Part shown: positions 1-64,000 of the stretch, one piece after another | Position numbering within the stretch: the stretch's first letter is position 1 | Layout of the letters: every line of letters begins with the position of its first letter | Assembly (NCBI GenBank): GCA_023212695.1 | Contig: JALCCG010000070.1 | Span: forward strand, 23,238-87,237 | DNA length: 64,000 nt | Direction: 5' to 3' | Source of the DNA: Sporisorium sorghi | Taxonomy: Eukaryota; Basidiomycota; Ustilaginomycetes; Ustilaginales; Ustilaginaceae | Position numbers and translations under genes: made by a program | The notes under the pieces: model-generated | Databases searched by the model: none | Told to the model about the DNA's origin: nothing | What the model saw: the letters and a program-made list of their open reading frames with translations, nothing else

Positions 1-1490
<1,490 letters not shown>

Positions 1491-1507
1491 TCTGAATAGA
1501 TTGTATG

Positions 1508-1546
1508 GGAAGGTCAAAGCTGCGCATCTTCGCACTTTGGCTTTCC
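1508..1546 (+). terminator. Hairpin between dnaK and dnaJ (processing site or partial terminator)
   Basis: GGAAGGTCAAAG at 1508-1519 pairs with CTTTGGCTTTCC at 1535-1546, giving a 12-bp stem with two G-U pairs. Only a short T stretch follows, so it is probably a leaky terminator or an mRNA processing or stability element rather than a full stop. It lies between two genes of one operon. Confidence 0.5.
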
Positions 1547-1582
1547 TTATGTAAAGAGTAATAAAGAGATTGGGGTGAAACC

Positions 1583-2701
1583 GTGGCTGATAAGCGTGAT
1601 TATTACGAGGTGCTCGGTGTTGGCAAGGATGCATCGGATGATGATATCAAGAAGGCGTACCGCAAAATGGCTCGCCAATACCATCCGGATGTAAACAAAG
1701 CGGCTGACGCGGAAGCCAAATTCAAGGAAGTGAAAGAGGCTTACGATGTATTGAGCGATGGTCAGAAGCGTTCGACTTACGACCAGTACGGTCATGTCGA
1801 TCCGAACCAAGGAATGGGCGGAGGCGGCTTCTCCGGTGATTTCGGCGGTTTTGGAGATATATTTGATATGTTCTTTGGCGGCAATGGACGCCGTGATCCG
1901 AATGCGCCTCAGCGGGGGAACGATCTGCAGTACACCATGACGGTAGAGTTTAAGGAAGCCATATTTGGCAAGGAGACGGATATTAATATCCCGAGAACCG
2001 AGACCTGCGATACGTGTCATGGTTCCGGTGCCAAACCAGGCACGCAGCCTCATACTTGCTCGGTATGTAATGGCAGCGGACAGCAGGAGGTTGTGCAAAA
2101 TACGCCATTCGGACGTATGGTGAACCGCCGTGCTTGCTCCAACTGTAACGGAACCGGAAAGATTATCAAAGACCGCTGCTCGACTTGTCATGGCAACGGT
2201 AAAGTGAAAAAACAGCGCAAAATTCATGTTCGCGTACCTGCCGGTGTGGATGACGGAGCTCAGCTGCGCATGACAGGCGAAGGCGAAGGCGGATTACGCG
2301 GCGGACCGGCCGGTGACCTGTATATTGTTATCCGTGTGAAGCCGCATGATTTCTTTGAACGCGAAGGGGATGACATTTATTGCGAAGTGCCGCTTACCTT
2401 TGCCCAAGCTGCGCTTGGCGATGAGATCGAAATCCCGACGCTGACCGAAAAAGTGAAGCTGAAGATCCCGGCTGGAACACAGACCGGCACCTTCTTCCGA
2501 TTGAAAGGCAAAGGGGTACCGCGGCTGCGCGGCATGGGACAGGGCGACCAGCATGTCAAAGTTGTGGTTATCACGCCAAGTAAGCTGAGTGATGAGCAGA
2601 AAGAACTGCTTCGTCAATTTGCTTCGCTTGATGGCGAACAGACTCATGAACAGGAACAGTCTTTTTTTGACCGTGTGAAAAAAGCATTCCGTGGTGACTA
2701 A
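1583..2701 (+). CDS. dnaJ: Chaperone protein DnaJ (Hsp40)
   Basis: The 372-residue co-chaperone stimulates DnaK ATP hydrolysis and delivers unfolded substrates. The J domain (residues 1-70) carries HPD at 34-36, followed by a Gly/Phe-rich linker (about 75-100), then a zinc-binding domain with four CxxCxGxG-type repeats ([32 protein letters not shown]) and the C-terminal substrate-binding domain. The start is GTG with a GGGGTG ribosome binding site about 8 bases upstream. It follows dnaK by 92 bases and ends before a strong terminator, so it is the last gene of the heat-shock operon. Confidence 0.97.
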
Positions 2702-2740
2702 TACTGATATAGGGATATTCCCTTTCATAGCACGAAATAT

Positions 2741-2784
2741 AACAGCAGGCTGAAGGATAACATACCTTTAGCCTGCTGTTTTTT
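2741..2784 (+). terminator. Rho-independent terminator of the dnaK-dnaJ operon
   Basis: AACAGCAGGCT at 2741-2751 pairs perfectly with AGCCTGCTGTT at 2770-2780, with an inner AAGG/CCTT pairing, and a run of T follows to 2784. Confidence 0.9.
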
Positions 2785-2880
2785 CTACAGCTCCCAAGAA
2801 TAAAAGGATCAATGATGAAGCATCCTAGGGGGGTTCCATCCAGATGCGCGATTTTGAAGAGGAAATGCAGGTGAAGTGAA

Positions 2881-3252
2881 GTGGCAGAGAAAAATATTTT
2901 GGCGTATTTCAAAAGCCCTGATCAGGCACAGCACGCAGCTCGCAAGCTCCAGTCGCTGCGCGTTGCGGATATGTCTATCGACCGGTTTGGGGCTTATCCC
3001 GGCGGGGAGCTTAACCAACCGATGAATCCGTTGACAGGTAATATTGCCAGCTTGTCAACGTTGACCCTAAATGCGGACATTTCGGGGCCGGGAGCCGGAA
3101 TCCTCGGAGCGGCGGATCCTTCTGCCAGCGGGATGAGCAGCGGAGGGCAGGACGGAACCGAGGGCCGGGATATTCTGTTGACGGTTGTGTTGGATGAAGG
3201 CGTATTCACTCAAGCCATGCGAATCATCGAAGAATCCGGCGGCATGGTTTAA
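2881..3252 (+). CDS. Hypothetical protein, glycine-rich, 123 aa
   Basis: I do not recognise this family. The N-terminal half (about 1-45) reads like a small alpha/beta domain (KNILAYFKSPDQAQHAARKL), as in proteins where a short segment handles a residue pair across a helix. The middle (about 70-105) is Gly/Ser-rich and probably flexible, and the C-terminus (LLTVVLDEGVFTQAMRIIEESGG) looks like a second strand-helix unit. There is no signal peptide and no membrane segment. An in-frame stop at 2872-2874 fixes GTG 2881 as the earliest start, with AGGTG 7 bases upstream. It lies alone after the dnaJ terminator and is followed at 50 bases by the next small gene, with which it may be co-transcribed. 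Confidence 0.7.
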   Translation: MAEKNILAYFKSPDQAQHAARKLQSLRVADMSIDRFGAYPGGELNQPMNPLTGNIASLSTLTLNADISGPGAGILGAADPSASGMSSGGQDGTEGRDILLTVVLDEGVFTQAMRIIEESGGMV

Positions 3253-3301
3253 GTGTTGCAGGTCAGCGCTAATCGTTTATAAGGAAAGGAGAATAGCACT
3301 C

Positions 3302-3502
3302 ATGATGAGACGTGTGAAAAAAGGAAAAATTTCGAGCAAAACGGAGAAGATGATTGCTCTTCAATCCGCCAAGGCTGAGGATGTTGAATTCTCGGCAATG
3401 GAAGCCGATCACGATGATGTCGAGGCGCTTCGCAGAAGCGAGGCAGCGGATGAACGCCAATTGAAGAAAATTCTCGACGAAACCAGTAAAGACGTAGATT
3501 GA
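3302..3502 (+). CDS. Small YfhD-like protein, 66 aa
   Basis: A 66-residue soluble, strongly charged protein. The segment DVEFSAMEADHDDVEALRRSEAADER resembles, from memory, the conserved part of the small Bacillus YfhD family (a DVEFS-type motif followed by AD..D..A..R..AAD.R), but I could not run a comparison. The start is ATG 3302 (or 3305) behind AAGGAAAGGAGA; the longer frame upstream lacks a binding site and overlaps the previous gene. A terminator follows at 3531, so this closes a two-gene unit with the gene at 2881. Function unknown. Confidence 0.65.
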   Translation: MMRRVKKGKISSKTEKMIALQSAKAEDVEFSAMEADHDDVEALRRSEAADERQLKKILDETSKDVD

Positions 3503-3530
3503 TCGTTACGAATTTAATGTATTGCCTGGT

Positions 3531-3574
3531 CCCTCTTACCTTCTTCTTGCGGAGGCGGTAAGAAGGGCTTTTTT
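3531..3574 (+). terminator. Rho-independent terminator
   Basis: CCCTCTTACC at 3531-3540 pairs with GGTAAGAAGGG at 3557-3567 (one bulged base), and T6 follows. Confidence 0.85.
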
Positions 3575-3620
3575 GATTATATGATCAACAGAATAGTCGC
3601 CACGCATTTCCGTACAAACT

Positions 3621-3650
3621 TTGTATCAGGGGTCCTCCATATAGTACAAT
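3621..3650 (+). promoter_or_regulatory. Sigma-A-type promoter of prmA
   Basis: TTGTAT at 3621-3626 and TACAAT at 3645-3650 are separated by 18 bases, placing transcription start near 3657 and leaving a short leader with GAGGAGG before prmA. Confidence 0.65.
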
Positions 3651-3685
3651 GGTATTTATGTATGAACGAGGAGGAACTGTAGCAC

Positions 3686-4663
3686 ATGTTATGGCGTGAA
3701 TTAACGATACATACCACGGAGGAAGCCGTGGAGATGATTACGAATTTCCTGCATGAAGCAGGAGCCGGAGGCGTCTCAATTGAAGAGTCCGGTACTACGA
3801 ACAAGAAACGGGATACATCCCTTGGGCAATGGTTTGATGAGATTGTTCCGTTTAACGATATTCCTGAAGGGTTTGCCGTCATCAAAGGTTACTTTGATGA
3901 GACGGTTACGCTGGAATCGGTCCTTGATGAAATTGCCCCTCGTGTGGAGGAGCTGAAGGAATTTGGCATTGATACAGGTGAAGTAAGTTATGAGATGAAG
4001 ACGGTGGATGAGAATGAATGGGCGACTGCCTGGAAGCAGTATTTTAAACCGATCCGCGTGTCCGAGAGGTTAACCATCAAACCGACATGGGAGGAATACA
4101 CGCCTGAATCGGACAATGAATCCATTATTGTACTGGACCCCGGGATGGCTTTCGGAACGGGAACACATCCAACCACTTCCTTGTGCCTGCGTACGCTGGA
4201 GATGGTAATCCAGGGCGGTGAGGAAGTCATTGACGTCGGGACGGGATCAGGCATTCTCTCCATCGGTGCGGCGCATCTGGGGGCTTCGCGAATTCTGGCT
4301 CTTGACCTGGACCCGGTTGCCGTATCCAGCGCGAAGGAGAATACCCGTCTTAATGGTCTGGAAGATGTCATCACGGTGAAGGAAAGTGATTTGCTCTCGG
4401 TACTGACGGATTCGTCCGTTCAATCGGACCTGGGCGTGAGACTGCCGGTACAAGTTGTAGTGGCCAACATTTTGGCGGAGGTTATCCTATTGTTTGTGGA
4501 CGATGTCTACCAGGCCCTTCAGCCAGGCGGCGCCTATATCGCTTCCGGAATCTACAAGAACAAAGAAGAAATCGTGGAGAAGGCACTGATTGCCTCGGGC
4601 TTCGAAATCGCGGACATTTGCCGCGAGGATGATTGGGTTGCATTCGTAGCGAGGAAGAACTGA
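3686..4663 (+). CDS. prmA: Ribosomal protein L11 methyltransferase PrmA
   Basis: The 325-residue cytosolic SAM-dependent enzyme trimethylates lysines and the N-terminus of ribosomal protein L11. The N-terminal L11-binding domain (about 1-110) includes the conserved DENEWATAWKQYFKP. The C-terminal Rossmann methyltransferase domain shows DPGMAFGTGTHPTT, the SAM loop VIDVGTGSGILSIGA and the catalytic-face motif VVANILAEV. ATG 3686 is preceded by GAGGAGG. In many Firmicutes prmA follows dnaJ and precedes rsmE; here a site-2 protease lies between prmA and rsmE. Confidence 0.96.
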   Translation: MLWRELTIHTTEEAVEMITNFLHEAGAGGVSIEESGTTNKKRDTSLGQWFDEIVPFNDIPEGFAVIKGYFDETVTLESVLDEIAPRVEELKEFGIDTGEVSYEMKTVDENEWATAWKQYFKPIRVSERLTIKPTWEEYTPESDNESIIVLDPGMAFGTGTHPTTSLCLRTLEMVIQGGEEVIDVGTGSGILSIGAAHLGASRILALDLDPVAVSSAKENTRLNGLEDVITVKESDLLSVLTDSSVQSDLGVRLPVQVVVANILAEVILLFVDDVYQALQPGGAYIASGIYKNKEEIVEKALIASGFEIADICREDDWVAFVARKN

Positions 4664-4665
4664 TT

Positions 4666-5358
4666 ATGGATTTTTTGGATAAGCTGCTATTTTATCCGCT
4701 GGAACAGCTTCCGTTTTACCTGATTGCTTTAATCATTGCATTTACCGTGCATGAGTTTTCACATGCCTATTTTGCTAATAAATTCGGAGATCCTACAGCC
4801 AAGCTGCTGGGCAGAGTGACACTGAATCCTGCGGTGCACTTTGATTTTCTGGGCATCGTCCTCCTGCTGATTGCCGGGTTCGGCTGGGCAAGACCGGTTC
4901 CCATTAATCGGGAGAACTTTAGCAACCCACGCCGGATGAGCATTATCGTGGCGGCGGTGGGTCCGCTGAGCAACCTTTTGTTAGGCATACTTGGGGCGCT
5001 CATTTATGCTGTTCTGTATCAAACCGGCATTATTCCTCCCGAAGGAATAACCAAGACGGATCAAGCGGTGCATTTGTTCTTTAATATATTCATATTGCTC
5101 AATTTCTTTTTATGTCTGTTTAATCTGGTTCCATTGCCGCCGCTGGACGGCTACCGCATCCTGGAGAACGCGCTTCCTCCGCGGATGAGTGCGAAGATAC
5201 AAAAGTTTGAGCAATGGTCGATCCTTATATTCTTGTTGATCATTCTGTTGCCTTTTTTCCAGAACTATACGATCAAGCCCCTGTATGATACGGCATATGC
5301 GCTGTCCTCCAAAATTTTGGATATGTTCATTTTGATGACCGGCGGTTATCGACACTGA
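4666..5358 (+). CDS. Site-2 protease family (M50) membrane metalloprotease
   Basis: A 230-residue polytopic membrane protein. The zinc-binding motif HEFSH lies at residues 29-33 inside the first membrane segment and the second metal-ligand motif appears as NLVPLPPLDGYR, both hallmarks of S2P/M50 intramembrane proteases. There is no PDZ domain, so it belongs to the short group of uncertain substrate. The start ATG 4666 comes 2 bases after the prmA stop with GAGGAAG inside the end of prmA, so the two are translationally coupled; an upstream in-frame TTG at 4633 overlaps prmA and lacks support. Confidence 0.88.
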   Translation: MDFLDKLLFYPLEQLPFYLIALIIAFTVHEFSHAYFANKFGDPTAKLLGRVTLNPAVHFDFLGIVLLLIAGFGWARPVPINRENFSNPRRMSIIVAAVGPLSNLLLGILGALIYAVLYQTGIIPPEGITKTDQAVHLFFNIFILLNFFLCLFNLVPLPPLDGYRILENALPPRMSAKIQKFEQWSILIFLLIILLPFFQNYTIKPLYDTAYALSSKILDMFILMTGGYRH

Positions 5359-5432
5359 TTTTTTCTGGTCAGTTCGCATGAAAAGTTGTATGATGGGGTT
5401 TGGCGATTTTTGAGTTAGGTGAGGATATAAAG

Positions 5433-6203
5433 ATGCAGCGATATTTTGTGACTCCCGCACAATTCGAGGGAGACCGTGTAGAGATTACGGGCGATGATGC
5501 CCGTCATATCACCAAGGTCATGCGAGGCAGGCTTGGTGATAAACTGATTGTAAGCGATGGGGTATCCCGCGAAGCCATGGTTGAAATTGAAAGTTTAGAA
5601 GCGGCCAGCGTTTTTGCCGTTGTGATTGAATCCATGGAGATGAGAAATGAGCCGCGCCTGCAGGTGACGATTGCCCAGAGCTTGCCGAAAGGCGACAAAA
5701 TGGAGACCGTCATCCAAAAATGCACCGAGATTGGCGCGGTGTCCTTTGCTCCCTTCTTATCGGAACGAACGATTGTTCAGTACGATGCCAAGAAGGAAGG
5801 CAAGCGGCTGGAGCGTTGGCGCAAAATCGCGAAGGAGGCTGCTGAACAGGCTCATCGTAACCGGGTACCGTCTGTTGAACAGCCTTTATCGTGGAGGAAT
5901 CTGCTTGCAGCGTTTTCCAGCTATGATGCTGTTTGTTTTTGTTATGAGAAAGAGCATGGTTCCCAGTTAAGGGACGTGCTCAAGCCATTTGTAGAGCAGG
6001 CGCTGCCGGAGTCCGGCTCCCAAGCCTGCTTGCTGCTGGTCGTTGGGCCTGAGGGCGGATTTACGGAAGAGGAATGCCGGGCTGCCGAGGATGCGGGAGC
6101 CGTGTCCGTCGGACTGGGAAGGCGGATTCTCCGCTGCGAGACTGCCGGCATGACCGCGCTTGCCTGCGCACTATACGAATCTGGAGAAATGGGGGGCGTT
6201 TGA
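5433..6203 (+). CDS. rsmE: 16S rRNA m3U1498 methyltransferase RsmE
   Basis: The 256-residue SPOUT-class enzyme methylates N3 of U1498 in helix 44 of 16S rRNA. It begins with a small PUA-like RNA-binding domain (MQRYFVTPAQF...) and carries the trefoil-knot motifs VVGPEGGFTEEE and LGRRILRCETA near the C-terminus. ATG 5433 follows GGTGAGGAT; the open frame extends to 5400 but without a binding site. A possible promoter with TATGAT at 5389-5394 lies upstream. It precedes mtaB by 2 bases. Confidence 0.95.
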   Translation: MQRYFVTPAQFEGDRVEITGDDARHITKVMRGRLGDKLIVSDGVSREAMVEIESLEAASVFAVVIESMEMRNEPRLQVTIAQSLPKGDKMETVIQKCTEIGAVSFAPFLSERTIVQYDAKKEGKRLERWRKIAKEAAEQAHRNRVPSVEQPLSWRNLLAAFSSYDAVCFCYEKEHGSQLRDVLKPFVEQALPESGSQACLLLVVGPEGGFTEEECRAAEDAGAVSVGLGRRILRCETAGMTALACALYESGEMGGV

Positions 6204-6205
6204 AC

Positions 6206-7549
6206 ATGCCATCCGTAGCGTTTTATACGTTGGGTTGCAAAGTCAATTTTTACGATACCGAGGCCATCTGGCAATACTTCAAAAATGAAGGCTACGACCA
6301 GGTGGACTTCGAACAAACCGCTGATGTTTATTTGATTAACACTTGCCACGTTACCAATACAGGGGATAAAAAGAGCCGTCAAATGATCAGACGCGCGGTT
6401 CGCCGCAATCCTGAAGCCATCGTGGCTGTAACGGGCTGTTATGCCCAAACCTCGCCTGCCGAGATTTTGGATATTCCAGGCGTGGATCTTGTAATCGGAA
6501 ACCAGGATCGCGATAAAATCATGGATTTCATTCAGGATATTGAAAAAACGCGCCAGCCGATTAATGCCGTGCGTAATATTATGAAGACCAGAGTGTTCGA
6601 GGAGATGGACGTTCCGGATTTTGCCGAGCGTACACGTGCATTCCTGAAAATTCAGGACGGATGCAACAACTTCTGTACGTTCTGCATTATTCCTTGGTCC
6701 CGCGGACTGTCGCGCAGCCGGGATCCGAAGAGCATTATCCAGCAAGCTCATCAGCTGGTAGGGGCAGGATATAAAGAAATCGTGTTGACCGGTATTCACA
6801 CGGGCGGATACGGCGACGATCTCGAGGAATACCGATTGTCCGACCTGTTGTGGGACCTTGACCGGGTTGACGGTCTGGAACGCATTCGCATCAGCTCCAT
6901 TGAAGCCAGCCAGATCGATGAGAAGATGCTGGACGTTCTGAACCGTTCCAGTAAAATGTGCCGTCACCTCCATATTCCGCTGCAAGCTGGAGATGATACG
7001 GTGCTGAAACGGATGCGCCGTAAATATACGACGGAAGAGTTCTATAACAAGATGGGCTTGATCCGCCAAGCGATGCCGGATGTCGGCATTACCACCGACG
7101 TCATCGTTGGATTTCCAGGAGAAACGGATGAGATGTTCCGCAACGGCTATGATCTGATGAAGGCCATTCAATTCTCCGAGATGCACGTGTTCCCTTATTC
7201 CAAGCGTACCGGTACGCCGGCAGCACGCATGGAGGATCAGGTGGACGAGGAAGTGAAGAACACCCGTGTCCATGATCTGATCGACTTGTCGGAGCAGCTG
7301 CAGCTTGCTTATGCGGAGCAGTTTGTAGGCAAGATTCTGGACGTGATACCGGAGCGGGAATACAAGGGTGCTCCCAAAGGCGGAAAGATGCAGGGTTACA
7401 GCGATAACTACCTCCAGCTCATATTCAATGGCTCGTCTGATCTCGAAGGCAAATTGTGCCGCGTAAAAGTGACCAAAGCCGGTGTAAATGAATGCGAGGG
7501 CGAACTCCTCAGCGTCATGGATCATGGACTTAAGGCAGCTGCCCAGTAA
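6206..7549 (+). CDS. mtaB: tRNA t6A37 methylthiotransferase MtaB
   Basis: The 447-residue enzyme adds a methylthio group to t6A at position 37 of tRNAs reading ANN codons. It has the three-part methylthiotransferase layout: an N-terminal domain with cluster cysteines in TLGCKVN, NTCHVTN and VTGCYAQ; a radical-SAM core with CNNFCTFC; and a C-terminal TRAM-type RNA-binding segment. The start ATG 6206 is 2 bases after the rsmE stop, with GGGGGG inside rsmE acting as binding site. The gene sits with prmA and rsmE in a cluster of ribosome and tRNA modification enzymes. Confidence 0.95.
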   Translation: MPSVAFYTLGCKVNFYDTEAIWQYFKNEGYDQVDFEQTADVYLINTCHVTNTGDKKSRQMIRRAVRRNPEAIVAVTGCYAQTSPAEILDIPGVDLVIGNQDRDKIMDFIQDIEKTRQPINAVRNIMKTRVFEEMDVPDFAERTRAFLKIQDGCNNFCTFCIIPWSRGLSRSRDPKSIIQQAHQLVGAGYKEIVLTGIHTGGYGDDLEEYRLSDLLWDLDRVDGLERIRISSIEASQIDEKMLDVLNRSSKMCRHLHIPLQAGDDTVLKRMRRKYTTEEFYNKMGLIRQAMPDVGITTDVIVGFPGETDEMFRNGYDLMKAIQFSEMHVFPYSKRTGTPAARMEDQVDEEVKNTRVHDLIDLSEQLQLAYAEQFVGKILDVIPEREYKGAPKGGKMQGYSDNYLQLIFNGSSDLEGKLCRVKVTKAGVNECEGELLSVMDHGLKAAAQ

Positions 7550-7570
7550 TTCCAATAGCGGCCATACCAG

Positions 7571-7613
7571 ACAAGGATTTCATTTCCTAGCCATTTGGAA
7601 GTGGAATCCTTGT
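7571..7613 (+). terminator. Strong 17-bp hairpin downstream of mtaB, no U-tract
   Basis: Bases 7571-7587 (ACAAGGATTTCATTTCC) pair along their whole length with 7597-7613 with only two G-U pairs and a 9-base loop. No T-run follows on the + strand. It may stabilise the mtaB mRNA 3' end, act as a weak terminator, or lie in the leader of the Nudix gene, whose binding site begins 8 bases downstream. Confidence 0.55.
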
Positions 7614-7636
7614 TGTACATGAAGGAGGAACAGGAC

Positions 7637-8092
7637 ATGACATATACACAAATTTCCGCAGGCGGCGTTGTATACCGTCATTATGAAGGGGCGCTTCAGA
7701 TCCAGCTCATATTGGACCGTTACGGAAAAACCTCGCTTCCCAAAGGCAAGATGGAAGCAGGTGAAACCGTCGAGCAGACGGCACTCCGAGAAATATGCGA
7801 GGAGACAGGTATAGTCGGATCCATCACCTCTCCAGTGGACATCATTGCATATAAATACCATCATCCCGAATTAGGCCAGGTGGACAAGGAAGTTCACTAC
7901 TACCTGGTAAAGGCAGAAAAGGGTGTTTTGAAACCCCAGGTCGAAGAAATTAACGGGGTGGATTGGTTTGAGCCTCTTACCGCATGGAGGAAGCAGCGCA
8001 GTAACGGTTACAACAATAATGATGTTATCCTTCGCAAAGCGCTTACGCTACTTGATATCAGCATTCCTGTAGACGAAGATATTCAGATTTAG
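7637..8092 (+). CDS. Nudix hydrolase
   Basis: A 151-residue cytosolic enzyme of the Nudix superfamily, which hydrolyses nucleoside diphosphates linked to other groups. The full Nudix box is visible (G at GKMEAGE, then REICEETG, with the catalytic glutamates). The substrate cannot be told from the sequence. ATG 7637 has GAAGGAGG 7 bases upstream; upstream in-frame starts from 7595 fall inside the hairpin at 7571-7613. Its stop codon overlaps the stop of the convergent transporter gene by 4 bases, so no separate terminators fit and the two transcripts must overlap. Confidence 0.9.
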   Translation: MTYTQISAGGVVYRHYEGALQIQLILDRYGKTSLPKGKMEAGETVEQTALREICEETGIVGSITSPVDIIAYKYHHPELGQVDKEVHYYLVKAEKGVLKPQVEEINGVDWFEPLTAWRKQRSNGYNNNDVILRKALTLLDISIPVDEDIQI

Positions 8093-9060
8093 GTCTGAGC
8101 CCGTTTGTTCCAGAATGGCAGATAGCACAGCGGAAGCGCGATAAGAGAGCAAACGACATTAAACAAGGTTTGTGCATGGGCGATCTGACCAGCCGGGTCT
8201 GCGGCAAACCAGCCCGATACCATCGTTAAACCTGCAATCAAGGGCGTAAAGAGAAGAACCCCGCCGATATTGAGACTCATGTGGGACCAAGCCACAAATC
8301 GACCGGCCCGGGTGCTGCCAAGCGCAGCTATTAAAGCTGTCACGCAGGTCCCCACATTAGAGCCCAGCACGATGGCGACGCCAATCTCGGGAGGCAGCGC
8401 TCCGCTGGCTGCAAGGCCCATTGCCATGGCGATGACTGCAGCACTGCTGTGCATGAGCGCGGTCAGCAGCGTACCGGCGGCAATGCCCCAGAGGACGCTT
8501 CGCGAAGCATGGTCGAGAAACCATTGGAACACGCCAAGGCTTTGAAGGGTGGGGCCGATGGATTGCATGAATTGAATGGCGAGCAGCACAAGCGAGAATC
8601 CGGCAACCGCCAAGCAGAGAAACTGACTGCGGATCAGCTTCTCTTTTAATTTGTCATAGCTGGAAGGTACGCGTTCGCTGACGAGTACAGCTCCAATCCA
8701 TAACATCAGGGAGAGGACAAGGAGGGGCATGGCTGCCTGTCCGATTTGAAGACTGATGAGCTCCGTGGTAACCGTTGTGCCGATGTTGGTGCCTAGAATG
8801 ATGCCCAGGGTTCCGGCAAAACTCAACAGGCCGGCATTCGCGAATCCTATCGCTAGTACGGTTACAGCGGTGCTGCTCTGGAGCAGTGCTGTTACCGCAG
8901 TGCTGGCGATCATGCCCTTGATGGGTGTGGATGTCGCTTGGTGGAGCCACTTATGCAACAGGGGACCGGCCCAGCGCTGGAGGGCTACCTCCATGACCTT
9001 CATACCGAACAGGAACAGAACAAGACCATAACAGATGGGAAACCAGAGTGAGGATAGCAT
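8089..9060 (-). CDS. Na/Pi cotransporter family protein (YqeW-like), short form
   Basis: A 323-residue integral membrane protein with roughly eight hydrophobic segments. The paired repeats typical of NptA/PNaS transporters are visible as LLQSSTAVTV plus GTNIGTTVT in the first half and LMHSSAAVIA plus GSNVGTCVT in the second. It lacks the C-terminal PhoU-like domain of the long members, so it matches short forms such as Bacillus YqeW. It presumably moves phosphate with sodium, but substrate and direction are inferred from the family. ATG 9058-9060 has an AAGGAGA site in the opposite orientation. It converges on the Nudix gene. Confidence 0.85.
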   Translation of the reverse strand: MLSSLWFPICYGLVLFLFGMKVMEVALQRWAGPLLHKWLHQATSTPIKGMIASTAVTALLQSSTAVTVLAIGFANAGLLSFAGTLGIILGTNIGTTVTTELISLQIGQAAMPLLVLSLMLWIGAVLVSERVPSSYDKLKEKLIRSQFLCLAVAGFSLVLLAIQFMQSIGPTLQSLGVFQWFLDHASRSVLWGIAAGTLLTALMHSSAAVIAMAMGLAASGALPPEIGVAIVLGSNVGTCVTALIAALGSTRAGRFVAWSHMSLNIGGVLLFTPLIAGLTMVSGWFAADPAGQIAHAQTLFNVVCSLIALPLCYLPFWNKRAQT

Positions 9061-9240
9061 GATGTTCTCCTTTTCTGAGGAATAAAGTGTGAGATAATAA
9101 CGTCGGCCGCGGCGGAAGGACTTGACCGGATCTCTTCGGTAAGACCTCCATCGGTGCTTTTCTTAAGATTATGGAATTTATAACAGTTCACCGAAGCTGA
9201 GCGAATTCGATAATCGCAAGAAAAACATCCTTTACACGCT

Positions 9241-9267
9241 GTCTGTCTTATGGAAAAGTCTGTCTTA
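9241..9267. repeat. Direct repeat GTCTGTCTTA x2, 17 bases apart, in a divergent intergenic region
   Basis: GTCTGTCTTA occurs at 9241-9250 and again at 9258-9267. The 314-base region 9061-9374 between the divergent transporter and methyltransferase genes holds no other clear element except a small cgtc..gacg hairpin around 9280; I could not find a convincing promoter on either strand. Confidence 0.4.
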
Positions 9268-9374
9268 CGCAAAAAACACGTCGGTAGACGCTTTTCTTAT
9301 TACGTATATGACCCCTGGCGGACATGCATGCCTATAGATATGGCGCAGGGGATAACTTAAGGAGTGAACATACA

Positions 9375-10748
9375 GTGCCATCGGTTATTTTGGAGCGCAG
9401 TCGAAAAAAGAGATTGGAGCAGGGGCATCCCTGGGTTTATAAAAGCGAGATTGCCTCAGTTGAGGGAGAGCCGAAACCGGGGGATCTGGTTTCTGTGTTA
9501 AACCACCAAGGGCGGTTTCTTGCCTCGGGTTATTACAATCCGCAGTCTCAAATCACGGTACGCACCGTTTCCTACGAGCCGGTTGAGTTGATGAATCGGA
9601 CTTTTTTTGCCGCCCGTTTTCAGGAGTGCCTGAAGCACCGGGAACGGTTTATCGGGGAAGAGAACGCCTACCGGCTGGTATACGGAGAAGCCGATTTTTT
9701 ACCCGGTTTGATTGTAGACCGTTTCGCTGACGTGCTGGTTGTGCAGCTGCTGACGCTGGGTATGGATCGCTGCCGTGAAGAGATTGTGAGTGCGCTGGTT
9801 GAGGTTATGCAGCCAAAAGGGATCTATGAGCGGAGCGACGTATCCGTTCGTGAGCTGGAGGGACTTGAGCTGCGCAAAGGGGTCCTCTACGGAGAGTGTC
9901 CGCGCCACGTAACCGTGACGGAGAACGGCCTCAAGATTAAGGTTGATATCGAAGAGGGACAGAAGACGGGATATTTCTTTGACCAGCGTGAGAATCGGGC
10001 TTCCATTAAACCGTTAATGACCGGCTGGGGAAGCCGCAGCGGAATTGCGCTTCAAGCAGTGGAATCGGGTGGTGAGCTGAAGAAGGTGCCTGTGAACAAG
10101 AGTGGAAAAGAAGTTACTTTTCCATATTGGGACGGAGCCACGGTGCTTGAATGCTTTTCCCATACGGGCAGCTTCACCCTGCATGCTTGCCAATATGGCG
10201 CCAAGAAAGTTACCTGCCTCGATATTTCGGAGCATGCAATAGACAGTGCCAGAGAGAATGTCGAACTGAACGGATTTCAGGATCGGGTGGAGTTCGTCGT
10301 GGATGATGCCTTCCAATATTTGCGGAACCAGGTAAAAGGACTGGATGAACGTGAACAGCGGGCCAAAGGGGATCAGAAGGTAGACACCTCCAAACCCCTG
10401 ACAGCAGGAGGCGGCCGTTCCTGGGATGTGGTAATTCTGGATCCACCGGCATTTGCCAAAACCAAGTCAGCCGTCAAAGGGGCTTGCCGCGGATACAAGG
10501 ACATCAATTTGCATGGCATGAAACTGGTGAACGAGGGCGGTTATTTGGTTACGGCTAGCTGCTCGTACCATATGCGGCCGGATTTGTTCCTGGAGACGAT
10601 CCAGGATGCGGCCCAAGATGCAGGCAAAATTCTGAGATTGGTGGAATGGCGTGCCGCTGGTAAAGATCACCCCCAAATCCTTGGGGTGGACGAGGGGCAT
10701 TATTTGAAATTCGCTGTGTTTGAAGTGCGCAGCAAATCAAGACTATAG
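9375..10748 (+). CDS. Class I SAM-dependent rRNA methyltransferase (RlmI/YwbD-like)
   Basis: A 457-residue protein. The N-terminus is a PUA-type RNA-binding domain (about 1-80, LERSRKKRLEQGHPWVYKSEI), followed by the RlmI-type middle domain (YRLVYGEADFLPGLIVDRF) and a Rossmann methyltransferase core with ATVLECFSHTGSFTLHA, LDIS and the catalytic-type VVILDPPAFAKTK. Family members methylate cytosine-5 in 23S rRNA. Relative to the usual DQR.NR to VL.CF spacing there is an extra stretch of about 40 residues, and another before the DPPAF motif. GTG 9375 with AAGGAG 10 bases upstream is preferred over ATG 9324, which would precede the PUA domain. Confidence 0.85.
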   Translation: MPSVILERSRKKRLEQGHPWVYKSEIASVEGEPKPGDLVSVLNHQGRFLASGYYNPQSQITVRTVSYEPVELMNRTFFAARFQECLKHRERFIGEENAYRLVYGEADFLPGLIVDRFADVLVVQLLTLGMDRCREEIVSALVEVMQPKGIYERSDVSVRELEGLELRKGVLYGECPRHVTVTENGLKIKVDIEEGQKTGYFFDQRENRASIKPLMTGWGSRSGIALQAVESGGELKKVPVNKSGKEVTFPYWDGATVLECFSHTGSFTLHACQYGAKKVTCLDISEHAIDSARENVELNGFQDRVEFVVDDAFQYLRNQVKGLDEREQRAKGDQKVDTSKPLTAGGGRSWDVVILDPPAFAKTKSAVKGACRGYKDINLHGMKLVNEGGYLVTASCSYHMRPDLFLETIQDAAQDAGKILRLVEWRAAGKDHPQILGVDEGHYLKFAVFEVRSKSRL

Positions 10749-10773
10749 AGTGCTGCCGAATCGTATGGATAAG

Positions 10774-10822
10774 AAGGATCTTCCAAGTGGTGGGTAAACC
10801 ATGAGGGGAGGTCCTTTTTCTT
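10774..10822 (+). terminator. Rho-independent terminator
   Basis: AAGGATCTTCC at 10774-10784 pairs with GGGAGGTCCTT at 10806-10816 (several G-U pairs), followed by a T-rich stretch. Confidence 0.7.
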
Positions 10823-10884
10823 ATGCACACAATATTTTGGAATGGCAATGAAATCCAAACGTATGTTCCATCAAACCGCACTTA

Positions 10885-10925
10885 TGTTATACTAGGAATC
10901 AGCATCTTTTTTGATAGAGTGCTAA
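10885..10925 (+). promoter_or_regulatory. addAB promoter with extended -10 and CIRCE-like element
   Basis: TGTTATACT at 10885-10893 is an extended -10, placing transcription start near 10900. GAGTGCTAA at 10917-10925 is a perfect right half of the HrcA operator CIRCE (TTAGCACTC-N9-GAGTGCTAA). Exactly nine bases upstream, TCAGCATCT at 10899-10907 matches the left half at 5 of 9 positions. The element would lie over the transcription start. Confidence 0.4.
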
Positions 10926-11056
10926 CAATTACAATGGATTTTACATCCTTTTTGGTCAAATAAATCATAGATTCAAGGGTATGATTTCATCGGAACGATA
11001 TCGTGTTCTCTGGTGAAGGAGTACCCTTTGGCAGACACTGTGGAAGGGGGCATAGC

Positions 11057-14000
11057 ATGAGCGTTCAATTTGTGATCGGAAGGTCAGGCAGCGGCAAGAG
11101 CACATTGATCCGTCAAGAGATGATGGATCAACTGGAGCGGGATCCCAGGGGGAATCCGATGATTCTGATCGTTCCGGAGCAGGGGTCCTATGAAGCCGAA
11201 CACGCACTCGTGAATGCGGGAGGCATACGGGGCATGATGCGTGCGCAAGTGCTCAGTTTCCGCCGATTGGCCTACCGGGTCATGCAGGAGACTGGCGGAG
11301 CAGCGAAAGTGGCGATCAGTGAAGAAGGAAAACGCATGCTGATGTATAAAATTTTGCGGAGGCGCAAAGAAGAACTGCAGCTATTCGGCGCCTCAGGCGA
11401 GCAGCTCGGTTTTGTCGGTAAGCTGAGTGAGCTCTACACGGAAATGAAGCGATACTGCATTGACGCTTCCTGTGTGGAGGAGCAGCTGAGCCAGATGATG
11501 TCGGGCTCCGGAAATTCTCCGATGCTTCGCCGAAAGCTGGAAGATATCGTAACTGTATTCCGTGATTTCGAACTCGAGATATCGCGGCTGTACACGGATG
11601 AGGAAGACACACTCGCCTCACTGGCGGAGGGCGTGGCGGACTCAGAATACATCAAGCGTGCCGACATCTGGATCGATGGCTTCCATGGCTTTACCCCGCA
11701 GGAGTATCGGGTGCTCGGGGAGCTTATCCATCATGCCAATCACGTCACGATAGCTCTGACACTCGACAAACCTTATATGGATGGGGCTGTTCCACATGAG
11801 CTGGATTTGTTTCATCCTACCGCGGTGACGTACATAAAGCTGAAAGGAATTGCCGATGAGTTGGGAATGGATGCGGAACACCATATGCTGCATCCTGAAG
11901 TGCCGCCGCGGTTTCAGGATTCCCCGGTGCTGGCGCATCTTGAGCGCGGTTATGACCGGAAGAAGCGCTGGACGGGAGCTTATGGAGACGGGAATCATGA
12001 GGACAAGGAGAACGGCCGCAGAGAAGGGCTGCTTCTTCATGCTGCCAGCCATCGCCGGGCCGAAATCGAAGGGGCACTTCGAGAGATGCTGCGCTTGGCG
12101 CAGGAGGAAGGAGCGAGATTCCGGGAGATGGCGGTATTCGTCCGGAATATGGGAGATTATGAGCATCTGGTAGGCCCGTTATTCAAGGAATACGATATTC
12201 CTTATTTTCTGGATCAGAAGCGGAGCGAACTGCACCATCCGTTAGTTGAATTCATTCGCTCGGCTCTGGATGTCATTGGGCGAAGATGGCGTTATGAGGA
12301 TGTGTTCCGCTGCGTGAAGACGGATTTGCTGCTTCCGCTGGACGGCTCCCTGAACCGGGAGGATATGGACCGGTTGGAGAATCATGTGCTCGCTTCCGGG
12401 ATTCATGGTTACCGCTGGACGGATGGCCGTCCGTGGAAGGGGATTCCAAGTCTCTCTCTAGAGGATGGAGAAAACGAGGTGCTCAATCTCGACGGCATGC
12501 AGGCTATTGAATACGCAAGAAGGGTCATCGCAGAGCCGCTTCATGCGTTCGAGAAACGGATGAAAAAGGCTGCGACCGCCATGGATCAGAGTACGGCAGT
12601 TTATCGCCTTCTGGAGGAGTGCGATGTACCTGAGAAGCTGGAGCTGCTCAGCCGGGCCGCGTTGGACGCAGGACGTCCAGAGGAAGCCAGGGAGCATCGC
12701 CAGGTATGGGGAGCCGTGCTTGACCTGCTTGACCAGATTGTGGAGATGATGGGTGCAGAGAAGCTGAGCACGGAATTGTTTACAGGGGTGCTGGATACGG
12801 GTCTCACTGAAATGAAGATGGCCCTTGTACCACCCTCTCTGGATCAGGTGCTTATCGGAAGCATGGACCGGACACGAACGGGCGGGGTGAAGTATGCTTT
12901 TCTGCTCGGCATTAACGATGGCGTTCTTCCAGCCCAGTTTCAGGATGACGGCATTTTGACAGAGCCGGAGCGGCTCCATCTCGAAGATCGCGGGTTGGAG
13001 CTTGCCCCGAGTATATCCCGCAGACTGCTGGATGAGCGCTTCCTGATCTACAACGCGCTTACTTCAGCCAGCGAGCAGCTGTGGGTCAGCTATCCTGCTG
13101 CAGATGATGAAGGCAAGACGTTATTGCCTTCCGAGGTGATCCGTCATCTGAAGCTGATGTTCCAGATCGACGAGACACCCCTGTATCCAAGGCCGCATGC
13201 CGGGCAATCGGTTCCCGAACAGGAGCGTTATGCGGCCCGCCCGGACAAGACGCTTGCATATTTAACGGGCAGGCTTCGCGACTGGAGGAATGGAGAGGAC
13301 ATTCCGCACATTTGGTGGCATATGTACAATTGGTTTGCTCAGAAGCCGGAATTTCGGCCGCGTCTGGAATCGATGCTCTCTTCATTGTCCTATCGGAATG
13401 AAGCGCAGCCTCTTAAGGAAGAGACCAGCAGGCAATTGTATGGAACGAAGCTGCGGACAAGCGTATCCCGGATGGAGCGGTTTGTAGCCTGTCCATTTTC
13501 ACATTTTGCATCACATGGATTAAAGCTGAGAGAGCGGCAGCTGTACCGACTGCAGGCTCCTGACATCGGACAGCTGTTCCATGCTGCCTTGAGCAGCATG
13601 GCAGTGAAGTTTCAATCGGAGCATCGAAGCTGGGGAGACCTGTCGGCAGATGAGTGTCTGCGTGAGGCGGAGGCTACCGTGGATCGGCTCGCTCCGATGC
13701 TGCAGGGCGAAATCTTGTTGAGCTCCAAACGGTATGGATATATCTCCCGGAAGCTGAAGAATATCGTGGGCAGAGCTTCCGTTATTTTGGGTGAACAAGC
13801 CCGGCGCGGCAAATTCGAGCCGATCGGCCTTGAGCTTGACTTCGGTCCCGGCAAACCGCTGCCGCCGCTGACGTTTGAACTGCTTAACGGGGTGAAGATG
13901 GAGGTTGTCGGTCGTATTGACCGGGTGGATATGGCACGTGGCGAGCATGGGATCATGCTTCGGGTCATTGATTATAAATCCAGCCAGAAGGATCTGCGAT

Positions 14001-14587
14001 TGCATGAGGTCTATTACGGATTGTCCTTGCAGATGCTGACCTATCTGGACGTGCTGCTGACGTTTGCGGAGGATTGGCTTGGCGAACAGGCATTGCCTGC
14101 AGGAACGCTGTATTTCCACGTTCATGATCCGGTATTGCAATCCGCAAACGGCATGACGCCGGAACAGGCGGCAGAGGAACTGCTCAAGCGCTACAAAATG
14201 AAAGGTCTGCTGCTTGCAGACCGTGAAGCCGTTTCCCTCATGGATTCATCCCTTGAAAAAGGCCATTCGGCTATTCTGCCCGTTGCCGTCAAAACAGACG
14301 GCAGCTTCTACAGCAGCGCAGCCGTTGCGACGCCGGATCAGTGGGAGACTTTGTTATCCGCAGTGCGGGAAAATATGCTGACGATCGGCTCCAGAATTAC
14401 CGGCGGCGATGTAGCGATTGAACCTTACCGAATCCAGCAGGAAACAGCTTGCACGTACTGTTCCTACCGGCCGGTGTGTCAGTTCGACGATGCGATTGAG
14501 GGCAGCGACTACCAGCTGCTGGGCAAGCCGGGACGCGATCAGGTCTGGGATCTGCTGGGACATTCGAAGGGAGGAGAGAGTCGGTGA
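11057..14587 (+). CDS. addB: ATP-dependent helicase/deoxyribonuclease subunit AddB
   Basis: The 1176-residue subunit of the AddAB complex, which resects double-strand DNA ends for recombination and recognises Chi. The N-terminus carries a Walker A motif (GRSGSGKSTL). The C-terminal nuclease domain shows GRIDRVD and VIDYKSSQK, and the iron-sulfur cysteines appear as VACPFSHF before the nuclease domain and CTYCSYRPVC after it. ATG 11057 follows GAAGGGGG; the open frame reaches 11003 without a binding site. The stop overlaps the addA start (GTGA), so the two subunits are translationally coupled. Confidence 0.96.
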   Translation: MSVQFVIGRSGSGKSTLIRQEMMDQLERDPRGNPMILIVPEQGSYEAEHALVNAGGIRGMMRAQVLSFRRLAYRVMQETGGAAKVAISEEGKRMLMYKILRRRKEELQLFGASGEQLGFVGKLSELYTEMKRYCIDASCVEEQLSQMMSGSGNSPMLRRKLEDIVTVFRDFELEISRLYTDEEDTLASLAEGVADSEYIKRADIWIDGFHGFTPQEYRVLGELIHHANHVTIALTLDKPYMDGAVPHELDLFHPTAVTYIKLKGIADELGMDAEHHMLHPEVPPRFQDSPVLAHLERGYDRKKRWTGAYGDGNHEDKENGRREGLLLHAASHRRAEIEGALREMLRLAQEEGARFREMAVFVRNMGDYEHLVGPLFKEYDIPYFLDQKRSELHHPLVEFIRSALDVIGRRWRYEDVFRCVKTDLLLPLDGSLNREDMDRLENHVLASGIHGYRWTDGRPWKGIPSLSLEDGENEVLNLDGMQAIEYARRVIAEPLHAFEKRMKKAATAMDQSTAVYRLLEECDVPEKLELLSRAALDAGRPEEAREHRQVWGAVLDLLDQIVEMMGAEKLSTELFTGVLDTGLTEMKMALVPPSLDQVLIGSMDRTRTGGVKYAFLLGINDGVLPAQFQDDGILTEPERLHLEDRGLELAPSISRRLLDERFLIYNALTSASEQLWVSYPAADDEGKTLLPSEVIRHLKLMFQIDETPLYPRPHAGQSVPEQERYAARPDKTLAYLTGRLRDWRNGEDIPHIWWHMYNWFAQKPEFRPRLESMLSSLSYRNEAQPLKEETSRQLYGTKLRTSVSRMERFVACPFSHFASHGLKLRERQLYRLQAPDIGQLFHAALSSMAVKFQSEHRSWGDLSADECLREAEATVDRLAPMLQGEILLSSKRYGYISRKLKNIVGRASVILGEQARRGKFEPIGLELDFGPGKPLPPLTFELLNGVKMEVVGRIDRVDMARGEHGIMLRVIDYKSSQKDLRLHEVYYGLSLQMLTYLDVLLTFAEDWLGEQALPAGTLYFHVHDPVLQSANGMTPEQAAEELLKRYKMKGLLLADREAVSLMDSSLEKGHSAILPVAVKTDGSFYSSAAVATPDQWETLLSAVRENMLTIGSRITGGDVAIEPYRIQQETACTYCSYRPVCQFDDAIEGSDYQLLGKPGRDQVWDLLGHSKGGESR

Positions 14588-17500
14588 GGGAGATGATAGC
14601 AAAGCCTGAGGGCAGCATGTGGAGTGATGACCAATGGAAGGCCATTGCACTTTCGGGTGATGACATCCTGGTTGCAGCCGCAGCAGGCTCAGGAAAAACC
14701 GCCGTGCTCGTTGAGCGGATCATTCGCAAAATCCTTGACGACACCACAGGGTTCAGTGTGGACCGGCTGCTTGTGGCTACCTTTACCAAGGCAGCGGCAG
14801 CCGAAATGCGCGGTCGGATTCGGGAAGCGCTTGAACGCGAGCTGGACCGTGACCCGGACAACGAGCATATCCGGCGCCAGCTCGCTTTACTCGGCAGGGC
14901 GTCGATTACAACGCTGCACTCCTTCTGCATGGAAGTCATCCGCCGGTATTATCAGCTGATCCCGCTGGATCCGGGGTTCCGCATTCTGAATGAACATGAG
15001 GCGGATTTGATGCGGCAGGATATGTTGGAGGAGCTGTTCGAAGAGAAGTATGGTGAAGTAGAGCAGGACCAGGGCAGTACGTTTCTCCGTTTGGCTGATT
15101 GGTTCAGCGGGGAGAGAACGGACGATGCACTGTATCGTCTCGTTCAGCGCCTCTACGATTTCTCGCGCAGTCATTCATGGCCGGCAAGCTGGCTGCGAGA
15201 CACAGCGGCAAGCTTCCAGGTAGCGGATACCGAGGCGCTCGGACAAACAGCGTGGGTTCAGAGTGTATTGGCTGATGCACGTTTAGCATTGAACGGAGCT
15301 GCAGGCCTGCTATTGCAAGCGAAAACCATCGCTATGCAGCCCGGGGGGCCAGCACCGTATGTGGATAATCTGAATGAGGATTTGTCGCTGGTGGCCTCTT
15401 TGCTTGAAGCCATCGATTCTTCACCGTGGGAATCGTTATACGGTATTTTTCGCGAGGTTTCTTTTGGCAAGCTGAAATCGGTCAGGAAGGACGATGTCCT
15501 GCCTGAGCTGCAGGAACGGGTCAAGGAACTTCGGGACCATGTGAAGAAGACCGTAAATGAGCTGAAAAGCGCCTTGTTCGGCCGACCGGCATCAGAATTT
15601 CTGCAGGAGCTGCATACGGCTGCGCCGCTGATGCAGGAACTGGCCGAGACGGTTGTTTCCTTTGGCGAGCGATACCGGGAGGCCAAGGCATCAAAAGGCT
15701 TGGTCGACTTTAACGATCTGGAGCATTACTGCCTACATATTCTTCGCCATCCGGATTCCGTGCCGGGTCATATGATGCCCTCCGATGCGGCGATGGAATA
15801 TCGCGAGCAGTTTGACGAAGTGCTGCTGGACGAATATCAGGATACAAACAGTGTGCAGGAAGATATCGTACGATTGATATCCAGAGAAGCGCCGGGAAAT
15901 CGGTTTATGGTTGGAGACGTCAAGCAGAGCATCTACCGTTTCCGCCTGGCAGAGCCGGGACTTTTTCTTGATAAATACAAAAAATTCTCCTCGGACGTCA
16001 ACACGTCCCTTGTGGGCATGCGGATTGATCTGGCTCGAAATTTTCGAAGCCGGATGGAAGTTGTGAATGCTGTTAATGTGCTGTTTCGACAGATCATGAA
16101 TGAATCCGTAGCGGAGATCGCCTATGACGAGCGCGCGGAGCTGATATCCGGCGCTTCCTTTCCCGAACGCGAGGATACAGGGGGCATGAGTCCTTATACG
16201 CCGGAATTGCTTCTCATCGACCGTCTCGGAAAGGGTGCGGAGGAACCGTCCGAAGAATCGGCTTCGGAAGAGGACGGGGGCATGATGGAGGTTGAGGTGC
16301 TTGAGATGGAAACCGCCCAACTGGAAGCTCGTGCCATTGCCCGCAGAATCCGTGAGATGACCGGCGAAAGCGGAAAGCCGCTCATGGTTTACGATAAGGC
16401 ACTGAAATCGATGCGGCCCGCCGGGTATGGAGATATGGTCATTTTGCTGCGTTCTGCCATGGTATGGGCGTCTCTAATCATTGAGGAGCTGCGACAGGAG
16501 GGAATTCCGGCGTTCGGCGAGCAGAACAAAGGATACTTTCAGGCAACCGAAGTGGAGATTATCTTATCGCTGCTGCAGGTAATCGATAACCCTCGGCAGG
16601 ATATTCCTCTGGCATCGGTTCTGCGATCGCCCATTCTCGGTTTATCGGAGGAAGAGATGGCACAGGTCCGCCTGTGCGCCAAAGGTACTTATTACGATGC
16701 GCTTAAGGCAGCTGCTGCGTTAGGTGGACTGGCGCCGGTATTGGATTCAGAACGTTCATTAGGTCTCGTTGACGGGAAGTGGACTCCGGGCACAGAGCTG
16801 GAAAGTATGGCAGAAGCGGCGGCAGGCCATGAGCTGGTTGCAGGCAGCTCTTCAAGTGCTTCGATGCGGATGAACGGCCCGAATGTTGAAATATCAACGG
16901 AGCTGGGCACAAAACTGGGGTTGTTCATGGACCGGCTGCGGCGCTGGCGTCAGGAGGCCCGTCAGGGGAGCCTGAGCGAGCTGATCTGGGGGATCTACAG
17001 CGAGACCGGTTACTTGGATTGGATCGGCGGTTTGCCGGGAGGCAAGCAGCGTCAGGGAAATCTGACAGCCTTGTATGACCGTGCGGTGCAGTATGAGCAG
17101 GATACTTCCTCAAGGGGACTCTTTCGTTTTCTTACCTTTGTTTCAAGGCTTCGGGAGCGGGGGGGAGATCTTGGGACTGCCGGCGGAACGGACAGCCAAG
17201 GAAACGCTGTACGTCTGATGACCATTCACAAGAGCAAAGGGCTGGAATTCCCGGTCGTTTTTGTGGCGGGGTTGTCCAAGAATTTCAACCAGCAGGATTT
17301 GAACTCGCCCTTCCTCATGCATAAGGAGCTTGGATTTGGACCGAAATTTGTAGATGAGGGCATGCGGGTCAGTTACCCCACCCTGCCTAATCTGGCAATC
17401 CGCCGCAGATCGCAGCTGGAGCTGCTGGCCGAAGAGATGCGAGTGCTCTACGTTGCGCTCACACGACCGAAGGAGAAGATGATCCTGGTCGGTACGGTGA

Positions 17501-18705
17501 AGGATTTGCCGAAAAAAGTGTCTGCATGGGCGCAGGCCGATCATAATCCCGAGCTGCTGCTGCCGGATTATGTCCTTGCCCGAGGCCGGAGTTATTTGGA
17601 CTGGATCGGTCCTGCCGTGATCCGGCACCCTTCCGCGACCTTGCTCCGTGAAATGGCAGGGTTGCCCGTAGAGGGGAATTTGGGTGTGCTGGCTGAGGAT
17701 CAATCAGAGTGGTTGTTTTCGATAGAGACACCGGAATCTTTGGCGCAGGGCATGAGTGGAATTGCGGATGATGTACAAGCAGACAGTCTGGATCGAAAGA
17801 ACAAATTAAAAGCTCTTCACAAGCTTGAGCCGGTAGAACTGGATTCAGCGACGGCGCAGCAGGAGGAGGCTGTGTCCGATCACCAGCGGGAAGCCATTGA
17901 CCGGCGCTTGTCTTGGAGCTATCGCTATGAAGCGGTCAGTCAAATTTCCGCCAAAACGTCTGTGACGGAGATGAAGAAACTCTTGACGCTTCAGGACAGT
18001 CCCTCCTTGGATCTGATAGAGGAGCAGGCCGTGAAACGCCAGAGCCAGGAAGATATAGGACTTGGCGCTTCCTTCACACTGAACCTGAGGCGGCCAAAAT
18101 TCATGGAGTCTGCGAAGCTGACACCAGCCGAGCGGGGAACGGTCTACCATACGATTATGCAGCACTTGCCCCTTCAACGATTGGGGGGAGCTGCTGAACA
18201 GATTTCCGAGATTGAACAAACCATCCGCTATCTTGTGGAGAAGGAAATCATAACCGGAGAGCAGGCTGCCGTCGTGGAGCCGGCGGAAATCAGCAGCCTT
18301 TTTGATTGTGCAGTTGGGAAGCAGCTTTTGGAAGCAGAAGATACATGGCGTGAAATGCCGTTCTCCTATGCACTGCCTGCAGCGGAAGCCTATCAAGGGC
18401 TTGCTTTTATAGACCAAATCGCGGAACAGACGGCGAGCGATCACCCGCATGTTCAACTGCTTCAGGACGAGACGGTGCTGATCCAGGGGGTTGTAGACTG
18501 CTTATTCCGGCACAATGGAAGACTTGTGCTGCTGGATTATAAAACGGATCGGGTGCTGGAGCACCGCGGCGGCATTCCGGCTTTGGCGGAACAGTACCGT
18601 TTTCAACTGGATTTGTATGCAAAGGCGCTGGAAGACATTTTAGGCGAGCCTGTATATGAGAAATGGCTGTACTTTTTTGATGGGGGACAGGCCGTTCAGG
18701 TTTAA
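14584..18705 (+). CDS. addA: ATP-dependent helicase/nuclease subunit AddA
   Basis: A 1373-residue UvrD-type helicase fused to a RecB-type nuclease. Helicase motifs read in order: AAAGSGKTAVLV (I), ATFTKAAAAEM (Ia), LLDEYQDTNS (II), VGDVKQSIYRFR (III), RLMTIHKSKGLEF (V), LYVALTRPKEK (VI). The C-terminal nuclease core shows GVVDCLF and LLDYKTD. GTG 14584 overlaps the addB stop and has GGGAGGAG at ideal distance; ATG 14593 is possible but poorly spaced. It acts with AddB in the cytosol on DNA ends. Confidence 0.96.
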   Translation: MREMIAKPEGSMWSDDQWKAIALSGDDILVAAAAGSGKTAVLVERIIRKILDDTTGFSVDRLLVATFTKAAAAEMRGRIREALERELDRDPDNEHIRRQLALLGRASITTLHSFCMEVIRRYYQLIPLDPGFRILNEHEADLMRQDMLEELFEEKYGEVEQDQGSTFLRLADWFSGERTDDALYRLVQRLYDFSRSHSWPASWLRDTAASFQVADTEALGQTAWVQSVLADARLALNGAAGLLLQAKTIAMQPGGPAPYVDNLNEDLSLVASLLEAIDSSPWESLYGIFREVSFGKLKSVRKDDVLPELQERVKELRDHVKKTVNELKSALFGRPASEFLQELHTAAPLMQELAETVVSFGERYREAKASKGLVDFNDLEHYCLHILRHPDSVPGHMMPSDAAMEYREQFDEVLLDEYQDTNSVQEDIVRLISREAPGNRFMVGDVKQSIYRFRLAEPGLFLDKYKKFSSDVNTSLVGMRIDLARNFRSRMEVVNAVNVLFRQIMNESVAEIAYDERAELISGASFPEREDTGGMSPYTPELLLIDRLGKGAEEPSEESASEEDGGMMEVEVLEMETAQLEARAIARRIREMTGESGKPLMVYDKALKSMRPAGYGDMVILLRSAMVWASLIIEELRQEGIPAFGEQNKGYFQATEVEIILSLLQVIDNPRQDIPLASVLRSPILGLSEEEMAQVRLCAKGTYYDALKAAAALGGLAPVLDSERSLGLVDGKWTPGTELESMAEAAAGHELVAGSSSSASMRMNGPNVEISTELGTKLGLFMDRLRRWRQEARQGSLSELIWGIYSETGYLDWIGGLPGGKQRQGNLTALYDRAVQYEQDTSSRGLFRFLTFVSRLRERGGDLGTAGGTDSQGNAVRLMTIHKSKGLEFPVVFVAGLSKNFNQQDLNSPFLMHKELGFGPKFVDEGMRVSYPTLPNLAIRRRSQLELLAEEMRVLYVALTRPKEKMILVGTVKDLPKKVSAWAQADHNPELLLPDYVLARGRSYLDWIGPAVIRHPSATLLREMAGLPVEGNLGVLAEDQSEWLFSIETPESLAQGMSGIADDVQADSLDRKNKLKALHKLEPVELDSATAQQEEAVSDHQREAIDRRLSWSYRYEAVSQISAKTSVTEMKKLLTLQDSPSLDLIEEQAVKRQSQEDIGLGASFTLNLRRPKFMESAKLTPAERGTVYHTIMQHLPLQRLGGAAEQISEIEQTIRYLVEKEIITGEQAAVVEPAEISSLFDCAVGKQLLEAEDTWREMPFSYALPAAEAYQGLAFIDQIAEQTASDHPHVQLLQDETVLIQGVVDCLFRHNGRLVLLDYKTDRVLEHRGGIPALAEQYRFQLDLYAKALEDILGEPVYEKWLYFFDGGQAVQV

Positions 18706-18756
18706 CCCATTGTAGTGAGTTTGAGTTTGTTGGAAGTTTGGGAGAGGAGATTTGCG

Positions 18757-19935
18757 ATGCGTATTTTGCACACCGGAGACTGGCACTTGGGGCGAACGCT
18801 TGAAGGACGGAGCCGGCTGGCGGAGCAGGAGCACTTTCTGGATGAGGTGGTTGAGCTGGCTAAGGATCAGAAGGCAGACCTGATCCTTATGGCGGGAGAT
18901 GTCTATGATTCCGTAAATCCGCCTGCGGCAGCGGAGCAGCTGTTTTATGATGCGGCAGCCAGGCTGACAGAGGGAGGCCGCCCGATGGTGGTCATTGCCG
19001 GCAATCATGATCAGCCGGAGCGTGTGGCATCCATCACGCCGCTTGTTTCGACCAGGGGCATTACCCTCATTGGAACTCCTATCGCCAATGCCGTGACTGT
19101 TTCGGCGGCACGTACGGGAGAAACAGCCAAGATAGCCGCTCTTCCCTATCCCTCGGAGGCGCGGTTGAATGAACTGCTCTCGGTGGATGGGGACGAGGAC
19201 CAGCTCCGCCGTGCTTATAGCGAAAGAGTAGGGAAACTGATGAGGATGATGGCACGGGAGTTTTCCCCGCAGACGATTAACCTGGCTATGAGCCATATTT
19301 ATGTTCTTGGCGGCGTTGAGAGCGATTCTGAACGACCGATACAGGTTGGCGGAGCTTATACGGTCGATCCGTCCGCACTCTCTGTCGGCGCAGCCTATAC
19401 GGCGCTGGGTCATTTGCATCGCTCTCAGGCTGTGAAAGGGGAGGGGATCATCCGCTACAGCGGTTCACCGCTGGCTTACAGCTTCTCGGAAGCTGGGCAG
19501 GCCAAATCTGTGACGATGGTTGACGTGTCGCCAGGTGGAGTCCCCGTGATTGAGGAGCTGTTTCTAAGCAGCGGTCGTTCGCTAGTTCGCTGGAAGGCAA
19601 AGGGCGGCTTGGAGGAAGTTTATCAGTGGCTTGATGAGGGTCGTGATCCAGATGCCTTTATCGATCTGGAGGTATCCTTGACGGAGGCCATGGGGCTTGC
19701 GGACATCCAGCGCCTGCGCAAGAGCAGGGACGGGATTGTTCACATTCGCCCGGTATATCCGGAGATGGAGGCGCTGGAGCTGGAGAATGAGCGTTCCCGA
19801 CTGCCGCTTCCAGATTTGTTCCGAAAGTTCTATCAGCGGCAAACCGGCGGGGCGGAGCCCGAGGACCATCTGGTTGATTTGTTCCTGGAGCTTGTAGAGG
19901 AAGAGGAACCCGACGGGACGGAGGTGAAAGCGTAG
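18757..19935 (+). CDS. sbcD: Exonuclease SbcCD subunit D
   Basis: The 392-residue Mre11-type nuclease of the SbcCD complex cleaves DNA hairpins and protein-blocked ends. Metallophosphoesterase motifs are clear: HTGDWHLGR, MAGDVYDS, AGNHDQPER, MSHIYVLGG and LGHLHRSQ. ATG 18757 follows GGGAGAGGAG; the frame is open from 18715 but without a binding site. It starts 51 bases after addA and its stop abuts the sbcC start, giving an addB-addA-sbcD-sbcC repair operon. Confidence 0.95.
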   Translation: MRILHTGDWHLGRTLEGRSRLAEQEHFLDEVVELAKDQKADLILMAGDVYDSVNPPAAAEQLFYDAAARLTEGGRPMVVIAGNHDQPERVASITPLVSTRGITLIGTPIANAVTVSAARTGETAKIAALPYPSEARLNELLSVDGDEDQLRRAYSERVGKLMRMMAREFSPQTINLAMSHIYVLGGVESDSERPIQVGGAYTVDPSALSVGAAYTALGHLHRSQAVKGEGIIRYSGSPLAYSFSEAGQAKSVTMVDVSPGGVPVIEELFLSSGRSLVRWKAKGGLEEVYQWLDEGRDPDAFIDLEVSLTEAMGLADIQRLRKSRDGIVHIRPVYPEMEALELENERSRLPLPDLFRKFYQRQTGGAEPEDHLVDLFLELVEEEEPDGTEVKA

Positions 19936-22900
19936 ATGAAACCGATTCTGTTGAAGTTATCCGGTTTGCAGAGCTACCGCAGTACGCAGGAAATTGATTT
20001 TGAAACGTTGTGTGAAACCGGACTTTTCGGGATATTCGGTCCGACTGGAAGCGGGAAATCCACACTGCTAGATGCCATTACACTGGCTATGTACGGGAAA
20101 GTGGAGCGCGCGGTTAACGGCACCCAGGGAATCATGAACCATTCGGAGGACAGCTTGTCTGTCTCCTTTACGTTTGAGCTTTCTTCTGCTGCCGGGCTGG
20201 AGCGATACCGGGTAGAGCGGAGATTTAAACGAGTGAATGAGCTCTCCATCAGCAATACGATCAGCCGTTTTATCCAAGTTACACCCGAAGGGGAGCAAGT
20301 GATGGCGGATAAGCTGGCCGACGTCACCCGCTGCGTAGAAGAGAAAATCGGATTGAAGATGGACGATTTTACCCGTGCGGTCGTGCTCCCTCAAGGGAAA
20401 TTCGCCGAATTCCTATCCCTGAAGGGCAGCGATCGCAGGCAGATGCTCCAGCGGCTGTTTCATTTGGAGAGGTACGGAGATCAGCTTGCCATGAAGCTCA
20501 GCCGCCGGGTGAAGGATACGGACGGTGCCCTGAAATCCATAGAAGCGGAGCAGCAAGGGCTGGGCAGCGCGGGCAAAGAGGCTTTGGCAGAAGCGAAAAC
20601 AGCGCTGGAAGATGCTAAGAAACTCGCTGTATCCTCCCGCAGCCGTCTCCAGGCCACAATTGAGGCGCATGAAGCTCTGGGAAAAATTCGCGAGCTGGAC
20701 ATGGAGAAGCAACGGTTGTTGGGCAAGCTGGATGAATTGTCTGCTCAAGAGGAAGAGATTAAGCGGCTGGAGCACCGGCTGGAACTGACGGGAGCAGCTG
20801 CCGCTGTCCTCCCTGCGCTTGAGACGTGGCGTGATACCGGCAAAACGTGGGAAACTCGGCTCAGGCATGCCGAGGGGCTCACCAAGCAGGCTGCAGCAGC
20901 TCAGCAGGCTGCTGAACAGGCGGGCACAGCAGATGAAGCTGCCCAGGCAGCGCTCATCGCAGAGGAGCCAAAGCTCGTGCTGCGTGAGCAGCAGCTCGAG
21001 CAAGCTGTCTTATTGCAGCAAGAGCGGGATGTTTTGTCCAACGAGTTGGCCCGGTTGGATGTACAGCGAGCGGATGCCCGCAAAGAATTCGAGACGGTGG
21101 GCGCGCAGCTCCAGAAGGAGCAGGAGCTACTTGAACGAGGACGCAGACGGCGGGAGGAGCTGCAGGATAAGCTCAAAGGGCTTGAGACCCGCTCAGGTGA
21201 GCGTCAGGCGCTTCATGCGGCGATGCAGAAGGTTCAGGCACTGGGGGCAGCCCGTAAGCATAAGGAAAAGGCAGAACACGAACTGAAGCAGCAGGAGATC
21301 AAACTCAAGGAGCAAGAGTTAAGGCTCAGTATGCTGCAGAAGCAGGAAGTGGAACTGCAGCAGCGATACATAAAGCTCTCGGCACATGCCGGCAATCTGC
21401 AGCGTTCTGCCGCTGAAGTTGCGGCGTTTGCCGACCGGACGGCAGTTGCGGCCAGCCAGGTAAACCAGGCGATGAATCAATTGCTTCGTGAAAAGCAGCT
21501 TCATGATTTGTCCATGTCGCTGGCTCTTGAGCTACAGGAGGGTAAGCCTTGTCCCGTATGCGGAAGCGAGCATCACCCTCTTCCTGCGGCAGCTTCGGAG
21601 CCGTCTGATACGACCTCTGACGAGAACCTGGATAGACTGTCACGGATTGTACATCAGATACAGGAAATCCGATTGACCCTGCGGGGGCAGCTTAACGAAG
21701 CGGAATCTCTGGTGAGTCATTTGAATGCCCAGACGGAGCCGTTCGCTGGAAGCGAACTCCTTCTCGAGGGCCCTCGTGAGGAGCAGGACGAAGCATGGGT
21801 GGAAGCTGCAGCCTCAGGAGTGCCTGTTGTTGAAACACCGTACGATGTGGAGAGGCTTGCTTCAGACACTGCATGGCTGGTGCAAAGAGCGGAAGCACAG
21901 GCAGCTGCCATTGGGCAGTGCCGAATGGAAGCGTCCAAGGCTCAGCAGAGCCTCCACGCTTGCCAACAGGAGCTCATGAAGCAGAATGCTGCGGCTGAGA
22001 ATGGTCAGACGATAGTGAACCAACTGCGCGATCAGCTTGCAGGCTTGGAAGCCGAAACTGCCGACATTCAAAGTTTATGGCAGGAGGACAACCCGGCATT
22101 TCCTTTGGAAGAGACGGCTGATCGTTTTCAGCTCATGCAGCAAAAGGATTCGGAGTCCGAGTCCATTAGGGAAGGGCTTGAACGAAGCGTTCCCTTCATT
22201 GAGGAGAAGCAGCAGGCGGTCCTCCGCCTGGAGCAGAAGCTTCGTGAGCTGGAGAAGCTGCTGATTCAGTGGGATGCCCAGCGTGAGGGCAAAGCTGAAG
22301 TGTTGAAAGACAAGAAAGAGCGCCTTCAGGCATGGATTGGGGAACGATCCGCTGAAGAGCTGTTGAGCGAATGCCGATCCAGATTGAAGCTTCTGAAGGA
22401 ATCCGCTGAGCAGGCCAGAGGCAAGCGCAGAAAGGCCGATGAGGCGGCGCAGCTTGCAGCCAAAGAAGCAGCTCTTGCAGAACAGGCTGCAAACGCCGCA
22501 CAGGAGCTGTATCTTGCTGCCAAGCTTGCATGGGAGAAGCAACTGGAAGCCTCGCCGTTTGTTACGGAGGCAGCCGTTATGGAAGCCTGCTTATCCGAGA
22601 GCGAAACCGAACGATGTGCCCAGCTGGTGAAGGCGCATCGTGAGGGACAACGAGAATGGACGCTAAGGCTGCGGGACGTCGAGCAGAAGCTCGGCACCGA
22701 TCCATTCCGTCAAGAGGAATGGGAACGAAGCTCTGCCGAGCTTCAGGCGGCTCGTACGGCCGATGAGGAGGCCGTACGGGCGAAAGCCAGAGCGGAGCGG
22801 GACCTGGAAGATTTGGAGAAGCGACATATCCGGTTTATGGAATTGGAAGAGCTGCGCCTTGGCCTTCAACGGGAAAGCGAGCGCTTGTCCAAACTGCAGT

Positions 22901-23385
22901 CCTGCTTGCGAGGCAATGCATTCGTGGAATACATTGCGGAAGAGCAGCTGATGCAGGTGAGCCAGTCTGCTTCCCAGCGTCTTCGCTTCTTGACCAAGCA
23001 GCGCTACTCGCTTGAGGTGGATTCCGGGGGAGGCTTTGTCATTCGGGATGACGCCAACGGCGGCGTAAGGCGGCCGGTATCCACGCTATCCGGCGGTGAG
23101 ACATTCTTAACCTCGCTGGCCTTGGCTTTGGCGCTTTCAGCGCAGATTCAGCTTCGGGGGCAGTATCCGCTCCAGTTCTTCTTCCTTGATGAAGGCTTTG
23201 GCACCCTGGATCCGGAACTGCTGGAGACGGTTATCACCGCTCTGGAGCGGCTTCATAACGATAAGCTTACCGTCGGCATCATCAGCCACGTGCCAGAGCT
23301 TCGGGCGCGTCTGCCGCGGAAGCTGGTCGTGCGGCCTGCGGAGCAGGCTGGAGAAGGATCGCAGCTTGCGATCGAATCGCTGTAG
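19936..23385 (+). CDS. sbcC: Exonuclease SbcCD subunit C (Rad50-like SMC ATPase)
   Basis: A 1149-residue SMC-family ATPase that tethers and gates the SbcD nuclease. Walker A (FGPTGSGKSTLLDA) lies at residues 35-50, then two long coiled-coil arms rich in Glu, Gln, Ala and Leu flank the zinc hook CPVCGSEHHP at about residue 540. The C-terminal head carries the signature STLSGGETF and Walker B FLDEGFGTLD. It begins on the base after the sbcD stop, consistent with coupling. The coiled-coil region is longer than in compact family members. Confidence 0.95.
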   Translation: MKPILLKLSGLQSYRSTQEIDFETLCETGLFGIFGPTGSGKSTLLDAITLAMYGKVERAVNGTQGIMNHSEDSLSVSFTFELSSAAGLERYRVERRFKRVNELSISNTISRFIQVTPEGEQVMADKLADVTRCVEEKIGLKMDDFTRAVVLPQGKFAEFLSLKGSDRRQMLQRLFHLERYGDQLAMKLSRRVKDTDGALKSIEAEQQGLGSAGKEALAEAKTALEDAKKLAVSSRSRLQATIEAHEALGKIRELDMEKQRLLGKLDELSAQEEEIKRLEHRLELTGAAAAVLPALETWRDTGKTWETRLRHAEGLTKQAAAAQQAAEQAGTADEAAQAALIAEEPKLVLREQQLEQAVLLQQERDVLSNELARLDVQRADARKEFETVGAQLQKEQELLERGRRRREELQDKLKGLETRSGERQALHAAMQKVQALGAARKHKEKAEHELKQQEIKLKEQELRLSMLQKQEVELQQRYIKLSAHAGNLQRSAAEVAAFADRTAVAASQVNQAMNQLLREKQLHDLSMSLALELQEGKPCPVCGSEHHPLPAAASEPSDTTSDENLDRLSRIVHQIQEIRLTLRGQLNEAESLVSHLNAQTEPFAGSELLLEGPREEQDEAWVEAAASGVPVVETPYDVERLASDTAWLVQRAEAQAAAIGQCRMEASKAQQSLHACQQELMKQNAAAENGQTIVNQLRDQLAGLEAETADIQSLWQEDNPAFPLEETADRFQLMQQKDSESESIREGLERSVPFIEEKQQAVLRLEQKLRELEKLLIQWDAQREGKAEVLKDKKERLQAWIGERSAEELLSECRSRLKLLKESAEQARGKRRKADEAAQLAAKEAALAEQAANAAQELYLAAKLAWEKQLEASPFVTEAAVMEACLSESETERCAQLVKAHREGQREWTLRLRDVEQKLGTDPFRQEEWERSSAELQAARTADEEAVRAKARAERDLEDLEKRHIRFMELEELRLGLQRESERLSKLQSCLRGNAFVEYIAEEQLMQVSQSASQRLRFLTKQRYSLEVDSGGGFVIRDDANGGVRRPVSTLSGGETFLTSLALALALSAQIQLRGQYPLQFFFLDEGFGTLDPELLETVITALERLHNDKLTVGIISHVPELRARLPRKLVVRPAEQAGEGSQLAIESL

Positions 23386-23401
23386 CAGCCAGAGCAGTCG
23401 A

Positions 23402-23444
23402 TGTGATATATATCACGGAAACAGCAACAAGGCACTGTTATAGT
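23402..23444 (+). promoter_or_regulatory. Fnr/CRP-type operator plus -10 element (class II layout)
   Basis: TGTGA-TATATA-TCACG at 23402-23417 contains the perfect 14-base palindrome GTGATATATATCAC and matches the Bacillus Fnr consensus TGTGA-N6-TCACA at 9 of 10 fixed positions. Its centre is 23409.5. A -10 hexamer TATAGT lies at 23439-23444, predicting a start near 23451, so the operator would be centred at -41.5, the position used by Fnr-activated promoters. Confidence 0.55.
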
Positions 23445-23450
23445 ACAGTT

Positions 23451-23578
23451 AAGCCGACATATACAAGAAGCACCGGGCAGGCGCTTGATCATGGGGGATT
23501 CCTAACTTTTCCCTTGCTCTCATGATGAAGCGCCTCCTTACTGGACAGCTGCGTTCCAGGGGTGCTTCTCTTTTTTTT
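23451..23578 (+). ncRNA. Candidate Fnr-controlled small RNA with three-way junction and intrinsic terminator
   Basis: From the predicted start the RNA folds by eye into a closing stem P1 (AGAAGCACC 23466-23474 with GGTGCTTCT 23561-23569), P2 (23480-23493 with 23521-23534, 13 of 14 pairs) with a 27-base loop, and P3 (CTGGA 23541-23545 with TCCAG 23555-23559). T8 follows at 23571-23578. The P2 loop is pyrimidine-rich (CTAACTTTTCCCTT) and the junction after P2 contains CCTCCTTA, an anti-Shine-Dalgarno sequence. There is no credible reading frame: ATG 23491 stops after four codons, and ATG 23522 has no binding site. It could instead be only an elaborate terminator of sbcC. I recognise no known RNA family. 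Confidence 0.5.
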
Positions 23579-23602
23579 GCCTGCTGCTGATAAAGTCATT
23601 TA

Positions 23603-23632
23603 TTGGACGCATGGTCCATTTTCTTATATGAT
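23603..23632 (+). promoter_or_regulatory. Promoter of the HIT gene
   Basis: TTGGAC at 23603-23608 and TATGAT at 23627-23632 with an 18-base spacer. Confidence 0.6.
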
Positions 23633-23667
23633 AAAAGCGTGAGAACGTATGAAAGGGGTAACCGTGC

Positions 23668-24027
23668 ATGGATTGTCTTTTTTGTAAAATTGTAGAGGGT
23701 GAGCTTCCTTCGACGAAAGTACTCGAGAATGATAAGGTGCTTGTATTTCAAAATATTAACCCGGAAGCACCTGTTCATGTATTGATCATTCCCAAGAAGC
23801 ATATCGCATCCATGAACGATATTCAGGATGAGGATTCGCAGCTGATTGGTGAGATGCACCAAGCAGCAAAAGAAGCTGCGGCCAAGCTTGGCATTGCAGA
23901 GAGCGGTTATCGGATGATTAACAACTGCGGACCTGATGGAGAACAATCGGTGTTCCATGTACATTATCATCTGATGGGCGGCCGTCGTTTAGGTGCATTG
24001 ACAGGCATTTCACCCGCTCATACATAG
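23668..24027 (+). CDS. HIT family (histidine triad) nucleotide hydrolase
   Basis: A 119-residue member of the HINT-like branch, which hydrolyses AMP-lysine-type phosphoramidates and adenylylated intermediates. The N-terminal CLFCKIVEGE is the zinc-associated cysteine pair of many bacterial members, and the catalytic triad motif HVHYHLMGG is intact near the C-terminus. ATG 23668 is preceded by GAAAGGGG. It is a single-gene unit between its own promoter and a weak terminator hairpin (24053-24083). Confidence 0.93.
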   Translation: MDCLFCKIVEGELPSTKVLENDKVLVFQNINPEAPVHVLIIPKKHIASMNDIQDEDSQLIGEMHQAAKEAAAKLGIAESGYRMINNCGPDGEQSVFHVHYHLMGGRRLGALTGISPAHT

Positions 24028-24052
24028 CATCTGGAATAAAGAGAACGATATC

Positions 24053-24083
24053 AACCTCGCAGTGTTTGACCTCTGCGGGGTTG
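24053..24083 (+). terminator. Hairpin after the HIT gene
   Basis: AACCTCGCAG pairs with CTGCGGGGTT across a short loop; the following T-tract is interrupted, so termination may be partial. Confidence 0.5.
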
Positions 24084-24122
24084 TTCCAATTGTTGAGACT
24101 ATTGTAAATTAGGCGCCCAAGG

Positions 24123-24152
24123 TTGACACCCTATTTCGGTTTGCCCTATAAT
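24123..24152 (+). promoter_or_regulatory. Consensus sigma-A promoter of rpsU-yqeY
   Basis: TTGACA at 24123-24128 and TATAAT at 24147-24152, both perfect hexamers, separated by 18 bases. Confidence 0.85.
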
Positions 24153-24211
24153 GAAGTTTGATGAACCGTGTTAATGCTCTTGGACGGTCTGGTCGGAGGG
24201 AGGGAAAACTG

Positions 24212-24385
24212 GTGTCTGAAACTAAAGTTCGCAAAAACGAGACAATTGATGCTGCACTTCGTCGCTTCAAGCGTTCCATTGCTAAAGATGGCGTATTGGC
24301 TGAAGTGAAGAAACGCAAGCATTATGAAAAGCCAAGCGTAAAGCGCAAGAAAAAGTCCGAGGCTGCTCGTAAGAGAAAGTTTTAG
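24212..24385 (+). CDS. rpsU: 30S ribosomal protein S21
   Basis: A 57-residue very basic protein with the S21 pattern ([15 protein letters not shown] then a Lys/Arg-rich tail ending [10 protein letters not shown]); it binds late to the 30S platform near the anti-Shine-Dalgarno region. GTG 24212 follows GGAGGGAGGG; the upstream open frame from 24158 starts at the predicted transcription start and is not coding. It is co-transcribed with yqeY, as in other Firmicutes. Confidence 0.95.
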
Positions 24386-24402
24386 GAGGATCTGAAAAAA
24401 GC

Positions 24403-24843
24403 ATGAATCTTAGCGAACGATTGAACGAAGATATGAAGCAAGCGATGAAGAGTAAGGACAAGTTCAAACTCTCAACGATTCGAATGGTTCGTTCGACGAT
24501 AAAAAATCTTGAAATAGATTTGAAACGAAGTTTGGATGACAACGAAGTGCTTGATATTTTTAGTCGTGAAATCAAACAGCGCAAAGATGCCCTCCAAGAA
24601 TTTGAAAAAGCGGGACGCGACGATCTTGCCGCCGATGCAAAAGCAGAAATTGAGCTCCTTAGCGCCTACCTCCCGGAACAGCTTACTGAAGAAGAAATTA
24701 AAGTCATTGTACAGCAGACCATCCAGGAAACCGGTGCTTCTTCAAAAGCCGAGATGGGTAAAGTGATGAGCGCTCTCATGCCAAAAGTTAAAGGGCGTGC
24801 AGACGGAAAGCTTGTTAATCAAGTAGTTCAACAATTTCTGTAA
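24403..24843 (+). CDS. yqeY: GatB/YqeY domain-containing protein
   Basis: A 146-residue cytosolic protein resembling the tail domain of the GatB amidotransferase subunit; a role in tRNA-dependent amidation or tRNA binding is suggested by that homology only. The sequence shows the typical start MNLSERLNEDMKQAMKSKDKFKLSTIRMV and the C-terminal MGKVMSALMPKVKGRADG. The AGGAGG site overlaps the rpsU stop (TAGGAGG), so the two genes are coupled. Confidence 0.9.
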   Translation: MNLSERLNEDMKQAMKSKDKFKLSTIRMVRSTIKNLEIDLKRSLDDNEVLDIFSREIKQRKDALQEFEKAGRDDLAADAKAEIELLSAYLPEQLTEEEIKVIVQQTIQETGASSKAEMGKVMSALMPKVKGRADGKLVNQVVQQFL

Positions 24844-24856
24844 CAACATAAGTGAA

Positions 24857-24886
24857 ACACCCCTTGTTTTTCAAGGGGTGTTTTTT
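24857..24886 (+). terminator. Rho-independent terminator of rpsU-yqeY
   Basis: ACACCCCTTG at 24857-24866 pairs with CAAGGGGTGT at 24872-24881, and T6 follows. Confidence 0.93.
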
Positions 24887-24969
24887 CTTACTCTGTGGCT
24901 AAACCGCTTACTTTGTTAGAAATGCTGTTTACTTAATCGATGGTTTTTTCCAACGATGGGCATACTTTT

Positions 24970-24995
24970 TGAAACGAAATCGTTTCTGATTCGTA
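24970..24995 (+). promoter_or_regulatory. Sigma-W-type (ECF) promoter of nfeD-floA
   Basis: TGAAAC at 24970-24975 and CGTA at 24992-24995 are separated by 16 bases, an exact match to the sigma-W pattern TGAAAC-N16/17-CGTA. In Bacillus subtilis the orthologous yqeZ-yqfA-yqfB operon is sigma-W dependent. The -35 also forms part of a dyad GAAACGA-AA-TCGTTTC (24971-24986). Confidence 0.75.
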
Positions 24996-25111
24996 ATAAC
25001 TACCATATGAGGGCAAGTAAATACATATGCTTATGCTTAAGGCAGGTCGCTGAACTCATTTTGTTGAATTAGGGGATGGATGGCTTAATAATTCGAAAAG
25101 GAGGGAGAAAG

Positions 25112-26473
25112 ATGAAGGGACAGATCTGGATGCGAAGGTTCCTGACTTTGACGGCAGCCGCGGTTATGATACTGATATCCATCGGGATGTATTTTGGTCC
25201 GACAAAGCCTGCAGTGGCGGCTAACGTCGGGTCGGTCTATGTCATTCCGGTTAAACAGCAGATCGAGCGGGGTTTAACCAGTTTCATGGAACGCGGGTTT
25301 AAGGAAGCCGAACAAATGTCGGCCGGGCTCATTGTTCTGGAGATTGATACGCCTGGCGGACTGGTCGATCAGGCTGGGAAAATCGCCACCTTGATGAAGG
25401 ACAGCAATATTCCTATTGTAGCCTACATTACAGGGGATGCTGCATCGGCTGGCAGCTATATCGCGCTGAACGCAGATAAGATTGCTATGTCGGATGGCAG
25501 CATGATAGGTGCAGCCTATATGGTCGATTCCAGAGGAAACCGAATTGAAGATGCCAAGCTGGTTTCCTGGTGGAAGAGCAAGATGGCTGGTGCTGCTGAA
25601 GCAAGCGGGCGAAACAAGAATATCGCCATGGGCATGGCTGACATTAATCTGAAGGTTGATATGCCTGAGATCGGATTGACAAAACAACCCGGTGATATTA
25701 TTTCATTGACGCCAGATGAAGCACTCAAGACGGGTTATGCGGATACGCTTGCAAACAGCACCGAAGAGGTTATCGCGTGGATGGATTATTCCACTCAGGA
25801 TGTATTCCGGATGGAGCCGACTTTCTCGGAAAAGCTGGCTACCTTCCTAACACACCCTGGGGTAATGACACTGCTGTTATTCATTGGTATCGCAGGTGTT
25901 ATTATCGAAGTCATTGTACCGGGCTTCGGCGTACCTGGAATTCTCGGCGTGGCCTCATTTGTACTGTATTTCTTCGGTAATCAGGTAGCCGGTTTTGCCG
26001 GATGGGAGACCTGGCTGCTGTTTATTATCGGCATTGTGATGCTGGCCTTGGAACTGTTTGTGCCAAGTTTCGGCATACTGGGCATTATTGGATCAGCCAG
26101 TTTGATCGCCGGTGTCGTGCTGGCGGCCTACAGCACATCGCATGTCGCATTGTCCCTTGGTATTGCCGCCGCCTCGGCTCTTGTAGCTGTAATCGTTGTC
26201 GCTCTCGTATTCAAGGAACGCGGGATATGGCGGAAGTTCATACTTAGTGACAGCTTATCGAGGGAGCAGGGATATGTTCCGAATGAAGACCGGGATGTAT
26301 TAATCGGTCTCATTGGAACTTCAATTACGCCGCTCCGTCCAGCTGGAACGATGGAACTCGAGGGAAGACGTCTGGATGTGGTCACGCTGGGAGGATTCAT
26401 TGACTCCGGTCGCCCGGTCCGAGTGATCAAGACAGACGGTACTAGAATTGTGGTAGAGGAAGAAAAAGGGTGA
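25112..26473 (+). CDS. NfeD-family membrane protein with ClpP-like serine protease domain (YqeZ-like)
   Basis: A 453-residue membrane protein. A signal peptide or membrane anchor covers about residues 1-38 (MRRFLTLTAAAVMILISIGMY, ending AVAA). A ClpP-like domain follows with VLEIDTPGG and the likely nucleophile serine in GDAASAGSY, then several membrane segments and a C-terminal OB-fold NfeD domain (LIGLIGTS...IVVEEE). ATG 25112 has AAAAGGAGGG directly upstream; ATG 25076 has none. With FloA it belongs to the membrane-stress operon behind the sigma-W promoter. Confidence 0.88.
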   Translation: MKGQIWMRRFLTLTAAAVMILISIGMYFGPTKPAVAANVGSVYVIPVKQQIERGLTSFMERGFKEAEQMSAGLIVLEIDTPGGLVDQAGKIATLMKDSNIPIVAYITGDAASAGSYIALNADKIAMSDGSMIGAAYMVDSRGNRIEDAKLVSWWKSKMAGAAEASGRNKNIAMGMADINLKVDMPEIGLTKQPGDIISLTPDEALKTGYADTLANSTEEVIAWMDYSTQDVFRMEPTFSEKLATFLTHPGVMTLLLFIGIAGVIIEVIVPGFGVPGILGVASFVLYFFGNQVAGFAGWETWLLFIIGIVMLALELFVPSFGILGIIGSASLIAGVVLAAYSTSHVALSLGIAAASALVAVIVVALVFKERGIWRKFILSDSLSREQGYVPNEDRDVLIGLIGTSITPLRPAGTMELEGRRLDVVTLGGFIDSGRPVRVIKTDGTRIVVEEEKG

Positions 26474-26569
26474 ACCTCGTCACGTAATTGTGTAGTATGA
26501 AAAGGGCAAGTGTTTTAATCGGTTCCAGGATATGATGAAAATATTTTTCAAATGGAGGGTGAAGTAAGT

Positions 26570-27577
26570 ATGGCATTGGATGGTTCTTTGATAACGATTC
26601 TGTTGATCGTGGTTGTCGCGATCATCGTACTTAGTGTGTTTTTCAGTTTCTTCCCGTTAATGCTCTGGATCTCGGCGATTGCTTCCGGCGTTCGCGTAGG
26701 GATTATAACATTGGTGGCTATGCGCCTGCGGCGTGTAACGCCAAGCCGAATTGTGAATCCGCTGATTAAAGCGACAAAAGCAGGTCTTGGTTTAAATATC
26801 AATCAGCTGGAAAGTCACTATTTGGCAGGCGGTAATGTAGACAGGGTTGTAAATGCCCTGATTGCAGCTCAACGTGCCAATATTCCACTTGAATTTGAAC
26901 GTGCAGCCGCAATTGATCTTGCGGGACGCGATGTTCTGCAGGCTGTTCAGATGAGTGTTAACCCGCGTGTCATTGAGACGCCAATCGTTGCCGCTGTTGC
27001 AAAAGACGGGATTGAAGTCAAAGTTAAAGCTCGTGTAACCGTGCGTGCCAACATTGACCGTTTGGTCGGGGGCGCCGGGGAAGAAACGATCATCGCTCGT
27101 GTAGGTGAAGGTATCGTTACAACCGTCGGTTCGAGTAACTCTCATAAAGATGTTTTGGAAAATCCGGATCTGATCTCCAGAACGGTACTGTCCAAGGGCT
27201 TGGATGCCGGTACCGCATTTGAAATCCTGTCCATCGATATCGCGGATGTGGACGTAGGCAAGAACATCGGTGCTTATTTGCAGACCGAACAGGCTGAAGC
27301 CGACAAGCGTATTGCACAGGCGAAGGCGGAAGAACGACGCGCGATGGCAGTTGCGCAGGAACAAGAGATGAAGGCTCGCGTCGTAGAGATGAGGGCGCGC
27401 GTTGTGGAATCGGAATCCCAAGTTCCGCTGGCCATGGCTGAAGCCCTTCGCAGCGGTCAACTCGGCGTCATGGATTACATGAACCTGAAAAACATCGAAG
27501 CCGACACGCAAATGAGGGGATCCTTCGGCAAGATGGGCGAGAACAATGATAATCCGGGAGACAACAAAAACAAGTAA
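26570..27577 (+). CDS. floA: Flotillin-like protein FloA
   Basis: A 335-residue membrane scaffold protein that organises functional membrane microdomains. One hydrophobic hairpin spans about residues 5-50, then a PHB/SPFH-like domain, then a Glu/Ala-rich coiled coil ([28 protein letters not shown]), matching FloA (YqfA). ATG 26570 is chosen over ATG 26552 because GGAGGGTG lies between them at proper distance. It is encoded 96 bases after the NfeD protein and followed closely by a small membrane-anchored protein. Confidence 0.93.
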
Positions 27578-27596
27578 ATGATGAGGTGGGCCTATA

Positions 27597-28187
27597 GTGA
27601 GCTGGTTAATTGAAAATTTTTACATTGTAGCTGTTATAGGCTTCTTCATCATCTCCGCCCTCGGAAGGCGCGGCAAGAACCCTGAGGAGGGGAAAACCAC
27701 CCGTATGCCAACATTCGGTGGCGAGGGAGAACGTCCTGCAAGACCGGGACAGCAGAGGCAGCAGGATCCGCAGCAGCGGCCTGAAACAAGGCGGGTACAG
27801 ACATCTCCGGAAGTCTCCCGTCCAGCACCTGCTCATGAAACCTCCCGTTTTGACAGGATCGATGAAGAAGAACCGGGGACTGGGAACGGATACTCTCTTG
27901 AACATCAAGAGATTGATCGAATGAGACGTGACCAGGAGATGAATCGTCAATCCGATAGCATGGATCATAGGATGCGCATGATGCAATCGGATCTGGACCG
28001 GATACATTCCGAGTTGAACAGGATGACCACCGCACTACCGGAAACCGTTGTCGAAATTCGAGACGAAGATCGTGAACAGTCTGACGGCAGTCGATCGAAT
28101 TTTGCAGAACAGGCACGAAATGGTATTGTATGGTCAGAAATATTAGGAACCCCGCGTGCCAAACGCCAGATGAATCCTCGTCGATAA
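27597..28187 (+). CDS. Hypothetical single-pass membrane protein in the position of yqfB
   Basis: A 196-residue protein with one N-terminal membrane segment (residues 6-23, NFYIVAVIGFFIISALG), then a long polar region rich in Gln, Arg, Pro and Glu, then a short helix with heptad spacing (about 120-148). The C-terminal block NGIVWSEILGTPRAKRQMNPRR looks the most conserved by eye. It occupies the place of yqfB downstream of floA, but I see no clear sequence relation to it. GTG 27597 follows GAGGTGGG, 19 bases after floA. Possible role: partner of FloA in the membrane (inference from position). Confidence 0.75.
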   Translation: MSWLIENFYIVAVIGFFIISALGRRGKNPEEGKTTRMPTFGGEGERPARPGQQRQQDPQQRPETRRVQTSPEVSRPAPAHETSRFDRIDEEEPGTGNGYSLEHQEIDRMRRDQEMNRQSDSMDHRMRMMQSDLDRIHSELNRMTTALPETVVEIRDEDREQSDGSRSNFAEQARNGIVWSEILGTPRAKRQMNPRR

Positions 28188-28207
28188 GTAGATTAATAGA
28201 TAGTGGG

Positions 28208-28248
28208 AGACCGCCTCGTCAAGATTTTTTTGACGGGGCGGTCTTTTT
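28208..28248 (+). terminator. Rho-independent terminator of nfeD-floA operon
   Basis: AGACCGCCTCGTCA at 28208-28221 pairs with TGACGGGGCGGTCT at 28230-28243 (one G-U), followed by T5. Confidence 0.93.
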
Positions 28249-28258
28249 ACTTTTGATC

Positions 28259-28287
28259 TCATAAAACAGCTACTTGGGGCATAAGGT
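28259..28287 (+). promoter_or_regulatory. Sigma-E-like (mother-cell) promoter of yqfC-yqfD
   Basis: TCATAAA at 28259-28265 and CATAAGGT at 28280-28287 with a 14-base spacer resemble the sigma-E pattern KMATATT-N14-CATACAMT. In Bacillus subtilis yqfC-yqfD are sigma-E dependent, which supports the reading. Confidence 0.5.
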
Positions 28288-28317
28288 GTACAGTACAGGA
28301 AGGGGGAAAGTCTCCAT

Positions 28318-28611
28318 ATGTCCCGCATCAGCCGCAAGCTGCAGAAATGGACCCAAGAAATGCTTGATTTGCCACAGGACCTGTTATTTGATTTGCCGCG
28401 GTTGACCCTGATCGGCAATAAAGAGCTGCATATCGAGAACCATCGCGGAGTCCGGCATTTTTCAGAGGAACGACTTGTGTTGTCTTTGACGCAGGGTTCT
28501 TTGGAGATTTCAGGGGCCGGTCTTGCGATTCAGGCAATCCAGAGTAATGAAGTGACCATCATTGGAACCATTCATAATATCCAATACATAGGAACGGGGG
28601 AGAAACCGTGA
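28318..28611 (+). CDS. yqfC: Sporulation protein YqfC
   Basis: A 97-residue protein with the typical YqfC layout: a basic helix (MSRISRKLQKWTQEMLDLP) followed by short beta-rich repeats (LTLIGNKELHIENHRG, RLVLSLTQGSLEISG, VTIIGTIHNIQYIG). It is required for normal sporulation in Bacillus; the molecular role is unknown. ATG 28318 follows GGAAGGGGG. Its stop overlaps the yqfD GTG start, so the two products are coupled. Confidence 0.9.
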   Translation: MSRISRKLQKWTQEMLDLPQDLLFDLPRLTLIGNKELHIENHRGVRHFSEERLVLSLTQGSLEISGAGLAIQAIQSNEVTIIGTIHNIQYIGTGEKP

Positions 28612-29801
28612 AGATTCCGACAATGATTAACCTTCGAGGATATTTGACGCTTGCTGTTCGCGGTGAGCATGTGGAAGCATTCATCAATTCGTTGGCGGAG
28701 GCGGGGATTCCCGTTTGGGACGTTACACCGACAGGGGCGCATTCAGCGGAGCTTAAACTGCTGCTGAAGGATTTTAGAGGGCTCCGTCCGCTGTTAAAAC
28801 GGACAGGCTGCCGCACGCGCATCAAGGAGCGCTGCGGTTACCCCTTTAAGGCTCGGCGTCTGTTGAAACGCAAAGCGTTTGTGTTTGGCATTGTTTTGTT
28901 TTTTACCATATTGCTGACCCTTTCCTCGATGATATGGAATGTTGAGGTAGAGGGGAATGAGACCATTGCTTCGGAAGATGTGCTGGATGCAGCCAAGCAG
29001 GAAGGGATTTATCCTTTTCAATGGATTTTTAAGCTGGAATCATTGGACAAGCTGTCCGGGAATATGACGGCCCGCCTTCCGGGAACCTCATGGGTGGGAG
29101 TGGAACGTAACGGGACACGCATACGTATACAGATTGTAGAAGCTGCCGTGCCGGAGAAGCCGCCTCTTCAGAGCCCAAGGCATCTTATCAGTACACAGGA
29201 TGCTGTCATTACCCACATATATGCTGAGAAGGGGGTCCCCAAAGTAGGGATCAACTCCCGGGTGAAGAAGGGGGACGTCCTGATTTCCGGTGTCCTCGGG
29301 GATGAGGAGAACTCGGAGAGAGTGGTGGCCAATGGAGAAGTGAGGGGGCTTGTATGGCATGAGTACAACATTGAGGTCCCCTTGGTTAAGACTCATAAGG
29401 TCTATACGGGCGAAGGGAAAAAACGATCTTATATCGTATTTGGAGATCGGGCCGTCCAGCTGTGGGGTTATGGCGAAATTCCATTTTCGCAACAGGAAAC
29501 GTTGACCTATTATGATCCCCTCACATGGAGAACGCGCGTGCTTCCGCTGGGCTGGATGACAGAAAAAATTATGGAGGTCACGGAGGTTCAGCATACCATC
29601 ACGGAGGAAGAAGCGAAAAATGAGGGTATCGAGGGGGCACAGCGGGATATTTTAGCGAAATACGGAGCGAAATCAAGGTTCGTAAGCCAAAAAATTTTGC
29701 ATGATAAGAAAGAGAATGGTAAAGTTTATATGAAAGTGCTTTTTGAGGTGGAAGAGACCATCGCGAAAGAACTTCCCATAGTATACAATCAAGGAGAATG
29801 A
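28608..29801 (+). CDS. yqfD: Sporulation protein YqfD
   Basis: A 397-residue protein with one clear membrane segment near residues 90-110 (FVFGIVLFFTILLTLSSMI), an N-terminal cytosolic part and a large region beyond the membrane (VEGNETIASEDVL...). This matches YqfD, a mother-cell membrane protein needed for sporulation after engulfment. GTG 28608 overlaps the yqfC stop. The gene ends 6 bases before the phoH start, so sporulation and housekeeping genes share this transcription unit. Confidence 0.9.
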   Translation: MKIPTMINLRGYLTLAVRGEHVEAFINSLAEAGIPVWDVTPTGAHSAELKLLLKDFRGLRPLLKRTGCRTRIKERCGYPFKARRLLKRKAFVFGIVLFFTILLTLSSMIWNVEVEGNETIASEDVLDAAKQEGIYPFQWIFKLESLDKLSGNMTARLPGTSWVGVERNGTRIRIQIVEAAVPEKPPLQSPRHLISTQDAVITHIYAEKGVPKVGINSRVKKGDVLISGVLGDEENSERVVANGEVRGLVWHEYNIEVPLVKTHKVYTGEGKKRSYIVFGDRAVQLWGYGEIPFSQQETLTYYDPLTWRTRVLPLGWMTEKIMEVTEVQHTITEEEAKNEGIEGAQRDILAKYGAKSRFVSQKILHDKKENGKVYMKVLFEVEETIAKELPIVYNQGE

Positions 29802-29807
29802 GGCTAT

Positions 29808-30779
29808 TTGTCACAGCAAACGACCAGCATTCAAATTTTACTGCAAAGCGCGTCAGAAGGTCTGTCTTTGTTCGGACCACAAGATACGTTTCTTAAATTA
29901 ATTGAAAAAGAAATTCCCGCAACCATCGATTCACGGGAAGCGGTCATCACGATTCGGGGAGAACACCGAAATGTGGAGAGTCTCCAGCAGCTGTTTGAAG
30001 TGCTGCTTCAGCTTGTCCGGAACGGTTACATGCTGACTGAACGCGATATTCTGTATGCTGTAGAACTCGCTAAGGAATTGAGGGCGGACCAACTGCTTGA
30101 TCTATACAAGGGCGAGATCACGACAACTTTCAAGGGTAAGCCTATTCGAGTAAAAACCATCGGTCAGAAGCACTATGTGACCACGATTAAGAAACGGGAT
30201 GTCGTATTTGGCATCGGCCCTGCAGGAACCGGGAAAACCTATCTGGCGGTCGTGCTGGCCGTTGCAGCGATTAAGGAAGGCTCCGTGAAACGGATTATTC
30301 TGACAAGGCCTGCAGTCGAGGCAGGAGAGAGCTTGGGCTTTCTGCCAGGAGATCTGCAGGAGAAGGTGGATCCTTATCTCAGACCCCTGTACGATGCGTT
30401 ATATGATGTGATGGGTCCGGATCAAACCGCCAAGGCACTTGAGCGGGGATTGATTGAAATTGCGCCGCTTGCCTACATGCGCGGACGGACGCTGGACGAT
30501 TCATTTATTATTTTGGATGAAGCGCAGAACACAACACCGGAGCAGATGAAGATGTTTCTGACACGGCTCGGATTTGGCTCGAAGATGGTCATTACAGGGG
30601 ACGTGACCCAGATTGACCTGCCGCGTGGCAAGAAATCAGGACTTATCGAAGCTAAAAGGATTTTGAGCGATATTGAGGAAGTCGGATTTGTTTACTTTGC
30701 TGAACAGGATGTTGTACGGCACTCTTTAGTTCAAAAAATCATCGTCGCTTATGATAAAGCAGCAGAAAACCAAGATTAA
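29808..30779 (+). CDS. phoH: PhoH family ATPase (YqfE-type)
   Basis: A 323-residue cytosolic P-loop ATPase with Walker A (GIGPAGTGKTYLAV), Walker B (FIILDEAQNTTPEQM) and the sensor region MVITGDVTQIDLP. PhoH proteins have a helicase-like fold, and their neighbours ybeY and era suggest a function in RNA or ribosome metabolism. TTG 29808 is used, with AAGGAG 11 bases upstream overlapping the end of yqfD. A second PhoH paralog with a PIN domain lies at 60812 (ylaK). Confidence 0.92.
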   Translation: MSQQTTSIQILLQSASEGLSLFGPQDTFLKLIEKEIPATIDSREAVITIRGEHRNVESLQQLFEVLLQLVRNGYMLTERDILYAVELAKELRADQLLDLYKGEITTTFKGKPIRVKTIGQKHYVTTIKKRDVVFGIGPAGTGKTYLAVVLAVAAIKEGSVKRIILTRPAVEAGESLGFLPGDLQEKVDPYLRPLYDALYDVMGPDQTAKALERGLIEIAPLAYMRGRTLDDSFIILDEAQNTTPEQMKMFLTRLGFGSKMVITGDVTQIDLPRGKKSGLIEAKRILSDIEEVGFVYFAEQDVVRHSLVQKIIVAYDKAAENQD

Positions 30780-30793
30780 AGGGGATTGTCGCA

Positions 30794-33070
30794 ATGGCCT
30801 CCAAAGAACCATCGACGGACAAGTCCATATGGGGTAAAAACAGCGGATGGAAATATAGCGTGGCAACACGCTATATTCTGTTTTTGCTGCTTGCGTTGCT
30901 CTTTTATATCAGTCTAGCATCGAAGCTTTTGCCGGAGCGGTATGACATTCAGGTCAATACGAAGAGTGAGAAGAACATCGTGTCGCCTGTACAAATAGAG
31001 GACAGCAAGGCTACATTGAAGGCACAAGAGGCTGCCGCAGAGAGCGTCCAGCCCATATACCCTCTTGTTCCTTTGCGAAATGACGTGCTGGTTACCCAAA
31101 TTCTTGATCGCATTGAGCGCCTGAATCAAGATGTGGATATCAGCTCATCAGAAAAAGTCGGGATTTATCGCAATGAAATTCCGAGAATGGCAAAAGAGTT
31201 CGTGCAAAATTTTGTTTCGGCCAACAGCACAAATGAAGCTTATTCCAAAGAGCTGCTCGACGAGATGCAGCGTGTGATCGAGGAACAAACCTACCGCATC
31301 CCTGAGGAGACTTTTATTAAGCTGCCAAGGTTGAATTCTGAAGACATTATCGAGATGAAATCCGTTGCCCGGGAAATCGTATCCCGGCTGATGCTGAACG
31401 AAATCTTTGATGCGCAGACAGCACGCGCAAGGGTTGCGGAGATGGTAAGTACAAGTCGGTTGGATGATCGGACTTCAAGAGAAGTTGTTCAGGAGCTGTC
31501 GCGTCTTGCGATCACGCCTAACAAATTTCTTGACGAGGTAGCAACGAAGGAAGCAAGGGTTGAGAAACGCGAGAATACCCCGCCTGTATTCATTAAACAA
31601 GGGGATATCCTCGTGGCCAAGGGTCAGCTCATCACACCGGAACTTTATGAGCTGCTTGGCAAGAATGGATTGCTTAAGGATGAAGTGAATTACTGGCCGG
31701 AGCTGGGTGTTTTGCTGCTGTCCGCTCTGCTATCGCTTGGCATACTGATGTTCATCCGACAATCGGATCCCGGCAAATTCAAATACAACAATTCGCAGCT
31801 GTTAATGCTGCTTCTCGTGTACGTGATCACCTTGATCACCATGCATTTGACCGCTTTCCTGCAAAGTGATTCCCAGATCTATGTAGGATATCTTGCGCCC
31901 GTTGCGATCGGCGCGATTCTGGTAACCTTGCTGCTGGAAACCTCGCTTGCCTATTTCAGTGTCATTATCTTCAGTATCATGGCGAGTGTGATATTGAATG
32001 TGCGAGGGGAACTGTTTGACTTCCAATTCGGTTTATTCGCAGCCGTAACTTCATGTGTAGCGATCTTCTCTATCCACCGTGCGAGCCAGCGGTCAACGAT
32101 GCTGAAGGGCGGTATTATGGCTTCTCTCTTCGGAGCGCTGATCGTGTTTATCATGTTGTTAATCAATAACGATACCTGGACCACGACAGAAACGCTGTAT
32201 TCAATAGGCTTTGCTATTGCGGGCGGGCTGTTGACAGCTATCCTCGTCATCGGGCTTATGCCGTTCTTCGAAGTCACCTTCGGCATCCTGTCGGCATTAA
32301 AGCTCGTAGAATTGTCGAATCCGAATCATCCGCTGCTGCGCAAATTGCTGACAGAGACACCAGGCACTTACCATCACAGCGTAATGGTCGGCAATTTGTC
32401 GGAAGCTGCAGCGGAAGCGATTGGCGCCAATGGTCTCCTCTGCCGTGTCGGTTCCTACTATCATGATATCGGGAAGACCAAGCGGCCGATCTATTTTATC
32501 GAGAACCAGAACAATATGGAGAACCCGCATGATTCCATTGAGCCGAAGCTGAGCAAATCCATTATCGTTGCTCATGCAAGGGATGGCGTGGAAATGTTGA
32601 AGGAGTACAAGCTTCCCAAGCCGATACGAGATATCGCAGAGCAGCATCATGGCACGACATTTTTACATTATTTTTATCATAAAGCGGTCCGTCAGGCTGA
32701 AGAGCAGGGCATTGAACCGGATTTCACGGAAGATGATTTCAGATATCATGGGCCGAAGGCTCAGTCCAAGGAGTCTGCCATCGTCGGTATTGCCGACAGC
32801 GTGGAGGCAGCCGTTCGCTCGCTGCGCAAACCGACGGTGGAGCAGGTTGAATCGATGATCGAGAAGATCATCAAGGGCCGCTTGGACGACCATCAGTTTA
32901 ATGATTGTGATTTAACGATGAAGGAACTGGATATTATCGCCAAGACATTGAAGGAAACGGTGATGGGAATTTTCCATTCCCGGATCGAATATCCGGAAGA
33001 TGTGAAGCGGCCTAAACCGCCGGCACCATCAACGGATGAAACTGCTTCAGGGACAACGGCAACCAGTTAG
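30794..33070 (+). CDS. pgpH: HD family phosphohydrolase PgpH (c-di-AMP phosphodiesterase, 7TMR-HDED)
   Basis: A 758-residue membrane protein: one N-terminal membrane segment (about 25-45), a large extracellular HDED domain (about 50-290), seven membrane segments (about 295-500) and a cytosolic HD domain. The HD motif residues are visible as TPGTYHHSVMVGNLSE, YYHDIGK and HARDG. Members such as PgpH hydrolyse cyclic di-AMP to pApA and tune potassium and wall homeostasis. ATG 30794 follows AAAGGGGAT. It sits between phoH and ybeY as in Bacillus (yqfF). Confidence 0.93.
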   Translation: MASKEPSTDKSIWGKNSGWKYSVATRYILFLLLALLFYISLASKLLPERYDIQVNTKSEKNIVSPVQIEDSKATLKAQEAAAESVQPIYPLVPLRNDVLVTQILDRIERLNQDVDISSSEKVGIYRNEIPRMAKEFVQNFVSANSTNEAYSKELLDEMQRVIEEQTYRIPEETFIKLPRLNSEDIIEMKSVAREIVSRLMLNEIFDAQTARARVAEMVSTSRLDDRTSREVVQELSRLAITPNKFLDEVATKEARVEKRENTPPVFIKQGDILVAKGQLITPELYELLGKNGLLKDEVNYWPELGVLLLSALLSLGILMFIRQSDPGKFKYNNSQLLMLLLVYVITLITMHLTAFLQSDSQIYVGYLAPVAIGAILVTLLLETSLAYFSVIIFSIMASVILNVRGELFDFQFGLFAAVTSCVAIFSIHRASQRSTMLKGGIMASLFGALIVFIMLLINNDTWTTTETLYSIGFAIAGGLLTAILVIGLMPFFEVTFGILSALKLVELSNPNHPLLRKLLTETPGTYHHSVMVGNLSEAAAEAIGANGLLCRVGSYYHDIGKTKRPIYFIENQNNMENPHDSIEPKLSKSIIVAHARDGVEMLKEYKLPKPIRDIAEQHHGTTFLHYFYHKAVRQAEEQGIEPDFTEDDFRYHGPKAQSKESAIVGIADSVEAAVRSLRKPTVEQVESMIEKIIKGRLDDHQFNDCDLTMKELDIIAKTLKETVMGIFHSRIEYPEDVKRPKPPAPSTDETASGTTATS

Positions 33071-33094
33071 GAACAAGAGAAGGAGCGTTTAAGA

Positions 33095-33592
33095 ATGAGC
33101 CTGCAGCTGGCATGGAATAATGAACAAGAGGAATTTCACATTGGCGAGGAGTTTATCGCTGTGCTTGAAGCGATCCTTCAGAAGGCAGGAGAGGCCGAGG
33201 GAGTAACGGATGGAGAGGTGGATCTGACCTTTGTTGATGATGGACAGATTCATGAATTGAACCGGGAATATCGGGGAATTGACCGCCCAACCGATGTGCT
33301 GTCCTTTGCCATGAATGAGATTACAAACGACGAGCTCGAAATCATTTATGAGCTTGACGAAGGTGAGGAGCTGGAGAGTGTCCCGGATGTTCTGGGTGAC
33401 ATTATCATCTCGGTCCAGCGTGCAAAGCTGCAAAGCGAAGAATACGGTCACTCTCTTGAACGGGAGCTGGGTTTTCTGTTCGTTCACGGATTTCTGCATT
33501 TGCTCGGGTATGATCATCAGGATGAAGCGAGCGAAGCCGTAATGATGGGCAAACAGGAGGCTGTGCTTGCCGAAGTAGGATTGACAAGATAG
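33095..33592 (+). CDS. ybeY: Endoribonuclease YbeY
   Basis: A 165-residue metal-dependent RNase for 16S rRNA 3' maturation and ribosome quality control. The catalytic zinc motif HGFLHLLGYDH is intact, and PTDVLSFAMNE is the conserved upstream element. ATG 33095 has AAGGAG upstream. The stop TAG shares one base with the GTG of the next gene. An acidic insert (LEIIYELDEGEELESVPDV) separates the two conserved parts, as in other Paenibacillus-type sequences. Confidence 0.94.
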   Translation: MSLQLAWNNEQEEFHIGEEFIAVLEAILQKAGEAEGVTDGEVDLTFVDDGQIHELNREYRGIDRPTDVLSFAMNEITNDELEIIYELDEGEELESVPDVLGDIIISVQRAKLQSEEYGHSLERELGFLFVHGFLHLLGYDHQDEASEAVMMGKQEAVLAEVGLTR

Positions 33593-33975
33593 TGAAACCG
33601 CACAGACAATCGTTATATAAGGCATTTGGTTGTGCCTTACGGGGCATCGTCACGGCTGTGAAAACGGAACGCAATATGAAAATACACATGGCTGCTGCCT
33701 TGATCGTACTCATCGCAGCAGCTTTGCTGCACTTGGACCGGATGAGCTGGTTATTTCTGATATTGGCCATCGCCATTGTATTCATTGCAGAACTGATAAA
33801 TACCGCAATCGAGGCCGTAGTCGATTTAATCTCGCCACAAAAACATGTTTTAGCCCGATTGGCTAAGGATACCGCAGCCGGTGCAGCGTTAGTTGCAGCG
33901 GCGTTTGCCGTCATGGTCGGTTTACTGGTGTTCTATCAACCGGTTTGGGAATGGATACAATCAATGACAAATTGA
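33592..33975 (+). CDS. dgkA: Diacylglycerol kinase family protein (probable undecaprenol kinase)
   Basis: A 127-residue membrane enzyme with three hydrophobic segments (about 35-50, 54-75, 97-117). The signature ELINTAIEAVVDL and the N-terminal ERNMKIHMAAAL identify the prokaryotic DgkA family. The Bacillus member phosphorylates undecaprenol for wall-lipid recycling rather than diacylglycerol, so that substrate is the better guess. GTG 33592 overlaps the ybeY stop by one base and lacks a strong own binding site, so translation is probably coupled. Confidence 0.9.
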   Translation: MKPHRQSLYKAFGCALRGIVTAVKTERNMKIHMAAALIVLIAAALLHLDRMSWLFLILAIAIVFIAELINTAIEAVVDLISPQKHVLARLAKDTAAGAALVAAAFAVMVGLLVFYQPVWEWIQSMTN

Positions 33976-33976
33976 T

Positions 33977-33990
33977 ATCAACAAGTTGAT
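33977..33990. repeat. Dyad ATCAACAAGTTGAT before cdd (copy 1 of CAACAAGTTGAT)
   Basis: ATCAAC and GTTGAT flank two bases, a perfect dyad. The 12-mer CAACAAGTTGAT (33979-33990) recurs exactly at 34453-34464 upstream of era. Confidence 0.45.
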
Positions 33991-34008
33991 CTATAGGAGG
34001 AACTATAC

Positions 34009-34422
34009 ATGGATGCAGGATTATTAATGCAGGAAGCAATCAAGGCACGCACGCGGGCTTACATACCCTACTCGAAGTTTGGTGTGGGCGCAGCTCTTCT
34101 GGATGCGCATGGAGAGGTACACCATGGCTGCAACGTGGAGAACGCTGCCTATGGTCCCACCAATTGTGCAGAGCGTACGGCATTATTCCGGGCGATTGCG
34201 GATGGTCATGAAGCAGGGAGCTTCCAGGCAATTGCCATTGTTGCTGATACAGAAGGCCCCTGCTCACCTTGCGGTGTATGCCGCCAAGTATTGGTGGAGC
34301 TGTGCAAGCCGGATATGAAAGTGATTATGGGGAATCTGAAAGGCGATATACAGGAGACCACCGTCAGTGAGCTGCTGCCGGGAGCATTTGGCCCCTGGGA
34401 TCTGAACAAAGAGCAAGCTTGA
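34009..34422 (+). CDS. cdd: Cytidine deaminase
   Basis: A 137-residue enzyme converting cytidine and deoxycytidine to the uridine forms in pyrimidine salvage. Zinc and catalytic motifs are complete: CNVENAAYGPTNCAERTA (catalytic Glu in CAE) and PCSPCGVCRQVL. It has the length of the homotetrameric small form. ATG 34009 follows AGGAGG. It lies between dgkA and era as in Bacillus. Confidence 0.95.
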   Translation: MDAGLLMQEAIKARTRAYIPYSKFGVGAALLDAHGEVHHGCNVENAAYGPTNCAERTALFRAIADGHEAGSFQAIAIVADTEGPCSPCGVCRQVLVELCKPDMKVIMGNLKGDIQETTVSELLPGAFGPWDLNKEQA

Positions 34423-34452
34423 GTGAATTAGTGGAATTAATTAAAAAGAATA

Positions 34453-34464
34453 CAACAAGTTGAT
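34453..34464. repeat. CAACAAGTTGAT before era (copy 2)
   Basis: This is an exact copy of the 12-mer found before cdd at 33979-33990, again just upstream of a ribosome binding site. Here the dyad is shorter (CAAC/GTTG). Confidence 0.45.
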
Positions 34465-34489
34465 ACAGGAACAGTAGCGGAGGAATGTT

Positions 34490-35392
34490 ATGCAGAAAAA
34501 ACAATTTAAATCCGGATTCGTGGCTATTATCGGAAGACCGAACGTAGGCAAATCGACCCTGATGAATCAAGTGATTGGTCAGAAGATTGCGATTATGTCG
34601 GACAAGCCGCAAACGACGAGAAACAAAATTCATGGAGTGTACACAACCAATGATTCACAGGTAGTCTTTCTGGATACGCCGGGTATTCACAAGCGCCAAT
34701 CCAAGCTTGGGGATTATATGAATCAGACTGCATTGGGCACATTAGGCGAGGTTGAAGCAGCTCTGTTTCTTGTTGATGCTTCTGAAGGAATCGGCGGAGG
34801 GGATCGTTACATTGCGGAGCAGCTGCAAAAGCTCAAGACTCCGATTATCCTGGTGATGAACAAAATCGATAAAATCGAGCCGACTGCCCTGCTGCCCCTT
34901 ATTGAGCAGTATCGCAAGCTCCATGATTTTGCCGAGATCGTTCCGATTTCTGCGAAACTCGGCAGCAATGTGAATACGCTGCTTGATCAGATTCAGAAAT
35001 ACCTGCCGCCAGGCCCGCAGTATTATCCGGAGGATCAGGTAACGGACCATCCGGAGCAGTTTGTGTGCGCAGAGCTGATCCGCGAAAAGATTTTGCATAT
35101 GACCCGGGAAGAGGTGCCCCACTCCATCGCTGTTACCATTGAAGATATGCGGGTGGAGGAGAACGGAACTGTGTACATTTCAGCCGTTATTTTTGTGGAG
35201 CGTGATTCGCAGAAGGGCATTATCATCGGAAAGCAGGGCGCTTTGCTCAAGGAAGTAGGCAGACAAGCCCGTCAGGATATTCAAAGACTGCTCGGATCCA
35301 AGATTTTCTTGGAACTCTGGGTTAAAGTTAAAAAAGATTGGCGTAATCAAGATCGTGTCCTTCGTGATCTCGGATTTCACCGTGGGGAGTAA
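34490..35392 (+). CDS. era: GTPase Era
   Basis: The 300-residue GTPase binds the 3' end of 16S rRNA and controls 30S assembly. G motifs: [10 protein letters not shown] (G1), DTPG (G3), NKID (G4) and ISAK (G5). The C-terminal KH RNA-binding domain includes the [15 protein letters not shown] loop. ATG 34490 follows GCGGAGG. Together with ybeY it forms the 16S maturation pair of this operon. Confidence 0.96.
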
Positions 35393-35530
35393 TCCATCCG
35401 GTGTCCAAATCTAACGGGAAATCATACGCAGTGCCGCCTGCCAACAATTGCATTTCATAAAACGGCTCCAGACGCACATCCTAATTTCCGTAGATGCGAA
35501 ACGTCATTTCCGAAGAGAGGATGAATACGA

Positions 35531-35671
35531 ATGCGAGATTTTTCGTGGAAGTATTTTGCGATGACAGGAGATGTCGATGCATATTTGCTGTATAAGGAAG
35601 CCGAAAGTGAATCGGTTCTTGCAGCAGCATCCGTTGAAGAAGAGGCGGCCCCGCATGAAGAAGACGAGTAA
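35531..35671 (+). CDS. yqzL: YqzL-like small protein, 46 aa
   Basis: A 46-residue protein that begins MRDFSWKYFAMTGDVDAYLLYKE and ends in an acidic tail. The pattern F.W..F..TG....YLL.KE matches the YqzL family as I remember it, and the place between era and recO is the same as in Bacillus subtilis. ATG 35531 follows GAGAGGA. Function unknown. A TCATAAA...CATCCTAA pair at 35457-35487 vaguely resembles the mother-cell promoter seen before yqfC, but the fit is weak. Confidence 0.8.
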   Translation: MRDFSWKYFAMTGDVDAYLLYKEAESESVLAAASVEEEAAPHEEDE

Positions 35672-35707
35672 TCATTGGTTGCTCCAGGAATGGTTGGGGG
35701 AAAACGC

Positions 35708-36463
35708 ATGCTATATCGGGCGGAAGGGATTGTCATCCGCAGCATGGACTACGGCGAAGGGAACAAAATCATTACACTTTGCACCAAAGAATCGGGCAAG
35801 GTAGGTGTGCTGGTCAGAGGAGCAAAAAAGGTGAAAAGCCGGCATGCTGCTCTGACACAGTTGTTTACCTATGGAGAGTATGTTTTCTTCCGTAATGGTA
35901 CAGGGCTCGGTAATTTGAATGCTGGTGAAATTATGGAGTCTCATCATAGGCTCCGCGAAGATCTTGTCAAAGCTGCCTATGCTTCTTATGCCTGCGAGCT
36001 CTTGGATCGGGTGCTGCAGGATGAGGAGACAGGCGCTTTTTGGTTTCATCAGCTGAAGGCTTGTATGGAAGCTCTTCAAGAGGATAAGGATCCCCAAATT
36101 ATCATAAATCTCTATGAGATGAAAATCCTTCAGGCCGCAGGCTATGGGCCTGAGCTGGATGTGTGCATATCATGCAATCAGACTAGAAAAGATGAAGATA
36201 TGCTGGTGAGCCCTCGCCTTGGCGGAGTGCTGTGCCGATACTGCAAGCATTTGGATCCGCCGGCGATGTCCGTTACACCGAGAACCCTGAAGCTGCTGCG
36301 TCTGTTCGGAAGGTTGGACCTGCGACGGCTTGGCAATGTGGATGTGAAGAATGAGACCAAGGCCGAGCTCAAAACGGTCATGCGAGCCTTAATGGATATG
36401 CAGCTCGGACTGCGTCTGAAATCGCAAAACTTTTTGGACCAGATGGACAAGTACAACATTTGA
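35708..36463 (+). CDS. recO: DNA repair protein RecO
   Basis: The 251-residue mediator loads RecA on SSB-coated DNA with RecR. It has an N-terminal OB fold (YRAEGIVIRSMDYGEGNKIITL), a helical middle and a zinc site CISC...CRYC near residues 150-177. ATG 35708 has GGGGG upstream; an in-frame TTG at 35675 would extend the OB fold needlessly. The -35 of the glyQS promoter overlaps its stop codon. Confidence 0.94.
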   Translation: MLYRAEGIVIRSMDYGEGNKIITLCTKESGKVGVLVRGAKKVKSRHAALTQLFTYGEYVFFRNGTGLGNLNAGEIMESHHRLREDLVKAAYASYACELLDRVLQDEETGAFWFHQLKACMEALQEDKDPQIIINLYEMKILQAAGYGPELDVCISCNQTRKDEDMLVSPRLGGVLCRYCKHLDPPAMSVTPRTLKLLRLFGRLDLRRLGNVDVKNETKAELKTVMRALMDMQLGLRLKSQNFLDQMDKYNI

Positions 36464-36488
36464 CGTAAGGTATAGAATGAGGTATGAT
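36460..36488 (+). promoter_or_regulatory. Sigma-A promoter of the glyQS T-box transcript
   Basis: TTGACG at 36460-36465 and TATGAT at 36483-36488, 17-base spacer. The -35 overlaps the recO stop codon; predicted start near 36495. Confidence 0.8.
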
Positions 36489-36494
36489 ATTTAT

Positions 36495-36765
36495 CAGTTT
36501 ATTAGTTTTTTGAATACTGACATGCATTGAACGGGAAAGTAGTGAATTATCGATCCGTTGTATAGCGAGCCGGGGATGGTGAGAGCCTGGTGGGAGAGAT
36601 TCATGAAGAGGCACCCGGGAGCATGATGAACCGATAAAGTGGGTTTTGCTTATTGGCTGGTTTGAAGCATGACAGCGAATGAGCAGTGCCAAGTAGGGTG
36701 GAACCGCGGGAAGCTACAGCTCTCGTCCCTATGTCTGTACAACAGGCGTAGGGCGAGAGCTTTTT
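36495..36765 (+). promoter_or_regulatory. T-box riboswitch, glycine-specific (glyQS leader)
   Basis: The T-box sequence AGGGTGGAACCGCGGG lies at 36695-36710, followed by an intrinsic terminator (36718-36731 with 36748-36761, then T5). Upstream Stem I features such as GAGCCGGGGATGGTGAGAG are visible, and GGC at 36610-36612 sits where the specifier is expected, consistent with glycine tRNA reading. Uncharged glycyl tRNA should bind the leader and favour the antiterminator so glyQS is made when glycine is short. Confidence 0.93.
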
Positions 36766-36829
36766 GTTGTACAGAGAATTGTTATCGTGATGGAATGTAT
36801 TGAAAAAGAAAGCAAAGGAGCTAAAAATC

Positions 36830-37717
36830 ATGAATTTCCAGCAGATGATTTTGACGCTGCAGCAGTTTTGGGCAGAGCAGAATTGCATCATCGTGCAGCC
36901 GTACGACACCGAGAAAGGTGCCGGTACGATGAACCCGATGACCTATTTGCGTTCGATCGGACCCGAGCCGTGGAATGTGGCGTATGTAGAGCCTTCCCGC
37001 CGCCCTGCTGACGGTCGCTACGGAGAGAACCCGAACCGTCTATACCAGCATCACCAATTTCAGGTCATTCTCAAACCTTCGCCGGATAATATCCAGGAGC
37101 TGTATCTGGAGAGTTTGAAGCGTCTTGGAATCAATCCCCTTGATCACGACATCCGTTTTGTTGAAGATAACTGGGAAGCACCAACTCTGGGCGCATGGGG
37201 TCTTGGCTGGGAAGTATGGCTTGATGGTATGGAAATTACCCAGTTTACGTACTTCCAGCAGGTTGGCGGCATTGACGCAAATCCGGTAGCTGTTGAGATT
37301 ACTTACGGTATGGAGCGCCTTGCATCCTACATCCAGGACAAAGAGAACGTGTTCGATCTGGAATGGGTAAACGGCATCACATACGGGGACGTATTCCATC
37401 AACCGGAGTTTGAGCATTCGAAATACACGTTCGAAGTATCGGACGTCAAAATGCTGTTCACGTTGTTTAACATGTATGAAGAAGAAGCCAACAAAGCCAT
37501 GAATCAGAATCTGGTGTTCCCGGCTTACGACTATGTGCTGAAGTGCTCCCATACCTTTAACCTGCTCGATGCCAGAGGCGCGATCAGTGTAACGGAGAGA
37601 ACGGGATACATCATGCGCGTGCGCAACCTGGCTCGTATGGTGGCAGCTACGTATTTGGAGGAGCGCGAGAAGCTGGGCTTCCCGCTGATTAAGAAAGGGG
37701 GCGCAGACCATGTCTAA
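36830..37717 (+). CDS. glyQ: Glycyl-tRNA synthetase alpha subunit
   Basis: The 295-residue catalytic subunit of the alpha2-beta2 class II glycyl-tRNA synthetase. Typical motifs include [48 protein letters not shown] and [19 protein letters not shown] 36830 follows AAAGGAG; the open frame from 36800 overlaps the leader. The last 8 bases overlap glyS. Confidence 0.97.
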
Positions 37718-39785
37718 GGATTTATTGTTTGAAATCGGACTGGAAGAAGTCCCGGCACGATTTCTGCGCGCTGCGATGGAACAGCTTCAGGACAGAATGG
37801 TCAAATGGCTGGATGCTTCCAGGATCGGGCATGGAGATGTAACGGCGTATGCTACACCGCGTCGCTTGGCGGTATGGGTGCAGAATGTTGCAGATAAGCA
37901 GGAGGACGTTAGCGAGGAAGTCAAAGGGCCTTCCCGCAAAATCGCGCTGGATGAGAGCGGTCAATGGAGTAAGGCGGCTCTCGGTTTTGCAAGAAGCCAG
38001 GGCGTTGCCCCTGAGAGCTTCACCTTTAAGGAGCTTGGCGGAGTGGAGTATATCTACGTTACGAAGAATAGTGTCGGCGTTGATACGAAGTCTATTTTGT
38101 CCGAAGGTCTTCATGGCATTTTGACCTCGATGACGTTCCCGAAGAATATGCGCTGGGGAGCGCACGAATTTAAATTTGTCCGTCCGATTAAGTGGATGGT
38201 GGCTATGCTGGGCAGCGAAACGGTTGATCTGGAAATAACGGGCGTGAAATCTGGCAATGTGACTCGCGGACATCGTTTCCTTGGCAGCGAAGCAGTTATT
38301 CCGGAAGCGTCCGCTTACCGCGAAGTGCTCCGCGAACAGCATGTCATTGTTGACGTGAATGAACGCCAGGAGATGATTGTGTCGCAAATTCAGGCGCTGG
38401 CCCAGGAAAAAGACTGGAATATCGCCATTAAGGACGATCTGCTGGAAGAGGTGTTGTTCCTGGTTGAAACCCCGACCGTGCTGTATGGAACTTTCGACTC
38501 CTCGTTCCTGCATATTCCGCAGGACGTGTTAATTACTTCAATGCGTGAGCACCAGCGTTATTTCCCGGTTCTGGATAAGCAGGGACAATTGCTGCCATTC
38601 TTCGTAACCGTACGCAGCGGAGACAGCCGTTCGCTGGATGTCATTGCAAGAGGTAACGAGAAGGTACTGCGTGCCCGTCTGTCGGATGCGAAATTCTTCT
38701 ATGAGGAAGATCAGAAACTTCAGATCAAAGACGCCTTATCAAAGCTTGAAAGCATTGTATTCCATGAAGAGCTGGGCACCATTGGCGATAAAGTTCGCAG
38801 AATCCGCCGAATTTCCGATCAACTGTCAACGAAACTCAGCATTTCCGCGGATGCAGCCGATTCCGTGAGTCGTGCAGCCGATATTTGTAAATTCGACCTG
38901 GTCACCCAGATGGTGTATGAGTTCCCTGAGCTGCAGGGCGTGATGGGTGAAGATTACGCGCGAAAAGCCGGTGAGAAAGAAGAGGTGGCAAAAGCGGTAT
39001 TTGAGCATTACCAGCCTCGTTTTGCCGGCGATTCGGTACCATCTACTCAGGTAGGGTCCATCGTCAGTATCGCTGACAAAATCGATACGATTGTGGGCTG
39101 CTTCTCCATCGGCATTATTCCGACGGGCTCCCAGGATCCATACGCGCTGCGCCGGCAGGCAGCAGGAATTGTACAGATCATTCTGGAGCACAAACTTCCG
39201 ATTACGTTATCGGATGTGTTCGGCATTGCGCTGGAGATTCATGAGAATATTCGTGCACTGAAGCGCTCGACAGACGAAATTGCTAAGGACCTTCAGGAGT
39301 TCTTCGGGCTTCGCGTGAAGAAACTTCTGTCCGAGGATCAGCGTTACGATGTGGTGGATGCAGTCATTACAGCCGGATTTGATCATGTGGTATCCGTTGT
39401 TTCAAGAGGCCATGCGCTGATGAATGCAGTGGAGGGCGTGCAGGATTTCAAAACAACGGTAGAATCCTTCAACCGGGTCAGCAATTTGGCTGCCAAGGCC
39501 GGCAAGGCTGCAGTCAATCCGGAACTGTTCACCGAAACGGAAGAAGCTACCCTGTATGAAGCCTGGAACGCTGTCCGCGAAGATTACAAAGCAGCGCTCG
39601 AAGCTGCCGACGGGGAACGTTCATTGTCCTTGCTGAGTGGACTAAAAGAACCGATTACCGGATTCTTTGATTCCGTTATGGTTATGGCTGAGGACGAAGC
39701 TGTACGTGCCAATCGTCTTGCGCTTCTGTCCGGAATTGATGGCGATTTGAAGCAGTATGCTGATTTCACAAAATTGGTGTGGTAG
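37710..39785 (+). CDS. glyS: Glycyl-tRNA synthetase beta subunit
   Basis: A 691-residue tRNA-binding partner of GlyQ. It begins with the conserved [22 protein letters not shown] and includes the HD-like region and a C-terminal anticodon-binding domain. ATG 37710 lies inside the end of glyQ behind AAAGGGGG. No terminator with a U-tract follows before the next promoter at 39789. Confidence 0.97.
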
Positions 39786-39788
39786 ATA

Positions 39789-39818
39789 GTGACAGTATGA
39801 TTTTGCAAATGGTATAAT
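39789..39818 (+). promoter_or_regulatory. Sigma-A promoter between glyS and yqxD
   Basis: GTGACA at 39789-39794 and TATAAT at 39813-39818 with an 18-base spacer; predicted start near 39825, almost 200 bases before yqxD. Confidence 0.65.
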
Positions 39819-39826
39819 GTATTGTT

Positions 39827-39874
39827 CAGTGAAAGCGACAGCCCGTGGTTAAGCGCGGGATGCCGCTTTCGCTG
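39827..39874 (+). ncRNA. 5' structured leader or small RNA element upstream of yqxD
   Basis: CAGTGAAAGCG at 39827-39837 pairs with CGCTTTCGCTG at 39864-39874 (11 bp, one G-U), enclosing a second helix CCCGTG 39842-39847 with CGCGGG 39854-39859. It begins within a few bases of the predicted transcription start and has no U-tract, so it is not a terminator for glyS. It could be a stabilising 5' hairpin or part of a regulatory leader. The remaining leader to 40018 holds an AT-rich patch (around 39958-39975) and nothing else I recognise. Confidence 0.45.
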
Positions 39875-40018
39875 TGCATAAGAGTCCATCGGCAGGGATC
39901 AAGCAAGTAGGGGTCATTGTTTATTATCAGAAGCAGGATTTTAATCTGCCAAAGACGTATATAATAATATACAGCATAAGGATTATTCCAAGATTAAAGA
40001 TAGAGCCGGTGAATGTGA

Positions 40019-40492
40019 ATGAACGATAGCATCTGCATTACGATCGTGGTTGACGGTGATGCGTGTCCAGTCAAGAAGGAAATCGCAGAGACTGCTCGTA
40101 CGTTCCATGTGCCTGTACTGCTTGTTTCTTCCTACGATCATCTGTTACAAGCTGAAGAGGGTGTTACGACGATCCAGGTGGATCGGAGCGATCAAAGTGC
40201 CGACCTCTACATTGCCAACCACATATCCAGGGGGGATATCGTGGTGACGCAGGATTATGGACTGGCTGCACTGGCGCTTGCCAAATCATGCCATGTAATT
40301 TCCTTTCGCGGGCGTATTTTCGATAATACGGATATCGATTTCATGCTGGATACCCGTCATCATCAGGCTAAGGCAAGAAAGCAAGGCAGGTATGGCAAAG
40401 GGCCCAAGAAGCTGCTTGAGGAAGACCGGAGGTTTTTTCAACATAAACTGACAAAACTTTTGCATGAATTGCAGGAGAATGTCCACCCGTAG
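40019..40492 (+). CDS. yqxD: UPF0178/DUF188 protein YqxD
   Basis: A 157-residue protein with a PIN-like fold family signature: VVDGDACPVKKEI at the start, VDRSDQSADLYIANHI, and DIVVTQDYGLAALAL. Acidic residues in these motifs suggest metal binding, but the activity is unknown. ATG 40019 has GGTGA upstream. It precedes dnaG as in Bacillus; ccpN and yqfL, which lie between glyS and yqxD in B. subtilis, are absent here. Confidence 0.92.
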   Translation: MNDSICITIVVDGDACPVKKEIAETARTFHVPVLLVSSYDHLLQAEEGVTTIQVDRSDQSADLYIANHISRGDIVVTQDYGLAALALAKSCHVISFRGRIFDNTDIDFMLDTRHHQAKARKQGRYGKGPKKLLEEDRRFFQHKLTKLLHELQENVHP

Positions 40493-40533
40493 CGAATACT
40501 ATTTACGTGCCAAAAGAGATGAAGGTGGTTTGG

Positions 40534-42351
40534 ATGAGTACCGGACAAGGCAATATTCCGGATGATGTCATTGAGGAAGTTCTGGCCAAGAGCGATATCG
40601 TGGACACGGTCAGCAAATACGTGCATCTTACCAAACAGGGGAAATACCTGAAGGGCTTGTGCCCGTTTCATTCAGAGAAGACTCCTTCCTTTACGGTTAC
40701 ACCGGAACGCCAAATCTTTTACTGCTATGGCTGCGGTAAGGGCGGAAACGCCATTAAATTCAGAATGGAAATCGAAGGATTTTCTTTTCCCGAAGCCGTC
40801 AAGACAATGGCAGAAGAGAATGATATCTCGTTACCGGAAGGTCAAGGGGTTCCCGTAATTCCTCGTAATCCGGAAAAAGAACGTTTGATTGAAGCTAATG
40901 AGCTCAGTGCCAAGCTGTACCATTTCCTGTTAAAGAATACGGAGCACGGTACAGAAGCCATGAAGTATTTACGTTCCCGTGGAATGAACGACAAAGTGAT
41001 TGACCAGTTTCAGATCGGTTATGCTCCAGATCGTTGGGACACACTGGTCCAGTTCCTAAGCAAGCGATCCTTTGACTTGAAAGAGATGGAGAAGGGCGGG
41101 TTATTATCCGCAAGACATGAACAAGAGGGCTATCTCGACCGTTTTCGCGGACGAATCATGTTTCCGATACATGACCGCAACGGCAAAGTGATTGCATTCG
41201 CTGGCAGAATACTGGGGGACGGTCAACCGAAGTATCTAAATTCCCCGGAGACACTTCTATTTAATAAGAGCCGCATATTGTACAACCTGCACCAGGCGAA
41301 AACATCCATACGCAAATCGCGTCAAATTCTGTTATTTGAAGGTTACGGTGATGTAATATCGTCATGGGAAGCAGGACTGCAGAGCGGCGTGGCAACGATG
41401 GGGACCTCTCTAACGGAAAACCAAGTAGCTATCATGAAATCGATGGCTGATGAAGTTGTTGTTATCTACGATGGCGACAAGGCTGGTATGGCCGCTGCGT
41501 TGAAAGTCATTCCAATGCTGGAAGGCGTTGGTCTCAGAGTGCGAATCGCATTGGTCAACGAAGGAATGGACCCGGATGATTATATCCGGAAGTTCGGAGC
41601 CGAGCGTTTCAGGCATGTGGTAGAAACGGCCGTTTCAACAACAAAATTTAAACTTATATATCTGAAGAAAAACCATATACTGCTAGAAGAAGATGGTAAG
41701 ATTGCGTATGCCAAAGAAGCATTGCCGATTATCGCAGTACTGAATTCCTCAACCGAACGGGAAGTTTACTTGAGGGAATTGTCCTCTGAGCTGCATCTTT
41801 CCTACGAGAGTCTGAAGCAGGATTGCAATCTGCTTCGGCAGTCTATGCAAAAAAAGATGGAGAATGGGGATAATAAGGAAAAAAGGTGGAATAATGGTAG
41901 GCATAAAAAAGGGCGCCAGTCCGCCCCGACACTTCTGCCTGCTTACCATGCTGCAGAGCGGCGGCTGCTGTCGCTGATGCTGCAGGATGCAGAGGCAGCG
42001 CGATACGTAGGCGATCGCCTGGGAGAAGCGTTTAATATCGAAGATCATGCGGCAATCGCTGCTTATCTATATGCTTTTTACGCACAAGGCAAATCTCCGG
42101 ATATCAGCCGTTTCATGTCATCGCTCCAGGATGACCGTTTGGAAATGACCGTCAGCTCCATCATGATGATGGAAGCACCAGCCGAGTGGAATGTCCAAGT
42201 GCTGGATGATTGCATACGCGAGGTACTGAAATTCCCGCAGCAGAGAGAGATCGACCAGAAAAAAGAAGAAATGATAAAAGCGGAGCGCTCAGGTGATTTT
42301 ATGAGAGCCGCACAAATTGCAAGTGAGATTATCGCCCTAGAAAGACAATGA
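40534..42351 (+). CDS. dnaG: DNA primase
   Basis: The 605-residue primase synthesises RNA primers at the replication fork. The N-terminal zinc-binding domain shows CPFH and CYGCGKGGN; the TOPRIM core shows LLFEGYGDVIS and VVIYDGDKAGMAA; the C-terminal region (from about 430) is the helicase-binding domain. ATG 40534 has GAAGGTGG upstream; GTG 40507 is possible but lacks a site. It forms the macromolecular synthesis operon with rpoD. Confidence 0.96.
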   Translation: MSTGQGNIPDDVIEEVLAKSDIVDTVSKYVHLTKQGKYLKGLCPFHSEKTPSFTVTPERQIFYCYGCGKGGNAIKFRMEIEGFSFPEAVKTMAEENDISLPEGQGVPVIPRNPEKERLIEANELSAKLYHFLLKNTEHGTEAMKYLRSRGMNDKVIDQFQIGYAPDRWDTLVQFLSKRSFDLKEMEKGGLLSARHEQEGYLDRFRGRIMFPIHDRNGKVIAFAGRILGDGQPKYLNSPETLLFNKSRILYNLHQAKTSIRKSRQILLFEGYGDVISSWEAGLQSGVATMGTSLTENQVAIMKSMADEVVVIYDGDKAGMAAALKVIPMLEGVGLRVRIALVNEGMDPDDYIRKFGAERFRHVVETAVSTTKFKLIYLKKNHILLEEDGKIAYAKEALPIIAVLNSSTEREVYLRELSSELHLSYESLKQDCNLLRQSMQKKMENGDNKEKRWNNGRHKKGRQSAPTLLPAYHAAERRLLSLMLQDAEAARYVGDRLGEAFNIEDHAAIAAYLYAFYAQGKSPDISRFMSSLQDDRLEMTVSSIMMMEAPAEWNVQVLDDCIREVLKFPQQREIDQKKEEMIKAERSGDFMRAAQIASEIIALERQ

Positions 42352-42392
42352 AGACCGCACATTGCTGTTTCTAGGGAGGAGGGAGTCGAAAG

Positions 42393-43523
42393 ATGGCGAA
42401 TGATCAGCATACTGAACTAGAAACGGAATTTACGCTGGATCAAGTCAAGGATCAGTTGATTGAACAGGGTAAAAAGAGATCCGTATTGAGCTATAAAGAT
42501 ATTATGGAGAAATTATCGCCTTTCGACCAGGACACGGAGCAAATGGAAGAGTTTTATGAACAGCTTGCCGACCTTGGAATCGATGTGGTAAATGAGAATG
42601 ACGATGAGGGAACTCATCGGCAATCGGAAGACTCCGAATCCCGCGAGAATGAGGATTTTGGGTTTGACGATGATCTCTCATTGCCACCGGGGATCAAGAT
42701 TAACGATCCTGTTCGTATGTACCTTAAGGAGATTGGTCGGGTTCCGCTGTTGTCTGCTGATGATGAGATTGAACTTGCGAACCGGATTGAGCAAGGGGAC
42801 GAGGAAGCGAAGCGCCGTCTTGCCGAGGCCAACCTTCGTCTCGTTGTAAGTATCGCCAAGCGTTACGTCGGGCGTGGCATGCTGTTCCTGGATTTGATCC
42901 AGGAGGGCAACATGGGCTTGATTAAAGCCGTGGAGAAGTTCGACTATAAAAAAGGGTTTAAATTCAGTACGTATGCCACCTGGTGGATTCGTCAAGCCAT
43001 TACGCGTGCGATTGCAGACCAGGCTCGTACCATTCGCATTCCTGTTCATATGGTGGAAACCATCAACAAACTGATTCGTGTATCCAGACAACTTCTGCAA
43101 GAGCTTGGACGTGAGCCTTCGCCGGAGGAAATTGCTGCAGAGATGGAACTCAGTGTTGAGAAAGTCCGGGAAATCATGAAGATTGCCCAGGAGCCGGTTT
43201 CGCTTGAGACGCCAATCGGGGAAGAGGATGATTCCCATCTGGGCGATTTCATCGAGGACCAGGAAGCACTTGCGCCTGCCGACGCAGCGGCATATGAGCT
43301 GCTTAAGGAACAACTCGAGGATGTGCTTGATACACTGACCGAGCGCGAGGAGAATGTACTCCGTCTTCGCTTTGGTCTTGATGACGGCCGCACCAGAACG
43401 CTTGAAGAGGTTGGTAAAGTGTTCGGTGTTACACGCGAGCGAATCCGGCAGATCGAGGCCAAGGCGCTTCGTAAACTTCGTCACCCAAGCCGCAGCAAGC
43501 GCTTGAAGGATTTTCTCGAATAG
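42393..43523 (+). CDS. sigA: Primary sigma factor RpoD/SigA
   Basis: A 376-residue vegetative sigma-70 factor. Region 1.1 is acidic (1-100); region 2 shows [18 protein letters not shown] and [21 protein letters not shown] (-10 recognition); region 4 shows [30 protein letters not shown] (-35 recognition). ATG 42393 follows AGGGAGGAGGG, 41 bases after dnaG. Confidence 0.97.
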
Positions 43524-43533
43524 CTTAATCCAC

Positions 43534-43569
43534 GGACCTTCTGCAGTAACAGCAGCAGGTCCTTTTTTT
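43534..43569 (+). terminator. Rho-independent terminator of dnaG-rpoD
   Basis: GGACCTTCTGC at 43534-43544 pairs with GCAGCAGGTCC at 43552-43562 (one mismatch), followed by T7. Confidence 0.85.
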
Positions 43570-43660
43570 CGAAGTTCAGCAGCGCGGCGCAACGATTTCT
43601 TGGTTTTGGTATTTATTCCTGTATTTGTTTTATTGGTCTTTATTTTAGCTCTTTTCCAAA

Positions 43661-43727
43661 CCCATTGCAAATGACACGGCACCGAATTATTTCGCTCATT
43701 TTGCCGGTTTGCAGTTTGGCATCGTGT
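43661..43727 (+). other. Nested inverted repeats in the rpoD-trmK gap
   Basis: The 266-base gap after rpoD contains competing pairings: GACACG near 43672 with CGTGTC near 43722, and TGCAAA near 43664 with TTTGCA near 43708 enclosing CGGCA/TGCCG. The rest is T-rich. No reading frame is visible; cccA, found here in B. subtilis, is absent. Confidence 0.35.
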
Positions 43728-43789
43728 CTGTTAGGGTAATGAATAGATTGTGATTCGGATGAAAATATGGAATGGTAAGGTGTGTCATT

Positions 43790-44548
43790 GTGAAATTATC
43801 AAAGAGATTATCGCAAATATTGGAGCAGATCCCACGCGGCAGCAGGCTTGCAGATATCGGTTCCGATCATGCATTGCTTCCTGTGGCTGCTGTGGAAAGC
43901 GGAGCCGCGATCAAAGCGATCGCGGGTGAAGTGAATCCGGGACCTTACGACGCTGCCGTAAAGCAGGTTATGGAATCAGGAATGACCGAGGTGATCAGTG
44001 TACGGAGAGGAGACGGCTTGGATGTACTCTCAGCAGGTGAGGCTGATGTCATTACAATCGCGGGCATGGGCGGCAGCTTGATTGCCGCTATTTTGGACCG
44101 CGGCGAGGACAAGCTGGCCGGCGTGAACAGGCTGATCCTGCAGCCGAATGTCGGAGAGGACATTTTGCGTAAATGGCTGTACTCCCACGCTTGGGTGCTG
44201 ATTGAGGAGTTCATTCTGGAGGAAGACGGCAAAATCTATGAGGTACTGGTTGCGGAGCCTGCAGAATTGACGAATCTGACGAATGAGCAGGTGTATTCGG
44301 AAAGAACGATCGCTATTGGCGTTGAGTTGAATTTGGACTGGCTGCTGCGTATGGGACCTTGGCTGACGAAGACTCCGAATCCCGTATTTCACGATAAGTG
44401 GAAAGCCGAGATAGAGAAGATGAACTACATACTTCAATCGCTTTCGCGTTCGGATCAGGACTCGGCAGTCGGCAAGGCTAACGAGATTCGATCGGATATT
44501 GAATTTATTCAGGAGGTGCTGGCATGCTTGCCAAAGGACAAACGGTAA
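43790..44548 (+). CDS. trmK: tRNA (adenine-22-N1)-methyltransferase TrmK
   Basis: A 252-residue SAM enzyme making m1A22 in bacterial tRNAs. The start LSKRLSQILEQIPRGSRLADIGSDHALLPV shows the SAM-binding loop, and TIAGMGGSLIAAIL and RLILQPN follow as in TrmK (YqfN). GTG 43790 has AAGGTG upstream. It overlaps the next gene by 25 bases, so the pair is coupled. Confidence 0.93.
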   Translation: MKLSKRLSQILEQIPRGSRLADIGSDHALLPVAAVESGAAIKAIAGEVNPGPYDAAVKQVMESGMTEVISVRRGDGLDVLSAGEADVITIAGMGGSLIAAILDRGEDKLAGVNRLILQPNVGEDILRKWLYSHAWVLIEEFILEEDGKIYEVLVAEPAELTNLTNEQVYSERTIAIGVELNLDWLLRMGPWLTKTPNPVFHDKWKAEIEKMNYILQSLSRSDQDSAVGKANEIRSDIEFIQEVLACLPKDKR

Positions 44549-45639
44549 TTCAATACATGGAGCAATTAGCCCCGAAGCATGTAGCCGAACCCGATGATCG
44601 GATCGGGCTGCAGCTCGGAACATTGCAGAAGGATATTCGGACGGTGCTCGTAGCACTGGATGTCAATGATGAAGTCGTGGATGAGGCTATCGAACTTGGT
44701 GCCGATCTCATTATCGCGCACCATGCTATAATATATCGTCCATTGAAACAGCTGCAGACGGACACGCCGATGGGCAAAGTATACGAAAAGCTGATTAAGC
44801 ATGATATTGCCGTGTATGTGAGTCATACAAATCTCGACGTGACCGAAGGCGGCATGAATGATTGGATGGCTGAAGCATTGGGCATAGAGAACACGTCACC
44901 CATCCATGACATGCATAACGAGCAGTTGTCGAAGCTGGTGGTATTTGTACCGAAGAGCCATCATCAGGAGGTATTGGATGCCGTTCTGGGTGCAGGTGCA
45001 GGCTGGATCGGAAATTACAGCCACTGCAGCTTCAATATCGAGGGTTTTGGTACTTATGTGCCAAGAGAAGGCAGCAGTCCGTTTCAGGGCAAGGAAGGTC
45101 AGATGGAGCGGGCTAACGAGGTTCGAATTGAGACGATTGTTCCTCATACGATCCGGAACAAGGTCGTTGCGGCGATGCTTAAAGCGCATCCTTACGAAGA
45201 GGTGGCCTATGACTTGTATTCCATGGATCTGAAGGGAAGATCTCTCGGCCTTGGCCGGGTTGGCAAGCTGAAGGAGCCCCAGACGCTGGCTGAACTGGTG
45301 GAAGTAGTGAAGGAGAAGCTGGATGTCCCTCACGTTCGTGTCGTAGGGGAACTCGACCGCACCATACGGAAGGCGGCGGTCATCGGAGGTTCCGGAGGGC
45401 GCTATATGATGAAAGCTCTGTTCCGCGGCGCGGATGTGCTGGTTACAGGCGATGTGGATTATCATACGGCGCAGGATGCACTGGCTGCGGGACTAACCAT
45501 TATTGATCCTGGACATAATGCCGAGAAAATAATGAAGGTTAAGGTTGCCGAATGGATGGAGCAGAAGCTGCAGGAGCATAAGTATGACACTCGGGTTGTG
45601 GCTTCCCGTATTAATACGGAGCCGTTTCGGTTTATGTAG
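44524..45639 (+). CDS. Nif3-like dinuclear metal centre protein (YqfO)
   Basis: A 371-residue cytosolic protein of the Nif3/DUF34 family. Metal ligands appear in DLIIAHHAIIY, VSHTNLDVTEGGMND and, near the end, IDPGHNAEK. The long form includes the PII-like insert (about 130-230), as in Bacillus YqfO. The role is unsettled; GTP cyclohydrolase-like and metal-insertion functions have been proposed for relatives. ATG 44524 lies inside the end of trmK. Confidence 0.92.
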   Translation: MLAKGQTVIQYMEQLAPKHVAEPDDRIGLQLGTLQKDIRTVLVALDVNDEVVDEAIELGADLIIAHHAIIYRPLKQLQTDTPMGKVYEKLIKHDIAVYVSHTNLDVTEGGMNDWMAEALGIENTSPIHDMHNEQLSKLVVFVPKSHHQEVLDAVLGAGAGWIGNYSHCSFNIEGFGTYVPREGSSPFQGKEGQMERANEVRIETIVPHTIRNKVVAAMLKAHPYEEVAYDLYSMDLKGRSLGLGRVGKLKEPQTLAELVEVVKEKLDVPHVRVVGELDRTIRKAAVIGGSGGRYMMKALFRGADVLVTGDVDYHTAQDALAAGLTIIDPGHNAEKIMKVKVAEWMEQKLQEHKYDTRVVASRINTEPFRFM

Positions 45640-45714
45640 GTAAATGTTGTTATGTACAGGTTAGTGCTTGGAAGTTAATACTCGCTTGCGAAGCTGCTGT
45701 AAAAGTTTGCAGGG

Positions 45715-45743
45715 TTGTGTATGGCTGCAAATCAAGATATAAT
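45715..45743 (+). promoter_or_regulatory. Promoter of rnpB
   Basis: TTGTGT at 45715-45720 and TATAAT at 45738-45743 with a 17-base spacer; predicted start near 45750. Confidence 0.8.
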
Positions 45744-45750
45744 ATATAAT

Positions 45751-46166
45751 GTTGTCCGGAAAGTTTGACAGACAATCGCTGGCGGTGCAAGCCGCGAGAG
45801 GAAAGTCCGGGCTCCATAGGGCAGGGTGCTGGATAACGTCCAGTCAGCGCGAGTTGAAGGATAGTGCCACAGAAATGGACCGCCGATGACCGCTTCATTG
45901 CGGCACAGGCAAGGATGGAACCGAGGTGTAAGAGACCCCGAGGAACGCTGGTGACTTCGTTCCTGGTAAACCCCACCTGGAGCAAGACCTAATGGGACGC
46001 AGTTTCCTTCGAGGAGACAGCCTTAGCCCGAGGCGCGTCCGGGTTGGTCGCTTGAGTCGATTAGTAATGATCGGCCTAGATAGATGATTGTCGCTTATGG
46101 TGGCAGGGTAGTTCCCGCTATGACCACGAAGAGCACAGAACCCGGCTTACGGAAAACTTTCCCAAC
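45751..46166 (+). ncRNA. rnpB: RNase P RNA, Bacillus type (class B)
   Basis: The catalytic RNA that removes tRNA 5' leaders. Universal elements are visible: GAGGAAAGTCCGGGCTCC (P4 5' side), GGTAAACCCC, the AGATAGATGATTGTCG-type segment and ACAGAACCCGGCTTACGG near the 3' end (P4 3' side). The 5' GGAAAGTTT pairs with the 3' AAACTTTCC to form P1. Its length of about 416 bases fits type B. Confidence 0.95.
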
Positions 46167-46205
46167 TGAACAACGGTTTATTTATATCTAATCCGTAAAG
46201 GTACA

Positions 46206-46262
46206 AACGCGTATTTTCTTACCGCTCCGTGTTGAGGAGTGTAAAGAGAATGCGCGTTTTTT
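46206..46262 (+). terminator. Rho-independent terminator downstream of rnpB
   Basis: AACGCGTATTTTCTT... at 46206 onward pairs with ...AGAGAATGCGCGTT ending at 46257, with an inner CGCTCC/GGAGTG helix; T6 follows. Confidence 0.8.
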
Positions 46263-46375
46263 CTTGATTCCGCGAAAATTAAAGGGGATGAATTGCCTCT
46301 CAAGGACAATCGTCCATACCAAATAGCCCCTTGAATAATAAGCTATAAGCATCAACGGAAAGGAGTTGCAAAAAT

Positions 46376-46651
46376 ATGTCTTGTCATAACGAAAATCCAT
46401 GTCCTGTGTCGCCGATTATGTGCGAACCGATTGTAGTTGTTAGAGACCACTTTATACCGCAAATCGTACCTGTTATTCATCCAATTAAAGTGGTGGATAA
46501 AGTACACTGTGTGCCGGTGGAGAAACATGTATACACGTACAGCGAGGAAGAGGTAGTAACAGGCCCTGGAGGCTACGGCGGCGTTACCGTATCCAGCAAG
46601 CGGTCGAAGAAAGCGGCTGTACGCACTAGCCGTTCCCGCCGCAAGAAATAA
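46376..46651 (+). CDS. CotD-like spore coat protein
   Basis: A 91-residue protein with a Cys/His/Pro-rich start (MSCHNENPCPVSPIMCEP), a central HFIPQIVPVIHPIKVVDKVHCV resembling the CotD pattern of repeated P.IHP and H residues, and a Lys/Arg/Ser-rich tail. It is likely an inner-coat protein; the assignment rests on composition and short motifs. ATG 46376 follows AAAGGAG. CATACCAA at about 46317 could belong to a mother-cell promoter, but no matching -35 is clear. It ends at a bidirectional terminator. Confidence 0.75.
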   Translation: MSCHNENPCPVSPIMCEPIVVVRDHFIPQIVPVIHPIKVVDKVHCVPVEKHVYTYSEEEVVTGPGGYGGVTVSSKRSKKAAVRTSRSRRKK

Positions 46652-46681
46652 TATCGGAAGCTACTGTTGAACGGATAGAGA

Positions 46682-46722
46682 AATAAAGCAGCCAACGCTT
46701 GATGGGCGTAAGCTGCTTTATT
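46682..46722. terminator. Bidirectional terminator between cotD-like and subtilase genes
   Basis: AATAAAGCAGC at 46682-46692 pairs with GCTGCTTTATT at 46712-46722, with T or A stretches on both sides serving the two convergent genes. Confidence 0.85.
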
Positions 46723-46733
46723 CTTTATATTTA

Positions 46734-48659
46734 TTATCGGTTAGACCCGTTTAGTTTGCGCAGCTCGTGTTCCAGATTGCGTAACGCATGGCCTGGCCAT
46801 AACTGCAGAGGAACTTCCGAGGCGCCAACGGCCTTCAGAGATTGGAAAATATCGATCTGACCATGACCGTAATACTTATCCTTTCCCTTATCGCCAAGAT
46901 CTACGGCTTGTTTGATCATAGCATCCATAACTTCTTGATTTGTCAGGTCCGGGTTAAGAGAACGGATGAGCCCTGCCATGGCAGCTGCATGAGGACTGGC
47001 CATTGAGGTTCCGGAAAGAGCGGCGTACTGATTGCCTGGAAACGTACTGGCGATATTGGTTCCGGGGGCCGATACATCAATGTAGTCGCCGTAGTTGGAG
47101 TATTCCGCCCTCTTTTGATTCGAGTCTGTCGCTGCGACAGCAAGCACCTCAGGATAGGCAGCAGGATAACCAGGGCGCTCTGTGTTGTCATTGCCCGAGG
47201 CGGCAACCAGGACAACATCACGGTCATAGGCGTATTTTACAGCATCGTGTAAGAATTGAGAGTCTGCATAGTTGCCAAGGCTCATATTTATGACTTTCGC
47301 TCCGTGATCTGTCGCCCAAATAATGCCCTCTGCTACAGCATAGGTTGTGCCGGAACCCGAGCTGTCAAGCGCTTTAACCGGCATGATTTTATTGTACCAG
47401 CTAACCCCGGCGACCCCTTCACCGTTGTTCACCAGAGCGCCGATAATGCCTGCCACATGCGTTCCGTGTCCGACATCGTCCAGCGGCTGCTGGTCATTGT
47501 CCACAATGTTGTAGCCTTCCACCAGCTGTCCATTCAAATCGGTATGCGTAAGATCGACTCCGGTGTCTATCACGGCGATGACAACATCCTCACTCCCTTT
47601 GGATAAATCCCAGCCGCGATTTGTCTCAATGACAGGCAAATTCCACTGATATTGGGAGAACAGCAGATCATTTGGAATATTGACCTGCGCATTTGCACCA
47701 TCCGGCAAGGCATCGGAGGACATCCGCGATTGAGGCAGACGGTCATTGGTTAAGTAAATATAGTGTGGCTCGGTATATTTGGTGTCCCAGTTCTTCTGGA
47801 AGTAGGCACGAAGATGTTGGTAGTCCATATTCTTGGACCGAAAAATATAAGCATAGCCAAGTTTCCTAGGGGTATCGCACGAAATCTCATTCCCGATGTG
47901 CTGAAGCTGCTGCTTTGTCGGTTCAGCCTGAAAAGACACAACGATTTCATTTTCGTAAAAATGGCTGGCCTTCTCATTATCATGACCGGTCTTGACGGTA
48001 ATGTCAGAGAGTGTATCGGCATGAATGGATTCCACCCGGAATTTTCCTTCCTTCGGGTACGGGATCAAGCGCAGATTGCGCTTCTGGTGATTGCTGACCT
48101 CTTGAAGCACAGCCTGGTTAACCAAAGCGGCTGCACCATATTTTCCATCCTGGGATGGCTCCGCTACAACAAAATAAGGCTGCCCAGCAGCAGTAAATTT
48201 TGGTGAATCATACGCTTCGCCATGTTTGATCTTCTGCTGTGCCATCTGAAAATGGTGGGCAATCAGATCCTTATCCTTTTTACTCATCTTGGGAAGCTGA
48301 CCTTGTATATCGGTCATTTTATTCTGCTTCAGGTTGTACCACCGAATTTGCTGAAAATGCTTGTGTGTTTTTTGCTCTTTCAGCGTATAGGCTTTAATCT
48401 GTCCGGCATTTCGTAAAGACTCGTTCTTCAGCATCTTGCTTAAGTGACCCCTTGCATCGAGCCGGTTTAATTTATCCGTAGCCTTGATGTCGCTTAACAT
48501 GGTAAAGTTCTTGGCTTTATTCTCCTGCTGAGGCTGCAAAGGCTGTGATGGTTCGGCAGTTGGAGCCGGCTGCTTCGAACCCGGGGTGAACAGGGAGATC
48601 AGGAGCACGCCAAGAATAGACGCGGCACCGATGATGCTCCACATGGTACGTGACTTCAC
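46734..48659 (-). CDS. S8 family subtilisin-like serine protease, membrane-anchored or secreted
   Basis: A 641-residue protein. Residues about 5-25 form one hydrophobic segment (signal or anchor), then a Pro/Gln-rich linker, a long N-terminal region (about 45-330, including a fervidolysin-type propeptide with NEIVVSF) and a subtilase domain with Asp365 (VIDTGVD), His398 (GHGTHVAG) and Ser552 (SGTSMASPH). GTG 48659 is chosen because AGGAGG lies 7 bases upstream; the longer ATG 48680 frame would read through that site. CATAAAATA on the minus strand at 48720-48728 resembles a sigma-K -10, suggesting mother-cell expression (weak). Confidence 0.9.
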   Translation of the reverse strand: MKSRTMWSIIGAASILGVLLISLFTPGSKQPAPTAEPSQPLQPQQENKAKNFTMLSDIKATDKLNRLDARGHLSKMLKNESLRNAGQIKAYTLKEQKTHKHFQQIRWYNLKQNKMTDIQGQLPKMSKKDKDLIAHHFQMAQQKIKHGEAYDSPKFTAAGQPYFVVAEPSQDGKYGAAALVNQAVLQEVSNHQKRNLRLIPYPKEGKFRVESIHADTLSDITVKTGHDNEKASHFYENEIVVSFQAEPTKQQLQHIGNEISCDTPRKLGYAYIFRSKNMDYQHLRAYFQKNWDTKYTEPHYIYLTNDRLPQSRMSSDALPDGANAQVNIPNDLLFSQYQWNLPVIETNRGWDLSKGSEDVVIAVIDTGVDLTHTDLNGQLVEGYNIVDNDQQPLDDVGHGTHVAGIIGALVNNGEGVAGVSWYNKIMPVKALDSSGSGTTYAVAEGIIWATDHGAKVINMSLGNYADSQFLHDAVKYAYDRDVVLVAASGNDNTERPGYPAAYPEVLAVAATDSNQKRAEYSNYGDYIDVSAPGTNIASTFPGNQYAALSGTSMASPHAAAMAGLIRSLNPDLTNQEVMDAMIKQAVDLGDKGKDKYYGHGQIDIFQSLKAVGASEVPLQLWPGHALRNLEHELRKLNGSNR

Positions 48660-48885
48660 AAATTTTCCTCCTCGCCGCATTACGTATTTTAATTAGTCTT
48701 AGCGTGGGGAGTGAGAATCTATTTTATGCGTTCTCGAGGCATTGTGAAATTTAGGGTTGAATGGGAAAAATGATTTGTACTAAAAATAACCTTGTAAGTG
48801 TATTCATGATAGGGATTTCGTTATCCCAAAATTTGTGTTAGGATAGTACATATTAAAACGACCGTCAGGCAAAATGACCTGTATG

Positions 48886-48899
48886 GTCACGACCATTTA
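48886..48899. other. Dyad ATGGTC-AC-GACCAT upstream of ypuI
   Basis: A perfect 6-bp dyad ends just before the ribosome binding site (AAGGGGGAT); GACC also pairs with GGTC in the alternative hairpin GACCGTCAGG...CCTGTATGGTC. Another hairpin GGGAT/ATCCC lies near 48812-48827. The 256-base divergent region holds no certain promoter. Confidence 0.4.
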
Positions 48900-48915
48900 A
48901 GGGGGATCTATCGTA

Positions 48916-49422
48916 ATGCCAGCAGACAATCTTCAGAAATTGTGCTCCGAATCCAGAGAAAAGTTGAAATCTGCTATTTCGATTATGGAAACATTTTTGA
49001 ATGAACATGCTTTATCTCAATTGGTAACAGAACAGGACGAGGAAACCGTTCATTTTTACAAAGGATTTCTGTCAGATGTTCGCCATTTGCTTGTGTTTTC
49101 AGAAGTTTCCTATGAGAAGCTTGGTGTTGTACAGCGTCGCCCTAATTTTGATATCGATTTTGCCGAGAAGGCTTTGTATAACTTGTATCACCGCTGCGTG
49201 AATAGTTTTTTCTATCCGAAAAACGAAAGTTATTCGGAAGATGGCCGGTATGCTTACACCGGACAGGATGCCATCCGTTTTCGGAAGAAGCCGGTTCGAC
49301 CAGCACGTGACGTCATTATGAATATTACCAAAATTTATGAAGAGCTTCGCGATGATCTTGCCTACTACGAAAGTGATTATTTAACGGAGCGCCGTATGCA
49401 ATCCGAGAAAAGTCACGCTTAA
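48916..49422 (+). CDS. YpuI-like DUF3907 family protein
   Basis: A 168-residue soluble protein, mostly helical, with FYKGFLSDVRHLLVFSEVSYEKLG and a tail DVIMNITKIYEELRDDLAYYESDY. It resembles Bacillus YpuI (DUF3907) as I recall it. No catalytic motif is visible; function unknown. ATG 48916 follows AAGGGGGAT. Confidence 0.75.
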   Translation: MPADNLQKLCSESREKLKSAISIMETFLNEHALSQLVTEQDEETVHFYKGFLSDVRHLLVFSEVSYEKLGVVQRRPNFDIDFAEKALYNLYHRCVNSFFYPKNESYSEDGRYAYTGQDAIRFRKKPVRPARDVIMNITKIYEELRDDLAYYESDYLTERRMQSEKSHA

Positions 49423-49440
49423 TACAAACAAGGAAAGAAC

Positions 49441-49471
49441 AAGAGATGCCATACATTGGCATCTCTTTTTT
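49441..49471 (+). terminator. Rho-independent terminator
   Basis: AAGAGATGCC pairs with GGCATCTCTT, a 10-bp perfect stem with a short loop, followed by T6. Confidence 0.92.
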
Positions 49472-49560
49472 GCGTGGTGACTCCTTAACACCAACTGACA
49501 ATCATTCTTGTGCATACCAGCAGTTAACTCAGGAAAAAATGTTGACGAGGTGATGCTAAA

Positions 49561-49785
49561 ATGGCCAACGAAGCCAAACCATTAGTTAAGTGCAGTGTAA
49601 GCAATTGCCATTACTGGGGAGAACAAAATTTATGTCACGCCGAGATGATTATGATCGAAATCGACCGTCATGCAAACGTAAAACTCAATGAGGAGTATGG
49701 AGCAGAGCCTTATGTGGACGATCACCAGGATGTTGCCGACAAGTCCTCAGAGACCTGCTGCCTTACCTTTAAGCCAAAGGGTTAA
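49561..49785 (+). CDS. DUF1540 domain-containing protein
   Basis: A 74-residue Cys-rich protein with CSVSNCHYWGEQNLCHAEMIMIE and a C-terminal ETCCLTFKP; the cysteine spacing fits DUF1540 proteins, small presumed metal-binding proteins common in spore formers. ATG 49561 follows GAGGTGAT. Confidence 0.85.
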   Translation: MANEAKPLVKCSVSNCHYWGEQNLCHAEMIMIEIDRHANVKLNEEYGAEPYVDDHQDVADKSSETCCLTFKPKG

Positions 49786-49859
49786 ACGGAATGCCCGGAG
49801 TGCCGGATATTCTCCGGAAAACCGCTTATTAGAGATTGAAGGAAATGGAGGAGTTAGCA

Positions 49860-50225
49860 ATGGATGATAAACACCGCGACAACAAGATAAAGATTGTGGA
49901 TAGCAATCGGAACAGAGTGGACTTCCCTCGTAAAGATCACCGTGAGGAATACGCCGCTGAGGTTGCCCCGCCAATAGAAACGTCTGGGCGCAGCGTGGAC
50001 GAGGATGATGCAACAGGCTTGTCTGCAGGCCGCACGGCAGGATATGTCGGCTTGGTAATGGGTATTGCCTCCCTGTTTATGTGGTCGGTGATTCTGGGCC
50101 CCATCGCAACGGTTGTTGGTTATTATGCTTATAGTAAAGGCAGCAAAACAACGGGGGCATGGTCAATGGGTCTTGGCATATTGGCAACGCTCAGTTATTT
50201 TATCCTGATTCCTTTCAGCAGATAG
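49860..50225 (+). CDS. DUF4190-like small membrane protein, 121 aa
   Basis: The first 60 residues are polar and charged; two membrane segments follow (about 65-85 and 98-118) separated by GYYAYSKGSKTTGAW, the loop pattern of DUF4190-type proteins. Function unknown. ATG 49860 has GGAGGAG 7 bases upstream; an in-frame TTG at 49836 would overlap that site. A terminator follows the gene. Confidence 0.75.
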   Translation: MDDKHRDNKIKIVDSNRNRVDFPRKDHREEYAAEVAPPIETSGRSVDEDDATGLSAGRTAGYVGLVMGIASLFMWSVILGPIATVVGYYAYSKGSKTTGAWSMGLGILATLSYFILIPFSR

Positions 50226-50239
50226 ATCATTTTATATGG

Positions 50240-50278
50240 GCGGGTCATCCATCAAAAAGGGTGATCCGCAATTTTTTT
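50240..50278 (+). terminator. Rho-independent terminator
   Basis: GCGGGTCATCC at 50240-50250 pairs with GGGTGATCCGC at 50259-50269 (two G-U), followed by T7. Confidence 0.88.
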
Positions 50279-50362
50279 GTCGAAGGGGTATAGCAGATTG
50301 TTCCAATTCCATGGTAAAATGAAAGGACAAGTTTGAAATTTTTGCGGGAGAAAGTGAGCCAT

Positions 50363-51052
50363 ATGATGCAGATCGATTCGATATCATGGAAGCAAATGAC
50401 GGATGTACCACAGGTAAATACGAATTCCACCGGATCGGCAGCCGGTTTTGTGGATGTATTAAGCAGCCTGATTCAAGAAGAAGCCTCGTCCCAGCCGGTA
50501 GAGCGCTCCATTACGCAGCTTGCCCCTGGTGTTACCTTTAAGGATGGACTGCTGTGGCAGCAGCTTGGTGCTGTCCAGGAATCCAATTCGTATTATCCGG
50601 TAGAGGGAGCGCTGAATGACACGGGAGCGACCAAGCCCACGACATTTGAAGAATTAATTACATCAGCGGGGGAACGATATGGTGTGCCCGTATCACTGAT
50701 CAAGGCGGTTATAGACGCAGAATCTTCTTTTGACCCCAATGCAGTATCGTCTGCAGGAGCAAAGGGATTGATGCAGCTCATGGATGGGACGGCAAGGGGA
50801 CTTGGGGTCAGCAACCCATTTGATCCGGCTCAGAATATTGAAGGTGGCACCAAATATTTATCCAGTCTGATTCAGCGGTTCGGCGGGGAATTGGCGATGG
50901 TGCTTGCAGCCTACAATGCAGGTCCGACACGAGTTGCAGGTTTGGGCGCATCCAGTGATGAGGAGCTTATGTCGATGGTACATATGTTACCTGAGGAAAC
51001 CCAGGCTTATATTGGCAAAGTAATGAATGCACAGTCGAAATACAGTTTATAA
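50363..51052 (+). CDS. Lytic transglycosylase (SLT domain)
   Basis: A 229-residue protein whose C-terminal half is an SLT-type muramidase fold: catalytic Glu in AVIDAESSFDPNAVS, then GAKGLMQLMDGTA and VLAAYNAGP. The N-terminal 100 residues are low complexity, with no signal peptide visible, so export may need another route or the enzyme may be delivered during sporulation. ATG 50363 or 50366 follows GGGAGAAAG; TTG 50333 is less likely. Confidence 0.88.
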   Translation: MMQIDSISWKQMTDVPQVNTNSTGSAAGFVDVLSSLIQEEASSQPVERSITQLAPGVTFKDGLLWQQLGAVQESNSYYPVEGALNDTGATKPTTFEELITSAGERYGVPVSLIKAVIDAESSFDPNAVSSAGAKGLMQLMDGTARGLGVSNPFDPAQNIEGGTKYLSSLIQRFGGELAMVLAAYNAGPTRVAGLGASSDEELMSMVHMLPEETQAYIGKVMNAQSKYSL

Positions 51053-51224
51053 CCCCGCTTCGGGATGAATAGTAAACCTGATAGAGGATCAAACGATAAG
51101 CATGACTTTGTCCGATTGAGATGGAGTGCGGCTTTACCGTTTGGTCTTTTTGTGTAAATATAAAGGTCTGGAATGATATGATTTACAACATGCGATGGCG
51201 TAAGAATGGAAAGGGGAAATAACC

Positions 51225-52385
51225 TTGATATATTGGGATCACGCTGCAACGACCCCTCCTTTTGATGAAGTGGTGGATACGATGTCCGAAGTGATGAAGA
51301 AACATTACGCGAACCCGTCTGCTCTTCACCGCTCAGGGGAGGCAGCCGCTAAACTTCTGAGAAGGGCAAGGGAGGTCTGCGCAGCATCACTTGATGTTCT
51401 GCCATCAGAGCTCGTATTTACGTCTGGTGCAACGGAAGGCAATAACATGGCTATTAAAGGGTCCGCGATGCAGTACAGCAGCCGGGGGCGCCATATCATC
51501 ACAACGGGAACAGAGCATCCTTCGGTTTATGAATGCTGCAAACAGCTGGAATCGCTTGGCTGGGAAGTAACCTATCTTCCAGTCGATGCTGCTGGTGTGG
51601 TTGATCTTGATGTCTTGAAGGAAGCTGTTCGTAAAGATACCGTACTTGTCAGCATCATGCATGTGAATAATGAGTCTGGCGCCATCCAGCCACTGGCTGA
51701 TATTGGCCGGATCGTGAAGGAAGTGAATTCGCGCACACTCTTTCATGTCGATGGCGTGCAGGGATTTGGCAAGCTGCCCGTAGCCATCTCCGAGTGGCAA
51801 GCGGATTTGTACAGCTTGTCCGCCCACAAATTCAACGGTCCAAGAGGGATGGGCGTCCTGTACGTTAAGCAAGGGGTTCAGCTCTTTCCGTTGATATCTG
51901 GTGGATCGCAGGAAAATGGACTGCGGGCAGGAACGGAGAATGTCGCAGGTGCGGTTGCCATGTCGAAGGCCATGCGGCTATCCCAAGAGAGACAACCTGA
52001 GCTCTACGCCCGGATGATGGAACTGAGGGAGCTTCTGTTCCAGGGTATACGCAAAATACCCGGTTTGGTGTTAAACAGCAATGAGTTGGATGCGCCGCAT
52101 ATTATTCATTTTTCCTATCCGGGTCTAAGACCGGAGGTGATGGTTCATGCCCTGGAAGAGATGGGAATGCTTATATCAACCAAATCCGCCTGTTCTTCCA
52201 AATTAAGCGAGCCCAGTCGGGTCTTGCTTGCTATGGGTAAAAGCATGGAGGTAGCTTCTTCCGGAATCCGCATCAGTCTCGGTAAAGAGCATCAGCTCGG
52301 CGATGCGGCTCGATTCGTGGAGGTTTTGGCTAATGCGTGCAGTAAACTGCGTCCCATTATAGAAAGAGAGGGTAACCGAAGATGA
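51225..52385 (+). CDS. Cysteine desulfurase (IscS/NifS-type) partner of ThiI
   Basis: A 386-residue PLP enzyme releasing sulfur from cysteine. It begins with YWDHAATTPP, has the PLP lysine in SLSAHKFNGPRG and the persulfide cysteine in STKSACSS. Overlap with thiI (ATGA) indicates it supplies sulfur for 4-thiouridine, as Bacillus NifZ does. TTG 51225 follows GGAAAGGGG; no better start exists because the conserved YWDHAATT begins at residue 3. Confidence 0.92.
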   Translation: MIYWDHAATTPPFDEVVDTMSEVMKKHYANPSALHRSGEAAAKLLRRAREVCAASLDVLPSELVFTSGATEGNNMAIKGSAMQYSSRGRHIITTGTEHPSVYECCKQLESLGWEVTYLPVDAAGVVDLDVLKEAVRKDTVLVSIMHVNNESGAIQPLADIGRIVKEVNSRTLFHVDGVQGFGKLPVAISEWQADLYSLSAHKFNGPRGMGVLYVKQGVQLFPLISGGSQENGLRAGTENVAGAVAMSKAMRLSQERQPELYARMMELRELLFQGIRKIPGLVLNSNELDAPHIIHFSYPGLRPEVMVHALEEMGMLISTKSACSSKLSEPSRVLLAMGKSMEVASSGIRISLGKEHQLGDAARFVEVLANACSKLRPIIEREGNRR

Positions 52386-53620
52386 CTTACGATATGCTGC
52401 TGCTTCGCTTTGGCGAATTTACCCTAAAAGGCAAAAACCGCAACCGATTCGAGAAATCGGTGTTAAATCATATTCGAAACGTGCTTAAACCGTATCCAGG
52501 AGCCAAAATTTTGAAGGAATACGGTCGTTTGTATATTGAGCTGAACGGAGAACCTCCCGAGATTCTGATCCATGCCCTCAAGAAGGTGTTTGGGCTTGTT
52601 TCGATCAGCCCTGTTCGTGTATGTCCATCCGAGCTTGACCCCATTATTGCTACAGCAGTTGAGTTTGTGGGACAGAAGGAATTAACCGATACAACAACCT
52701 TCAAGGTCAATGCCAGAAGAGTATGGAAGCAGTTCCCCCATTCCTCACAAGAGATGAATCATCTGGTCGGTTCCCCTCTGCTGCGCACCTATCCTCAGCT
52801 TAAAGTAAAGGTGAAGAAGCCGGATATTGAGCTGCGCGTGGAAATTCGTGAGAATGAGACGTACCTCTATTATGAAGTCATTCCAGGGGCAGGCGGGTAT
52901 CCGCTCGGCACAAACGGCAAGGCCATGCTGCTCCTCTCTGGTGGGATTGACAGTCCTGTAGCCGGTTGGTCGGCCATGCGCAGGGGCCTCGAAATTGAAT
53001 GCGTTCATTTCTACAGCTTCCCTTACACGAGCCAGCTGGCCAAGGAAAAAGTAATGGAATTGACAAGACTGTTATCCGGTTATACCGGCAAAATCAAGCT
53101 ACATCTCGTACCATTCACCGATGTGCAAACTTCTTTTGTCGGCATTGGGCAGGATAATCTGATTATTACCTTCATGCGCAGGGCGATGCTTCGTATTGCT
53201 TCCTCGCTCGCTGAGCGTGAAGGGGCCTTGGCCATTGTGACCGGGGACAGTCTCGGACAAGTAGCCAGTCAGACACTGCCCAGCATGAATGTCATTGGCA
53301 GAGCAACCGAATTGCCTCTGCTTCGGCCGCTTGTCATGATGGATAAGAATGATATCATTAATATCGCAATGGACATCGGTACGTTTGAGACGTCGATTTT
53401 ACCGTATGAGGACTGCTGCACGTTATTTGTGCCTAAATCTCCAACTACGAATCCGAACCTGAACATTATCGAGAAAGTGGAGGCCTCGTTAACTCGGCTC
53501 CCTGCTCTGCTTCAGGCTGCGGTTGAAGGCACGGAGACTGTCATCATTACGCCTGACAGCAAGATCGGTACGATGGCTGAGAAGAATGAAGAGTTCACAG
53601 TAAACGAAGACTGGTTCTAG
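52382..53620 (+). CDS. thiI: tRNA 4-thiouridine synthetase ThiI
   Basis: A 412-residue enzyme with an N-terminal ferredoxin-like and THUMP region (1-170) and a PP-loop ATP pyrophosphatase domain (SGGIDSPVAGW). It makes s4U8 in tRNA using the neighbouring desulfurase. There is no C-terminal rhodanese domain, as usual in Bacilli. ATG 52382 overlaps the desulfurase stop. Confidence 0.95.
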   Translation: MTYDMLLLRFGEFTLKGKNRNRFEKSVLNHIRNVLKPYPGAKILKEYGRLYIELNGEPPEILIHALKKVFGLVSISPVRVCPSELDPIIATAVEFVGQKELTDTTTFKVNARRVWKQFPHSSQEMNHLVGSPLLRTYPQLKVKVKKPDIELRVEIRENETYLYYEVIPGAGGYPLGTNGKAMLLLSGGIDSPVAGWSAMRRGLEIECVHFYSFPYTSQLAKEKVMELTRLLSGYTGKIKLHLVPFTDVQTSFVGIGQDNLIITFMRRAMLRIASSLAEREGALAIVTGDSLGQVASQTLPSMNVIGRATELPLLRPLVMMDKNDIINIAMDIGTFETSILPYEDCCTLFVPKSPTTNPNLNIIEKVEASLTRLPALLQAAVEGTETVIITPDSKIGTMAEKNEEFTVNEDWF

Positions 53621-53676
53621 ATTTTATCCAGGATCAGGTTATAATTCGTATATAAACGCAGATGAAACAAAAGTTG

Positions 53677-53712
53677 AAAAACACCCCAAGGCTGATCCCC
53701 TGGGGTGTTTTT
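53677..53712. terminator. Bidirectional terminator thiI / terC
   Basis: AAAAACACCCCA pairs with TGGGGTGTTTTT at 53701-53712; A and T runs allow action on both convergent transcripts. Confidence 0.9.
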
Positions 53713-53734
53713 GTTCGTACAGTAGAGTATTCGA

Positions 53735-54427
53735 TTAGGAGAGGGTGGAGGACTGACGCCGCTGCACAGATCGTTTCTTCAGATGCCCTGCCGTCAGTAC
53801 GCCCACGATTATGGCCGCAATGAACAGGTATTTAATGATCAGATGTCCTTCAAAGTAGCTGAGGAGATGCTTCTCATCGGTAATCATGGAGGATGCCGTG
53901 AATGCAAGTACAGCAGAGCCTACATAAATGATCCAAGGGAACCGGTTGATCAATTTGATAAACAAGGTACTGCCCCACACCACGATGGGAACGCTGATGA
54001 GAAGACCCACGGTAACAAGAATCATATTGTGCTTGGCTGCTCCTGCAACAGCAATTACGTTGTCCAGCCCCATGGCGGCATCGGCAATAATAATGGTGCG
54101 AATCGCAGCTCCAAGGCTTTTGCCTGCTTTTATATTGTCGTGATCATTGTTGTCGTCCGTCATCAGTTTGTAGGCAATCCCGATCAGGAGTACGCCTCCA
54201 ACGAGCAGAAGCCAAGGGATATTGAGCAGCCATACAACAAGAATGGTGGCTATGATACGAAGAATAACCGCTCCGGCCGTACCGTAGATGATTGCTTTTT
54301 TCTGGGTTTCCTTCGGGAGGTTGCGTGCCGCAAGGCCGATCACAATGGCATTGTCTCCGGCTAAGATCAAATCCAGAAACACAATGTTGATTAGTGCGAG
54401 AAAAAATTCAGCGGTTGTGGTTTCCAT
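53735..54427 (-). CDS. TerC family integral membrane protein (YjbE-like), copy 1
   Basis: A 230-residue protein with about seven membrane segments and the TerC acidic motifs LILAGDNAIVIGLAAR and AAMGLDNVIAVAG. Relatives are linked to manganese export during exoenzyme metalation. ATG 54427 has AGAGGAGTG upstream on the minus strand; the longer frame to 54520 runs through its own promoter. It is divergent from, and clearly paralogous to, the gene at 54556. Confidence 0.9.
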   Translation of the reverse strand: METTTAEFFLALINIVFLDLILAGDNAIVIGLAARNLPKETQKKAIIYGTAGAVILRIIATILVVWLLNIPWLLLVGGVLLIGIAYKLMTDDNNDHDNIKAGKSLGAAIRTIIIADAAMGLDNVIAVAGAAKHNMILVTVGLLISVPIVVWGSTLFIKLINRFPWIIYVGSAVLAFTASSMITDEKHLLSYFEGHLIIKYLFIAAIIVGVLTAGHLKKRSVQRRQSSTLS

Positions 54428-54476
54428 GAATGTCACTCCTCTTAAAATACGGTTCCACAATAAACAAAGTGGATTT

Positions 54477-54505
54477 ATTATAGGCCTATTTTTCCCGATG
54501 TGCAA
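54477..54505 (-). promoter_or_regulatory. Promoter of terC copy 1
   Basis: On the minus strand TTGCAC (54505-54500) and TATAAT (54482-54477) are separated by 17 bases. Confidence 0.8.
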
Positions 54506-54515
54506 GCATAGCTTG
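54503..54515. promoter_or_regulatory. Dyad CAAGC-ATA-GCTTG overlapping both terC -35 boxes
   Basis: The dyad overlaps the minus-strand TTGCAC and the plus-strand TTGGAC (54513-54518, with TAGAGT at 54535-54540 and a 16-base spacer), so one regulator could act on both genes. No room exists for the manganese yybP-ykoY riboswitch often found before terC genes. Confidence 0.4.
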
Positions 54516-54555
54516 GACAATTACCACATATGTGTAGAGTGGGGGTGTTGTTCTT

Positions 54556-55218
54556 GTGGAGACGATTGTTTTGTTGGGACAGATATTGCTGATTAACCTT
54601 GTACTCAGTGGTGATAACGCCCTGGTCATAGCGATGGCCAGCAGGGACCTTCCTGAATTGCACCGCAAACGGGCGGTCTGGATCGGAACGGGCGCAGCGG
54701 TTCTTCTGAGGTGCATTCTGACTTTTGCTGCGGTTCTGCTGCTCAAAATCCCGTTTTTGCAAGCTGGCGGTGCACTGCTCCTGATCTGGATCGCCATAAA
54801 ACTAATGACACAAAAAGAGCATGAGGATGTTGCCATGTCCCGATCCTTGACGATATGGGCAGCGGTCAATACCATTCTGGTTGCTGATTTTGTGATGAGC
54901 CTGGACAATGTGCTGGCTATTGCGGGCCTGGCAAATGGTGACCTTGCCCTGATTGTCATCGGCATCCTGTTAAGCATTCCCATTGTTGTATGGGGAAGCG
55001 GGCTGATCTCTAAGCTGCTTCATCATTTCCCCGTGCTGCTCTACATAGGAGCCGGTATTCTAGCATTTACGGCAGGCGAAATGCTCATACAAGACTCGCG
55101 CGTCGGTCTGCTTCTGGCTTCCTGGATGCCGTATGCCCATAACGCGCTGCCAATCGTCATTGCAGGGGTTGTCGTTCTGATTGGAGGACTGCAGACGATA
55201 AGGCGGCCGGGGACATAA
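54556..55218 (+). CDS. TerC family integral membrane protein, copy 2
   Basis: A 220-residue paralog of the divergent gene, with the motifs LVLSGDNALVIAMASR and FVMSLDNVLAIAG and seven hydrophobic segments. GTG 54556 follows GGGGGTG. The leader is only about 10 bases if the promoter at 54513-54540 is used. The pair arose by duplication (inference from sequence similarity and arrangement). Confidence 0.88.
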   Translation: METIVLLGQILLINLVLSGDNALVIAMASRDLPELHRKRAVWIGTGAAVLLRCILTFAAVLLLKIPFLQAGGALLLIWIAIKLMTQKEHEDVAMSRSLTIWAAVNTILVADFVMSLDNVLAIAGLANGDLALIVIGILLSIPIVVWGSGLISKLLHHFPVLLYIGAGILAFTAGEMLIQDSRVGLLLASWMPYAHNALPIVIAGVVVLIGGLQTIRRPGT

Positions 55219-55282
55219 TCCGGTTCATAACATATGGAACGGGTGAGACTCCGGTAATAAAATAGGAAGCTGGAAACAAAAG

Positions 55283-55312
55283 GATGGACTGCATCGGCAG
55301 CCATCTTTTTTT
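55283..55312 (+). terminator. Rho-independent terminator
   Basis: GATGG-A-CTGC pairs with GCAG-CCATC around the tetraloop ATCG, followed by T7. Confidence 0.8.
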
Positions 55313-55468
55313 GTTTGCTTAAGGCATATGCTGCAGGGCGATGCTATATTTGAGTGGAACAAACTCAAGATATGGTTTTTTTTGTCGGTTTGGGCTAAAA
55401 TTAACGTAACCACTTATTTTATAAACCGCTATTTTGGGTGATACATATAATGAGGAGAGGGTGATCAA

Positions 55469-55981
55469 ATGTCCTCCAGAAAAGATTTGGCGCTGGGTAT
55501 ATTCATCGTTGTCGCTGGAGTCGTTATTTTGCTCGGCAAGCTGGGTGTGTTTGGATTTTTAGGCAGAACATTATGGCCGCTGGTTCTGCTGCTGCCGGGT
55601 ATTTTTCTGCATATCATGTTTTTTGGTCGCCGTGCCTCTGCCGCCATCCTCATACCGGGTGGTATTCTAACGGTTTACGGGATGCTGTTCTTCATATGCA
55701 ATATTGGAGGATGGGGACTGATGGCTTCATTATGGCCTGTGTTGATTCTTGGCGTTGCCGTTGGCCTGTATGAGTATTATCTGTATGAGACTCCGCGTCC
55801 CGGTGCTGCACTGCCTGTTGCGCTTGGACTTACGCTGCTCTCCATTCTGATTTTTATATTCACCTGGCTAGAGACCGGGGGATTCTATCTTATTGCCCTG
55901 ATCTTAATTGCTGCAGGCATTTGGATGATCCTCGGCCGTAATCGCTCTAGACGGAATAATAAATGGAGCAGAGGTTGGTAA
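55469..55981 (+). CDS. Hypothetical membrane protein, LiaF N-terminal-like
   Basis: A 170-residue protein with five membrane segments. The repeated unit with W and P (LGRTLWPLVLLLPG, LMASLWPVLILGVAVGLYEYY) resembles the DUF5668/LiaF-type transmembrane domain. The C-terminus is short and basic (RNRSRRNNKW). A role in envelope-stress sensing is possible but not shown. ATG 55469 follows GAGGAGAGGGTG. I found no convincing promoter upstream. Confidence 0.75.
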   Translation: MSSRKDLALGIFIVVAGVVILLGKLGVFGFLGRTLWPLVLLLPGIFLHIMFFGRRASAAILIPGGILTVYGMLFFICNIGGWGLMASLWPVLILGVAVGLYEYYLYETPRPGAALPVALGLTLLSILIFIFTWLETGGFYLIALILIAAGIWMILGRNRSRRNNKWSRGW

Positions 55982-56022
55982 TTGGTAAGAGATAAATGTT
56001 ACTGGAAGTTTTCTGAAAAGAC

Positions 56023-56052
56023 TTGATTTTCCCGCTCGTTTACCTATATTAT
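56023..56052 (+). promoter_or_regulatory. Promoter of typA
   Basis: TTGATT at 56023-56028 and TATTAT at 56047-56052 with an 18-base spacer; predicted start near 56060. Confidence 0.6.
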
Positions 56053-56065
56053 AGGAAGTATGTTG

Positions 56066-56093
56066 AAGCGTCGGCATGTCGTCCGGCGCTTTC
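56066..56093 (+). terminator. Terminator-like hairpin in the typA leader
   Basis: AAGCGTCGG at 56066-56074 pairs with CCGGCGCTT at 56083-56091 (one G-U), followed by TTCTTT. Placed just after the promoter and before typA, it could attenuate typA transcription. Confidence 0.45.
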
Positions 56094-56133
56094 TTTGTGG
56101 CTCATTCGAATAGAAGGGATTTGAGATATATTT

Positions 56134-57975
56134 ATGCAATCAAGAGATCAGATTCGCAACATTGCCATTATTGCTCACGTTGACCATGGCAAAACAACAC
56201 TTGTAGACCAACTGCTGCAGCAGTCCGGTATTTTTCGGGAGCATGAGACGCTGCAGGAGCGCGCGATGGACTCCAATGATTTGGAGCGCGAACGCGGAAT
56301 TACCATTCTAGCCAAAAATACGGCTATTACGTATAAAGATTTCTTGATTAACATTGTGGATACACCTGGACACGCCGATTTCGGCGGTGAAGTAGAGCGT
56401 ATTATGAAAATGGTCGACGGCGTTCTGCTCGTGGTTGACGCTTATGAGGGCTGTATGCCTCAGACCAAGTTTGTATTAGGCAAAGCGCTTGCACATAACT
56501 TGACGCCAATCGTTGTAGTTAACAAAATCGACCGCCCAGCGGCTCGCCCCGCTGAAGTTATTGATGAAGTCCTGGACCTGTTCATCGAGCTTGGAGCGAA
56601 CGACGACCAATTGGACTTCCCTGTTGTATATGCATCAGCCTTGAACGGTACTTCAAGTTTGGATGCCGATAAGCAGGATGATAACATGCTTGCTCTTTAC
56701 GAAACCATTATTGACCATATTCCTTCCCCTACCGAAAAAGTGGACGAGCCTCTTCAGTTCCTCGTAACCTTGATGGATTACAATGAATATCTTGGCCGCA
56801 TCGCCGTTGGTCGTGTGAACCGCGGGATTATTAAGCAAGGTCAGCCGGTAACCGTTATGCTTCGCGACGGTTCCACCAAGAATGCCCGTATCGAGAAACT
56901 GTTCGGTTTCCAAGGACTGAAGCGGATTGAAGTTGCTGAAGCAGGAGCAGGAGACATTGTGGCGATCGCGGGAATTAAAGATATTAATATCGGAGAAACC
57001 ATTGCCGATCCCCAACATCCCGAGGCACTTCCAGTTCTTAAAATTGACGAACCTACTCTGCAAATGACGTTCCTTGTAAACAACAGTCCTTTTGCCGGAC
57101 GCGAGGGTAAATGGGTAACATCCCGTAAACTGCGTGACCGTCTCTTCAAAGAGCTGGAAACAGACGTAAGTTTGAGAGTGGATGAAACCGACAGCCCGGA
57201 TGCGTACATCGTTTCAGGTCGCGGTGAGCTTCACCTCGGTATTCTGATTGAGAATATGCGTCGCGAAGGCTACGAGCTTCAAGTGTCCAAGCCTGAGGTT
57301 ATCGTCAGAGAAATCGACGGTGCCAAAATGGAGCCGATCGAACGTCTGATGATCGACGTGCCTGAAGAAAGCACAGGTGCTGTAATGGAGAGCCTCGGTG
57401 CTCGTAAGGCCGAGATGGTGAACATGGTGAACAACGGCAACGGACAAGTGCGTCTGGAGTTCCTGATTCCGGCCCGCGGCCTTATCGGTTACCGTACACA
57501 CTTCTTGACGCTGACTCGCGGTTACGGCATCATGAACCACGCATTCGACAGCTATGGACCGCTTATCGGCGGCCAAGTCGGCGGACGTCACCAAGGCGTT
57601 CTGGTTTCTACGGAGAACGGCTCTACAACGTTCTACGGGATGATGTCGGTTGAGGATCGCGGAACCCTGTTCCTGGAGCCGGGTACTGAAATTTATGAGG
57701 GCATGATCGTCGGGGAACATACCCGCGATAACGATATCGTTGTAAACATCTGTAAAGAGAAGCAATTGACCAACGTTCGTTCGGCAACTAAGGATGATAC
57801 GGTTAAATTGAAAACACCGGTCATCTTCTCATTGGAACAGGCTCTGGAGTACTTGAATGATGACGAGTATTGCGAGATTACACCGAAGTCCGTTCGTCTT
57901 CGCAAGAAGATCCTGAACAAGAGTGAGCGCGAGCGTGCAGAAAAACATCGTAAAATGGCGCAAGCAAATCTATAA
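56134..57975 (+). CDS. typA: Translational GTPase TypA/BipA
   Basis: A 613-residue ribosome-binding GTPase needed for cold and stress adaptation and 50S assembly. G1 [11 protein letters not shown]3 [15 protein letters not shown]4 [10 protein letters not shown]; then EF-G-like domains II, III and V and the BipA-specific C-terminal domain. ATG 56134 has GAAGGGATTTGAG upstream, a weak and distant site. Followed by ylaH as in Bacillus (ylaG-ylaH). Confidence 0.96.
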
Positions 57976-58015
57976 TAGATAGAGATCTACTTGTCCATAA
58001 AGGAGTGAACCTATC

Positions 58016-58309
58016 ATGCAAGAATGGTTTGCCTCGCACCCGCTCATCTCCTATATTGTCATTTTTGTGCTGATCACCTACGTTTACAACAAGGTATTCC
58101 GTGTAAAGCAGAAGCTTCCTTTATTAAAGGAAATTCTGCTGTATATCTTGATGGCCTTGGGTTCGGCGATACTGCTTGTGTTTCAGATCGACAAGCTGCC
58201 GATTATCCAATGTTTGTTAGTAGCTGTGGCATTGATGCTGATGGTGCGTATTCGTTACTTTGTCGAAGATCGTCAGAAGAAGAAGTCCCAGGCTGAGCCT
58301 AAGTCTTAG
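58016..58309 (+). CDS. ylaH: YlaH-like membrane protein
   Basis: A 97-residue protein with three membrane segments (about 9-23, 38-55, 60-77) and a charged tail (RYFVEDRQKKKSQ). It follows typA by 40 bases, the same place as ylaH in Bacillus subtilis. Function unknown. ATG 58016 follows AAAGGAGTG. Confidence 0.85.
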   Translation: MQEWFASHPLISYIVIFVLITYVYNKVFRVKQKLPLLKEILLYILMALGSAILLVFQIDKLPIIQCLLVAVALMLMVRIRYFVEDRQKKKSQAEPKS

Positions 58310-58347
58310 GCCTTGTAGAAATTTAGCAGCTATGGCAACAAGTATAC

Positions 58348-58374
58348 GGCAACTTTTTGTCAGTCCCCATCGTT
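58348..58374 (+). promoter_or_regulatory. ECF-sigma-like promoter of the LCP gene
   Basis: GGCAAC at 58348-58353 and CGTT at 58371-58374 with a 17-base spacer resemble sigma-M/sigma-X type sites; LCP genes are under such control in Bacillus. Weak match. Confidence 0.35.
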
Positions 58375-58402
58375 TATAAGAGAGAGAAGTCAACAACCAT
58401 GG

Positions 58403-58439
58403 TCCGGTAAATGCTTCGATATTTGAAGCGTTTATCGGA
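58403..58439 (+). other. 15-bp inverted repeat in the LCP gene leader
   Basis: TCCGGTAAATGCTTC at 58403-58417 pairs with GAAGCGTTTATCGGA at 58425-58439 (two G-U) around a 7-base loop, without U-tract, 37 bases before the gene start. Confidence 0.55.
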
Positions 58440-58475
58440 CATTCATCTAATTTGAATGAAATCAGGTGTTATGAT

Positions 58476-59573
58476 ATGAATTCTAATCATACCAATCTCC
58501 CTCCGAGAGCCAAAAGTGGGGGGAAGGGCAAGAAACAGCCAGTGCCAAAAAAGAAAAAAAGTCCATGGAAATCATTTTTTAAATTTGTTCTTATCGTACT
58601 GTTAATCGCAGTCTTGGCAGCAGCAGGTTATGCCGGATACCTGTTCGTCAAGGGGAATCAGGTTATTGAAAAAAGCGGGATCGACAAGCCTGTAGCACCT
58701 GGACAATCCGCAAAAGAAAAGCCGCTCACCGTGCTTCTCTTGGGTACGGATCATCGGCCGGAGACCGGAACTTATTTGACGGATGTAGTAATGGTGGCCA
58801 CCATGCATCCGGAAACCAATTCGTCAACGCTGGTATCACTCCCTCGGGATACGCTGATTGAACTTGAAGGATATAAGTCATCCAAACTCAACGCTTATTA
58901 TCCAAGGTTTAAAGCGGCATACAATGCAGCTGAGAAGAAGGAGCCGGGCAGCGGTATTCCGGCTGAAGAAGAAATGAAAGTGATGATGAGTAAATATCTT
59001 GGCGTTAATATCGACTATGTGACAGTTATCGATTTTCAGGGATTCCGTGATGTTGTGGATACGTTCGGCGGTGTAGACGTTAACGTCCAATACAATATGT
59101 GCCATCGGGATTCGGTGGATGGAACTGATATTAACCTGACGGTGGGTCCGCAGAAGCTTGATGGCAAGAAGGCGCTAGATTATGTACGTTACCGCAAATC
59201 TATGAACTGTAGTCCGAAGACCAAGGAATCCAACGACTTTGATCGCAACGCTCGTCAAAGCGAGGTGCTGCATTCCCTGCTCGACAGGATGAAATCGTTC
59301 GGGGGCGCTACGAAAGTAGGCAACGCCCTGGATGCGGTTAGTGACAATATGACCACCGATTTCGAGCAGCAGCAGATCCGAGATTTGCTTATGACTTATT
59401 ATGATATTGGAAAAGAAGATGTTAAATTTATGCCAATAACCGGTGAGTGGAGAAGTCCTAACGTCTACATTAATAACGATGAACTGGATGCAGCAAGACA
59501 AGCACTGCAAGACGAACTTGCTGGCAAACACAATGCACAGGGGACAGAAGCGGATTCTAAAGCAACTCCGTGA
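58476..59573 (+). CDS. LCP (LytR-CpsA-Psr) family protein
   Basis: A 365-residue membrane enzyme of the family that attaches wall teichoic acid or other anionic polymers to peptidoglycan. A basic cytosolic N-terminus is followed by one membrane segment (about 32-54) and the extracellular LCP domain with LLGTDHRPE, SLPRDTLI, KLNAYYPR, GGVDVNV and LDYVRYRKS. ATG 58476 follows AGGTG; TTG 58452 lies in the hairpin region and is less likely. A run of Lys/Pro (KKQPVPKKKKSPWK) precedes the anchor. Confidence 0.93.
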   Translation: MNSNHTNLPPRAKSGGKGKKQPVPKKKKSPWKSFFKFVLIVLLIAVLAAAGYAGYLFVKGNQVIEKSGIDKPVAPGQSAKEKPLTVLLLGTDHRPETGTYLTDVVMVATMHPETNSSTLVSLPRDTLIELEGYKSSKLNAYYPRFKAAYNAAEKKEPGSGIPAEEEMKVMMSKYLGVNIDYVTVIDFQGFRDVVDTFGGVDVNVQYNMCHRDSVDGTDINLTVGPQKLDGKKALDYVRYRKSMNCSPKTKESNDFDRNARQSEVLHSLLDRMKSFGGATKVGNALDAVSDNMTTDFEQQQIRDLLMTYYDIGKEDVKFMPITGEWRSPNVYINNDELDAARQALQDELAGKHNAQGTEADSKATP

Positions 59574-59576
59574 CAA

Positions 59577-59606
59577 TTGAAGGCAAGTTTTATCGTATGG
59601 TATAAT
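59577..59606 (+). promoter_or_regulatory. Sigma-A promoter of the ORF at 59649
   Basis: TTGAAG at 59577-59582 and TATAAT at 59601-59606 with an 18-base spacer, directly after the LCP stop codon; predicted start near 59613. Confidence 0.75.
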
Positions 59607-59648
59607 ACAATGTATCAGATGGAGATCATTGTACAGGAGGCCGAAGGA

Positions 59649-59954
59649 ATGCCCTACCTCATGATGCATACGACACACCCATTCATCCACCAGAATCGGC
59701 AGACTGATGAGGATGCCCATGCGTTTGTGCGGGCAGAATCCATCCGCAGATGGGAAGCATGCAGATGCCATCCTTCTGATTCCATGTCCCAGATGACAGG
59801 TTCATTCGGCATGGATGTCAAATTTATACCAAATTCGGCACAGCACTCCGAATACGATACGGGTCATGTCTCCGATGCAGCAGCATTGCTGGTTCGAGGC
59901 GTTGTTATGACCATGAAAAAGCCCAGTGAGCATTCACTGGGCTTTTTTGTATGA
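59649..59954 (+). CDS. Unrecognised ORF (101 aa) whose intrinsic terminator precedes its stop codon
   Basis: I do not recognise this protein. ATG 59649 has AGGAGG 9 bases upstream and its own promoter, so translation looks real. The product is His- and Met-rich with two cysteines (EACRCHP), without membrane segment or signal peptide. The reading frame continues through a strong terminator hairpin (59919-59944), so the last codons (KKPSEHSLGFFV) are encoded by the hairpin and U-tract, and the stop TGA (59952-59954) lies after the T6 run. Transcripts ending at the terminator would lack a stop codon. Alternatively it is a small RNA with a chance reading frame. Confidence 0.55.
   Translation: MPYLMMHTTHPFIHQNRQTDEDAHAFVRAESIRRWEACRCHPSDSMSQMTGSFGMDVKFIPNSAQHSEYDTGHVSDAAALLVRGVVMTMKKPSEHSLGFFV
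59919..59948 (+). terminator. Strong intrinsic terminator inside the 3' end of the ORF
   Basis: AAGCCCAGTGA at 59919-59929 pairs perfectly with TCACTGGGCTT at 59934-59944 around the loop GCAT, flanked by A-run and T6 (59943-59948). On the minus strand the A-rich flank would also give a U-tract for the convergent ylaJ. Confidence 0.95.
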
Positions 59955-60034
59955 AATTTGGAGACGCTTGACGGACAAACTCGGCTTATGACGGATGAAC
60001 CACCAATCCAAAGACGATTCATCGTCAGACACTG

Positions 60035-60694
60035 CTATTTCTTGTGCTGAGGTTTGGCTGGCGCATGGTGGTTATTCGGTTTTACCGTCTGAGCTCCGAC
60101 ATCCTCCGCACTACCGTCTCTTGGCGTTACATCTTTAGGCAGCTGAGGGATGATGCGGCCTACGATGTCTGCAAGCTCGCTAGCAACGCCTGAGACTGGA
60201 TGACCTTGCTGGATATGGCGGCCAAGTTCAGCTATGCGGTTCGAAACGTCCAGATCAGCGGTAACAAGTGCGTTGGCACCTGCTGGATCCTTTTGAAGGG
60301 CTTCAGCGACTGTGTATTTGATGCTTCCGACTTCTGCACGATCTAAATCTCCATCTACATTAAGACCAACAACAGCGGTTTTACCCATGACTACACAGTT
60401 TGCGTTTTTCACGCCGGGCACACTTTCAGCAAGTGATTTCAGGTGATTTGCGGTAGTGGTATCAACTTTCCCGTTGTTGTTATTCACGTTGCCGACTCGC
60501 CCAGAATTGGTGTTATCCGGAGTTGTACCGTCTACATTGTTAGTGGTATAACCTCTGTTCCCATTCATGTTGTTAACATTGTTCACTGTGGTTCCATTGG
60601 TTTTATTACGAGGAGAGGGTGATGCATTGTGATTTGGTGTCCCGCAGCCTGCGAGCAAAAACACCGTTAGCATGATGGATAGAGCAGCTCTCAT
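60035..60694 (-). CDS. ylaJ: YhcN/YlaJ family sporulation lipoprotein
   Basis: A 219-residue lipoprotein with signal peptide and lipobox LAGC (Cys17), an Asn/Thr-rich linker (about 25-85, many NN and TT) and the YhcN/YlaJ domain (LAESVPGVKNANCVVMGKTAVVGLNV). Members are found on the inner spore membrane or forespore surface. The minus-strand ATG 60692-60694 has AAAGGA upstream. It is convergent with the ORF at 59649 and divergent from ylaK, as expected near ylaK. Confidence 0.88.
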   Translation of the reverse strand: MRAALSIMLTVFLLAGCGTPNHNASPSPRNKTNGTTVNNVNNMNGNRGYTTNNVDGTTPDNTNSGRVGNVNNNNGKVDTTTANHLKSLAESVPGVKNANCVVMGKTAVVGLNVDGDLDRAEVGSIKYTVAEALQKDPAGANALVTADLDVSNRIAELGRHIQQGHPVSGVASELADIVGRIIPQLPKDVTPRDGSAEDVGAQTVKPNNHHAPAKPQHKK

Positions 60695-60811
60695 GGATTA
60701 ATCTGTCCTTTCGTAGTAGAGTTCACTAAATTACTCCAGTCGCTAAGCTTATTATGTCCGGGACGGAAAGGTTTATGTGTGTACCTGATGAAGAAGCAGT
60801 GGAGGGATAAG

Positions 60812-62143
60812 ATGAAAAAAATATTTGTGCTGGATACGAACGTACTGCTGCATGATCCTCAATCGATCTATGCATTCGAGGAGCATGAAGTCATCATTCC
60901 TGCGGTGGTTCTTGAAGAGATTGACTCCAAAAAGCGAAATGCCGATGAGATTGGCCGTAATGCCAGAACAGTCTCCCGTTTGCTTGACGGGTTAAGAGAA
61001 CAGGGGCACCTGCATGATGGGGTTCACCTGGAGAATGGCGGGACATTGAAGGTTGAGCTGAATCATCGGAGCTTTGTCAAGGTACAGGAGTTATTTAGCG
61101 AGGCATCCAACGACAACCGCATTCTGGCTGTCGCGTTGAATTATAAATTGGAGGAGGATCCAAAGGACACTGGAAGACCTGTCGTGCTGGTCAGTAAGGA
61201 TGTGCTCGTTCGAATCAAGGCGGATGTGCTCGGATTAACGACACAGGATTATTTATCAGACCGGACGGCGGATCCAAGTGAATTGTATTCCGGATTCTCC
61301 ACATTAAAGGTGCATCCTTCGGTCATCGATGAATTTTACAGCTACCGTTATCTGCCTATTAAACCTCTTCAATTGTCCTACCCGCTGTACCCGCATGAAT
61401 TTGTTATCCTGAAGGACGAGATGGGTTCAGGGAAGTCTGCGCTGCTTCATGTAAATGAAGACGCAACAAGATTGGAGCCCCTTCATCTAAGCAACGAACC
61501 TGTATGGGGCATCAGCGCACGAAATGCCCAGCAGCGCATGGCGATTGAATTGCTTCTGAATGACGACATTCCACTTGTCACCATAACGGGGAAAGCCGGA
61601 ACGGGCAAAACGCTGTTGGCATTGGCAGCGGGTCTGTCCAAGGTCGAGGATGAACATAAATACAAGAAACTTCTGATCGCACGCCCGGTCGTCCCAATGG
61701 GAAAGGATATCGGTTATTTGCCTGGTGAGAAGGACGAGAAATTAAGACCTTGGATGCAGCCGATATATGACAATCTCGAGTACCTGTTCGATACAAAAAA
61801 ATCGGGAGATATCGACAAAATACTGATGGGGCTGGGCAGCATCCAGGTGGAGGCATTAACTTATATCAGGGGCCGCTCGATTCCGGGTCAATTCATCATT
61901 GTGGATGAGGCCCAGAACTTGTCCCGCCATGAGGTCAAAACGATTGTCTCCCGTGCTGGAGAAGGGAGCAAGGTCATCCTGATGGGGGATCCGGAACAGA
62001 TTGATCACCCATATCTGGATGCCGTGAGCAATGGCCTGACTTATGTGGTAGAACGTTTCAAACAAGAGAGTTTAAGCGGTCATATTACGCTGACAAAAGG
62101 GGAACGTTCCAAGCTGGCGCAGCTGGCAGCGGATCTGTTGTAA
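60812..62143 (+). CDS. ylaK: PhoH family protein with PIN domain (YlaK)
   Basis: A 443-residue protein combining an N-terminal PIN nuclease-like domain (VLDTNVLLHDPQSIYAF, PAVVLEEIDSKK, acidic residues intact) with a C-terminal PhoH ATPase (GKAGTGKTLLALAAG, IVDEAQNLSRHE, MGDPEQID). This PhoH2-type architecture suggests an ATP-dependent RNA-degrading enzyme. ATG 60812 has GGAGGGA upstream; GTG 60779 would add 11 residues without a site. A weak terminator follows. Confidence 0.92.
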   Translation: MKKIFVLDTNVLLHDPQSIYAFEEHEVIIPAVVLEEIDSKKRNADEIGRNARTVSRLLDGLREQGHLHDGVHLENGGTLKVELNHRSFVKVQELFSEASNDNRILAVALNYKLEEDPKDTGRPVVLVSKDVLVRIKADVLGLTTQDYLSDRTADPSELYSGFSTLKVHPSVIDEFYSYRYLPIKPLQLSYPLYPHEFVILKDEMGSGKSALLHVNEDATRLEPLHLSNEPVWGISARNAQQRMAIELLLNDDIPLVTITGKAGTGKTLLALAAGLSKVEDEHKYKKLLIARPVVPMGKDIGYLPGEKDEKLRPWMQPIYDNLEYLFDTKKSGDIDKILMGLGSIQVEALTYIRGRSIPGQFIIVDEAQNLSRHEVKTIVSRAGEGSKVILMGDPEQIDHPYLDAVSNGLTYVVERFKQESLSGHITLTKGERSKLAQLAADLL

Positions 62144-62191
62144 TCCTTATATTTCCCGAGAAATGATGATGAAGAATAATCATAATGATAT

Positions 62192-62218
62192 GGGCTGCCT
62201 ATGATTAGCGGGCAGTCC
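62192..62218 (+). terminator. Hairpin after ylaK
   Basis: GGGCTGCC pairs with GGCAGTCC (one G-U), followed by a broken T-tract (TATTTGTCTT); probably a weak terminator. Confidence 0.55.
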
Positions 62219-62337
62219 TATTTGTCTTCGGTTTTTAACAAAATATGGACTAGATAAATATTAAAAAAGATAGGACAAGAGCACTAGAAGTTTGGTAAAA
62301 TAAGGGCATGTGCCTGCAGAAGGAGTGAAGATGGGAT

Positions 62338-63600
62338 ATGAAGCGGAAAAAATATTGGTTCCTGTTCGCCATTTTACTATTGTCCTTATCCAGTTTATCT
62401 CCCAGTTTTGACTTCACTCACAATACAAGAAGAGAACCGCCGGGGGATGAGCCGATCCCTCCACAGCAAAGGCCGGATATTCCGGATCGTGATCTGGGTC
62501 CTGTTAAAGTCGGAGTTCAGTTGAACGGTGATGAGATGCGGCAGCTTAAAGCGATCAATGAGCGGTTTAAGGAGGAGACGGGGGCGGAGATTGAAATCGT
62601 TCCTCTGGAAACCAATGAAGAGCAGCTAGAGTCTTTTTTGCTTCAGATGACCCTTGGAGAAGGGCCCGACGTTTTATTGATGGATACACACTATATTAAA
62701 GCGCTTGCAATGAACGGCTATTTATTGCCGGTTGATGCATCGCAAGCGGTCATGCCTGGCGGCGATACCTTGAGCGGTCTTCTGCCGCCGCTGCAGTGGA
62801 ACGGATATCAATGGGGGATGCCATTTGATATAGATCCCTATGTGATGACCTGGCAGGCCAAAGAGAAGGACGGTACTGTATTCAAAATGCCGGAGAGCCG
62901 TAAGGCGTGGCAGGAATTTTTTGAGCTACATATAGAAACCCCTGTGATCTCATTTGATCCGAATGATCCATATGCGTTCGGTGCAGCAGTCCACTTGTTG
63001 GAAGGTGATCCTTCCGAGCCGGAGCAAGAGGTGCTGGATATGCTGATTCACAACAGGAAGCAAATGATGGAAACGAACCAAGTCGAGGAGGATACTCCGA
63101 GGAACACTGAGGAACCGTCTTCTCCATCCTCTGGGAAGGGGAAGGCACCGGTGGTCATTGAACCCTATTCTAGCTTTTCAGACAAGGATACCGAAGGTTT
63201 ATCTCTTGCCCTTGCGATGGGAAAGACCCATTTGAACACACCTGTCGTCCGGACGAGAAGTTTTGCGGTAGCCGCGCACAGGGAATCCCCCGCCTTAGCG
63301 ATGAAATGGATTACCTATATGACAGATAAAGATATTCAGCATGAATGGAGTAAAGACGTCGGAACTTTGCCGGTTGTTTCGGAGCTGTATGTTACGGGTG
63401 CAGCCTTAAGAGATCGGGGCATCTGGCAAAAAGCGGCCGTGCCGGCTCAAGTGCTGCTCTCCCGGAATGAAGCGGCTGCTCTGGAATTCGGGGATGCGGA
63501 AGGTTTTCTTACCTATTCCGAGTCGGCACGCCGATTGCTGCTTGGGGAAATGACGAGGGAAGAATATATGAGGTTGTACAGGTCTGATCAACACGAATAA
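62338..63600 (+). CDS. Extracellular solute-binding protein without lipobox
   Basis: A 420-residue ABC-type solute-binding protein (cluster 1-like; VGVQLNGDEMRQLKAINERFKEETGAEIEIV, GPDVLLMDTHYIKALAMNGYLLPVD, ALAMKWITYMTD). The N-terminus is a signal-like hydrophobic segment (residues 7-22) but has no cysteine, so it is not a lipoprotein; it may stay anchored by the uncleaved segment. About residues 235-275 are low complexity (EEDTPRNTEEPSSPSSGKGK). No permease or ATPase gene lies in the window. ATG 62338 follows AAGGAGTG. The IS element begins 22 bases after its stop. Confidence 0.85.
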   Translation: MKRKKYWFLFAILLLSLSSLSPSFDFTHNTRREPPGDEPIPPQQRPDIPDRDLGPVKVGVQLNGDEMRQLKAINERFKEETGAEIEIVPLETNEEQLESFLLQMTLGEGPDVLLMDTHYIKALAMNGYLLPVDASQAVMPGGDTLSGLLPPLQWNGYQWGMPFDIDPYVMTWQAKEKDGTVFKMPESRKAWQEFFELHIETPVISFDPNDPYAFGAAVHLLEGDPSEPEQEVLDMLIHNRKQMMETNQVEEDTPRNTEEPSSPSSGKGKAPVVIEPYSSFSDKDTEGLSLALAMGKTHLNTPVVRTRSFAVAAHRESPALAMKWITYMTDKDIQHEWSKDVGTLPVVSELYVTGAALRDRGIWQKAAVPAQVLLSRNEAAALEFGDAEGFLTYSESARRLLLGEMTREEYMRLYRSDQHE

Positions 63601-63622
63601 TTAAACGAACAAGCTGCCTATC

Positions 63623-64000
63623 TGAACTGCACCCCATTTGTTAGACATATCTAACAGTTGGAGGTGCAGTTTTTTATGACTAAATTTACGAAGGATAGCA
63701 AATTGGCATTAATTCAAGGGTATGACTCTGATCTTCTATCTCAAACAGAATACGCAAATCAAATGCGTGTAACCAAGTCTCAATTCCAATATTGGTTGAA
63801 GCTTTATGAGATACATGGTGAGACTGCCTTTACTAACGGCTATACAAATTATCCGGCAAGCTTTAAACTGGACGTACTCAATCATATGGCTCAATCAGAC
63901 GCTTCTCTCATGGATACCGCTGCTTTGTTTAAGCTTCCGGACTTCTCCATGTTGTATTCCTGGCAGAGAAAGATGGAGACAGGCGGTTTAGAAGCCCTTG
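63623..64000 (+). mobile_element. IS3-family insertion sequence, left end (cut by window edge)
   Basis: The left terminal sequence begins TGAACTGCACCCC at 63623, a typical IS3-family end, and is followed by the OrfA-type transposase gene. AACTGCACC (63625-63633) pairs with GGTGCAGTT (63663-63671), enclosing GTTAGA/TCTAAC (63640-63645 with 63650-63655), with T6 after it. The right end, orfB and target duplication lie outside the window. Confidence 0.85.
63676..64000 (+). CDS. IS3-family transposase OrfA, 3' truncated by window edge
   Basis: 108 residues are visible, containing two helix-turn-helix segments (SDLLSQTEYANQMRVTKSQFQYW and SDASLMDTAALFKLPDFSMLYSW), the DNA-binding part of IS3-type transposases; the catalytic DDE part would be in orfB. 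ATG 63676 immediately follows the T-run; its binding site GGAGGTG (63660-63666) lies inside the terminal hairpin, so read-through transcripts would be both terminated and translationally masked. Confidence 0.85.
   Translation, partial: MTKFTKDSKLALIQGYDSDLLSQTEYANQMRVTKSQFQYWLKLYEIHGETAFTNGYTNYPASFKLDVLNHMAQSDASLMDTAALFKLPDFSMLYSWQRKMETGGLEAL

What the first reader, a model, noticed from the sequence alone, without database searches (positions are those of the whole stretch)
23402..23578. Candidate Fnr-activated small RNA between sbcC and the HIT gene
A near-consensus Fnr operator (TGTGA-N6-TCACG, perfect 14-base palindrome) is centred at -41.5 relative to the start predicted from TATAGT, the canonical class II activator geometry. 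The transcript would run about 128 bases, fold into a three-way junction with long, almost perfect helices, expose the pyrimidine-rich loop CTAACTTTTCCCTT and an anti-Shine-Dalgarno CCTCCTTA, and end in T8. No credible ORF exists. This combines the anaerobic control seen for enterobacterial FnrS with the C-rich seed style of Gram-positive sRNAs. About two 9-of-10 operator matches are expected by chance in 64 kb, so the weight rests on spacing plus the folded terminator RNA.
Basis: partly seen in the sequence, partly recalled or inferred. Interest (0 to 1): 0.82.

Follow-up and report, generated by a model that had tools for sequence, protein, structure and literature searches.

The report
Conserved oxygen-controlled small RNA of Paenibacillus
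A stretch of DNA between two ordinary Paenibacillus genes looks like a widely conserved small RNA gene, probably switched on by the oxygen sensor Fnr, whose front end matches the front end of the messenger for a glycolysis enzyme.

Summary
In detail: window 23402-23578 has a perfect TGTGA-N6-TCACG operator, an extended -10 and a 128-nt terminated RNA with a three-way-junction fold. The operator alone is at chance level. Comparison decides: a sequence-only promoter model finds the element in 90 of 100 genomes of the genus and 224 of 394 of the family. GTGA-N6-TCAC is intact in 91 of 92 promoters at a fixed distance from the -10. All 113 distinct RNAs fold multi-branched, 110 three-way, with covariation. 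Fnr homologues are in 100 of 100 genus genomes. Rfam has no match. So: a new, probably Fnr-activated sRNA family.

The conserved open element is the 5' end, AAGCCGACAU. Its best candidate target is the 5' end of fba (aldolase) mRNA, complementary beyond shuffles in 53 of 55 genomes. Against it: most sRNA-negative relatives keep the motif, and pairing is weak in the window's own species. Expression, target and direction are untested.

The parts
23402..23417 (+). Fnr-type operator TGTGATATATATCACG, centre -41.5 from the predicted start
   Evidence: GTGA-N6-TCAC intact in 91 of 92 promoters and in 29 of 29 further ones
23421..23424 (+). ACAG just 3' of the operator (-30 to -27), nearly invariant ACA, last base G (59) or C (33 of 92); role unknown
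   Evidence: columns 20-23
23436..23444 (+). extended -10, TGT-TATAGT (consensus TGTTATAAT)
   Evidence: TGTTATA-N-T invariant in 92 of 92
23445..23448 (+). ACAG between -10 and start; with the preceding CTGT (23435-23438) it forms CTGT-N6-ACAG around the -10; role unknown
   Evidence: ACAG invariant in 92 of 92; CTGT in 79, TTGT in 13 of 92
23451..23465 (+). unpaired 5' end of the RNA with the conserved seed AAGCCGACAU
   Evidence: GCCGACA in 108 of 113 and CCGACA in 112 of 113 distinct RNAs; P(unpaired) 0.99 here
23466..23474 (+). P1, 5' strand (junction-closing and terminator stem)
23475..23538 (+). P2 hairpin with 19-nt pyrimidine-rich loop 23498-23516; its 3' strand holds most of CCTCCTTA (23533-23540), which is paired
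23541..23559 (+). P3 hairpin (not tested for covariation)
23561..23569 (+). P1, 3' strand
23571..23578 (+). T8 tract of the intrinsic terminator
19936..23385 (+). sbcC, upstream neighbour; a homologue lies just upstream on the same strand in 114 of 120 loci
   Evidence: best NCBIfam match sbcC, below its curated cut-off
23668..24027 (+). HIT-family gene, downstream neighbour, with a -10-like TATGAT of its own (23627-23632)

Best explanation
A stand-alone gene for a trans-acting sRNA of about 110-130 nt. Without oxygen the [4Fe-4S] form of the Bacillus-type Fnr binds GTGA-N6-TCAC at about -41.5 and recruits RNA polymerase to an extended -10 with no good -35 (class II activation). Shown by sequence: operator, spacing, -10, terminator, fold, their conservation, and presence of Fnr. 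Inferred: binding, induction, direction. The RNA is a three-way junction closed by the terminator stem, which should make it stable, and it leaves a 5' end of about 15 nt single-stranded whose AGCCGACAU is nearly invariant and acts as seed (inferred). The best-supported conserved partner is the 5' end of the fba (class II fructose-bisphosphate aldolase) mRNA, which carries (G)AUGUCGGCU near the start of its leader, about 42 nt before the start codon and 27 nt before the Shine-Dalgarno sequence (medians). A 5'-to-5' duplex there would leave the Shine-Dalgarno sequence free but would block the end used by RNase J1, so mRNA stabilisation and more glycolysis in anaerobic cells is the likeliest outcome (inferred from the RoxS-yflS case). 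Sub-confidences: real sRNA gene 0.93; Fnr is the activator 0.78; 5' end is the seed 0.75; fba is a target 0.5; stabilisation rather than repression 0.3.
For: Element in 90 of 100 genus genomes and 224 of 394 family genomes, one copy each but for G223 and G276 (two). GTGA-N6-TCAC in 91 of 92 with central bases free; operator-to--10 distance fixed in 92 of 92; the seed is kept while its distance from the -10 shifts (84, 3, 4 and 1 of 92 at +0, +1, +2, +3), so the constraint there is probably on the RNA. 113 of 113 distinct RNAs fold multi-branched, 110 three-way; 112 of 113 have the closing helix abutting the U-tract, against 100 of 1130 shuffles, and no shuffle was as stable. P1 and P2 on 28 RNAs: 96.8% of cells paired, 12 of 19 pairs with changes on both sides, 0 of 500 shuffles as high, slid controls far lower; same picture on 15 loci that include two deeper clades (89.2%, 14 of 18 pairs, 0 of 500). 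Fnr with C-terminal cysteine cluster; homologue in 100 of 100 genus genomes; GTGA-N6-TCAC upstream of fnr in 20 of the 20 loci looked at, 0.03 expected from shuffles. fba leader: 53 of 55 sRNA-positive genomes pair better than 95% of shuffled leaders by energy, 45 of 55 by run length; TATAAT-N5-20-GTCGGCT in 10 genomes: 9 of 30 hits are fba, one in each of 9 genomes. RoxS precedent for 5'-end protection from RNase J1: PMC5419742 (abstract and outline).
Against: No expression, binding or target data. The fba motif is kept in most of 12 related genomes without a detected sRNA (mean duplex -13.9 against -17.3 kcal/mol in 56 sRNA-positive ones, P = 0.004 without correction for relatedness); only G004 (-4.0) and G009 (-8.6) have clearly lost it. 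G008, whose sbcC-HIT gap is too short for the element, still pairs over 7 bp. In the window's own species the longest uninterrupted Watson-Crick match is 6 bp (-13.3 kcal/mol). Genomes whose seed reads ACCGAC (G018, G034, G043, G044) show no compensatory change in fba. The 10-mer ATGTCGGCTT is not enriched genome-wide (93 in 5 genomes, 85 for the backwards control), and the promoter-proximal pattern is not more frequent in total than its control (30 against 32). One other homologous promoter-like site recurs in two genomes (L403, L397) with no gene start found after it. Fnr is also present in the 10 genus genomes without a detected sRNA. ATG ORFs of at least 10 codons close inside 57 of 113 RNAs, though none has a Shine-Dalgarno-like start and the phase is not kept.
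Confidence: 0.67

Rival explanations
1. AAGCCGACAT is a DNA element: one protein binds it just downstream of both the sRNA and the fba promoters, in opposite orientations, and the transcripts do not pair.
For: The motif lies at the start of both transcripts; it persists in fba of most sRNA-negative relatives; the ACAG a few bases before it is invariant.
Against: The motif is not palindromic, shifts by 1-3 bp against the promoter in 8 of 92 sRNA genes, is open in the folded RNA (104 of 113), and the 10-mer is not enriched in five genomes as a regulon would be.
Confidence: 0.15
2. The element is only the terminator or 3' end of sbcC, or a leader of the HIT gene, without an independent transcript.
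For: It follows an sbcC homologue in 114 of 120 loci and ends in a terminator.
Against: Its own promoter is the most conserved part; the HIT gene has its own -10-like site and starts 224-1400 nt after the operator in the 106 of 120 loci where it was found, with another gene between in at least 24, which does not suit a leader.
Confidence: 0.05
3. The operator is used by another regulator with a similar palindrome, Rex (repressor) or a cAMP-type CRP, so that redox state or carbon source, not oxygen, is the signal.
For: TGTGA-N6-TCACA is shared by CRP, Fnr and, in part, Rex sites (recalled); RoxS is repressed by Rex (abstract). The operator middle differs from the boxes upstream of fnr, most of which have A after GTGA.
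Against: The base after GTGA is A in 0 of 92 genus promoters and in 4 of 29 further ones, whereas Rex sites have A there (recalled); with Pfam PF00325 only two Crp-HTH proteins were found in the 23-Mb assembly (a lower bound) and both end in a cysteine cluster; -41.5 with an extended -10 and no good -35 suits an activator. Rex binding was not tested.
Confidence: 0.14
4. The RNA represses rather than protects, or acts on other mRNAs through clade-specific loops (CCTCCTTA or CTCCTT as anti-Shine-Dalgarno); the fba match is secondary.
For: CTCCTT occurs in 50 of 113 RNAs; the window's clade pairs poorly with fba.
Against: Loops and junction strands vary between clades while the 5' end does not.
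Confidence: 0.3

Closest known systems
FnrS (enterobacterial Fnr-activated sRNA)
   Same: Intergenic sRNA gene with a predicted Fnr-dependent promoter; anaerobic control; probable regulation of central metabolism.
   Different: No Rfam match; different fold (three-way junction closed by the terminator); different seed; Firmicute with C-terminal-cluster Fnr. FnrS features are recalled, apart from its listing as Fnr-controlled in PMC8139620 (passage).
RoxS / RsaE (Bacillus, Staphylococcus)
   Same: Firmicute sRNA tied to respiration; [quoted passage not shown]
   Different: RoxS is under ResDE and Rex and pairs with yflS through a C-rich region (section heading); here Fnr-type operator, no conserved UCCC, no Rfam match.
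Class II Fnr/CRP promoters with extended -10
   Same: Operator at about -41.5, extended -10, poor -35.
   Different: Invariant ACAG on the 3' side of the -10, giving CTGT-N6-ACAG in 79 of 92 copies, is not part of that geometry as I recall it.
Intergenic transcripts of Paenibacillus riograndensis (PMC5670726)
   Same: dRNA-seq of a Paenibacillus reports 77 intergenic transcripts, including 27 small RNAs of which 3 were given a name (passages); this RNA may be one of them.
   Different: Their tables are in supplements that I could not open, so identity is unknown; the passages I read give no Fnr link or family.

Membership tests
FnrS | Sequence/structure match to a known Rfam family | tested here: not met
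   only RNase P reaches a gathering score in the window; in 9 homologous loci the only hit at E<=1 is a snoRNA model at E 0.7
FnrS | Fnr-type operator at an activating position | tested here: met
   91 of 92 promoters, fixed spacing to the -10; start site predicted only
FnrS | Fnr-dependent anaerobic induction | not testable with these tools
   needs expression data
FnrS | Hfq-dependent pairing | not tested
   -
RoxS/RsaE | Match to the Rfam family | tested here: not met
RoxS/RsaE | C-rich single-stranded UCCC seed | tested here: not met
   unpaired UCCC in 6 of 113 distinct RNAs
Fnr regulon of Firmicutes | Fnr with C-terminal cysteine cluster in the genome | tested here: met
   L082 protein ends ICHCEMCPLEICRI, L083 alike; homologue in 100 of 100 genus genomes, in G004 and G052 in two pieces; C-terminal cluster of B. 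subtilis Fnr from PMC8139620 (passage)
Fnr regulon of Firmicutes | Operator resembles boxes at the fnr gene of the same genus | tested here: met
   GTGA-N6-TCAC upstream of fnr in 20 of 20 loci, the best-matching 20 of 100 genomes; the middle bases differ
trans-acting base-pairing sRNA | Own promoter and terminator, no conserved ORF | tested here: met
   (by sequence only)
trans-acting base-pairing sRNA | Conserved complementarity to a target, with compensatory changes | tested here: inconclusive
   complementarity to fba conserved but no compensatory pair, and kept in most sRNA-negative relatives

The most novel reading that the evidence does not exclude
The first Fnr-activated sRNA family of Gram-positive bacteria: when oxygen runs out it pairs head to head with the 5' end of the aldolase mRNA, blocks RNase J1 and so raises glycolytic flux, a direct RNA link between oxygen sensing and glycolysis across Paenibacillaceae.
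Probability: 0.25. Interest if true: 0.82.

Novelty: new member of a known kind. Interest (0 to 1): 0.63.

Why it matters
It would be a family-wide sRNA of an ecologically and industrially important group, with a likely trigger (oxygen), a likely regulator (Fnr) and one concrete candidate target. It makes it directly testable whether Fnr controls an sRNA in Gram-positive bacteria and whether sRNA protection of mRNA 5' ends against RNase J1 is more than the RoxS-yflS case. Paper searches showed no description of it in the titles and abstract starts listed; most of these lists were capped (for example 20 of 3,289) and only open-access papers are held, so it may well be in print, for instance as an unnamed transcript in PMC5670726.

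Tried and rejected
Operator as evidence by itself: rejected, chance level. C-rich loop or anti-Shine-Dalgarno as family seed: rejected. Known Rfam RNA: none. Peptide-coding RNA: ATG ORFs of at least 10 codons in 57 of 113 but no Shine-Dalgarno-like start in any of these, and phase 38/23/19. Plasmid spread: no match in plasmid records with one homologue. Target search with the 10-mer ATGTCGGCTT in 5 genomes (93 hits, control 85): of 91 distinct sites held, 70 lie inside a same-strand open frame of at least 100 codons; fba in G091 was followed because it sits at a promoter-proximal 5' end; the rest were not tested for conservation, among them single-genome sites at a tatA-like gene (L287) and upstream of a proS-like (L237) and an adenosylhomocysteinase-like gene (L263) (names recalled from the translated starts).

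Selections and drops. Covariation used 28 of 39 representatives; L085, L088, L115, L125, L164, L204-L208 and L222 were left out before the count as deeply diverged or cut short by my first end rule. One search repeats the count on alignment A2, where two of the deep types (L004 = L088, L006 = L085) are kept. Both structures were derived from the same alignments, which favours them. P3 was not counted. The first fold count (102 of 113) was too low because RNAs were cut at an internal T5; re-cut. fba rows: G114 and G125 dropped (leader not parsed); G107, G119, G121, G122 (distant, shown) and second fba-like copies not counted; G012 and G013 (distant) left out of the test; 12 of 29 genomes and 1 of 30 gave no match at the cut-off used. 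G145 (sRNA-positive, its locus not fetched) is counted as positive only. The 20 fnr loci are the best-matching of 100. Absence of the sRNA in 10 genus genomes rests on model R1; all 10 were searched again with laxer filters (G007; G004 and G008; the other seven) and gave nothing at E<=0.001; some of these assemblies are fragmented.

Full report
What was checked. The sequence is as described: TGTGATATATATCACG (23402-23417), TGTTATAGT (23436-23444), predicted start 23451, terminator T8 (23571-23578). The RNA folds to -52.2 kcal/mol, z -4.67. The operator is not rarer than chance when one mismatch is allowed (6 found, 6.7 expected), so everything rests on comparison.

Where the window lies. It sits in contig C441 of a 23-Mb assembly with 469 contigs, too large for one Paenibacillus. 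The HIT protein is 97% identical to that of Paenibacillus lautus. Genome G035 holds an element identical to the window's (L094) and an Fnr identical to the one on contig C111 of the same assembly, so the window is a Paenibacillus contig.

Conservation. From 15 loci next to HIT homologues I built R1, a sequence-only model of operator to RNA position 10, so that nothing about the fold entered the search. It hits 90 of 100 genomes of the genus and 224 of 394 of the family sample (strict filters, so a lower bound), one copy each except two in G223 and G276. In 92 copies (91 fetched loci and the window) GTGA-N6-TCAC is intact in 91, the six central bases vary, the distance to the -10 never changes, and TGTTATA-N-TACAG is invariant; 29 of 29 further loci keep GTGA-N6-TCAC. 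The copies are related, so these are not independent counts. The seed lies 1-3 nt further from the promoter in 8 of 92 but is kept, which points to a constraint on the RNA. In 114 of 120 loci an sbcC homologue lies just upstream (end of the aligned part 1-532 nt before the operator); HIT starts 224-1400 nt downstream in 106.

The RNA. 121 RNAs give 113 distinct sequences of 109-159 nt. All 113 fold multi-branched, 110 as a three-way and 3 as a four-way junction. In 112 of 113 the closing helix abuts the U-tract and leaves the 5' end free; 100 of 1130 shuffles do so, and none of 1130 is as stable as its original. On 28 diverse RNAs P1 and P2 are formed in 96.8% of cells, 12 of 19 pairs show changes on both sides, 0 of 500 shuffles reach any of the five measures, and sliding the partners drops pairing to 32-48%. 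On the 15 loci of A2, including two deeper types, the figures are 89.2%, 14 of 18, 0 of 500 and 39-55%. The structures tested came from the same alignments, which favours them somewhat. No ORF is conserved. No Rfam family fits.

The regulator. Two Crp-family proteins were found in the assembly with PF00325; both end in a cysteine cluster, ICHCEMCPLEICRI and ICHCEECPKEICRM, as the cluster of B. subtilis Fnr is C-terminal (PMC8139620, passage). A homologue is present in 100 of 100 genus genomes (in G004 and G052 in two pieces), including the 10 without a detected sRNA, so presence of Fnr does not separate them. GTGA-N6-TCAC boxes lie upstream of fnr in 20 of 20 loci, the best-matching of the 100; 0.03 would be expected from single-letter shuffles. 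A published transcriptome of Paenibacillus WLY78 reports fnr up 6.84-fold under nitrogen-fixing conditions (PMC4774088, passage), which fits a role at low oxygen but says nothing about this RNA.

The target. The 5' end is open (mean unpaired probability 0.93 over the first 10 nt of 113 RNAs; 0.99 in the window). Its complement ATGTCGGCTT is not enriched in five genomes (93 against 85 backwards), but one hit is the start of the fba leader in G091 (fba by TIGR01859 and PF01116). The leader was then read in 30 of 30 and 15 of 17 matched genomes, and for 55 sRNA-positive genomes in all. CGG of the motif lies 16-23 nt after TATAAT in 68 of 70 leaders, and the start codon 57-73 nt after it. 53 of 55 leaders pair with their own sRNA better than 95% of shuffled leaders by energy, 45 of 55 by run length; the longest run including G-U is 8-14 in 41 of 55. 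In 10 genomes TATAAT-N5-20-GTCGGCT gives 30 hits, no more than the backwards control (32), yet 9 of them are fba in 9 different genomes. These genomes were chosen because 9 of them were known to have the motif in fba, so the informative part is that no other gene start recurs; one other homologous site occurs in two genomes (L403, L397) without a gene start found after it and without a same-strand open frame of 60 codons.

Against the target. Twelve related genomes without a detected sRNA keep much of the motif (mean -13.9 against -17.3 kcal/mol; P = 0.004 uncorrected); two of them, G096 and G106, keep it fully, and G008, whose sbcC-HIT gap is about 43 nt, keeps 7 bp. Only G004, whose gap is about 105 nt and too short for the element, and G009 have clearly lost it. 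In the lautus group, the window's own, only 6 uninterrupted Watson-Crick pairs remain. Seeds changed to ACCGAC are not matched in fba. So fba is a good candidate, not a proven target, and a shared DNA motif is a live rival.

Mechanism. If pairing is real, the duplex lies at the mRNA 5' end, about 27 nt before the Shine-Dalgarno sequence and 42 nt before the start codon (medians of 67 leaders). For RoxS and yflS such pairing impairs RNase J1 and raises expression (PMC5419742, abstract and outline). I therefore favour stabilisation of fba mRNA in anaerobic cells, with low confidence in the direction.

Verdict. On re-checking I lowered the Fnr sub-confidence from 0.80 to 0.78 and the overall confidence from 0.68 to 0.67, and raised the rival regulator from 0.12 to 0.14, because 4 of 29 further operators do have A after GTGA.

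Noticed in passing
23435-23448 (CTGTTATAGTACAG): CTGT-N6-ACAG surrounds the -10; ACAG between -10 and start is invariant in 92 of 92 promoters, which a plain discriminator does not explain; perhaps a second operator.
   Followed up: partly
L229, about 1414-1510 of its reverse complement (G153): A tandem repeat of 43 bp, not in an open frame of 50 codons on that strand, carries three perfect copies of ATGTCGGCTT, the complement of the sRNA 5' end; satellite or possible sponge.
   Followed up: no
45760-46164: RNase P RNA class A, the only match in the window at Rfam gathering scores.
   Followed up: no
L082 700-960: Three GTGA-N6-TCAC boxes between fnr and a divergent gene that looks like adhE (recalled); three boxes also lie upstream of fnr in 14 of the 20 loci and one in the other 6.
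   Followed up: partly
L083: A second Fnr-like protein with the same cysteine tail; second copies 43-47% identical to the first were found in 12 of 100 genus genomes and 58-59% in three others; whether it shares the operator is unknown.
   Followed up: no
whole window: The window belongs to a 23-Mb assembly of 469 contigs that probably mixes organisms; this contig is Paenibacillus.
   Followed up: partly
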